Assembly (NCBI GenBank): GCA_009692045.1
Contig: SIAA01000019.1
Location: forward strand, 1-38,512
Length of the DNA stretch: 38,512 nucleotides
Direction: 5' to 3'
DNA from: Phycisphaerales bacterium
Lineage (GTDB): Bacteria; Planctomycetota; Phycisphaerae; Phycisphaerales; SM1A02
Shown piece by piece: positions 1 through 38,512 of the stretch. The position numbers and the translations under genes are program-made. Position 1 is the stretch's first letter. Each line of letters opens with the position of its first letter. The notes under the pieces are model-generated. The model searched no databases. It was not told the origin of the DNA and saw only the letters and a list, made by a program, of their open reading frames with translations.

Positions 1-4
1 CCAA

Positions 5-86
<82 letters not shown>

Positions 87-135
87 GTGCAAGATGTCAA
101 TCCCGCATGCAGCGGGGGTCGCGAAGTGTAGCAGT

Positions 136-888
136 TCAGCGCCGCAGTCGCGCCTTGAGCGGCAGTCTGAACACGCGCAGCCACGAGGCGCGCGTCCTGG
201 GCGCGCGCACCCGCTTCGCTCGGTGCGAAAGCCATTTGTGCAGGGCCACGCTGAGCAGCAGTACCGCCAGAGAGGCGCCGACAATGATGATGACCTTGTG
301 GGCAGTGTTCTCCACGCCCTCTCCGAGCTTGGCAATGCCAACCCCCACCAGCATCTGCACAGGCACGGTGATGGCGGTCGTGGGCAGTTCGGCTGCGAAG
401 AACTTCCACCATGGCATATGGAGCATGCCAGCCATGGTCAGTACGGGTGTGCGAGTGCCAGGAATAAACCTCGCCACCACCACCGCCCAAGCGCCGCGCT
501 CATCCATCTGGTGCTTCACTTCGAGCAGCCGCCGCGGGTGAATCATGCGCAGGAACCACTTGGTGTGGAGCAGGCGGCTCCCGTACTTGCCGCACAGCCA
601 CACCCAGAGCATGTCACCGACGACGATTCCCAGATAGCCAGCGATACCTGCGCGCACGAACCAGCCCACACCGTCGTGAGCCTCGTAGGCGAAGTACCCC
701 GCGGGAAGCAGAATGAAGTCCTCAGTGATGTGCAGCCCGACCCCTGAAACCACGAATGCTAGGAAGATTCCGATCGGCCCCCACTCGATAATGAGGCGCG
801 CCAACTCACTACCAACTGCCGGCGCAGCCGGGTCGGTTGCGATGCTCGCGGCGCTACTCGCCAGATGGAGAATCTGAAAGTCGATCAC
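136..888 (-). CDS. DedA / SNARE-associated (VTT) family membrane protein
   Basis: This is a polytopic inner-membrane protein of 250 aa, a normal length for DedA proteins. DedA proteins act in membrane homeostasis and lipid scrambling (undecaprenyl-phosphate recycling in UptA/DedA relatives). Visible family landmarks are the re-entrant-loop region near residues 53-66 (E57, P62, G64), the G-D-M pair at 91-93, and the conserved RFIPGTRT box at 140-147 followed by MAG at 152-154. Hydrophobic segments cover about 32-52, 76-98, 134-155, 165-190 and 198-216. The C-terminus is strongly basic (many R/K from 217 on). The start is GTG at 888. A TATACT hexamer lies only 10 nt upstream and no Shine-Dalgarno is seen. 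The specific lipid substrate cannot be told from sequence. Confidence 0.9.
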   Translation of the reverse strand: MIDFQILHLASSAASIATDPAAPAVGSELARLIIEWGPIGIFLAFVVSGVGLHITEDFILLPAGYFAYEAHDGVGWFVRAGIAGYLGIVVGDMLWVWLCGKYGSRLLHTKWFLRMIHPRRLLEVKHQMDERGAWAVVVARFIPGTRTPVLTMAGMLHMPWWKFFAAELPTTAITVPVQMLVGVGIAKLGEGVENTAHKVIIIVGASLAVLLLSVALHKWLSHRAKRVRAPRTRASWLRVFRLPLKARLRR

Positions 889-898
889 TGAGAGCGCG

Positions 899-904
899 AG
901 TATA
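899..904 (-). promoter_or_regulatory. Putative -10 element (TATACT) of the DedA-family gene
   Basis: On the minus strand TATACT is followed by CGCGCTCTCA and then the GTG start at 888. The 10-nt spacing implies transcription starting only a few nt before, or at, the start codon. The 13-nt string TATACTCGCGCTC recurs before the HD-GYP gene (15914-15926 on the minus strand). No convincing -35 box was seen. Confidence 0.5.
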
Positions 905-1081
905 GAAGGGAGCGAGTTAGCGCGGTTGCTGTTTCATTCCAGACTGCAACGCCTGCAGTTGGTTCTGTCACTTCTTGCGCCTCTCGCGCCATACCAATGC
1001 CGTTGCCTGCTCAGTAAACGCCCTGTACTCAGGGTTCTTCAGCGTCTGCAGCAAATGCGCTGCCCAGCCGAGTGGTCCAAG
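905..1081. other. Intergenic stretch between the dedA-type gene and hppA
   Basis: Together with the -10 box and the terminator this forms the 297-bp gap from 889 to 1185. A minus-strand open frame ends with TGA at about 969 and reads ...NPEYRAFTEQATALVWRERRKK. It has no ATG, no good start site, and it reads back through the hppA terminator to a TAA. It is either chance or the 3' remnant of a lost small gene. Nothing else was recognised here. Confidence 0.4.
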
Positions 1082-1116
1082 ACAAAAGAAGCCCGCACCT
1101 GTTGAGGGTGCGGGCT
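1082..1116 (-). terminator. Rho-independent terminator downstream of hppA
   Basis: A perfect 10-bp GC-rich stem is present: AGCCCGCACC (1090-1099) pairs with GGTGCGGGCT (1107-1116) around a 7-nt loop. On the minus strand the hairpin is followed by TTCTTTTGTC, a T-rich tract. It lies about 70 bp after the hppA stop codon and is the only convincing intrinsic terminator found in the window. Confidence 0.88.
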
Positions 1117-1185
1117 GGTTGAGAGTCAGATTGAACTGCCGCTGCGGGTGTTAGAAAGTCCGCGACCTCGGCTCTCGGCGCGATC

Positions 1186-3714
<2,529 letters not shown>

Positions 3715-3804
3715 GAGATTCTTTCCATTTGGGTTTCGTGCGGGGGTATCCCGTTTGAGGGTGAGGAGTGTATCGAACAGTTACCCTTCTGTCATCCCCT
3801 CCCC

Positions 3805-4812
3805 ATGCTTGCCAATCGCCTACAGAACCGGTTTCGTCATCTGCGCAAATGGGCGCGGCGCAGCGGCGTCCAGTGTTTTCGGGTGTATGAGAGGGATATT
3901 CCCGAGTTCCCAGTGATCGTCGACTGGTACGACGGGGATGTAGTCGCATGGATTCATCCTCGGCGCAAGGATGAAACCATCGAGCAGGAGGTGGCGTTCC
4001 TGGAACTCTGCCAGAGCGAAGTCATCAAGGCATTCGCTCTGCAGCCGGAGAGATTGTTCATCAAGGAGAGGCAGAGGCAGCGAGGGATGGCCCAGTATGA
4101 GAGAGCCGGCGCCGCCGGGCAAACCAGGACCGTGATGGAGCAGGGGCTCAAGTTTGAGGTGAATCTCACTGACTATCTGGACACAGGTCTGTTTCTCGAT
4201 CATCGCATGACGCGGCAGATGGTGCGTCAGTCCGCTGCCGGGAAGCGCGTGCTAAATCTGTTCGCCTACACCGGCGCCTTCACGGTGTACGCCGCGGCTG
4301 GCGGGGCACTGCGCACGGTCACGATTGACATGAGTAATACCTATCTGGCCTGGTGCCAGCGCAATCTGCTGCTGAACGAGGTTGAGGCGAGCTCCATCGG
4401 TGTTCCAGATGCGGCGCAGCACCAGATCATTCACGCTGACTGTTTGGCATGGCTGGATCATCGCCCCAATGTTGCCGAGCAGTTTGACATCGTTGTGTGT
4501 GATCCACCCACCTTCAGTAACAGCAAGCGCATGCGCGATGACAGTTTCAGCGTGGATCGAGATTGGTCAGCGCTGCTGGCATCGATTGTGCCCTGCGTAG
4601 CACCCGGAGGCGTCATCTACTTCAGCACCAACTCCCGCTCGTTCTCGCTCTCACTCGAAGGGCTGCCACCAGGATGGAGTGCTAGAGACATCAGCAGATT
4701 CACGCAATCGGAGGACTTCTCCCAATCGCGCAACACTCATCGCTGCTGGATTCTCGGGGCTGGCGAGCAGGCCCCGCTCGCACCCAAGCCCAAGTGGATA
4801 GAGCCCGACTGA
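3805..4812 (+). CDS. rlmK: Stand-alone RlmK-type 23S rRNA guanine-N7 methyltransferase
   Basis: Predicted SAM-dependent enzyme that makes m7G2069 (E. coli numbering) in 23S rRNA. The 335-aa protein matches the C-terminal half (RlmK) of the two-domain E. coli RlmKL. It begins MLANRLQNRF, nearly as the E. coli domain does, then has the PUA-like region and NLTDYLDTGLFLDHR at 120-134. SAM motif I is LNLFAYTGAF at 150-159, and the catalytic CDPPTFSNSKRM segment is at 232-243. The N-terminal THUMP/RlmL half that makes m2G2445 is absent, so that activity is either encoded elsewhere or missing. The gene is divergent from hppA across a 90-bp spacer. The start ATG has no Shine-Dalgarno; a TACCCT hexamer sits 17 nt upstream. 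Confidence 0.9.
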   Translation: MLANRLQNRFRHLRKWARRSGVQCFRVYERDIPEFPVIVDWYDGDVVAWIHPRRKDETIEQEVAFLELCQSEVIKAFALQPERLFIKERQRQRGMAQYERAGAAGQTRTVMEQGLKFEVNLTDYLDTGLFLDHRMTRQMVRQSAAGKRVLNLFAYTGAFTVYAAAGGALRTVTIDMSNTYLAWCQRNLLLNEVEASSIGVPDAAQHQIIHADCLAWLDHRPNVAEQFDIVVCDPPTFSNSKRMRDDSFSVDRDWSALLASIVPCVAPGGVIYFSTNSRSFSLSLEGLPPGWSARDISRFTQSEDFSQSRNTHRCWILGAGEQAPLAPKPKWIEPD

Positions 4813-4821
4813 TCGCGGCTG

Positions 4822-5952
4822 TCACCCATCGCTGGCGCGCAACAAAAACTCCGGAGCATCAGGCAGTTTTTTGGCCCAGACCTGAGGGCCGACCCCCGGC
4901 GTTGTCAGATCGAACCGGAGGATCGACTTACTCTTGCGGTCACCCACAAAGAGGTTCTCGCCCCGAATGGTGAGCGCGGATGGTTCATCGGGGCACACTC
5001 CCGAACCTGCGAACACGGTTACCGCGCGGGTGCTGAGATCCACTACAAAGATGCAGTGCGCTTCATTGTCTCCGATGTACATCTTGGTCTGCGCCTCGTT
5101 CAGCACCAACTGAATAGGACTCTTGAGGCCGCGCGACTCGTCGGCGATCACGCTGGTGATCGCTCCAGTGCTGCTGTCATAGATGGCGACTCGATGCGCG
5201 CCCTTGTCGGCGACGGCGATGGTGCCATCCGGCATTGTCAGCAAGCCGCGAACCTCCACCAGCCCCGAAGGTGAGACGGTGCGCGCGGGAATCAGCACGC
5301 CCGGGGAGAGCCGCAAAGACTGCAGGGAATGGGGAGAGGGAACAGGACTTCCCTTCTCCGCGGACCCCACCCCGCCGAACCGCGTCACCGTGTTCGTGTC
5401 CTGATCACTGGCATATATGGTTCCATCCGCACCGACGACGACGGCGTAAGTGTGCACCAGCGCCGGATCAGCCTCGGCCGAGTAACCCGCGAACACTTCG
5501 ATGAATGGGCGCACGCCATCGGCACCGGTGGGGCCGTAGCGCAGAAGTCTCGTGTCATTCTTGAAGGCGTTCACCACCAGTAGTGAGCCATCAGCAAGAT
5601 GGGCCATGCCCCGAAGGTCTTTGGTGCTACCCACGCTATCGGGGGCGCTGCCGAGCACCTTCTCTACTACATCTCCCGACTCGCTGAGGCCGACAACGGA
5701 GTTGCCTCCCTTGTCACCGTGCAGCGTGACATACCAACTGATGCCACCCGCCTGAGCATCGTGCGCGTGCCCATGCTTCCCGTCTGCCGGCGGAGCGCCA
5801 CCGGCATCCGCGGGAGTTTCATCCTCATGATGGTGCTTGTGCCCCTGATCCTGACGGTCGCTCGAAGCGGCGCCAAACAATGATGCGGAGAGACTCCCGA
5901 AGGTGAAGAGGACCAGTACTGCGGCGCGGAGGCGCGGGGGGCGATTTAGCAT
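4822..5952 (-). CDS. Secreted NHL-like beta-propeller protein with His-rich N-terminus
   Basis: Exported protein of 376 aa with no assigned reaction. Residues 1-28 look like a signal peptide (basic start, hydrophobic core at 10-24, AAS cleavage region). A low-complexity linker then carries seven histidines (38, 40-42, 60, 62, 64) mixed with Asp/Glu, which could bind Zn, Cu or Ni. From about 72 to the end the sequence repeats short blocks such as ADGSLLVV, ADGTIYASD, PDGTIAVAD and KMYIGD, typical of six-bladed NHL/SMP-30-type propellers. Such domains bind ligands or proteins, or in some families are lactonases. It converges with rlmK with a 9-bp gap. A TATCCT hexamer lies 13 nt before the ATG. 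Propeller fold is fairly sure; function is unknown. Confidence 0.8.
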   Translation of the reverse strand: MLNRPPRLRAAVLVLFTFGSLSASLFGAASSDRQDQGHKHHHEDETPADAGGAPPADGKHGHAHDAQAGGISWYVTLHGDKGGNSVVGLSESGDVVEKVLGSAPDSVGSTKDLRGMAHLADGSLLVVNAFKNDTRLLRYGPTGADGVRPFIEVFAGYSAEADPALVHTYAVVVGADGTIYASDQDTNTVTRFGGVGSAEKGSPVPSPHSLQSLRLSPGVLIPARTVSPSGLVEVRGLLTMPDGTIAVADKGAHRVAIYDSSTGAITSVIADESRGLKSPIQLVLNEAQTKMYIGDNEAHCIFVVDLSTRAVTVFAGSGVCPDEPSALTIRGENLFVGDRKSKSILRFDLTTPGVGPQVWAKKLPDAPEFLLRASDG

Positions 5953-5965
5953 AATGATTGCTCAG

Positions 5966-5971
5966 AGGATA
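5966..5971 (-). promoter_or_regulatory. Putative -10 element (TATCCT) of the His-rich propeller gene
   Basis: TATCCT on the minus strand lies 13 nt before the ATG at 5952, so a 5' leader would be only about 6 nt, too short for a Shine-Dalgarno. The complement (GATACAT, plus strand) could equally serve the divergent gene that starts at 6008. Confidence 0.35.
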
Positions 5972-6007
5972 CATTGCAGAGGTGCGCCAATCGCCCACGG
6001 AGGTCCG

Positions 6008-6784
6008 ATGAAACTAGCGACGATCTTGACTGTGCTCACATTGTGCTCCGCTGCCCACGCCGGTGGTGAGGGCGCGGCCAATGAGTTGTTCGGCATGAGC
6101 ACGGCCCCCGCGCCACCCGTCACTGAAGCGGATTTCCTCTCGAGTTTCGAGCAGTTCAACAACCAGTGGTTCGTGTTCAGTCTCACCCTGGGACTTCTGC
6201 TGTCTGTGGTCTGCAGCTTCATCATGGCGATGCACCCCACGCGGACGGGCCGAATCGACCCCATCGGTGACATCGAGAATCGCAAGACTCTCGTGCTGCT
6301 CGGCATGGTTGGCGCGGTCGTTGCGGAGCTCGTCAGAGTTCAGCCTGTCCTCGCGTTCGTCGTGTTTGGCATCGGTGGACTCATCCGCTTTCGGACGGTT
6401 CTCAGTGATCCTCGGCTCACCGCCAAAGCGGTGTTTGTGGTGGTCGTGGGACTTGCCTGCGGAACACAGGCCTATGCCATGGCAGTGTTCGTGACCATCT
6501 TCGGCTGGATGCTGTGCGCCTGGCTAGGTCGGCGCATGGGTGCGAGATTCAAACTGCGAGTGCCATCGGGGATTGATCCTCACGATGTGATGCCTGCCGC
6601 GCTTGAGTTCCTTCGTCGCAATCATTGGCGAGTTGCCTCGTCCTCTGTTGTGGCGGAGAAGCGGCAGATTCTCATCCTCGCCGAGATCAGTTCCAATGTG
6701 GATATGTCCGGTGTGATCAGGTCTATGCAGGCGTGTCTGCCCAGAGCAGCAGGCCTGATTGAGGTGACTGTTACCACTGAGTGA
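6008..6784 (+). CDS. DUF4956-type membrane protein (MgtC-like region)
   Basis: Function not established. The 258-aa protein has a signal-like segment (1-18), a short periplasmic stretch, one TM at about 55-74 and then three close membrane segments at about 95-108, 112-124 and 141-168. Within these lies GLIRFRT at 124-130 followed by DPR. This is the hallmark of DUF4956 proteins, which pair an R-F-R-T loop with a small C-terminal cytoplasmic alpha/beta domain (here about 183-258). The start at 6008 is chosen because GGAGG sits at 5999-6003; the frame stays open upstream to 5903. It is followed after 10 nt by the ABC ATPase gene, suggesting one transcript. Some DUF4956 proteins neighbour CotH or VTC polyphosphate proteins, but neither is present here. 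Confidence 0.7.
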   Translation: MKLATILTVLTLCSAAHAGGEGAANELFGMSTAPAPPVTEADFLSSFEQFNNQWFVFSLTLGLLLSVVCSFIMAMHPTRTGRIDPIGDIENRKTLVLLGMVGAVVAELVRVQPVLAFVVFGIGGLIRFRTVLSDPRLTAKAVFVVVVGLACGTQAYAMAVFVTIFGWMLCAWLGRRMGARFKLRVPSGIDPHDVMPAALEFLRRNHWRVASSSVVAEKRQILILAEISSNVDMSGVIRSMQACLPRAAGLIEVTVTTE

Positions 6785-6794
6785 GTTGGCCCCC

Positions 6795-7619
6795 ATGCTG
6801 AGGTTCCAGTCTGTAACACGAACCTTCGAGGGACGAGGCGGCGTTTGCGACATCTCGCTCACGGTCGACGCTGGCAGCTGCGTCGCGGTCATGGGCGCGT
6901 CGGGCTGTGGAAAAACTACATTGCTCCGCATCGCTGCCGGACTCGAGAGCACTTCGAGTGGCTCGGTGGTGCGCAGTTCGGAGGCGCGCGGCGCGTTGCC
7001 GCGCAGCTCAGTTGCTGCCGGAGCGGAAGTCGCTGAAGTGGGCGTGTGCTTTCAGGAGCCGAGGTTGCTGCCCTGGCGCAGTGCCCTGCGAAATGTGGCA
7101 TTGCCCCTGGAACTGCGCGGCGTGCCGCGCAGCGTGTGCCGTGAGCGCGCATCAGCAGCACTGGCGATGGTGGGACTGGACGCATGGGAGAGCGCCTATC
7201 CCGCCCAACTCTCCGGCGGAATGCGCATGCGAGTGGGATTGGCGCGCGCACTCGTCACCGAACCCAAAGTGTTGCTTCTCGATGAGCCGTGCTCGGCACT
7301 CGATGTGGTCACGCGATTCGAGATCGAGGATCACATCGCGCGCCTGCAGCACCAACTCTCCATGACGGTTCTTCTGGTGACTCACGCTATAGATGAAGCA
7401 GCATTCCTCGCCAATCAGGTAGTGGTGCTCACGGGCGTCCCTGGGCGCGTCGCCAGCACCATCAGAGTGAATCTGAGTTCCCGTGAGCCGAGCGTGCGCA
7501 ATACGCCGGAGTTTGAGAGTGCGCTCGCGCAGGTGTTGCAGGGACTTCACGCCGCCGCGCTAGCAGGGGGGCGATCTCATGATTGCCAGCGCGGCCCTAG
7601 CAGGGGGGCGATCTCATGA
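6795..7619 (+). CDS. ABC transporter ATP-binding protein, NitT/TauT (SsuB-like) family
   Basis: Cytoplasmic ATPase that energises the importer encoded with the next two genes. The 274-aa protein has a complete nucleotide-binding domain: Walker A GASGCGKT at 34-41, Q-loop FQEPRLLPW at 86-94, signature LSGGM at 139-143, Walker B LLLDEP at 160-165, and switch His197. The Q-loop wording and short length fit the nitrate/taurine/pyrimidine importer family. A TTG at 6786 is an alternative start, but ATG at 6795 matches family N-termini. The stop overlaps the permease start as ATGA. The last about 20 residues (from LAGGRSHDC) are encoded by a duplicated 27-bp segment and are not family-conserved, so the present C-terminus may be recent. 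Confidence 0.93.
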   Translation: MLRFQSVTRTFEGRGGVCDISLTVDAGSCVAVMGASGCGKTTLLRIAAGLESTSSGSVVRSSEARGALPRSSVAAGAEVAEVGVCFQEPRLLPWRSALRNVALPLELRGVPRSVCRERASAALAMVGLDAWESAYPAQLSGGMRMRVGLARALVTEPKVLLLDEPCSALDVVTRFEIEDHIARLQHQLSMTVLLVTHAIDEAAFLANQVVVLTGVPGRVASTIRVNLSSREPSVRNTPEFESALAQVLQGLHAAALAGGRSHDCQRGPSRGAIS

Positions 7620-7623
7620 TTGC
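7560..7623 (+). repeat. 27-bp direct repeat spanning the ATPase/permease junction
   Basis: The 27 bases at 7560-7586 recur exactly at 7597-7623, offset 37 bp. Each copy carries a G-rich ribosome-binding region (AGGGGGGCG) and an ATGA. Only the second ATG (7616) is in frame with the permease. The first (7579) opens a different frame of 213 codons that runs inside the permease gene. Because 37 is not a multiple of three, the duplication also determines where the ATPase frame stops. Confidence 0.97.
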
Positions 7624-8422
7624 GCGCGTGTCCCGAGTGGGCGCACTGTGGTCACGCCTGTGGCCTCCGACTCTTCTTCTGCTGCTGCTGATTGTCATCT
7701 GGGCGCTGGCGGTTTATTCGTTCGACCTGCCTGCCTATCTGGTGCCATCGCCGAGTGCCGTTCTAGCCGCGGCAAGAGAGCGATCCGATGCGCTCATGTG
7801 GGCGTGTTGGATCACGGCGCAATCCGCCTTCGTGGGACTGTTGATCGCGGCTCTATTTGGAGTCGCTGGTGGGGCGATCATTGCGTCGAGCAGACTCCTG
7901 CTGCGTGGCGCTTATCCCATCGCGTCATTTCTGCAGATGGTCCCGTTAGTGGCAATCGCTCCGCTTCTGGTCATCTGGCTTGGCTACGGCAGTCCGCCTG
8001 CCACTGCAGCGGCGGCCCTGGTGGCACTCTTTCCCGTACTCGCCAACACCATCGATGGCTTGCGCGCAGTCGATCCCACTCTGCGCGAAGTGTTCGCGCT
8101 ACACAAAGCACCGCGATTGGCCAGGTGGTGGAAACTCGAGTTGCCCAGCGCCGTTCCCGGAATCGTCACCGGGCTGCGAGTGGCGGCAGGGCTCAGCGTG
8201 ATCGGCGCCATCGTTGGTGAGTTTGTGTGTGGCTATGGTGGTGATCGCGCTCCCATCGGTATGGTGGTGATGACCGCCATGCGGGAGTCGCGGACAGACC
8301 TTGTTTTTGCGGCGATTGCCCTGTCATCGATGGTGGGGCTTCTGCTCTTTGCGGTGGTAAACCTGATCGGAGTGCTGCTTCTTCGTAAGTGGCATCCATC
8401 CGCAGATACGCTCTCCCCATGA
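7616..8422 (+). CDS. ABC transporter permease, NitT/TauT (SsuC-like) family
   Basis: Inner-membrane subunit of the importer, 268 aa with about six membrane helices (roughly 18-36, 68-90, 103-123, 127-146, 186-205, 240-260). The EAA-type coupling loop that docks the ATPase is visible around 148-182: GLRAVDPTLREVF, then LELPSAVPGI. The start at 7616 follows the second copy of the 27-bp repeat and overlaps the ATPase stop. The gene ends with another ATGA overlap, where the binding-protein ATG begins at 8419, so the three subunits are translationally coupled. Confidence 0.92.
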   Translation: MIARVSRVGALWSRLWPPTLLLLLLIVIWALAVYSFDLPAYLVPSPSAVLAAARERSDALMWACWITAQSAFVGLLIAALFGVAGGAIIASSRLLLRGAYPIASFLQMVPLVAIAPLLVIWLGYGSPPATAAAALVALFPVLANTIDGLRAVDPTLREVFALHKAPRLARWWKLELPSAVPGIVTGLRVAAGLSVIGAIVGEFVCGYGGDRAPIGMVVMTAMRESRTDLVFAAIALSSMVGLLLFAVVNLIGVLLLRKWHPSADTLSP

Positions 8423-9423
8423 CCGCCGCTTGCGCCCGTTCGTCCCGCGCCATTTCGTCCTACTGCCTGCTCGGGGCGGCACTGCTTCTCGGTGGCGGAT
8501 GCGATGATCAGTCTGCCCAGAGCGCCGCGCCAACCATTCGCGTTCAGCTCGACTGGGTTCCCGAGCCAGAACATGGCGGAATATTCGCGGCCGAGCAACT
8601 GGGGCTATTCAAGGCCGCTGGTCTGAGCGTGGAGATCATCAAGGGTGCGCCAGGCGTGCCGGTGGCGCAGATGGTGGCCAGCGGAACCTGTGAAGTCGGC
8701 GTGCTCAGCGGCGATCAGGTGCTCACCACTAGGTCTCGTGGCGGTGATGTGGTGGCGGTGTACGCCACCTTCGAGACGAATCCCACGGCGGTGATGGTGC
8801 ATGAGTCCAGTCCAGTCAAGTCACTGGCGGACTTGTGGACCAGTGGCGGCACGCTCGCTACTGAACCAGGATTGCCCTGGATCAATCTGATGGATGCCAA
8901 GTACGGCAAGGGCAAAGTGCAGATTGTGGCAACGACTGGAGGGCTGGCCCTGTTCAAGGCCAACCCTGACTTGGCGCAGAGCATTTTCATCACAGCCGAG
9001 CCAGTGCAGTTGAAGCTGCAGAATGTTGCGGTGCGTGCTTTCAGTGTCGCCGAGAGCGGTTACAACCCTTATGTCTCCGCCTACTGCGTCAGCGGCAGTT
9101 ATCTGCGCGAGCAGCGGGTGGAACTTCTCAAGTTTCTCGCGGCACTTCAGGCGGGCTGGGCTGCCTACCAGGCCGAGCCAAGCCGATTCAATCCCGGCAT
9201 CGCTGCTCTGAATCCTGCCATGACTGTGGAGGCGATGAATCTGGCGGCTCTGGTGCAGCACAATTATGTTGGTGGTGACGAATCGAAGGTTCACGGACTC
9301 GGCTGGATGAGTCCGAAGCGTTGGGAGGAGACAGAAAAGATTCTTCGAGATACCGGTCTGCTCGCCGCGCCCGTCGAATGGCAGCGAGCCTTTGCCAACT
9401 TGCTACCTCAGCCGCAGCAGTAA
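8419..9423 (+). CDS. ABC transporter substrate-binding protein, NMT1/THI5-like
   Basis: Periplasmic or lipid-anchored receptor of the importer, 334 aa. The N-terminus has a basic start, a hydrophobic core and GGGC at 25-28. This is a weak lipobox, since the -3 residue is Gly rather than Leu. The mature part opens with the segment RVQLDWVPEPEHGG, which matches the LDWxPxxxHxG start of NMT1/THI5-type proteins. These bind thiamine-pyrimidine precursors, riboflavin or related small organics. No TPP riboswitch motif is visible upstream of the operon, so a thiamine link is only a possibility. The ATG overlaps the permease stop (ATGA). Ligand identity cannot be read from sequence. Confidence 0.88.
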   Translation: MTAACARSSRAISSYCLLGAALLLGGGCDDQSAQSAAPTIRVQLDWVPEPEHGGIFAAEQLGLFKAAGLSVEIIKGAPGVPVAQMVASGTCEVGVLSGDQVLTTRSRGGDVVAVYATFETNPTAVMVHESSPVKSLADLWTSGGTLATEPGLPWINLMDAKYGKGKVQIVATTGGLALFKANPDLAQSIFITAEPVQLKLQNVAVRAFSVAESGYNPYVSAYCVSGSYLREQRVELLKFLAALQAGWAAYQAEPSRFNPGIAALNPAMTVEAMNLAALVQHNYVGGDESKVHGLGWMSPKRWEETEKILRDTGLLAAPVEWQRAFANLLPQPQQ

Positions 9424-9434
9424 GGCCACACATC

Positions 9435-10286
9435 ATGACCTCCCCACGCGACAAACGAGATGATGATTCGATGGATGGACTTTCGGCGCAGCGTATGCAT
9501 GAACTTCGCAAGCGCGTGCATCGCGATTCTGGCAATGCTGACAATGCTGGCAGTGCGCATGAGCCCACATTCGCCAGCACCATGTGGCGGGCGCCCAGCC
9601 AGCACTATCGAAGCCAGACCGGTGGCACCATGCAGGGGGACAAGGATTACATCGGCGCCACGCCGAGTTGGGTGATCCGCGAGTGCCTGCGAAGGTGGGC
9701 AAAACCCGGCGATACGGTTCTCGATCCCATGTGTGGCAGCGGAACAACATTGGATGTGGCCGTGGACATGGGCTGCAAAGGCATCGGATTCGATCTGGTG
9801 TCGCGGCGCGAAGACATTGGTCAGGCAGATGCCCGCGCCTTGCCCTTGGGTGCGGCCAGCGTGGACTTTGTATTCATGGATCCGCCATACTCGACCCACA
9901 TCAACTACTCCAATCATCCTGATTGCATCGGCAGGTTGGACTCACTCGGCTCCGAGAGTGGGCGCGCCTACTTCGAAGCATGCGAGGGGGCAGTTGCTGA
10001 GGCCGGGCGAGTGCTGCGCCCGCAGGGGCACATGGCGGTGTTCGTAAGTGACTCATCCCGGGATGGCGTGGTGAGCGCCATCGGCTTTCGGCTCTTTGCG
10101 ATTCTCAGCAAGCACTTCGTACCCGTGGAAATAGTTTGCGTAGAGCGAGGAAGTCACAAACTTGCCGCCTCGGGCAAGCAGTCGGCCGCGGGGCAAGTCG
10201 GGCGGTACATGATGCGCGGCTTCAGCTACCTCTTGGTGATGCGGCGTGGTTCGGGAGTGGGAGCGATGCCGGGATCAACGAGGTAG
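9435..10286 (+). CDS. DPPY-type (N6/N4) methyltransferase, orphan
   Basis: Probable DNA amino-methyltransferase of 283 aa. The SAM-binding motif VLDPMCGSGTT is at 95-105 and the catalytic DPPY at 149-152. Motif I precedes motif IV. The N-terminal 45 residues are polar and low complexity; three copies of an AATGCT/CAATGCTG-like run lie at 9532-9552. The start ATG at 9435 has a weak AAGG upstream and lies 11 nt after the binding-protein stop, so it may be co-transcribed with the ABC genes. No restriction endonuclease is nearby. The last 61 bp overlap the 3' end of the opposing lipoprotein gene. An RNA substrate is also possible for this class; the recognition sequence is unknown. Confidence 0.78.
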   Translation: MTSPRDKRDDDSMDGLSAQRMHELRKRVHRDSGNADNAGSAHEPTFASTMWRAPSQHYRSQTGGTMQGDKDYIGATPSWVIRECLRRWAKPGDTVLDPMCGSGTTLDVAVDMGCKGIGFDLVSRREDIGQADARALPLGAASVDFVFMDPPYSTHINYSNHPDCIGRLDSLGSESGRAYFEACEGAVAEAGRVLRPQGHMAVFVSDSSRDGVVSAIGFRLFAILSKHFVPVEIVCVERGSHKLAASGKQSAAGQVGRYMMRGFSYLLVMRRGSGVGAMPGSTR

Positions 10287-12766
10287 CGCATACTCGCTCT
10301 CAGCTTCTCTGGCAGGAGTAGCCATGCATCGCGGAGAGCCCGCATCGCCGCCTCATCGCGCGCCACGGTGAGAGCATCGAGTTCAGCGTTGAGATGGCGT
10401 CGCGTTTCAAAGTCGTCTATGGAGGCCGGGAGCAGACCGCTATCGCCGCGGGCCAACAGCTGCAGCAGGCGTGTCTCGATCGCCGCCTGCGCGCGCTGAT
10501 ATTGGTCTTGCCGCGCCCCGATTGCGGCTCCGGCGGCAACTTCGCCGGCAGCCTCGGCGCGATTCCGCATACGTTCGATGTCCTCGAGAACGATCGGCGC
10601 GGTGTCAATGAACTCCGGCATCGATGCGATCACTGCCGCGTGTTGCACTAAAGCGCCGCATTCGGCGGGGAGCGCCGCTTGCAGATCATTGAGGAACGTG
10701 GAACTCAGTTCGCGAAGTGGAGCGGCAGCGACCGCCATTTCCGCGGCGATGCTGCGACCCTCGCGCAGTCGGGAAAGGTCTTCGGTTCCCCCGTGCTCCT
10801 GTTGATTCGCAGCAGCGCCCACTAGGCGGCGCAGAGCGCTGAGCCCCGCCTCGGTTGCTGTGATCCATGCCATCCTCCATTTTGGTTCTGAGTCACTGAG
10901 CAGTTGCAGAGCGATGGCGCGTGATGGTTCGCTGCCGTGGCACTCCATGGCAATGGCAACAGGGTCGTAATGCAGGGCATAAAGCGGAGCAAAGATCCAG
11001 GGCTGTCCGAACCTTCGCCAAGGGATGTTGGCCCGACCAGCCGCCAGTATCAGGCGCGTTACCGCAGGGCGATGATCATCCGTAGCCGAGGAGCGCCACT
11101 TGGCCAACTCATCGGCGAGGAGGTCATCGCTGGCGGCATCATCAGCGATCGCGAGTTTCAGCTGAGCAATGTAGGAGCCAACAAGCAGGTCAATCTGAGT
11201 TGGATCCGATTCAATCTCGCGCACGCGGTCCTCGAGCCGAAGCAACTCGATCTCCGAAACCGCCCACCGCGAGTCGCGCCTCTGGTTCGCTTCCTCGAGA
11301 AGTAGGGCAAAGGCGGCTCTGTCCTGGGGAGAGACATCCCAAAGCAACTGCAACATGCTGTGAGTGGGCGAATCGAGTACGGGCCGATGGAAGAACTGTG
11401 CCGATATGGATGATCCCTCTGGCGCTGCCGGTTGAGCGGGCTCCCGCTTGGGAGTCACCAGACCCGTGGGCGAAACGCGCGCGAGTCGCGCCGCCGCTGG
11501 CTCGCCCACCAGGGGAACGAGGCGGGCGCGCATCGGCGTATCTCCAACCACTGCAGTTGCCGTGAGCTGCGCGAACCCCTCTTGGGAGAGAGTCCGAGTC
11601 AGTTGCGCCACTGCCTTCGACCAAGCTCGGGCGCGCGCGTCAATCAGTGCCGTCGGCGGAGTCGCCTCGGCGGCGGCTTGATTCTGCTTGCGATCAGCTC
11701 TCTCGAGGCGCTGGGCGACCATCAGTGCGGAACGATAGGCAACATCTGCGGCGATGAACCTAGAGAGAGCCTGGCGCGTGGGCGATTCGGCTGGCGATTG
11801 AACCTGCGGCATCTCCCAGGCGATGTCCGCCATGAATCGGCTCTGATCAGACTGGGCTCTCGTCTCGGTGCACCTTCTGCCTACAAGGGTGTCGAGTTCA
11901 TTGGCGCGGCTGGGGGTGAGAATGGCGGCGAAAGTGCGCTGGGCTGACTCGTTGAGTTCAGCGAGCGCGTCGATAGCAGCATTGATGTCTCGGCGCGAGG
12001 CCTCCTCAACTCGATGGCGAATGGCAGCCGCGAGTTTCTGGCGCTCGCCTCCCTCATCTGTCATCGCTGCCAGCGCCGCTTCATTGAGGCCCTCCCCACG
12101 CATGGCTTGGGCGCGCAGCTCCAACTCTCGCAGGTCAGCATCGGCGAGGCTTGCGGCAGCTCGTGCCAGTCGCTTGCGGTAGTCGATGAGGAATGGTTCC
12201 AGTCGATCCGACTCGTCCTCAGTCACATCGATGTCTCGCAGGAGCCGCTCGAGATTGATAACCCCAGCCTCGTCGTGCTGAGCAATCACGCTCTGAGAGC
12301 GCTCGATGACCCGCAGGTCTGCCAGGCGAGCGACTTGGGAAGAATGTTCGCTCGCGAGCCGGCCGATTTCCGCTAGCAGCGAGTCATCAAGCGCCGCAAT
12401 GGCGGCGAGTGCGGATCGATGGGCTCTCGCAAGTTGCTCGAGTTGCACGGGGTCTTCCGTCCACGCCCGATCCGCCTTATCAAGAACTCGCAGTGCTAGA
12501 GGAGCGAGCATGCGCACTCGCAACTCATCGAATGCGAGCAAGTAGGCATCGTGAGCTTGGTCTATGAGCGGCCAGTTGGGGGCTGACTCCAGCAGGGTGG
12601 CAGCAATCTGCTCGGTAGTGATCGGTCGGGGCAGCCGGTCGAACCTTGGGCTCGGGGGCCCTCCACAGCCCGCAACTAGCAAGAGCGCCAGGGCGAATAC
12701 CAGAACCGCGGTCAGCCCAAACAATCGTGGGGCGCCGGTAAGGGTGGCAACGCGGTAGTGGGTCAC
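10226..12766 (-). CDS. Large helical lipoprotein of unknown function
   Basis: Not recognised. The 846-aa protein has a signal peptide with a good lipobox, LVAGC ending at Cys34, so it should be lipid-anchored. After that it is almost wholly alpha-helical: Ala, Arg, Glu and Leu-rich stretches with heptad-like spacing from about 45 to 410, a Pro-rich linker near 440-455, and a second helical half (about 470-830). No enzyme motif was found. The start is GTG at 12766; a CATAAT hexamer lies 8 nt upstream and no Shine-Dalgarno is seen. The alternative would be a scaffold or cell-envelope coiled-coil protein specific to this lineage. Its 3' end overlaps the methyltransferase gene on the other strand. 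Confidence 0.8.
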   Translation of the reverse strand: MTHYRVATLTGAPRLFGLTAVLVFALALLLVAGCGGPPSPRFDRLPRPITTEQIAATLLESAPNWPLIDQAHDAYLLAFDELRVRMLAPLALRVLDKADRAWTEDPVQLEQLARAHRSALAAIAALDDSLLAEIGRLASEHSSQVARLADLRVIERSQSVIAQHDEAGVINLERLLRDIDVTEDESDRLEPFLIDYRKRLARAAASLADADLRELELRAQAMRGEGLNEAALAAMTDEGGERQKLAAAIRHRVEEASRRDINAAIDALAELNESAQRTFAAILTPSRANELDTLVGRRCTETRAQSDQSRFMADIAWEMPQVQSPAESPTRQALSRFIAADVAYRSALMVAQRLERADRKQNQAAAEATPPTALIDARARAWSKAVAQLTRTLSQEGFAQLTATAVVGDTPMRARLVPLVGEPAAARLARVSPTGLVTPKREPAQPAAPEGSSISAQFFHRPVLDSPTHSMLQLLWDVSPQDRAAFALLLEEANQRRDSRWAVSEIELLRLEDRVREIESDPTQIDLLVGSYIAQLKLAIADDAASDDLLADELAKWRSSATDDHRPAVTRLILAAGRANIPWRRFGQPWIFAPLYALHYDPVAIAMECHGSEPSRAIALQLLSDSEPKWRMAWITATEAGLSALRRLVGAAANQQEHGGTEDLSRLREGRSIAAEMAVAAAPLRELSSTFLNDLQAALPAECGALVQHAAVIASMPEFIDTAPIVLEDIERMRNRAEAAGEVAAGAAIGARQDQYQRAQAAIETRLLQLLARGDSGLLPASIDDFETRRHLNAELDALTVARDEAAMRALRDAWLLLPEKLRASMRYLVDPGIAPTPEPRRITKR

Positions 12767-12774
12767 AAAGGCTG

Positions 12775-12780
12775 ATTATG
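12775..12780 (-). promoter_or_regulatory. Putative -10 element (CATAAT) of the large lipoprotein gene
   Basis: CATAAT on the minus strand is followed by CAGCCTTT (8 nt) and the GTG start at 12766. Transcription from it would begin at or next to the start codon. The rest of the 190-bp gap up to 12957 shows no gene; it must also hold the promoter of the beta-helix gene. Confidence 0.4.
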
Positions 12781-12956
12781 CCACGATTTCACCAACGTGA
12801 AGAAAGTCGCCTCGGGCGAGGGCCGATGAGGTGCTTCGAAGACTGGAGCAGACTCCCTGAAAGTGCCAACAAGCACTTGCAGGGCAGCCTGTGAATTCGA
12901 TTCTTTGACCGCACCGTGCCTCTGGCTCTGTCCGTATCCCCCTCAACGGAACCCCG

Positions 12957-14234
12957 ATGATCAACCGATTCCGAATCAGTTCGCGCACCCGCCACAACGC
13001 AACTCGCGTGACGATCGCTGGTGGACTGATGGCTCTGGCCATCACCAGCCTGATCCGCGGTTCTTTTGTGCAATCAACGCAGGCATCTGGTTCAGGCCTG
13101 GCGCGTCACCTCATCTCCGCCATCAACGGGGTGCGTCAGGTTCCCGCGGAGTACGCCACGATCCAGTTGGCCATCGATGCCTCGATCCCCGGTGACACCG
13201 TGGTGGTTGATGCAGGAGAATGGTCCGAGCGCATCGACTATCAGGGCAAGCCGCTCACTGTGCGAAGTCGGGATGGCGCCGCTGCAACATCGATCATCGG
13301 TGATGGAAGCGCCGGCCCGATTGTGACTATCGATGGAGTTGGCGCCCTCGGTGCCAAGCTCGAGGGCTTCACTGTGACTGGCGGTCGCAGCAGCAGTGGA
13401 GCTGGCCTGTTGCTGGAGGGCACGGAGTCGGAGATCACATCCTGTGTGTTCACCGGCAACGAGGGATCAGGAGTAGTTGTGCGCGGTGGTCGGCCTACAT
13501 TCTTTTCCTGTGCGCTCTCTCACAATGCGAGCGCGTGGGGTGCGGGACTGCGTGTTGAAGACGGCACGCCCTCGCTGATTGACTGCAGCATCGAGGGCAA
13601 CACCGCAGTGACTTTTGGCGGCGGGGTTTATGCCCGCGGTGGTCAGACCGTGATGGTTCGCGGGTCGATTCGCAACAATCGCACGACTTCGGGAGCGTTC
13701 GGTGGAGGCATCTACAGCGAGGGTGGAATCATCAATCTGTTCGACTCCGCTATCACCGGCAACAGCAGCGAGGAAATGGGCGGCGCCGCCTATCTAGCGG
13801 GAGGCGAGGCCGGGTTCCACGGCTGCCGCTTCAGCGGAAATGTGGCTGCCAGCGCCTTCAGCCTGGCGGGCGATGGCTTGGTGGCCTTCAGCGACTCCGT
13901 CATGTATGGCACACCGGAAGATCATCTAGGTAATGGCATGGCAGCGGCGGGGCTGGCCTTCGATCTGCAGTCCGAGAGCGACTGCGATCACGATGGCATC
14001 TCTGACTCGAGTGAGATTGCCGCCGGCCTTGCTGAAGATTGCGACGGCAATGGCGTGCCCGACGAGTGTGACGCTGACTGCAACGGCAACGGCATCGTGG
14101 ACCGCTGCGAGATTCGCGCCGGGCTCGCCGCGGACTGCAATGGCAACAGTGTGCCCGATCGCTGCGAGATTGACTGGGGTCTAGAGCGTGATGCCGACTT
14201 CGACGGTCGCATCGATGGTTGCGCTCAGCGTTGA
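12957..14234 (+). CDS. Secreted parallel beta-helix protein with DCNGNG-type C-terminal repeats
   Basis: Exported protein of 425 aa, role unknown (surface or adhesin-like, or polysaccharide-related). Residues 1-43 form a signal or anchor region with a hydrophobic core at 18-33. Then comes PAEYATIQLAIDA at 62-74, the classic entry to right-handed beta-helix (pectin-lyase-like) domains. Repeated short coils with Gly/Asn turns run to about 320 (GAGLLLEG, GGGVYARGG, GGGIYSEGG). The C-terminal about 85 residues hold four to five units such as DCDGNGVPDECD and DCNGNGIVDRCE, Ca-loop-like modules with paired cysteines. Proteins of this design are abundant in Phycisphaerae. A weak GGAA lies before the ATG. 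The gene converges on the HD-GYP gene with a 17-bp gap. Confidence 0.88.
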   Translation: MINRFRISSRTRHNATRVTIAGGLMALAITSLIRGSFVQSTQASGSGLARHLISAINGVRQVPAEYATIQLAIDASIPGDTVVVDAGEWSERIDYQGKPLTVRSRDGAAATSIIGDGSAGPIVTIDGVGALGAKLEGFTVTGGRSSSGAGLLLEGTESEITSCVFTGNEGSGVVVRGGRPTFFSCALSHNASAWGAGLRVEDGTPSLIDCSIEGNTAVTFGGGVYARGGQTVMVRGSIRNNRTTSGAFGGGIYSEGGIINLFDSAITGNSSEEMGGAAYLAGGEAGFHGCRFSGNVAASAFSLAGDGLVAFSDSVMYGTPEDHLGNGMAAAGLAFDLQSESDCDHDGISDSSEIAAGLAEDCDGNGVPDECDADCNGNGIVDRCEIRAGLAADCNGNSVPDRCEIDWGLERDADFDGRIDGCAQR

Positions 14235-14251
14235 GTGAGCCTCACGGCGCC

Positions 14252-15907
14252 TCAGCCCGCAGCATTTGATTCAGGAAACGAATCCAGAACTTGTCTAAGT
14301 AAGCCGGGGTTGCTCAGAGCCGCGTCGACTACTTCGGGATCGAAGTGGCCACCGCTTTCGGCTCGCAGGAGTGCGAGAACCTCCAGCTCCGGCCACGCTT
14401 CCTTGTAGCGTCGAACACAGGAGAGCGCGTCATAGACATCGGCGAGGGCCACGAAGCGCGCGAACAGCGGAATATCCTGGTCCGATCTGCCGCGGTTCGT
14501 GCCGTCGGGCAGCACTCTGCCGGGGTATCCGGCGCCATCCCATCTCTCGTGATGACAGAGAGCAATGTCCCTTGCCACGCGTTCAAATGGGCCGCCCATG
14601 CCCGCTACCAAGTCAGAGCCGATGGTGGTGTGTCGCTTCATCGAGTCAAACTCAATCTGAGTCAGGCGGCCGGGCTTCTTGAGAATCTCATCGGCGATTG
14701 CCACCTTTCCTATATCGTGCATCAAAGCACCGGCGTGCAGCATGTCTCTCTGCGCGAGTCGGTCGGCTTCGGGGATCGCTCGCGCGGCAGCCCATGCGTC
14801 GTACACGGCAACCGCGATGCCTGCCACTCGACGCGCGTGAGCCGTAGTTTCGCTGGGGTCGCGCAGGGTTGCCATCCGAACCATGCACATGATGTGGGCG
14901 CGCGTGAGCGAGGTGCGCTGCAGATTGGCCGAGCAGAGTGTGCCGAGGGCTCGCAGCACCTCCTTGTCAGCGGCATCGAATGCCAGGCCAGCAGAGCGTG
15001 AAAATGCCAGCACGCCCTCGGGATTCCCCGCGTTGTTGAAGATCGGACATGCCGCTATGTTGCCACCGAGCGCCGAGGGTTCCTGCCCCATCGCCGAGCC
15101 GATGATGGGTCCGCTGGCCGAAGCAGTCTGGGCCACAAGAGAATCGGCGTTGGTCGCATCGATTGCCAGACCCGCGTCATCCTGTTCGGGAAACCATGCG
15201 ACTGGTCTCAGCATCCCCATCTCCAGACGCAGGAAGCACGATCGATTCGATCCGAGGAGTTCGGCGCCGGCACTCACCACCCGCTGGAGCACGATGTCCT
15301 GATCGATCCAACTCGCGGTTTCATCACCCAGTTTCGAGATGCAGCGGAGTCGTCCCCGCGGAGTCTCACCCCGTGCCCTCTCGCCCTCGGCATCAGCCTC
15401 GAGTTCTATATTCATGCGGATGAGATGCAGATTCGATTCCTCCAGCCGTCGGTTCGCCTCGGCCAGATGCCTTGTCAGTCGATGGTTCTCCTCGGCCATC
15501 AGCTTCAGCCGCGCCTGAGCCCTGATGCGAGCGATGGCAGCACTGAAGTCGATCGGCTTGGAGAGAAAGTCGTTGGCGCCCTTGGACATCGCCTGCACCA
15601 TCAATGCGCCATCGTGAAGGCTGGTGGAAATGATGACGGGCATCTGCGCCAGATCATGGTGCTCCCGGATGCGCCCTAGTAAATCAATCCCGGTCATGCC
15701 TGGCAGCAGGGCATCACAGAGCACCACATCAGGTGGGGACTTGTCGAGGAGAACTAGGGCTTCCTCACCGGATGCCGCTTGCAGAATCTCGAATCCCGCG
15801 CGCTCCAAGCGCGTGGCCAGCATTTCGCGCAGCATCTCGTCGACCTCCACCAGCAAGACTCGAGTAGTACCCATGCGATCCATCGGACTTTCACTTTCGG
15901 CTGTCAT
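14252..15907 (-). CDS. Receiver-GAF-HD-GYP signalling protein (c-di-GMP phosphodiesterase)
   Basis: Predicted cytoplasmic regulator that degrades cyclic-di-GMP. The 551-aa protein has a receiver domain (15-130) with phospho-acceptor Asp65 and Lys117. A coiled coil covers about 130-175, a GAF-like domain 190-335, and the HD-GYP domain 340-530. The HD-GYP active site is intact: HDIGK at 397-401, H426, HHERWDGAGYP at 452-462, and LADVYDA at 488-494. The receiver acid pocket reads LVEVDE instead of LVDDDE, so phosphorylation may be altered. ATG at 15907 was chosen; ATGs at 15883 and 15874 are alternatives. TATACT lies 13 nt upstream with no Shine-Dalgarno. No partner histidine kinase is adjacent. 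Confidence 0.9.
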   Translation of the reverse strand: MTAESESPMDRMGTTRVLLVEVDEMLREMLATRLERAGFEILQAASGEEALVLLDKSPPDVVLCDALLPGMTGIDLLGRIREHHDLAQMPVIISTSLHDGALMVQAMSKGANDFLSKPIDFSAAIARIRAQARLKLMAEENHRLTRHLAEANRRLEESNLHLIRMNIELEADAEGERARGETPRGRLRCISKLGDETASWIDQDIVLQRVVSAGAELLGSNRSCFLRLEMGMLRPVAWFPEQDDAGLAIDATNADSLVAQTASASGPIIGSAMGQEPSALGGNIAACPIFNNAGNPEGVLAFSRSAGLAFDAADKEVLRALGTLCSANLQRTSLTRAHIMCMVRMATLRDPSETTAHARRVAGIAVAVYDAWAAARAIPEADRLAQRDMLHAGALMHDIGKVAIADEILKKPGRLTQIEFDSMKRHTTIGSDLVAGMGGPFERVARDIALCHHERWDGAGYPGRVLPDGTNRGRSDQDIPLFARFVALADVYDALSCVRRYKEAWPELEVLALLRAESGGHFDPEVVDAALSNPGLLRQVLDSFPESNAAG

Positions 15908-15920
15908 AGAAGGGAGCGCG

Positions 15921-15926
15921 AGTATA
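15921..15926 (-). promoter_or_regulatory. Putative -10 element (TATACT) of the HD-GYP gene
   Basis: TATACTCGCGCTC on the minus strand is identical over 13 nt to the start region of the DedA-family gene. It sits 13 nt from the ATG at 15907. It is only 12 bp away from the opposing -10 box of tRNA-Arg, so the two promoters share a very short spacer. Confidence 0.5.
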
Positions 15927-15938
15927 CAAAGCACCTGA

Positions 15939-15944
15939 TATTCT
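15939..15944 (+). promoter_or_regulatory. Putative -10 element (TATTCT) of tRNA-Arg
   Basis: TATTCT ends 9 nt before the mature 5' end of tRNA-Arg, a spacing that fits a tRNA promoter with a short leader. No clear -35 box was found at the expected distance; that position overlaps the opposing TATACT element. Confidence 0.45.
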
Positions 15945-15953
15945 CCCGCTTCG

Positions 15954-16027
15954 GCACGCGTAGCTCAATTGGATAGAGCTCTGGTCTTCGGAACCAGTGG
16001 TTGGGGGTTCGAGTCCCTCCGCGTGCG
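15954..16027 (+). tRNA. tRNA-Arg (anticodon TCG)
   Basis: A 74-nt class I cloverleaf. Acceptor arms GCACGCG (15954-15960) and CGCGTGC (16020-16026) pair fully, with discriminator G. The anticodon stem CTGGT/ACCAG encloses CTTCGGA, giving anticodon TCG for CGN arginine codons. The T-loop is TTCGAGT. CCA is not encoded. The fabI start codon follows after only 32 nt with no terminator, so read-through into fabI is likely. Confidence 0.96.
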
Positions 16028-16044
16028 TTCGATTCGCGCTTATC

Positions 16045-16051
16045 AAGGAGG
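16045..16051 (+). promoter_or_regulatory. Strong Shine-Dalgarno of fabI
   Basis: AAGGAGG lies 8 nt before the ATG at 16060. It fixes that start over the upstream open frame, which runs into tRNA-Arg. It is the best canonical ribosome-binding site in the window and contrasts with the many starts that have none. Confidence 0.85.
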
Positions 16052-16059
16052 CAAGACTC

Positions 16060-16839
16060 ATGGGCATCATGTCAGGTAAACGAGGTTTGATTGTGGGGAT
16101 CGCCAATGATCACTCCGCGGCATATGCCATCGCCGAGAGTCTGCTCAAGGAGGGCGCTGAGTGCCTCTTCACGCATCTGCCCGGCGAGAAGATGCAGAGG
16201 CGCGTGGCAAGGTCTGTAGAGCAACTTGGCGTTGCCAATCCCTGGCTCGCACAACTGGACGCGGGCAGTGATGCCGATCTCGATGCTGTGTTTGCCCGCA
16301 TCGGTGCCGAGTTTGGCACGATCGACTTTCTGGTGCATTCAATCGCTTTCGCCGACAAGGACTGGCTCAAGGAGGGCGTGTTCGCGCAGACACCTCGCCA
16401 TGTGTTCACCCAAGCGATGGATATCAGTGCTTACACCTATGTGGCGATGGCGAATCGAGCCTCGGCGCTCATGCCCAGCGGTGGCGCCATGATCGCGCTC
16501 AGCTATTACGGTAGTGAGAAGGCAGTGCCGGGTTACAATGTGATGGGCGTGGCGAAAGCTGCTCTCGAGTCCTCCATGCGCTATCTGGCTATGGAACTCG
16601 GCCCGCGCAATATCAGAGTCAACACGATTTCTGCCGGTCCCATGCGCACGCTAAGCGCCATGGCAGTGGGTGGCTTCAGTGACATCTTGGGATGGGTTGA
16701 GAAGAAGGCGCCGCTCCGGCGCAATATCGACGGCTCCGATGTCGGTGGTGCCGCGCTGTGGCTGCTCTCGGATCTCAGTCGCGGCGTAACTGGGCAGAAT
16801 GTTTATGTTGACAGCGGCTATTCGATAGTGGGTCTATGA
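16060..16839 (+). CDS. fabI: Enoyl-[acyl-carrier-protein] reductase (NADH)
   Basis: Catalyses the last reduction in each round of type II fatty-acid elongation. The 259-aa SDR-fold protein is of normal FabI length. It starts SGKRGLIVGIANDHS (cofactor loop), and has SYYG at 148-151 (second active-site Tyr149). The catalytic YNVMGVAK lies at 159-166, matching Tyr156 and Lys163 of the E. coli enzyme. SAGPMRTLSA is at 191-200. It is a single gene behind tRNA-Arg. Its stop codon sits back-to-back with the stop of the opposing GTPase gene (CTATGA at 16834-16839). Confidence 0.96.
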   Translation: MGIMSGKRGLIVGIANDHSAAYAIAESLLKEGAECLFTHLPGEKMQRRVARSVEQLGVANPWLAQLDAGSDADLDAVFARIGAEFGTIDFLVHSIAFADKDWLKEGVFAQTPRHVFTQAMDISAYTYVAMANRASALMPSGGAMIALSYYGSEKAVPGYNVMGVAKAALESSMRYLAMELGPRNIRVNTISAGPMRTLSAMAVGGFSDILGWVEKKAPLRRNIDGSDVGGAALWLLSDLSRGVTGQNVYVDSGYSIVGL

Positions 16840-17835
16840 CGCGGTGAGGGCCGGGTGAAACAGCCAGACGCCTGAGTGCTCGAGGTCCGCGTCCGACACT
16901 AGTGACTGCCGCACCAATCGCGCCAGATCATTGATGCCATCTCCGCGCGACGCGCTGATGAGATGAGCACCTGCTTCCGCGGCCACCGAGGACCTCGGCA
17001 GATCAGACTTGCTGCGAACGCGGATGATGGGTGCTTGCATCGGCGGGACATCAATCCACTGCGAAGCGGGTTCGGCAAGTGACACGAGCAGATCAGCCCG
17101 CGAGATGACCTCCATCGCCAGCTTGGCCGAGTCCGCATCAATCTCGTTGCTGCTTGGCGCCATTCCCGGGGTGTCAACCCAGCGCACCACCAGACCATCG
17201 ACATCAAGAAGAACTCCGACATGGTCGCGCGTAGAGCCGGGCTCATGCCACTCGATGGAGACGGGGCGGCCGGCAAGCCGATTGGTAAGAGTGCTCTTGC
17301 CAGCGTTGGGGGCTCCTATGACAGCAACGACTGGTGGCCGCAGCAATCGGCACAGGCGCAGCGAGCGCTGCTCGTCCTGCAAAGTTGGCCGCCACGGTGG
17401 CGCGAGGGCCTGCCACCGTGCTTCCTGCTGAAGCAGAAGCAAAATGGCGCGAGGACTTGCCGCGCCCGCGAGTGTCTCCAGAGCCAGCGCCTCCACTCGA
17501 CTACGCGCTTCGGGGAATGCAGCGGCGGTCTCTGAGCTACCAAAGTCAATACCGCGCGAGGTCCAGTGATCCTGCAGGCGCTGGCGAATCATCGGCCCCC
17601 CGTGCGGCATCACCAGAATGGTTCGGGCATCGACTTGCACAAGCACGGCATCATCGATTACGTCGATTCTGCGGTGGGATGGCCGGAGGATTGTCAGAGG
17701 CTTGTCTAGCCCCAATGCCGCGGCCGCCCGCGAATAGTCGGTGAAGTCGATAGAGAGAATCGCGATGGCACCGGGTGTCGGTGCCGTCAGCCAGCGAGCG
17801 GATGCTGGTGCCTGGCTCAGTGGGTGTGAGCGCAC
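16834..17835 (-). CDS. MnmE/TrmE-related GTPase lacking the C-terminal CxGK motif
   Basis: A small GTPase of 333 aa that looks like a divergent, shortened relative of the tRNA-modifying GTPase MnmE (normally about 450 aa). The N-terminus keeps PGAIAIL at 21-27, and PHGGPMIRQRL at 77-87 resembles the MnmE N-terminal domain. The G domain has G1 GAPNAGKS at 174-181, G2 STRD at 201-204, and G3 DTPG at 221-224. G4 is SKSD at 275-278 instead of NKxD. The MnmE C-terminal cysteine motif is missing, so the tRNA-wobble chemistry is unlikely. The start is GTG, overlapping the coaX stop by 19 bp, with GAGG upstream. It is the last gene of the channel-dat-coaX operon. Confidence 0.8.
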   Translation of the reverse strand: MRSHPLSQAPASARWLTAPTPGAIAILSIDFTDYSRAAAALGLDKPLTILRPSHRRIDVIDDAVLVQVDARTILVMPHGGPMIRQRLQDHWTSRGIDFGSSETAAAFPEARSRVEALALETLAGAASPRAILLLLQQEARWQALAPPWRPTLQDEQRSLRLCRLLRPPVVAVIGAPNAGKSTLTNRLAGRPVSIEWHEPGSTRDHVGVLLDVDGLVVRWVDTPGMAPSSNEIDADSAKLAMEVISRADLLVSLAEPASQWIDVPPMQAPIIRVRSKSDLPRSSVAAEAGAHLISASRGDGINDLARLVRQSLVSDADLEHSGVWLFHPALTAS

Positions 17836-18611
17836 GATCCGTCGCCCTCAGTCTGGCTTTCACCAGAAGCAAGTCGCACGGCCGAGTCAATGCCATGAAG
17901 TGTCAGGTCGGGTTCGACCAGTTCCACCAAGTCGTCGCCCGCGAATAGCAGCTCGGCATCACCACCGGTGCCGATCACTCGAGGAAACGCGCCATAGGAG
18001 CTCGCGTATCTCTCTACCAGTCGTTGCACCATGCCACGGATTCCATGATGCACGCCCTGCAGCATGGCCTGCTCAGTGTTGCGACCGAAGGGCTCGTCTT
18101 CTGGGGTTGCAAAGACCAGAGAGGGCAGTGCTGCCGCCCCTTCGTGCATCGCTCGCAGTTGCATAGCAGCACCGGGCGCGATCGCGCCGCCCTGAAACAC
18201 TCCGGCGCCGTCTACGAAATCGACGGTGACAGCCGTACCCGCATCTACTACTACGCAAGCGCACTGATATCGGCTCCAAGCGGCCGCGGCGTTGAGCAGC
18301 CGATCTACCCCGGGTTTAGTACCGGCATCGAGACAGGTGCCGAGGGGCACCGCGATATCCTCGCCAATGCGCACGACACCCGCGTCCAGCGCCTTCTCCA
18401 GAGCGGTTCGAAGCTTGAGGGAAACTGTCTCGTTGACACTCGCCATCGCCACCACACTGTCATCGCCGAACTCGTGAGCGTGTTGCTGCACGCGCGCCAC
18501 GATCGCCTGCAGATGAGTGTTGTCAATGCGCTCGCTTCCATGCAGTTTGCCCGAGCAAAAACGCCCGATGGCGGTGCGGGTATTACCGACGCTGATGGCT
18601 ACGACATGCAT
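17817..18611 (-). CDS. coaX: Type III pantothenate kinase
   Basis: Phosphorylates pantothenate, the first step of coenzyme A synthesis. The 264-aa protein has the ASKHA-fold landmarks of CoaX: SVGNT at 7-11, KPGVDR at 99-104 (pantothenate site), DAGTAVTVDF at 123-132 with the catalytic-base Asp123, and GGAIAPG at 141-147. The usual D-x-G-N-T phosphate loop has Ser7 in place of Asp, which is unusual. The C-terminus ends in a short C-A-H-T-H tail. TATACT lies 6 nt before the ATG, so the gene could have its own leaderless transcript besides being in the operon (33 nt after the aminotransferase stop). Confidence 0.9.
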   Translation of the reverse strand: MHVVAISVGNTRTAIGRFCSGKLHGSERIDNTHLQAIVARVQQHAHEFGDDSVVAMASVNETVSLKLRTALEKALDAGVVRIGEDIAVPLGTCLDAGTKPGVDRLLNAAAAWSRYQCACVVVDAGTAVTVDFVDGAGVFQGGAIAPGAAMQLRAMHEGAAALPSLVFATPEDEPFGRNTEQAMLQGVHHGIRGMVQRLVERYASSYGAFPRVIGTGGDAELLFAGDDLVELVEPDLTLHGIDSAVRLASGESQTEGDGSCAHTH

Positions 18612-18617
18612 GGGGTC

Positions 18618-18623
18618 AGTATA
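18618..18623 (-). promoter_or_regulatory. Putative -10 element (TATACT) of coaX
   Basis: TATACT-GACCCC-ATG: the 6-nt gap places the expected transcription start on the A of the ATG. Together with the absence of a Shine-Dalgarno this is the clearest leaderless candidate in the window. Confidence 0.6.
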
Positions 18624-18644
18624 GGAGGCGAGACAGCGCCCCCG

Positions 18645-19490
18645 TCATCCCGCCGCAATCAGCTGCACCAGCACGGCGTTCAGCGCCATGGTGCGCGGCC
18701 CTGGCGCCGGCTGGCTCATTGCTCTCCCATCCAGATGGCTGAGTGCCCCGAGAATGCGCTTGCTGCCGGTTACAAAAGCTTCCGAAGCACCACGAAGTTC
18801 GGTTACAGGCAGAGGGCGCACGGCATGGGGAATGCCGGCTCGCGCGGCGCACTCCAGCACTAGGGAGCGCATGACACCGTGCAGAATGGGGGGATGGGAT
18901 GCGACGGGCGGCGTTACCAACACGCCCCCCACGAAGGCAAACACATTGCTTCCCGTTCCCTCTCCCACCAGCTTGTCGCGGCAGAGAATGGCCTCGTCCG
19001 CATCCTGCGCCGCAGCATCGAGAAGGTGGAGGATGTTGCCCTGCAGCGACAGCGTCTTGATCTCGCAGCGAGCCCAGCGCGCGTCCTCGACCAGTACGGC
19101 GCGCACCACGCCGGGAGTTGCCAGTGTCTCGATGCCCGCCGTGGCAACGGCGTAGGCAAAAACAGTGGGGCGCAGATTGGGCGCAGGAATGTGAGTGCGC
19201 TCTGCTCCAGCACCTCGCGTCACCTGCAGGTACACCGTGGCATCGCTCAGTTGCAGGTCGGCAAGAAGTGACTGGCACACCACGCGCAAAATGCCGGCAT
19301 CGATTCCCTCAATCCGAGCGCGGCGCAGGCTCTCCCGAAGGCGAGCCACATGGAGATCAAGCCCGGTACCGACCCCTGCAAAGAACCGCACCACTTCATA
19401 CACCCCATCGCCAAAGAGGAAGCCACGATCAAAGACGCTTACAGTTGCCTCTGCTTGGGGAACTATTCGACCGTCAAGCCAGACGCGCAT
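18645..19490 (-). CDS. dat: Aminotransferase class IV, D-amino-acid aminotransferase type
   Basis: PLP enzyme of 281 aa, predicted to interconvert D-alanine plus 2-oxoglutarate with pyruvate plus D-glutamate. Features: WLDGRIVP at 4-11, DRGFLFGDGVYE at 21-32 (fold-type IV entry), the PLP lysine Lys145 in RCEIKTLSLQGN (141-152), and GTGSNVFAF (phosphate/cofactor loop) in the second half. The EIKTLSLQGN wording is closer to D-amino-acid aminotransferases than to IlvE, where TTGLK-type strings differ; a branched-chain or ADC-lyase role is less likely. It starts 9 nt after the stop of the glutamate-receptor-like channel gene, so the two are almost surely co-expressed. Confidence 0.82.
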   Translation of the reverse strand: MRVWLDGRIVPQAEATVSVFDRGFLFGDGVYEVVRFFAGVGTGLDLHVARLRESLRRARIEGIDAGILRVVCQSLLADLQLSDATVYLQVTRGAGAERTHIPAPNLRPTVFAYAVATAGIETLATPGVVRAVLVEDARWARCEIKTLSLQGNILHLLDAAAQDADEAILCRDKLVGEGTGSNVFAFVGGVLVTPPVASHPPILHGVMRSLVLECAARAGIPHAVRPLPVTELRGASEAFVTGSKRILGALSHLDGRAMSQPAPGPRTMALNAVLVQLIAAG

Positions 19491-19496
19491 GGCTCG

Positions 19497-19502
19497 AGTC
19501 TA
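19497..19502 (-). promoter_or_regulatory. Possible -10-like hexamer (TAGACT) before dat
   Basis: TAGACT followed by CGAGCC and ATG repeats the 6-nt spacing seen at coaX. Its first three bases are also the TAG stop of the upstream channel gene, so it may be a coincidence within an operon. Confidence 0.3.
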
Positions 19503-20669
19503 GCTTCCCTTTTCGGCGTGAATGTCGAGCTGATCCTGCCACGATGGTGTGTCAATAACCATGAGGACTTGTTGGGCGATGTGTTCTTCCAAGTCCATGG
19601 GCAATGCGTTCGACAATCCCAAGGCGATGAAGCTGTGAGTGATTAGATCGGGCAGAATAACAATGCCGTTGGAGGGCCGTTGGAAGATGGTGTGCTCCAG
19701 TTGTCGGCGCGACCGGGCAAAGACATCGATCTCGCCGCTCTCCACCGCCAGAAGCGCCAGTTCGTCGTTGGCGAATCTCAGGGGCGTGACACCGCGGTTG
19801 TGCAGTGGAATCTCATCGGTTGAGTCGGCGTGAATCCCGACCCGGTAGCGCTGGATGTCCTTCAATGAATCAATGGCCGGCTTCAGGGCGTGAATGGTCA
19901 GGGCGCTTGAGACTGCACCGGTAAGCATGGCGATCATCACGAGAGAGATGAGAATCCAGATCGACGCCACGAAACGGCCGAGGTGTGTTCGCGGAACCAC
20001 ATCACCGTAGCCGACTGCCGAGCCTGTTACCCAAGCCCACCAGAGCGCGTGTCGCATGCCGCTGTGCTGGCTGAAGTGTGAATCGGCCGCCCTGCGCTCT
20101 ACCAAGCGCACAACGAGGCCAAAGAAGAGGCTTCCCAAGATGAGAGCTGTCAACCAGAGGAGAATCGTCGGGTCCATGAGGTGACCGAATGCACTGGAAA
20201 GTAGATGCGGTTGTCGGACGCGCACCGCGGCGGCGAGACCGGGCGAGTCGAAGGGGGGCGCAAAGTTCCAGCGGACTTCGCTGGAGTAGTCGAGATCGAG
20301 TCCGGTCGCAGCAACATCTATCTCGCCACTTGACAACTTGGACTCGATTTCGGCAAGTGTGCAGGGGATGAGTGTCCAGTGCAGATTCAGGTCAGTTGCG
20401 ACAGTGCGCCAGAGAAAGATCGCCATGCCTTCCCAGTTGCCTGCAGAGTCTCGGGACGAGAAGGGTGGGTTATCGCAGGTCCCAACACGCAGCGGCTTCG
20501 CAGCCGAGCCCATCGTCCCCGGCGGGGGGCTCCACTTGGGCGATTGCTGAGTTGTCGGAGTTGCGGTCTGCGCACCTGCGGCATGCGGCGATGCAACGGC
20601 CACGAGAACCGCGATAGTCATGCTGGTGAGTCTCAGGGCCGCCTGAAAAACAATGGGACTCGTTTTCAT
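19500..20669 (-). CDS. GluR0-like prokaryotic ionotropic receptor (ligand-gated K+ channel)
   Basis: Membrane channel gated by a periplasmic binding domain, the prokaryotic counterpart of ionotropic glutamate receptors. The 389-aa protein has a signal peptide (1-34) and binding lobe S1 at about 58-155 (LRVGTCDNPPF at 60-70). TM1 is about 168-190, with a pore loop at 207-223 whose selectivity filter reads TGSAVGYGD (215-223). TM2 is about 232-256 and lobe S2 is 274-389. The VGYGD filter marks K+ selectivity. The Arg that holds the ligand carboxylate in iGluRs, six residues before the FxxP motif, appears to be Ser; an Arg lies three residues before (Arg133). The ligand may therefore not be glutamate. 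ATG 20669 was chosen over an upstream GTG at 20690 because it starts the signal peptide. It leads the operon. Confidence 0.92.
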   Translation of the reverse strand: MKTSPIVFQAALRLTSMTIAVLVAVASPHAAGAQTATPTTQQSPKWSPPPGTMGSAAKPLRVGTCDNPPFSSRDSAGNWEGMAIFLWRTVATDLNLHWTLIPCTLAEIESKLSSGEIDVAATGLDLDYSSEVRWNFAPPFDSPGLAAAVRVRQPHLLSSAFGHLMDPTILLWLTALILGSLFFGLVVRLVERRAADSHFSQHSGMRHALWWAWVTGSAVGYGDVVPRTHLGRFVASIWILISLVMIAMLTGAVSSALTIHALKPAIDSLKDIQRYRVGIHADSTDEIPLHNRGVTPLRFANDELALLAVESGEIDVFARSRRQLEHTIFQRPSNGIVILPDLITHSFIALGLSNALPMDLEEHIAQQVLMVIDTPSWQDQLDIHAEKGS

Positions 20670-20677
20670 CTGCGGGC

Positions 20678-20683
20678 AGCATA
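20678..20683 (-). promoter_or_regulatory. Putative -10 element (TATGCT) of the channel operon
   Basis: TATGCT on the minus strand, 8 nt before the ATG at 20669, no Shine-Dalgarno between. The opposite promoter for the SDR gene lies 41 bp away, giving a compact divergent control region of 67 bp. Confidence 0.45.
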
Positions 20684-20724
20684 AGGTCACTTCTTCCGAA
20701 ACTGTGGCAGCCGCCCCGCACTGC

Positions 20725-20730
20725 TACTCT
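20725..20730 (+). promoter_or_regulatory. Putative -10 element (TACTCT) of the SDR gene
   Basis: TACTCT-CAGATC-ATG repeats the 6-nt hexamer-to-start spacing seen at coaX and at the methyltransferase gene at 26079. No ribosome-binding site precedes the ATG at 20737. Confidence 0.45.
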
Positions 20731-20736
20731 CAGATC

Positions 20737-21552
20737 ATGCAACGGACATTGGCAGGACGCACAGCCGTGATCACCGGCGCTAGCAGCGGCATCGGTGCGG
20801 CGACTGCGCGCGCGGTGGCGCGGCAAGGCATGTCTGTAGTGCTGGCGGCGCGCCGGCTGGACAGATTGCACTCCTTGGCATCCGAGATTCGAGCGATGGG
20901 AGGTAAGGCCTCGGTGGTGGCTCATGACTGCGCCGTTCCCGGTTCAGAAGTGGCGCTCCTCGACGCGGCCGAGCGAGAGTTCGGCGCCCTCGATGTGGTG
21001 TTTGCCAACGCGGGATATGGTCTAGATAGACCTATGCATCTGCTTGGCGGGAGCGACCTGCGTGCCATGTTTGAAGTGAACTTCTTTGCCGGTTGCGATC
21101 TGCTGACAGAATCGGCACGACGACTCCTCGCAGCTAAGCGCACAGGCCACCTGCTCATGTGCTCCAGCTGTGTTGGCAGGTACGCGCTTCCCGGTTACGG
21201 CGCCTATGCCGCCACGAAAGCGGCGCAAACCATGGTGTGTCAGTCAATGCGCTTTGAGCTGAAGACAGCGGGGATCGCCGTCAGCAGCGTCCATCCCATT
21301 GCCACTACCACCGAGTTCTTCGAGCAGTGCCAGCGAAGAGCGGGGCTTGAGAAAGAGGCGAGCCACCCCGAGCATGCCCCCAAGATGTTCGTGCAACCGG
21401 CGGAGCGAGTGGCCGAGGCCATCGTTGCCTGTCTCAAGCGGCCCCGGGCTGAGGTCTGGACCAGCTGGTCCGCGCGCCTGGCTGGGGCAGTGTTTGCGCT
21501 GTCGCCTTGGTTGCACTGGCGAGCCATTCGATCGATGATTCATCGGGATTGA
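20737..21552 (+). CDS. Short-chain dehydrogenase/reductase (SDR)
   Basis: Classical NAD(P)-dependent oxidoreductase of 271 aa; substrate unknown. The nucleotide-binding TGASSGIG is at 13-20, NAG of the fourth strand follows near 89-91, and the catalytic YAATK comes shortly after a CSSC segment. R-R-L-D-R after the second strand suggests NADP preference (inference). The C-terminal 40 residues are hydrophobic and amphipathic, as in membrane-associated SDRs of the DHRS7 type. ATG 20737 fits the family start; the frame stays open upstream. It stands 95 bp ahead of gap, and no terminator separates them. Confidence 0.88.
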
Positions 21553-21647
21553 GGCGGGATCGGCTCCGCCGGATGCATGGGTCGACCTCTGTGAGTATCT
21601 TTTTCTCTTTCTGGCTCGCGGAATCTTGCACCTCAACAGGAACTCTC

Positions 21648-22664
21648 ATGTCTATTCGCATTGGCATCAATGGATTCGGTCGCATCGGTCGCCTCGTGAC
21701 CCGCATTGCACTCTCGCAGGGTGGCGTGGAAGTCGTAGCAGTCAACGATCTGGTTCCTGCCGACAATCTGGCCTACCTGCTCGGCCACGACTCCAATCAT
21801 GGCAGGTTCGGCGAGGACATTCATGCCGATGGCGATGTCATTGTGGCTGGGGCATCAAGGATCAAGTGTCTGAGCGCGAGAGACCCAGCACTGCTGCCCT
21901 GGAGGGACATGGGCGTTGACATCGTGATCGAGTCAACCGGGCTCTTCACCACTCTGGAGGATGCAGGCAAGCACCTGACTGCCGGAGCGAAGCGCGTGTT
22001 GATCAGCGCACCGACCAAGTCAGACAAGGAAGTTCCGACTCTGGTGTACCGAGTCAATCACGAGTCGTATGACCCGGCCAAGCATCAGGTTGTCAGCAAT
22101 GCTTCCTGCACCACCAACTGTCTTGCTCCCCTAGTCAAAGTGCTGCTCGATACCGTTGGCATCGAGGAGGGACTCATGACGACCATTCATGCGGTGACGG
22201 CAACGCAGCCCACTCAGGACGGGCCAAGCAAGAAGGATTGGCGCGGTGGTCGCAATGCCTACATGAACATTATTCCCAGCAGCACCGGCGCCGCCAAGGC
22301 GGTGGCGCTGTGCCTACCCGCCACGAAGGGGAAGTTGACCGGCATGGCGTTTCGCGTGCCAACTTCCAATGTGAGCTGTGTTGATCTGACTTTCCGGAGT
22401 GAACGAGCGAGCAGTCTCGACGCCATCCACGCTTCGATGCAGGCTGCCGCTGATGGCCCCATGAAAGGGGTGCTGGGATTCACCAAGTCTGAGGTGGTCA
22501 GCAGCGACTTCATGAGTGATCCGCGCAGTTCGATCTACGACTCGCTCGCCTGCCTGGCACTCAACGACCGGTTCTTCAAACTGGTGAGTTGGTACGACAA
22601 TGAGTTCGGCTATGCCAACCGCTGCGTTGACATGGTGCGCTATCTCGCTGCGCGCGGCGTGTAG
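21648..22664 (+). CDS. gap: Glyceraldehyde-3-phosphate dehydrogenase
   Basis: Glycolytic/gluconeogenic enzyme converting glyceraldehyde-3-phosphate, NAD+ and phosphate to 1,3-bisphosphoglycerate. The 338-aa protein has INGFGRIGR at 7-15 and the adenine-side VND at 32-34 (NAD type). The catalytic SCTTNC is at 153-158 with Cys154 as nucleophile, and His181 lies in [18 protein letters not shown] closes the protein. The start at 21648 has AGGA 8 nt upstream. The last 25 bp overlap the end of the opposing ChaN-like gene. Confidence 0.97.
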
Positions 22665-23599
22665 ACAACGATGTCTCCGGCGCCGCGGTCCTCATCCCGA
22701 AGAGTCGTGGAGTCTGATGGTTCTGCCACCACGACGAGGATGCGATCGATGGGGCGGCGCATCTTCACCTCGGAAACGGTGCCACCATCGAAGCGCACAT
22801 GAAACGCGCCCACGATGTGCACCACTGATGGAGCGCCCTCCTCCCGGGCTTGGGCGACCGAGGCTCCCATGGTGGCATCCCACGAGGTCTGACTGCGGAA
22901 GGCGCGATCGATTGCCAGTAGATCGGGGGCCACGCCCTCTGACTCATCCGCCATTTCCGTCATCAACTGCAGGAATCGATCGTGATAGGGGCGATTGGCC
23001 AGTGATGCCGAGGGAATCTCGATCAGCGCTCGATCTCTCTCATCAAGCATGGAGATGGCGGCGAGTCCCTCGGCGCGAGCTCTCCGTATCAAACGGCGCG
23101 GGGCATTGGCTGCGATGACGGTGCCCTCCGCTTCGCGCGCGCTGTCGAGCATCGGCTGATACCAGACCATCCATGATCCTTCGCCCGACCATGCCAGCGA
23201 TCCTGTCGCCTGGGCGAACTCCTCGGTCGTGGTCTCGCGGCGAAGCCAGGCATCAACCATGGGCTGTTCATCTCGCTCGAGCATTTCCAGAGAAACTGCT
23301 GACCCACGCTTGGCGCTCATCACCAGCTCGACGATGGCCTGCTGCAGAGCATGAGCCCCTGGATCCGTGTGCAGCTCTCCAACAAAGATGACATCACTCC
23401 GAAGCACCCTCCGTTCCAGTTCCTCCCATGTGAGCGGCGCTCCCGTGCTGCCATCGAACATGGTGTAGGAGTGAGCGTCGCGCGGATTCACCGCAACCGG
23501 CAGTGCGGGCCTGCCTGTGGCACAACCTCCGAGTAGAAAAAGCAACGCGAGAGCCGCCAGTGTCAGGGCTGGTCGGAAATCGACTGCCTGCACAGTCAT
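22640..23599 (-). CDS. ChaN-like lipoprotein
   Basis: Probable lipid-anchored protein of 319 aa with a ChaN-type domain, a family tied to heme/iron binding. The lipobox LLGGC ends at Cys26. After the linker comes the MFDG segment and then the family signature [13 protein letters not shown], where Glu and His are the conserved pair, followed by a second acidic motif VSLEMLERD. Family length is about 280-320, so this is complete. It begins 3 nt after the nitrilase stop and is translationally linked to it. Its function beyond possible heme or metal binding is not known. Confidence 0.85.
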
Positions 23600-23602
23600 C
23601 GC

Positions 23603-24583
23603 CTAGTACCCGACTCGTGCCTGGCTGGCAGCGGTGCGTGCCTCGTTGAGAGCGATAGTTATTTCCTTGCTCCCCGCCGGCGGCAGGCGTGGCACCTGCA
23701 GGTAGGGATAGGCCTCACTTCGAATGTGAGCCAGCATCGAGTGTCCGCGCCGGCGCTGCCGTTCTTGGCGCAGGGCCCCGATGTCGATGGGAGCCACCAC
23801 CACCTTCTCGAAGGGACCTGGTTCAGCCTGTGCCAGAACTCGACCATCAAAGTCGACGATCATGCTGCTGCCGGGCCAGGAGAAGGCTGGGTAGTCGCGA
23901 ATGGTTGCGCCTTGATTGGCGGCGACAACATAGGCCATGCTCTCGATGGCGCGTACTCGATTGAATAGAGTCCACCACTCCATCGGTGAGGTTCCGCCCC
24001 ACGGATCCATATAGGCACTCACGCGCACTAGCACCTCGGCCCCGCCACTTGCCAGTTCTCGGATCGCTTCAGGGAAAAGCCAGTCGTAACAAATCGCGCA
24101 GCCGATCTTGCCGATTTCGGTGTCGGCGACCGGAAACAGAGGCTCGCTGTAGCCGGGAACATCGTGCGGGCTCGCGTGAACTTCCCACGGGATCCATGGA
24201 TTCACCTTGCGATACTTGGAGAGCACGCCGGTTGGGCCGACCAGAAGCGTGGTGTTGAAGAGAACATCGGGGTACTTGGCATCACGCTCCACGAATGATC
24301 CTGTTTGAATGAAGCAGCCATGATCGCGGCAGAATCGTTCGTAGGCAGGGGCGATGTCACCGGCTTCGACAGCGAGATGATCCTTGAGCTCCGCAACGGT
24401 GCGATACACCGGCACCGTGTGGGCGAACTCGGGGAATGCCAGAAGGCGCACATCATGAAAGGGGGCGTAGGCCTCGATGGTTCCCCCGGCCATCTCCAGC
24501 ATGCGGGTGATTCGCGCCGGGATTGCGCTGCGATCAAGCGGACAGGTGAACGAAGTTTGAATGGCGGCGGCGTAGTAGCGCAT
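23603..24583 (-). CDS. Carbon-nitrogen hydrolase (nitrilase superfamily)
   Basis: Cytoplasmic amidase or nitrilase of 326 aa; substrate unknown. The Glu-Lys-Cys triad is in place: Glu52 in AFPEFAH, Lys126 in SKYRKVNPW, Cys165 in GCAICYDWLFPE. ATG 24583 is chosen because MRYYAAAIQ is the usual family start. An in-frame ATG at 24619 would overlap the start codon of the divergent sthA gene in CATG and add 12 residues with no homology value. It is followed after 3 nt by the ChaN-like gene. The sequence around KYRKVNPWIPWE is closest to aliphatic-amidase or N-carbamoyl-type branches, but this is not decisive. Confidence 0.88.
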   Translation of the reverse strand: MRYYAAAIQTSFTCPLDRSAIPARITRMLEMAGGTIEAYAPFHDVRLLAFPEFAHTVPVYRTVAELKDHLAVEAGDIAPAYERFCRDHGCFIQTGSFVERDAKYPDVLFNTTLLVGPTGVLSKYRKVNPWIPWEVHASPHDVPGYSEPLFPVADTEIGKIGCAICYDWLFPEAIRELASGGAEVLVRVSAYMDPWGGTSPMEWWTLFNRVRAIESMAYVVAANQGATIRDYPAFSWPGSSMIVDFDGRVLAQAEPGPFEKVVVAPIDIGALRQERQRRRGHSMLAHIRSEAYPYLQVPRLPPAGSKEITIALNEARTAASQARVGY

Positions 24584-24601
24584 GAGCGGATAGGCGGACG
24601 A

Positions 24602-24607
24602 TACTCT
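24602..24607 (+). promoter_or_regulatory. Putative -10 element (TACTCT) of sthA in a 34-bp divergent spacer
   Basis: TACTCT lies 10 nt before the ATG at 24618. The overlapping minus-strand sequence GAGTATCGT could serve the nitrilase gene, whose ATG is at 24583. Only 34 bp separate the two start codons, so both promoters must overlap each other and the coding starts. Confidence 0.4.
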
Positions 24608-24617
24608 GCCATCGGTC

Positions 24618-26039
24618 ATGGATACACCAAGCCCGATAGACGCCGCCTACGAGTTTGATCTTGTCGTTGTCGGAAGCGGTCCTGCCGGGCAGCGCGCCGC
24701 CGTACAGGCGGCGAAGCTGAGCAAGCGAGTGGCACTAGTCGAGCGCCGCCGCGCCATGGGCGGTACCTCTCTGGAGTTTGGCACGATTCCCTCCAAGACA
24801 TTTCGTGAGGCGGTGCTCAGCCTCCTGGCTCCGGGCGCAGTGCGAAATGACCACGATGACTACAGCCCCAGCACTCGGCCGACTATGGCCATGCTGTCGC
24901 ACCGCGTCGAGCAGGTGCAGCAATCAGAGCAGAGGGTGATTCGCGAAGCGCTGCAGCGCAACGGCGTGACGCTGATTCACGGTCATGCCAGCCTCATCGA
25001 TGCCAACACAGTGATGGCTGAGAGTCCCGATGGCGATCGGCGGATTAGCACCAAGTATGTGTTTCTTGGGACCGGATCAACCCCCTTTGTCCCGCCCAAC
25101 ACCAGCATCGATGGCGAAGCGATATTCACGAGTGACGACATTCTGACCGCGCGGTCCATTCCCCGCACGCTGGTGGTTGTCGGTGCGGGCGTTATCGGGA
25201 TTGAATATGCCTCGATCTTCGCAGCGCTGGGTACGCAGGTGACGGTCGTGGAACGAGCATCCCGTTTGCTCCCCTTCGCCGACAGCGAGATCTCTGATGA
25301 GCTGGTCCACGAGCTGCGCGCCAAGCGGGTCAACTTCCGCTTCAATGAAACTGTGGCTCAAGTCGGTCGCAGCGAAGGCGGGCTTACTCGCTCCTTTGTG
25401 GAGAGTGAGAGCGGCAAGCGCATCGGTGCCGATGCGGTCCTCATTACCGCCGGTCGCACCTCCTGCAGCAATGGACTGCACCTTGATGCCGTGGGGATCA
25501 CGCCCGACAGCCGTGGTCGTCTCAAGGTCGATTCGTTCTACCGCACGAGCGTCCCCAATATTTATGCGGCTGGCGATCTGATCGGGTTCCCTTCGCTTGC
25601 AGCAACTGGAGCCGAGCAGGGGCGTATCGCGGCATGTCACATGTTCGGAGTCGAAGTTGCTCCCATGGGCGACAACTATCCCTATGGAATCTATGCCATT
25701 CCCGAACTGTCGATGGTTGGCGCGACCGAGGAGACACTTACCGCTGCCTGCACTCCCTACGAGATTGGTGTGGCTCGCTATCACGAGATCGCTCGAGGGC
25801 AGATCACGGGATACGAGGCGGGGTTCCTCAAGTTGCTCTTTCATCGGGAAACGCGCCTGCTGCTGGGCGTGCATGTGCTGGGAGATCGGGCCACTGAGTT
25901 GGTGCACATCGGCCAAGCCGTACTGAAACTCGGCGGCGGGCTCGACTACTTCCTCAATACCGTTTTCAACTATCCGACCTATACCGAGGCCTACAAGACG
26001 GCGGCTCTGAACGCGGTGAATCGCTTCCGCAATGTGTGA
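24618..26039 (+). CDS. sthA: Soluble pyridine nucleotide transhydrogenase
   Basis: FAD enzyme that exchanges hydride between NADPH and NAD+, balancing the two pools. The 473-aa protein has the FAD-binding GSGPAGQ at 19-25. The disulfide position of related lipoamide dehydrogenases reads GGTSLEFGTIPSK at 48-60; both cysteines are absent (Ser51, Thr56), as expected for SthA. A second Rossmann GAGVIGIE follows at about 189, then AAGDLIG. The C-terminal NTVFNYPTYTEAY is typical of SthA. It may supply or consume NADPH for the isocitrate dehydrogenase of the nearby citrate module, but that is inference. No Shine-Dalgarno precedes the ATG. Confidence 0.93.
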   Translation: MDTPSPIDAAYEFDLVVVGSGPAGQRAAVQAAKLSKRVALVERRRAMGGTSLEFGTIPSKTFREAVLSLLAPGAVRNDHDDYSPSTRPTMAMLSHRVEQVQQSEQRVIREALQRNGVTLIHGHASLIDANTVMAESPDGDRRISTKYVFLGTGSTPFVPPNTSIDGEAIFTSDDILTARSIPRTLVVVGAGVIGIEYASIFAALGTQVTVVERASRLLPFADSEISDELVHELRAKRVNFRFNETVAQVGRSEGGLTRSFVESESGKRIGADAVLITAGRTSCSNGLHLDAVGITPDSRGRLKVDSFYRTSVPNIYAAGDLIGFPSLAATGAEQGRIAACHMFGVEVAPMGDNYPYGIYAIPELSMVGATEETLTAACTPYEIGVARYHEIARGQITGYEAGFLKLLFHRETRLLLGVHVLGDRATELVHIGQAVLKLGGGLDYFLNTVFNYPTYTEAYKTAALNAVNRFRNV

Positions 26040-26066
26040 GAGATGCGGGAATCACGAGTTCGCCGC

Positions 26067-26072
26067 TAGCCT
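26067..26072 (+). promoter_or_regulatory. Putative -10 element (TAGCCT) of the methyltransferase operon
   Basis: TAGCCT-GCGGGG-GTG again has 6 nt between hexamer and start codon. The intervening GCGGGG could instead be read as a poor Shine-Dalgarno, but it is directly against the GTG and so badly placed. Confidence 0.4.
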
Positions 26073-26078
26073 GCGGGG

Positions 26079-27902
26079 GTGAAGCCTTCTAGAGCAGCAC
26101 CGGTTCTGGACCCCCACGAAGCAACTCTTGTGGGCCAGCCGCTGCGTCGCAGCAGAGGCTCGTTCTATACCCCGCCCGCTTTGGTGTCGCACATCCTTGA
26201 TGGCGCGCTCGCTTCATGGCACAAGCGTGGTGGAACCGGCGCAGACTCAGCCCCCGACTTCCGCGTATGCGATCCAGCCTGCGGTACGGGGCGATTTCTG
26301 GTGGAGGCAGCACGCCGACTCGCGGTCAATCAGCAGGGCGAGTTGGATCGCGGTCTATTGCGGCGCGTTACCGAGGCTTGCATATGGGGAGTCGATGTTG
26401 ATGCTGAGGCCGTTCGCCACTGCCGTGAGAATCTCTGGAGTCAGTGCGGTGACGGTCCGATGCCGCGGGAGTTTCTGCTCAAGCAAATCGTCTGTGGCGA
26501 CGCACTTGGTGGAGCACCATCTCGCATCCGCACTCAGTCTGAAGCAGAAGCTTGGCTGAGGACCGACTCTGCGGGCGCAGAGCGCCCGTTTCACTGGGGT
26601 GTGGAGTTTCCTCGGGTATTCAGCGCCGACTCTGCTCGATCAGGATTCGACTTGGTGGTGGGCAACCCACCCTTTCTCAGCCAACTCAAGCTCAGCTCGG
26701 CGCGAACCACCGCGGCCGCAGCCAGGTTGCGCAGACGGTTCGGTCCGGCGCTCTCACGGTATGCCGACCAAGCAGGCGCCTTTCTTCTCCTCGCTCTAGA
26801 ACTCGCGGCACAGGGCGGCACAATCGCCATGGTTCAGCCGCACTCTCTGCTAGCTGCTCTTGACAGCCGTGGAGTTCGCGAGGCGATGCTCAAGCACTGC
26901 CGGTTGCAACGACTCTGGGTCGCCAACGGCAGAGTGTTTCCCGGTGCCAGCGTTTTTGTGTGCGCGCCCGTGTTCCGCAAGCTGGCGCGAACCTCACGCC
27001 GAGCATCAAAGCCCGCGGTCGTGATGGTGACCTCGGGCTGTGACTTGGAGCGCCGAGGCGGACTCGGCAAGCCCGCGCCGACTCCCTTCCCCATGGACTC
27101 AGTCTCAACATGGTCCTACCTCGGAGCCGCGTCTCTAGGCGTGCCGATTCTCTCCATCGGAGTTGGCGCGACCATTAGCGAAATCGCCGATGTAACCGCT
27201 GACTTTCGCGACGAGTACTACGGCTTGCGCGGCAGTCTGGTGGAGGATGCTGATGTGCCGGTTCGCCATAGGCACCGATACCCGCCGCTGGTGACCGTGG
27301 GGCTCATTGATCTGGCGCGGTGCAAGTGGGGGCAGATCCCATGCCGGATTCACAAACAGCAGTTTGCTGCGCCGCGGGTGGATCGCCGGCAACTTGATTC
27401 GGATGGGCTCATGGGGAAGTGGATGCGGCGAAGGCTCAAGAAAAAGATTCTCGTCGCCACTCAGACACGCATGATCGAAGTGTTCGTTGATGACACAGGC
27501 AAACTGCTGCCGAGCACACCTCTGCTCAGCGTTGTTCCTAGCGATCCGCGCCAGCTGTGGATGATCGCAGCCGCCATCGCGTCGCCTGTTCTGTGTGCTC
27601 TGGCGCTTTCTCGGTACTCAGGCTCGGCTCTACACTGCGATGCCATCAAACTCTCAGCATCTCAACTGCGAGGAATGCCGCTTCCAATTGAGCGATCTTC
27701 CTGGCGTCTGGCGGCAGAGTCGCTGCGGCGCGCTCATCGCGGCGCACCCGCACAGCACCTGGTCGACTTCGCGCGTCACTCGTGCCGTTCCTACGGACTC
27801 GATGCGGGGCAGTCCGAGTGCGTGTTCGCCTGGTGGACAGCGCGGCTACAGATCGGGGAACGCCGGAGTCGGCGGGCAACTCCGAAAGAGCTGGAGTCAT
27901 GA
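26079..27902 (+). CDS. Adenine-N6 DNA methyltransferase, Eco57I-like, no restriction partner
   Basis: Probable DNA adenine methyltransferase of 607 aa. Motif X is RGSFYTPPALV at 26-36, SAM motif I is VCDPACGTGRFL at 63-74, an acidic WGVDVD follows at 103-108, and catalytic motif IV is GNPPFLSQ at 195-202. The segment FHWGVEFPRVF (171-181) before motif IV is typical of the Eco57I/type IIG methylase branch. The C-terminal half (about 300-600) should be the target-recognition part. No nuclease motif (PD-ExK) is evident, and no restriction gene is beside it. The GTG start has no good ribosome-binding site. The stop overlaps the aldehyde dehydrogenase start as ATGA, an odd pairing for a modification gene. 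Confidence 0.87.
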   Translation: MKPSRAAPVLDPHEATLVGQPLRRSRGSFYTPPALVSHILDGALASWHKRGGTGADSAPDFRVCDPACGTGRFLVEAARRLAVNQQGELDRGLLRRVTEACIWGVDVDAEAVRHCRENLWSQCGDGPMPREFLLKQIVCGDALGGAPSRIRTQSEAEAWLRTDSAGAERPFHWGVEFPRVFSADSARSGFDLVVGNPPFLSQLKLSSARTTAAAARLRRRFGPALSRYADQAGAFLLLALELAAQGGTIAMVQPHSLLAALDSRGVREAMLKHCRLQRLWVANGRVFPGASVFVCAPVFRKLARTSRRASKPAVVMVTSGCDLERRGGLGKPAPTPFPMDSVSTWSYLGAASLGVPILSIGVGATISEIADVTADFRDEYYGLRGSLVEDADVPVRHRHRYPPLVTVGLIDLARCKWGQIPCRIHKQQFAAPRVDRRQLDSDGLMGKWMRRRLKKKILVATQTRMIEVFVDDTGKLLPSTPLLSVVPSDPRQLWMIAAAIASPVLCALALSRYSGSALHCDAIKLSASQLRGMPLPIERSSWRLAAESLRRAHRGAPAQHLVDFARHSCRSYGLDAGQSECVFAWWTARLQIGERRSRRATPKELES

Positions 27903-29524
27903 CTTCAAGTTTCAAGGCCTATCAGCCCGCGTTAGGGACATTCGGGGAGCGAGAGTTCAAAGCCGCAAGCAGTGAAGAAGTTGCGTCGGCCTGTGCGGCA
28001 GCGGCCCAGGCTTTCTTGGTGCTTTCGAGTCTTGCCCCTCAAGAGCGCGCTAAGTTGCTGCGAGCGATCGCCGCGGGAGTTCATCAGCTGGGAGATCGTC
28101 TGCTCAACTGCGCCGCCAGTGAAACCGGCTTGCCAATGAGCCGACTTGCTGCCGAGCGCGACCGCACAATCCGTCAACTCGAACTCTATGCCACGATGAT
28201 CTCTGAGGGCGAGTGGGTCGAGGCGGTGATCGATCACGGAGACCCGAAGCGGCAGCCCAACCCCAAGCCGGACATCCGGCGCATGCTTCGGCCGCTAGGG
28301 CCGGTAGCAGTGTTCAGCGCCAGCAACTTTCCCCTTGCTTACAGCGTGTGCGGTGGCGACACCGCGAGTGCTTTGGCCGCCGGTTGCCCCGTGGTAGTCA
28401 AGGGCCACAGCGCCCACCCGGAAACTGGCGAGATGGTCGCTGCCGCCGCAGCTGAGGCGGTCCGCAGTTGCGGCCTGCCACCGGGATGCTTCAAGTTTCT
28501 GCAGTGCGGCGGCGATCGTGACATCGCTGCCGGACTTGACCTCATCCACAACAGCGCCATCAGAGCAGCTGGATTCACCGGTTCTCTGGTGGGTGGCATG
28601 GCATTGGTGCGAGCGGCGATGGAGCGGCCTCAACCCATTCCGGTGTTTGCCGAGATGGGAAGTGTCAATCCGGTCTTTGTGCTCCCGGGCGCACTCTCGG
28701 AGCGCGGTGCCGAGATCGCTCGCGCAGTTGCGGCAGCAAAGAGCAACTATGCCGGACAGATGTGTACTTGCCCCGGGCTGGTGTTTCTGGTGCGGTCGGC
28801 GCCAGGGGAGGCGTTTATAGACATCATGGCGCAGTCCATGGCCGAGGCTGGTGAGTTGTCGATGCTCACTCAGCGCACGCAAGCGAACTGGCTGAGTCGA
28901 ATCAATGCTCTGGAGTCAACGGGCGCGCGCGTTGTGATTCCTGCCGCTGAGCAGGATTCATCTGCCAGTGGCGTGCCAACTGCCAGTGGCGCGGCCAAGG
29001 CCCGAGATCGAGCCACTGCCTCGCGGTCTCACCTAGTGCGCCCGGTGTTGCTGCGAACTGAACTCGCAACATTGCGGTCAAACTCGAGCATGCTGGAAGA
29101 GGCATTTGGACCGAGCTCACTCATTGTTGAGTGCGACACGCTTGAGCAGATGCTGGAGGCTGCCGGGTGTCTCATTCCCGGCTGTCTGGCAGGATCAATG
29201 TGGATGACTCCGGCCGATATGCCCGAGGCAGCCAAGTTCCACAGCGCACTTTTGAATCGTGCCGGCAGAGTCATTGTCAATGGTCTCTCGACTGGTGTGG
29301 AGGTTTGCGATGCCATGGTGCATTCAGGCGAGTATCCCGCCTGCAGCCGCCCTGACACTACGGCAGTAGGAAGTTTCGCCATCCGGCGCTGGTGCCGACC
29401 CGTTGCCTTCCAGAACACTCCCGAGCAGTTGCTTCCGCCGGAACTTCAGGAGAGCAATCCCCTGGGGATCATCAGACATGTGGACGGGCACATCGTGCCC
29501 ATATCCCTCAGGAGTCGAGCGTGA
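27899..29524 (+). CDS. Aldehyde dehydrogenase, 2-ketoglutarate-semialdehyde type
   Basis: NAD(P)-dependent oxidation of an aldehyde, by family most likely 2,5-dioxopentanoate (alpha-ketoglutarate semialdehyde) to 2-oxoglutarate, the end step of pentose/uronate and hydroxyproline routes. The 541-aa protein has RPLGPVAVFSASNFPLA from 131 with Asn143, Glu252 in FAEMGSVNP, and Cys289 in GQMCTCPG. The tail YPACSRPDTTAVG and NPLGIIRHVDG are hallmarks of this subfamily. A low-complexity insert of about 30 residues (around 350-380) contains a 12-bp direct repeat. The start overlaps the methyltransferase stop, and the stop overlaps the next gene's GTG, so all three are translationally coupled. No sugar-acid dehydratase is present nearby to confirm the pathway. 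Confidence 0.88.
   Translation: MTSSFKAYQPALGTFGEREFKAASSEEVASACAAAAQAFLVLSSLAPQERAKLLRAIAAGVHQLGDRLLNCAASETGLPMSRLAAERDRTIRQLELYATMISEGEWVEAVIDHGDPKRQPNPKPDIRRMLRPLGPVAVFSASNFPLAYSVCGGDTASALAAGCPVVVKGHSAHPETGEMVAAAAAEAVRSCGLPPGCFKFLQCGGDRDIAAGLDLIHNSAIRAAGFTGSLVGGMALVRAAMERPQPIPVFAEMGSVNPVFVLPGALSERGAEIARAVAAAKSNYAGQMCTCPGLVFLVRSAPGEAFIDIMAQSMAEAGELSMLTQRTQANWLSRINALESTGARVVIPAAEQDSSASGVPTASGAAKARDRATASRSHLVRPVLLRTELATLRSNSSMLEEAFGPSSLIVECDTLEQMLEAAGCLIPGCLAGSMWMTPADMPEAAKFHSALLNRAGRVIVNGLSTGVEVCDAMVHSGEYPACSRPDTTAVGSFAIRRWCRPVAFQNTPEQLLPPELQESNPLGIIRHVDGHIVPISLRSRA
28962..28991 (+). repeat. 12-bp in-frame direct repeat inside the dehydrogenase linker
   Basis: CTGCCAGTGGCG occurs at 28962-28973 and again at 28980-28991. 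The 18-bp period preserves frame and encodes (S/T)ASG twice. It lies in a non-conserved linker of the protein, so it looks like a small slippage duplication. Confidence 0.9.
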
Positions 29525-30447
29525 TTGCAGCACTAATGAAATCCGCGGCAATGACGATTGCGGCCGCCGCGCTGGCGCCGCTGGCGACTACCGCTATGTT
29601 CGACTCAACCGCGTCCTTATCACCGCTGGGCCCACCTCGAGTGGAAGTAACTACTTTCAATATCCGCTACTCCTCGGCTCAGGATGGGGAGAACAACTGG
29701 GCGAATCGTCGGGAGCAGGTGCTGGCATTGATCGCTCGAGGTGACTTTGTTGGGCTGCAAGAGGCGCTGCCCGATCAGGTTCGTGCCGCCCAAGAGCTTC
29801 CCTCCCGTGGTGTCATCTCGCGTACTCGCGAAGCCGATCCCGCACGCGGAGAAGCGTGCAGCATCGTGTATGACTCGCAGCGCTGGCTAGAGGATCCGGC
29901 TGAGCAGGGCACATTCTGGCTATCGGAGACACCGGCAGTTGCCGGATCGAAGTCTTGGGAATCATCCCTGCCCCGCATCTGCACCTGGAGCCGTTTCACT
30001 GAGAAGTCGACGGGAGCGGGCGTGTACATCTTCAACACTCACTTCGACCACAAGTCCAGTCAGGCCAGAGAACACGCCGCGCAACTCCTGGCTGCCCGTG
30101 TGCGAGACCGTAAGCGAGCAGAGCCGGCGATTGTGCTGGGCGATCTCAACTGCGCCCCCGAGAGTGCGGCTGTCCGCGAGTTGATCAAGCAGGCGAGTCT
30201 TACCGATGCTGGGTCGTCGCTAGCTTCATCCGGCACCTTCAACGGATGGAAGCCAGCCGCGCAGGAAGCCGACACCGGCCGGGAGTACATCGATGGCCCG
30301 CGCATTGACTTCGTGCTGGTCACCGCAGGAGTTCAAGTGATCAACGCCGAGATCGACTTGAGCCGAAACGAGGGACGCTGGCCCAGCGATCACTGCCCGG
30401 TACGAGCGAGTCTGGTGCTCTCTGAGTCATGCGTAGTGGCGCCCTGA
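29521..30447 (+). CDS. Exported endonuclease/exonuclease/phosphatase (EEP) family hydrolase
   Basis: Metal-dependent phosphoester hydrolase of 308 aa; could be a phosphatase, phosphodiesterase or nuclease. A signal peptide spans 1-26 or so. The EEP active-site set follows: TTFNIRY (Asn47), GLQEA (Glu81), NTHFDHKS, LGDLN (Asp and Asn), RIDFVLV, and the terminal SDHCPV. The start is GTG at 29521, overlapping the dehydrogenase stop as GTGA. An upstream in-frame start would lie inside the dehydrogenase and lack the signal peptide. The family resembles secreted planctomycete EEP proteins often found near sugar metabolism; the exact substrate is unknown. It converges with the MmgE/PrpD gene with a 27-bp gap and no obvious terminator. 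Confidence 0.9.
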   Translation: MIAALMKSAAMTIAAAALAPLATTAMFDSTASLSPLGPPRVEVTTFNIRYSSAQDGENNWANRREQVLALIARGDFVGLQEALPDQVRAAQELPSRGVISRTREADPARGEACSIVYDSQRWLEDPAEQGTFWLSETPAVAGSKSWESSLPRICTWSRFTEKSTGAGVYIFNTHFDHKSSQAREHAAQLLAARVRDRKRAEPAIVLGDLNCAPESAAVRELIKQASLTDAGSSLASSGTFNGWKPAAQEADTGREYIDGPRIDFVLVTAGVQVINAEIDLSRNEGRWPSDHCPVRASLVLSESCVVAP

Positions 30448-30474
30448 AATCCCGGAACCGCCACCGCGCTGGTG

Positions 30475-31929
30475 TCAGCAAACCGTAAGCGGCAGAAGCG
30501 TTCGAACATCGGTGATGTTCTCGAGGTTCATGAGGGCGCTGCGCAGCGTCTCACACTTGGCTCGGCCAATCACGCCATCGCCGAGCGCGTGGAACTTTAC
30601 GGAGATCTCCGCCTCGGTCATGGGATCACGCGGATCACCCTTGGGGACATCGACTCGGAGGGAGTAACTCTTGCCATCCTTGGTGGTGATGGTGACTCGA
30701 CTCGGTTGGAACTTGGGAAACAGTGCCTCAAACTCCTCGTTGGGAACCACCTTCACCATGTCCATCACCGGGATCAGTTTCTTGTCAAGCACGCGCTCCT
30801 CCTTGAACTGCAGGGGCGTGACCATGCCGTCGACCAATCCGACTGCCATGCAATAGGGCAGCGAGTGATCGGCCGTCTCTTTGCTGTCAGGTCGATACTT
30901 GTGAGGATCGCCCAGAATGTCGGCGGCGCGGGCGATCACCTCGACTTTGATCTCGGTCACCTGATCCGGCTTGATGCCGTTCTGCTGCACGACTTTCATC
31001 ATGGCAGTTAGAGGCGCGTGCGAGAGAGCTTCAACCGGGAAGCTCTTCATGCCGCAGTCAAGGATGCGCCAGCGGCACTTGGGGCACTTGGGCAAGTCCC
31101 TGGTGAGAAGCTCAGCATCGAATCGCGCCGGGCTTCCCTTGTATTGCACATGATTGAATACGGCGAAGAGACCCTCCTTGCCATCGATGATGTGTTCGGG
31201 TCCCGTGTAGCCGCGCTTGGCCAGCAGCGCGCTCTCAACCCCCATGCGCGCCGCCCAGGGATCGACGGTGTTCTTCATGTTGGTGAGTTTGCCCGCCGTC
31301 ACCGCCCCGGGGGTGAAGGTGCGTGAAGCACTGATGCCGATGGCGTTGATCATCTGCGTTACCGAGAGGCCAAGCATGCGGCCCGCGGCGATGGGCGCGG
31401 CAAACGCCGTCAGCGTGGCATGGTGCCAGCCATACTCGCGCACACCGGGAAGTCCGAACTCGCACAAACGCATCTCAATCTCATAGGCGATGGCGGTGCC
31501 GAGAAGCAGGTCCTTGCCACTCAGGCCCAGCATCTCGCACAGAGCCAGCGGCCCAGCGATGATGTCACTCGGGTGACACGGATCGGCCTTCCAGTAAATG
31601 TCGTTGTAATCCATGGCGCGGATCATGTGGTTGTTCATGAATGCCGCATCCACCGGATTGGTTTTGAATCCCGAGACGAAGCAGGTGCACGCGCCCGCGC
31701 CACTGGAGGACTGCCCCAGCATCTCTTGGTGATGCGCCAGCAATATTTGGGCATCTTCCTGTTGTGATCCCCCGAGGGCGCAGCCGACGGAGTCGAACCA
31801 GAACAGTTTGCAGGCTTGCACTGTCTCAGGTGAGAGATCTTCATACTTCAGAGCAGTGGCCCACTCGGCCAGAGTCTTGGTGAGAAGGGTGGTGGCAGAC
31901 TTAGGGGCGGCAGTCGTGGAATGGCTCAT
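30475..31929 (-). CDS. MmgE/PrpD family dehydratase
   Basis: Predicted to dehydrate citrate or 2-methylcitrate to the matching cis-aconitate; the family also contains cis-aconitate decarboxylases and epimerases. The 484-aa protein has RAMDYND at 104-110 and CHPSD at 118-122, the conserved acidic/His active-site strip. GWHHATLTAFAAPIAAGR lies at 167-184, and a late P-Y-C-M-A-V-G segment follows. Length is typical. It is the last gene of the citrate module, 12 nt after the isocitrate dehydrogenase stop. No PrpB lyase or PrpC is present, so a complete methylcitrate cycle is not encoded here. Its partner aconitase is two genes upstream. Confidence 0.88.
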   Translation of the reverse strand: MSHSTTAAPKSATTLLTKTLAEWATALKYEDLSPETVQACKLFWFDSVGCALGGSQQEDAQILLAHHQEMLGQSSSGAGACTCFVSGFKTNPVDAAFMNNHMIRAMDYNDIYWKADPCHPSDIIAGPLALCEMLGLSGKDLLLGTAIAYEIEMRLCEFGLPGVREYGWHHATLTAFAAPIAAGRMLGLSVTQMINAIGISASRTFTPGAVTAGKLTNMKNTVDPWAARMGVESALLAKRGYTGPEHIIDGKEGLFAVFNHVQYKGSPARFDAELLTRDLPKCPKCRWRILDCGMKSFPVEALSHAPLTAMMKVVQQNGIKPDQVTEIKVEVIARAADILGDPHKYRPDSKETADHSLPYCMAVGLVDGMVTPLQFKEERVLDKKLIPVMDMVKVVPNEEFEALFPKFQPSRVTITTKDGKSYSLRVDVPKGDPRDPMTEAEISVKFHALGDGVIGRAKCETLRSALMNLENITDVRTLLPLTVC

Positions 31930-31941
31930 GGCAAACTCGGA

Positions 31942-33093
31942 TTAGCAGGAATAGTTGGCGACGGCGCGGGCGGCATCTAGGGTCGAGTCCTTGCCACCCA
32001 TGTCGTATGTTCGCACTTTGCCTTCGCTGATGACGCGAGCAACCGCAGCTTCGAGGCGCTGGGCCCGAGCGCTCTCTCCCAGCCAATCGAGCATCATCTT
32101 TACCGTGAGCAGCATGGCGTGGGGATTGACCTTGTATTGCCCCGCGTACTTGGGCGCGCTGCCGTGCGTCGGTTCAAAGACCGCGTACTTGTCGCCGATA
32201 TTGGCGCTGGGCGCAAAGCCGAGTCCGCCGATCAAGCCAGCGCAAAGATCGCTGACGATGTCGCCGAACATGTTCTCCGCTACCAGCACCGAGTAGTCCT
32301 GGGGATTCTTGAACATCCACATGCAGATGGCATCGATGTTGGCTTCATCGGCCCATATGTCGGGGTATTGCTTGGCAACCTCGCGGAAGCAGCGCGTCAT
32401 GAGACCGCCGGTTTCTCGAAGCACATTGGGCTTTTCGATGAGTGTCACGCGCTTGCGGCCGGTCTTGGCGGCGAAGGCAAACGCTTGTTGGCAGATGTTG
32501 GTGCAGCCCTGCTTGCTGACAATGCGGGTGGAGAGAGCAACATTCTCCAGCCCCTTGGCCTTCCACGGCTTCATCTTGGGATTGGCACAGAGAGCGGTGT
32601 AGACGGGCTCGGGCAGGGGAAAAAACTCCACGCCGCCATACATGCCCTCGGTGTTCTCGCGGAACACCACTTGGTCGATGAGAAGTTCCTTGTTGCCGGG
32701 ATTGGCAATGGCGGTGCCGCGATAGTTCAGGGGATTACCCGGGTAGGACTTGCACGGTCGCATGTTGGTGTGGAGATTGAACATCTGCCGCAACTTCACG
32801 ATGGGGGAGAAGTAAACGAGACCGGTGTTGCGAAGGGAGGGAATCAGTTCCTCTTTTGCTTCATCCTGGGGCTTACTGGTAATGGCGCCGAACAACCCGC
32901 AAGTAGTGCGCCGAAGCGCCTCCACAGTGCGATCGGGAAGGGCATTGCCCTCCTTGCACCAGAACTCCCAGCCGATGTCGCAAGGAATATACTCAGCGTC
33001 AAATGCCATGGCATCGAGCACGATGCGAGCACCATCCATGACATCCTTGCCGACTCCATCTCCGGGCATCCATGCGATTGAATACTTTGCCAC
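31942..33093 (-). CDS. Isocitrate/isopropylmalate dehydrogenase family enzyme, NADP type
   Basis: Oxidative decarboxylase of a 2-hydroxy tricarboxylate, most simply isocitrate to 2-oxoglutarate. The start is GTG 33093 with AGGAG upstream (33100-33104 complement); the frame is open to 33150. The 383-aa protein has the metal-binding Asp254, Asp278 and Asp282, and the R102/R112 substrate arginines in LRQMFNLHTNMRP. HGSAPKYAG at 310-318 carries Lys315-Tyr316, the pair that binds the 2'-phosphate of NADP in E. coli Icd. The position matching Icd Asn115 is Ile98 (SPIVKLR versus SxNxxLR), so substrate use could differ from plain isocitrate, for example homoisocitrate. The stop is 12 nt before the MmgE/PrpD gene. 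Confidence 0.88.
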   Translation of the reverse strand: MAKYSIAWMPGDGVGKDVMDGARIVLDAMAFDAEYIPCDIGWEFWCKEGNALPDRTVEALRRTTCGLFGAITSKPQDEAKEELIPSLRNTGLVYFSPIVKLRQMFNLHTNMRPCKSYPGNPLNYRGTAIANPGNKELLIDQVVFRENTEGMYGGVEFFPLPEPVYTALCANPKMKPWKAKGLENVALSTRIVSKQGCTNICQQAFAFAAKTGRKRVTLIEKPNVLRETGGLMTRCFREVAKQYPDIWADEANIDAICMWMFKNPQDYSVLVAENMFGDIVSDLCAGLIGGLGFAPSANIGDKYAVFEPTHGSAPKYAGQYKVNPHAMLLTVKMMLDWLGESARAQRLEAAVARVISEGKVRTYDMGGKDSTLDAARAVANYSC

Positions 33094-33203
33094 TCTGTTC
33101 TCCTGAATGCTGTCAACACCACGCTGGCGATCGCCCGCGTTTTGGGTCACGGAGCATATCCGGCTCCTGACTTGGCGTTGCCGAGATCAGCGCAGAAGTA
33201 CCG

Positions 33204-35231
33204 CTACTTTGCCAAGCCCCTCATCACCAGCTCCGCGGCACCTCCGGCAACCACCAGCTCCTGCGCCACGGGGGAGAGCGGGCTGAACGTGAATGACTCG
33301 CTCCCAAGGCGTACCGTGCTTCTGGCGTAATCGATTTCGATCTCGGGGGCCAACACGGTTGGCTCTGTGGAGCCGGCAAACCTGGCGCGAAGGTAGGTCA
33401 CCAGACCGGGGCACTCGAAAACAACGAATCCATTGTTGAAGGCATTGCGCTTGTATGTCTCGCTGAAGGTAGCGGCTATCACGCAGGGGATGCCAAAGTG
33501 CTTGAGAGCAGTTGCTGCCTGTTCACGGGAGGAGCCGGTGCCAAAGTTGAGTCCACTCACGACGATGTCGCCGCTGTGCGCGTTGTCGGCAAATGCCGGG
33601 TCATAGTTCTCGAACACCACCAGCGCCTGTTCGCTCGGAGTCATCTTGTCGTTGTAGGTGTGCTTGCCCGCGAAGATGCCATCGGTGTTCATGTTGTCCT
33701 TGTTCATGAACAGAACTCGCCCGCGCATGATGGGGGGGAAGCCCGCAATCACCTGTACTGTTGCCTCAGTTGGGTTGCCCCGACCGACAGACTCACTGGC
33801 ATCTACCAAAGTCTCCGGGGCACCGTTCAGGCGCGAAGTCTGCTTCACCGAGGCGCGCGGCGAGGTGGCAACAAACTTGGTGGGCGCGCAGATGAATCCG
33901 GCAATGGCACTCGCCGCCACCACGGCAGGTGAGCCCAAGTAGACCTGACCGCCGGGATCGCCCATCCGGCCCTTGAAATTGCGATTGGTGGAGCTGATCC
34001 CGACTTCGCCCGCCTGAATGAGACCGGCACCAAGTCCGATGCAGGTGCCGCAGCCAGGAGGCAGGGGTTTCGCGCCGCATTCGAGCAGCGCCGACCAATA
34101 GCCCAGACGCTCTGCTTGGGCCTGAACTTCAGCACTGGCGGGAGCGATGAAGAACTCCACTCCGGCAGCGACGCGTTTACCGGCAACGACGGCGGCCGCC
34201 TCGGCGATGTCCTCCAGGCGAGCATTTACGCAGGACATGAGCCATGCCTTGGCAATGGTGACGCGCCGGCTCTCGATCTCGGGCAGGCTCGACATCACCT
34301 TCACATCGTTCGGTCCACTGACATGGGGAATCACGGTTGAGAGATCGAGTTCAAGCTCGGCCGCATAAGCCGCATGAGGGTCCGCGGCCAGAGTGTGGCG
34401 ATCGTTCCACCAAGCAGTCACATCGCCCCGCGAGTATGAGCCCTTGGAGTGAGCGGCGCGCGTTCCCGGCCGACGGCCCTCGGTGAAGTAGTCCGCCCGC
34501 TCAAGCAGGTACTCGCGCAAAACCTCATCGAAGGGAAACACGCCCGCCAGCGCACCCCACTCCGTAGTCATGTTGGAGATGCTCATGCGCGCGGAAACGC
34601 TCAGCCCTGCCACGCCTTCGCCGCCGAACTCGACCGCATGGTTGAGAACCTCATCCCTGTTGAAGAAGCCGCACAAAGTCACAATCACATCCTTGCCCGT
34701 AACTCCACTCTGCAGCGCGCCGCGCAGAGTCACCCGCGCCACCGGCGGAACCTGCCACCAAGTTGTGCCCGTGGCCCACAGGCAAGCCGCATCGGTGCGC
34801 ACCACCGGCGTTCCCAGCGCGCAAAGAGCGCCGTAAAGATTGCTGTGCGAGTCACTGCCGACCACCATGGAGCCAGGAGTCACATATCCCTGCTCCACCA
34901 TCACCTGATGGCTGATGCCAGTTCCGGCCGGGTAGTGATCGATGCCATGCTCGCGCGCGAATGAGGCGATCTTGGCGTACTTGCCCAAGTTTTCCGGAGT
35001 GATGTTCTGGATGTCGTGATCGATGGCAAATACCGGCTGGCTGGGATCGGCGATTCGCGTGGCACCGATCTGCTTGAACTTAGGAATGACTGCCCCGGTG
35101 TTGTCATGAGTCATTACATGCTTAGGGCGGATGGTGACGAAGTCGCCGCAGCGGACCGGCGCGCCGCCGGAGCGTGAGTCCGTCCAGCGCGATGCCAGTT
35201 TTTCCACAAGTGTCAATGCGGTCTTGAACAT
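33204..35231 (-). CDS. Aconitase-superfamily enzyme of homoaconitase (Lys4) type
   Basis: Iron-sulfur hydro-lyase that isomerises citrate, homocitrate or a related acid through the cis-aconitate form. The 675-aa single chain contains the large domain and the swivel domain. All three [4Fe-4S] cysteines are present: Cys334 in LMSCVN, and Cys394 and Cys397 in PPGCGTCIG. The first motif is SCVN rather than the usual SCTN. FAIDHDIQN (68-76), GSDSHSNLYG (125-134), TTWWQVPPVA (156-165), NMTTEWGAL (220-228) and GISSTNRNFKGRMG (411-424) follow yeast Lys4 closely. The late FGTGSSREQAA loop carries the substrate-carboxylate Arg. Ordinary aconitase activity is possible in this context. A small GGGG-TAATCT-CCCC hairpin lies just before the ATG. 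Confidence 0.9.
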   Translation of the reverse strand: MFKTALTLVEKLASRWTDSRSGGAPVRCGDFVTIRPKHVMTHDNTGAVIPKFKQIGATRIADPSQPVFAIDHDIQNITPENLGKYAKIASFAREHGIDHYPAGTGISHQVMVEQGYVTPGSMVVGSDSHSNLYGALCALGTPVVRTDAACLWATGTTWWQVPPVARVTLRGALQSGVTGKDVIVTLCGFFNRDEVLNHAVEFGGEGVAGLSVSARMSISNMTTEWGALAGVFPFDEVLREYLLERADYFTEGRRPGTRAAHSKGSYSRGDVTAWWNDRHTLAADPHAAYAAELELDLSTVIPHVSGPNDVKVMSSLPEIESRRVTIAKAWLMSCVNARLEDIAEAAAVVAGKRVAAGVEFFIAPASAEVQAQAERLGYWSALLECGAKPLPPGCGTCIGLGAGLIQAGEVGISSTNRNFKGRMGDPGGQVYLGSPAVVAASAIAGFICAPTKFVATSPRASVKQTSRLNGAPETLVDASESVGRGNPTEATVQVIAGFPPIMRGRVLFMNKDNMNTDGIFAGKHTYNDKMTPSEQALVVFENYDPAFADNAHSGDIVVSGLNFGTGSSREQAATALKHFGIPCVIAATFSETYKRNAFNNGFVVFECPGLVTYLRARFAGSTEPTVLAPEIEIDYARSTVRLGSESFTFSPLSPVAQELVVAGGAAELVMRGLAK

Positions 35232-35263
35232 GGCTGGGGAGATTACCCCTTCGCCGCAACTGG

Positions 35264-35839
35264 CTACTTGGCGCGCTTGCCCAGGAACTTGGCAATGTCA
35301 AAGTCGACGAAGTCGGCGTGATGGAAGATGATGGATTCGATGGTGCGATCCGACTTATCGCCCTCGTAACTGTGAGTAGCGACGATGTGCATGACACTCG
35401 CCGGCAAGCCGTGCTTGAAGCAGAGTGCCACACCGGAGAATGGGTGACGCACCAACTCGCCAAAGGAGCCCTTGACCACATTGCCGCTGGCGTCCTTGTC
35501 GAACTCCAGCATCTTTCCCACATCCGCCAGCAGTGCCCCGGCTACCAGCGAGTCGTGATCGACAGGAATTCGATCACCGAAGGTCGACTTGAGCACTCCC
35601 TCAATGGCGATGCACTGCTTTACGCAACTGTTCAGATGCTCCACGAAGCGCAGATCGATCTTGCCCGCCAGCAGGGTGAAGGGGATGGCGCGGATCTCGG
35701 CGAATGTCCAACCCTTGCCTCCGCATCCGCTGGTGAGTGCCTCGCTCCAAGCGGCGGCAACTCTCTCGCGCATGGCGGCGTCGGAAATGGTCATGAGGTC
35801 GGGGAACAGTTCAGCGATTTGGGAGGTTGAATAGGTCAT
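35264..35839 (-). CDS. HD-fold protein with a degenerate HD motif
   Basis: Unrecognised as to function. The 191-aa cytoplasmic protein is helical and resembles HD-domain phosphohydrolases: His68 in VEHLNS, a motif GALLADVGK at 101-109 where A-L-L-H-D-I-G-K is usual, His132 in RHPFSG, THSYEGD at 155-161, and HHADFVDFD at 173-181. The His of the HD pair is Ala105, so the metal site is incomplete and catalysis may be lost; other metal-site residues remain. ATG 35839 is preferred over an upstream start at 35953 that lies inside the preceding gene. It sits 37 nt after the ATP-citrate-lyase-like gene and 32 nt before the aconitase, inside the citrate operon. A regulatory or chaperone role there is conceivable. 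Confidence 0.75.
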   Translation of the reverse strand: MTYSTSQIAELFPDLMTISDAAMRERVAAAWSEALTSGCGGKGWTFAEIRAIPFTLLAGKIDLRFVEHLNSCVKQCIAIEGVLKSTFGDRIPVDHDSLVAGALLADVGKMLEFDKDASGNVVKGSFGELVRHPFSGVALCFKHGLPASVMHIVATHSYEGDKSDRTIESIIFHHADFVDFDIAKFLGKRAK

Positions 35840-35876
35840 GGCGTTTCTGGGGGTCAAATGAAGTGTCAGCTTGGTC

Positions 35877-37574
35877 TCACAGAACGGGTCCGTCATAGGC
35901 ATGACGCTCCGGGTCGATGCGGCGCATGGGCTTCTCGCGAGTTTGCTCTTCAATCACATGAGCCACAAGGCCTGGAGTGCGCGCGATCATGAAGATGCCG
36001 TTGAAGAGTCGGGGCTCTAGGCCAAGATCAGCCAGAATCGCGCCGATGGCTCCATCGACATTGATAGGCAGTGCCTTGCCCGTGTTGCTCAGAGCCGACT
36101 CGAGGGCACGCGCCGCCGCCATGTGTTTGCCATCCACGCCAGCAGCAGCGGCCAGTTCGAACAACTTGGCGGTGCGGGGGTCCTTGCTGTGAATGCGGTG
36201 GCCAAACCCACTGAATCGCTCGCCGCGTCCCTTGAAATCAGCAAGTTCTGCTGCCGCAGCCGCCGCCAGCGTGACCCCATCGCGGGTTGAGCGTGCCAAG
36301 ATCGCTCCCAGCTGCCGGGCGCAGTCTTCGATGGCGCCGCCATGATGGCGATTGATCGCGCTGATTCCCGCAGCAACACTACTGCTCAGTGATGCCCCGG
36401 TACTCGCCACCGTGCGCGCCGCTAGGCAACTCGGTGGTGTCGCGCCATGGTCGATGCTCGAAACCAGAATCGCATCCATCAGCTTGCCCACGCGCACATC
36501 AGGCATCGTTCCCGAGAGAATCAGATAGACAGCTGCACCGAAACTCGTCTCTCCCATCAATGATGCAATGTCATGGCCGCGCACCGCCACTGAGTTGGGG
36601 GCGATCTTGGTGATGGCAGAGGTCCAAACAGCGTCGCGCTCGGATTGACTCATGAGGCTCCTTCCGCCTTGGGCTTTGAGGACACTTACCACTGCTGAGG
36701 GCAACTCTCCGAAGGCATCTACCACTGTCGCGCCCGCCTCGCGCAGCGCCGTCACCTTGCCCGCGTGCGTGCCGCGACCGCCTTCAATGATTGCGCCAGC
36801 GTGACTGAAGCGCGTGCCTTCCTTGGCCGCTTTCCCACCGATGTAGGCGATGACGGGTTTAGTCACTCGCTTGCGGCGGATCATTTCGGCGAGTTCCTCT
36901 TCCTGGCTCGAACCGATTTCACCGAACACCACGATGGCCTCGGTTTGAGGATCACTCTCGAATGCCAGCGCTGCATCGGGGATGCGCACGCCGAGCACGG
37001 CATCGCCTCCCACATGAACAATGGTGGAAATGCGTACGCCAGCCTGTCCGAGGTAGTAACCAGTTGAGCTGCTCATTCCGCCGGAGCGAGAGATGATGCC
37101 GACACCCTTGGGAAGCGGGGGCTTGAACCACTGCCTGGCGCTGTCGGCTCGGCCGCCGAGCATCCCGGCAACTGCGTTGCCGGGGCTCAAGACGCCCAGA
37201 GTGTTGGGCCCGAGAAACTGCGCCCCACGCTCCGCAGCGCGCTCGGCGATTGTCATGGCATCCCATAGAGGAACCCGATCCGCGACGATGACCACCAGTT
37301 TCACGCCAGCATCAATGGCATCGATGGCGGCAGAGCACACGGTCTTGGCCGGTACGAACAGCACCGAGATGTCGATAGCGCCCACTGCTGCTACGGCCGC
37401 GCTCACCGTGTCAAAGACGGGAATCCCCATCACTCTCTGACCGCCGCGGCCGGGCGTCACGCCTGCGACAACCTGAGTTCCGTAGTCGAGCATCAGCCGA
37501 GTGCGGGCCTGTCCCTCACGGCCAGTCATTCCCTGTACGACAACTCGTTTGTTGCGATCGATGAGGATGCTCAT
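35877..37574 (-). CDS. SucD/citrate-synthase fusion resembling ATP-citrate lyase subunit AclA
   Basis: Predicted to carry a CoA-ligase half and a citryl-CoA lyase half, as in two-subunit ATP-citrate lyase (citrate + CoA + ATP to acetyl-CoA + oxaloacetate). The 565-aa protein starts MSILIDRNKRVVVQG exactly as SucD does. It has the CoA site SRSGGMS at 162-168, GEIGSSQEEE at 218-227, and phospho-His258 in FSHAGAIIEGG. From about 315 it is citrate-synthase-like with His376 (SSIDHGATPPS), His459 (SGFGHRIHSKDPR) and Asp507 (INVDGAIG). The SucD half is closer in wording to succinyl-CoA synthetase than to animal ACLY, and the linker is short, so substrates may differ. The start overlaps the SucC-like stop as ATGA. 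Confidence 0.87.
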   Translation of the reverse strand: MSILIDRNKRVVVQGMTGREGQARTRLMLDYGTQVVAGVTPGRGGQRVMGIPVFDTVSAAVAAVGAIDISVLFVPAKTVCSAAIDAIDAGVKLVVIVADRVPLWDAMTIAERAAERGAQFLGPNTLGVLSPGNAVAGMLGGRADSARQWFKPPLPKGVGIISRSGGMSSSTGYYLGQAGVRISTIVHVGGDAVLGVRIPDAALAFESDPQTEAIVVFGEIGSSQEEELAEMIRRKRVTKPVIAYIGGKAAKEGTRFSHAGAIIEGGRGTHAGKVTALREAGATVVDAFGELPSAVVSVLKAQGGRSLMSQSERDAVWTSAITKIAPNSVAVRGHDIASLMGETSFGAAVYLILSGTMPDVRVGKLMDAILVSSIDHGATPPSCLAARTVASTGASLSSSVAAGISAINRHHGGAIEDCARQLGAILARSTRDGVTLAAAAAAELADFKGRGERFSGFGHRIHSKDPRTAKLFELAAAAGVDGKHMAAARALESALSNTGKALPINVDGAIGAILADLGLEPRLFNGIFMIARTPGLVAHVIEEQTREKPMRRIDPERHAYDGPVL

Positions 37575-38512
37575 CGCGCGCATCCAATCGTGGATGAGGA
37601 ACTGCCGCAGCTTGTCCCCAAACTCTTGAGGTCGATGCCGGCTGGATCGAGTCCACTTATGTCCAGCTGAACGAACACGGCTTCGCATCCAAGAGCGCGG
37701 CACTCCACTTCGCAGGCGATCAGTTCGCTGTCCTTGCTGGCGAAAGCGGCGGCATCAACAGTCATGGCGGGGGAGCCAGCATCGTCGCAGAGCAGTCCCG
37801 AACTCTGGGCACAAATCAGGGCGGCGCACTCGCGCCACTTGGACGTGTCAATCCAAACTCGACCGCCCTTGATGGCAAACGCCACAGAGTGATCCGTTGC
37901 CACGAAAGCGGGCTGCCGCGGCGCCCGCGGCTTCCACTGGGCGTGAGCTGTCTCTGCCAACTCAGCGAATCGCGTGGCGATGGCGGCTGGAGAATCGTTC
38001 TTGCGGTAGCCCTCGATGGTTGCGCTCAGGCCCACGGCTGCGCGGCGCAGAATCTCGACTGCCCGGTCCTCGCCGTTACCGCCTAGGCGAATCACGGCGG
38101 GAATGTCCAGCCTTAGCTCCCAGAAAGCTTTGGCGATTCCGTAGGCGCTCCAGAACTGTTCTTGGTTGGCGACTCCCGAACCGGAGCCGAAGTAACCGCA
38201 GAGTCCAGGCTGAGAAAGAATGATGCGACTCGCCCGATAGACCTTAGCAGCGCTGGGATTGCCGCTGGTGTCGGTGAAGTTGGCGATGGTGAACCGCTCG
38301 GCGGTGAGCGCATCCATCGACATCATTGATCCACCGCCACCGGCACCGTGGAATCCCACCAGCCCGCGCGTGTTCGCGGCAGTCTCCGTCGCGAGTTGGG
38401 CGAAGTAAAAAGTTCCGCGGTGATCATCCTGCTCCACCGCGTAGGCGATGCGCTCGAGTGGAGTAGGTGGATGATCCAGTTCCCGCGCGATCTCGATGCC
38501 CAGATCGGCCTG
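37571..38512 (-). CDS. SucC-like CoA-ligase beta subunit with ferredoxin-like tail (partial, 5' end outside window)
   Basis: Partner of the preceding fusion; together they would form the ATP-grasp CoA ligase. The visible 313 residues run to the window edge without a start, so the ATP-grasp domain lies outside. Residues 50-155 match the SucC CoA-ligase domain: GAGGGGSMMSMD at 57-68, FTDTSGNP at 79-86, RASRIIL, and IPAVIRLGGNGED at 137-149. A C-terminal extension (about 205-300) resembles a 2[4Fe-4S] ferredoxin: IDTSKWRECAALIC at 221-234, then LIACEVECRALGCEAVF and LDISGLD. Several cluster cysteines are replaced, for example Trp226 and Ser238. An ATG at 38437 is internal to the domain and is not the start. 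Confidence 0.83.
   Translation of the reverse strand, partial: QADLGIEIARELDHPPTPLERIAYAVEQDDHRGTFYFAQLATETAANTRGLVGFHGAGGGGSMMSMDALTAERFTIANFTDTSGNPSAAKVYRASRIILSQPGLCGYFGSGSGVANQEQFWSAYGIAKAFWELRLDIPAVIRLGGNGEDRAVEILRRAAVGLSATIEGYRKNDSPAAIATRFAELAETAHAQWKPRAPRQPAFVATDHSVAFAIKGGRVWIDTSKWRECAALICAQSSGLLCDDAGSPAMTVDAAAFASKDSELIACEVECRALGCEAVFVQLDISGLDPAGIDLKSLGTSCGSSSSTIGCAR

Follow-up and report, generated by a model that had tools for sequence, protein, structure and literature searches.

Prokaryotic glutamate receptors and related channels

Synechocystis GluR0 (Slr1257) and Nostoc NpGluR0 are K+-selective prokaryotic glutamate receptors, in which a signal peptide is followed by the segments S1-M1-P-M2-S2. 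GluR0 has been reported to adopt an inverted topology, as judged by PhoA fusions, to enable E. coli LB2003 to take up K+, and to require its soluble domains; an influence on cell volume following KCl upshock has been reported as well (PMC13099474). For Group 1 of the prokaryotic ionotropic glutamate receptors (iGluRs), the annotation "putative glutamate-sensitive potassium channel" has been suggested (Ger et al. 2010, PMC2950845). Insect ionotropic receptors (IRs) are iGluR channels that diverge fast and in whose binding domains the glutamate-interacting residues are partly or wholly missing (PMC2924276). No publication on a planctomycete iGluR was found in the literature searched.

Here we describe a channel gene of a lake-dwelling planctomycete of the order Phycisphaerales, located in a 38,512-nucleotide stretch of contig SIAA01000019.1 (the window). 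We consider it probable that the gene encodes an intact K+ channel of the GluR0 type, opened by a ligand in the periplasm, with a ligand-binding clamp that has diverged and a trigger that is probably no standard alpha-amino acid.

Gene architecture and predicted fold

The gene (19500..20669, minus strand; protein P0001, 389 aa) was identified from its open reading frame, Pfam domains and a structural model. It is intact, reading from an ATG at 20669 to a TAG at 19500-19502; a sequence-only reading of the window had delimited it correctly, and the strand is minus. Its GC by codon position agrees with that of the neighbours (GC3 0.69 versus 0.65-0.71) and the other five frames over the stretch are full of stops (6-15), for which reasons we regard the frame as a real gene.

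The protein passes the Pfam gathering scores of Ion_trans_2 (1.8e-13), SBP_bac_3 (1.3e-11), Lig_chan (6.7e-10) and also Ion_trans; the SBP_bac_3 domain is split, and its match begins at residue 60. Hydropathy peaks at residues 6-24, 169-187 and 233-251, and the predicted model has helices at residues 5-26, 167-191, 204-217 and 229-261. A signal peptide (residues 1-33, AGA/QT cut; 20571..20669, minus strand), recognized by eye and coinciding with the first peak and the first helix, precedes the S1 half of the ligand-binding domain (residues 58-151; 20217..20498, minus strand), delimited by the SBP_bac_3 match and structure alignment. It is followed, on the same strand, by M1 (residues 167-191; 20097..20171; model helix and hydropathy), the pore helix (residues 204-217; 20019..20060; model), M2, corresponding to M3 in iGluR naming (residues 229-261; 19887..19985; model and hydropathy), and the S2 half (residues 263-386; 19512..19883; model and structure alignment). 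The order S1-M1-P-M2-S2 behind a signal peptide is thus present in full.

AlphaFold2, supplied with an alignment (A3) of the window protein and 43 relatives from genome contigs, produced a model with mean pLDDT of 88.6 and pTM of 0.75. Its top VIA-align match is the GluR0 ligand core with L-glutamate (1ii5; Z 26.2, rmsd 2.3 over 217 residues), and NpGluR0 (2pyy) aligns with Z 25.1, rows up to 1 Z apart being counted as tied. The binding core, as compared with 1ii5, has the GluR0/SBP type II fold. Residues 55-389 of the model also align with full-length AMPA, kainate and NMDA receptors; Foldseek full-chain rmsd is large (7-15) because the orientations of lobes and pore vary among states. At the sequence level, the A3 profile matches 2pyy at 8e-52 and 1ii5 at 7e-43. 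The GluR0-like architecture proposed from the sequence alone is therefore borne out by Pfam domains, hydropathy, predicted model and structure matches, and the superposition on GluR0 that had been recommended as a check ranks its core first; at the level of fold, no departure of the pore helices from those of K+ channels was found.

Genomic locus and distribution

The gene downstream of the channel, 9 bp past its stop codon, encodes a class IV aminotransferase (18645..19490, minus strand), for which the nearest NCBIfam model is D-amino-acid transaminase, below cut-off. It is followed by genes assigned by domain annotation to a type III pantothenate kinase (coaX; 17817..18611, minus strand) and an MMR_HSR1 GTPase (16834..17835, minus strand), and then by fabI. 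On the other side lie, also by domain annotation, a divergent short-chain dehydrogenase (SDR; 20737..21552, plus strand) and glyceraldehyde-3-phosphate dehydrogenase (GAPDH; 21648..22664, plus strand), a conserved flank. Elsewhere in the window, a response regulator with GAF and HD domains is encoded at 14252-15934 and an Eco57I-like N6 DNA methylase at 26079-27902. Patterns of sigma-70 promoters and intrinsic terminators were not found at 18500-20900, which is uninformative.

Scanning genome contigs with the single protein gave 0 matches, and a profile scan gave 80 loci. The same arrangement of genes flanks the channel in some 50 relatives, where channels share about 22-34% identity with that of the window and the neighbouring genes mostly 45-75%, with lower values for one aminotransferase (36%) and for the GTPase (34-45%). 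A single branch (SH-aLRT 94) of an 88-row tree separates all 44 syntenic channels from the rest, and the syntenic label requires 1 change, versus a mean of 29.9 when shuffled. The shared block and the single-branch grouping identify the channel as a single orthologous locus (aminotransferase - channel - SDR - GAPDH), forming one clade within the family. In most relatives of several genera, a gene of the BtpA/SgcQ family of TIM barrels separates channel and aminotransferase (e.g., L104:5025-5891); it is missing at the window locus and in the same-genus genome G001.

We considered a functional tie between channel and downstream aminotransferase but dropped it, because the aminotransferase-coaX-GTPase block remains where the channel is missing. 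Aminotransferase and GAPDH share a contig at 69 loci; the channel lies between them in 37 and is absent from the other 32, some of which may never have had it. G001 (55% complete, contiguous here) carries the block with an empty site at L188:4295-4443, between aminotransferase (3507-4295) and SDR (4443-5147), and in another genome, G070, a truncated remnant consisting of signal peptide and S1 only occupies the syntenic place (L191:2448-2864). Empty site and remnant together show that the channel gene is dispensable.

Matches at E <= 1e-12 occur in 77 of the 181 genomes of the window's family, with K-type channels and non-K paralogues pooled, and at E <= 1e-40 in 27 of 294 genomes across the phylum. 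The description of such receptors as uncommon thus holds for the phylum and fails within the family. The non-K paralogue of this family is found at 21 loci (L080-L083, L085-L101) and matches SBP_bac_3 and Lig_chan; it has the pore motif VxMTGKTxYKG and a SYTANLAA-like gate, VAYITSTVTSxMTAN, and keeps the ligand arginine in 18/21 and Asp/Glu in 21/21. In the window genome (G000, 95% complete), searches found no SBP_bac_3 protein besides the channel, no other Ion_trans_2 protein above cut-off, and no TrkH.

Ligand-binding site

Pocket positions are named here by GluA2 numbers, with a contact list that we take to be that of GluA2, and residue correspondences come from sequence alignment. The ligand-carboxylate arginine (GluA2 R485 equivalent) is lost, its place being held by S130 (20280..20282, minus strand); D125 (20295..20297, minus strand) stands in the place of the ligand threonine (T480), and S320 (19710..19712, minus strand) in that of the amine-binding Asp/Glu (E705), also lost. 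Canonical relatives display the motifs ..T.T..R..VDFS.PF and YDxPIL. The arginine is absent in 41/53 syntenic channels, compared with 0/23 K-type relatives from the rest of the order and 6/42 of the named outsiders; for Asp/Glu, the corresponding counts are 28/53, 0/23 and 3/42. All 23 of these K-type relatives keep both Arg and Asp (among named outsiders, Arg in 36/42 and Asp in 38/42), and 25 of the 53 syntenic channels have lost Arg, Asp/Glu and Thr altogether.

The sequence-only reading had taken Arg133 (20271..20273, minus strand) for a seemingly displaced ligand arginine and had suggested that the ligand may therefore be new. An arginine does lie three residues past the expected place. 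However, position 133 is also Arg alongside a kept R130 in 7/23 K-type relatives and 8/42 named outsiders, which makes it a background position and the canonical arginine simply lost. The inference of a changed ligand fares better than its premise: a change of ligand is probable, and the fact that the aligned Arg, Asp and Thr contacts have disappeared together, throughout a clade, is better evidence for a putative new ligand than a displaced arginine.

The channel could still be an alpha-amino-acid receptor with a rebuilt pocket, in which Arg133 or the S2 arginines R319, R321 and R322 take the carboxylate. The fold of its S1-S2 comes closest to cores with bound glutamate or glutamine, the usual pocket is retained at S283-T284 and F70, and a D-amino-acid-transaminase-like gene lies next to it. 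Yet Arg, Thr and Asp are all gone, Arg133 is common to only 11 other syntenic channels and is frequent where R130 is kept, and the transaminase is a fixed neighbour even where the channel is absent; we judge a rebuilt amino-acid pocket unlikely. A charge-swapped pocket, with D125/D127 facing R319/R321/R322, was also considered. R319 is unique to the window channel; D125 is not peculiar to it, because Asp occupies this position in 13/53 syntenic channels, some of them with R130, and the arrangement stays a guess.

Since the window channel lacks the residues by which an alpha-amino acid is held, the trigger is probably no standard alpha-amino acid: the window channel is probably no amino-acid receptor any more and is a candidate receptor for another ligand. 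With all three tested contacts missing, the name "glutamate receptor" should be avoided for it.

Selectivity filter and pore

The selectivity filter TGSAVGYGD (residues 215-223; 20001..20027, minus strand; VTGSAVGYGDVVP), located by sequence and alignment, was seen as previously reported, with one departure that had gone unmentioned: compared with the K+ consensus, TTVGYGD has become SAVGYGD. In terms of the signature TxxTVGYG, T215 and VGYGD are present and the threonine preceding VGYG, at the S4 site, is replaced by A218, while Ion_trans_2 remains above cut-off. The substitution is found in three of the 53 syntenic channels (those of the window, L013 and L056), for which the tree requires two changes; all 42 named outsiders have threonine. 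The filter core, the pore-helix WW and an ER motif are retained. A different alteration is seen at L102:2884-4002 (G048), where VILLGNKG replaces VTMTTVGYGD with Arg and Asp kept; that genome also has an ordinary channel copy, L003.

Equivalent mutants of the S4 threonine conflict in selectivity among channels. In KcsA T75A, water takes the place of the S4 K+ ion and conductance is lowered; MthK T59A and NaK2K T63A are non-selective, whereas Kv1.5 T480A and Shaker T442A remain selective (PMC11251424). With VGYG kept and Ala at the S4 site, the window channel is likely to be K+-permeable, although it would conduct weakly and perhaps with lower selectivity.

The poor conduction of KcsA T75A and the loss of selectivity in MthK and NaK2K could also point to a non-conducting sensor or auxiliary subunit, forming no channel by itself. 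We hold this to be highly improbable: the protein retains an intact VGYGD, pore helix and M2, the Kv1.5 and Shaker mutants stay selective, and a search of the genome turned up no other SBP_bac_3 channel as a partner.

Selective constraint

The window gene is without a close orthologue and sits on a branch of 1.3-1.5 changes per site, and dN/dS values were taken from its relatives. Comparison of closely related pairs, the majority of them Arg-less channels, gave dN/dS of 0.05-0.31, and in most pairs the pore had the lower value; low values are also seen within Arg-less clades (pairs L034/L035, L027/L028 and L058/L064). The members of the clade thus remain under purifying selection. Within groups, pocket columns are more alike than the other columns of the domain (0.68 versus 0.51 in g54, 0.69 versus 0.54 in g25, 0.71 versus 0.47 in g61a).

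These data bear on another explanation, namely that the channel is relaxed or decaying, open or silent without ligand and heading for loss. The empty site in the same genus, the S1-only remnant and the frequent absence (32 of 69 contiguous loci) would agree with it, as would the long branch of the window channel; a lost pocket together with the T-to-A change in the filter could also mark decay. Against this, 389 codons have stayed intact along that branch, coding composition is normal, filter core, pore-helix WW and ER motif are kept, and relatives with the same losses evolve at the low dN/dS given above. Decay of the window channel is therefore quite unlikely in our view, and at the level of the clade, constraint and alike pockets fit changed ligands better than decay.

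Proposed mechanism

Beyond the architecture, fold, residue losses, orthology and clade-level constraint shown above, we infer the gating, ion, ligand and physiology of the window channel as follows. S1 and S2 would form a two-lobed clamp in the periplasm; by homology to GluR0 and iGluRs, ligand binding would close the clamp and pull the linkers, opening the M1-P-M2 pore. The signal peptide agrees with a periplasmic clamp and an inverted topology, and fold and homology support the putative coupling of such a clamp to an inverted K+ pore. The output may be an adjustment of membrane potential or turgor, as reported for Synechocystis GluR0. In the Phycisphaerales clade, the channel has been passed down at a single locus, its clamp diverging along the way.

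Comparison with known systems

The window channel resembles GluR0 and NpGluR0 in lacking M4 and an N-terminal domain, in its VGYGD filter and in its ligand core fold, and it shares a predicted topology and a likely K+-type pore with Group 1 prokaryotic iGluRs. It differs in the absent ligand Arg, Thr and Asp and in the alanine at the S4 site; core identity to GluR0 and NpGluR0 is about 17-23%, and the host is a planctomycete, not a cyanobacterium. Because its glutamate contacts are lost, the "glutamate-sensitive" annotation of Group 1 does not carry over. The channel would act like GluR0 with a different ligand.

Like insect IRs, the window channel has a binding domain from which glutamate-interacting residues are missing. 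Unlike them, it is bacterial, has two helices and a K+-type pore, and is the single such gene found in its genome; insect IRs are a protostome clade of eukaryotic iGluRs with an animal-type pore, outside which it falls. The resemblance, as we read this comparison, is parallel and no sign of kinship.

We speculate, with belief and doubt in equal measure, that the Phycisphaerales channels are a bacterial counterpart of insect IRs: an ancestral GluR0-type K+ channel at one locus, whose clamp repeatedly dropped amino-acid recognition for lineage-specific ligands and whose S4 site was altered in two branches (window and g5). If this is true, iGluR-type channels switched ligands in bacteria as in insects, and a natural same-locus series, from canonical through Arg-less to Arg/Asp/Thr-less channels, lets ligand switching be tested on soluble S1-S2 cores. 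The naturally occurring SAVGYGD filter would likewise be an evolved test of the role of the S4 threonine in K+ selectivity, on which engineered channels disagree (PMC11251424). By architecture and fold, the window channel is GluR0-like, a variant of a known channel type.
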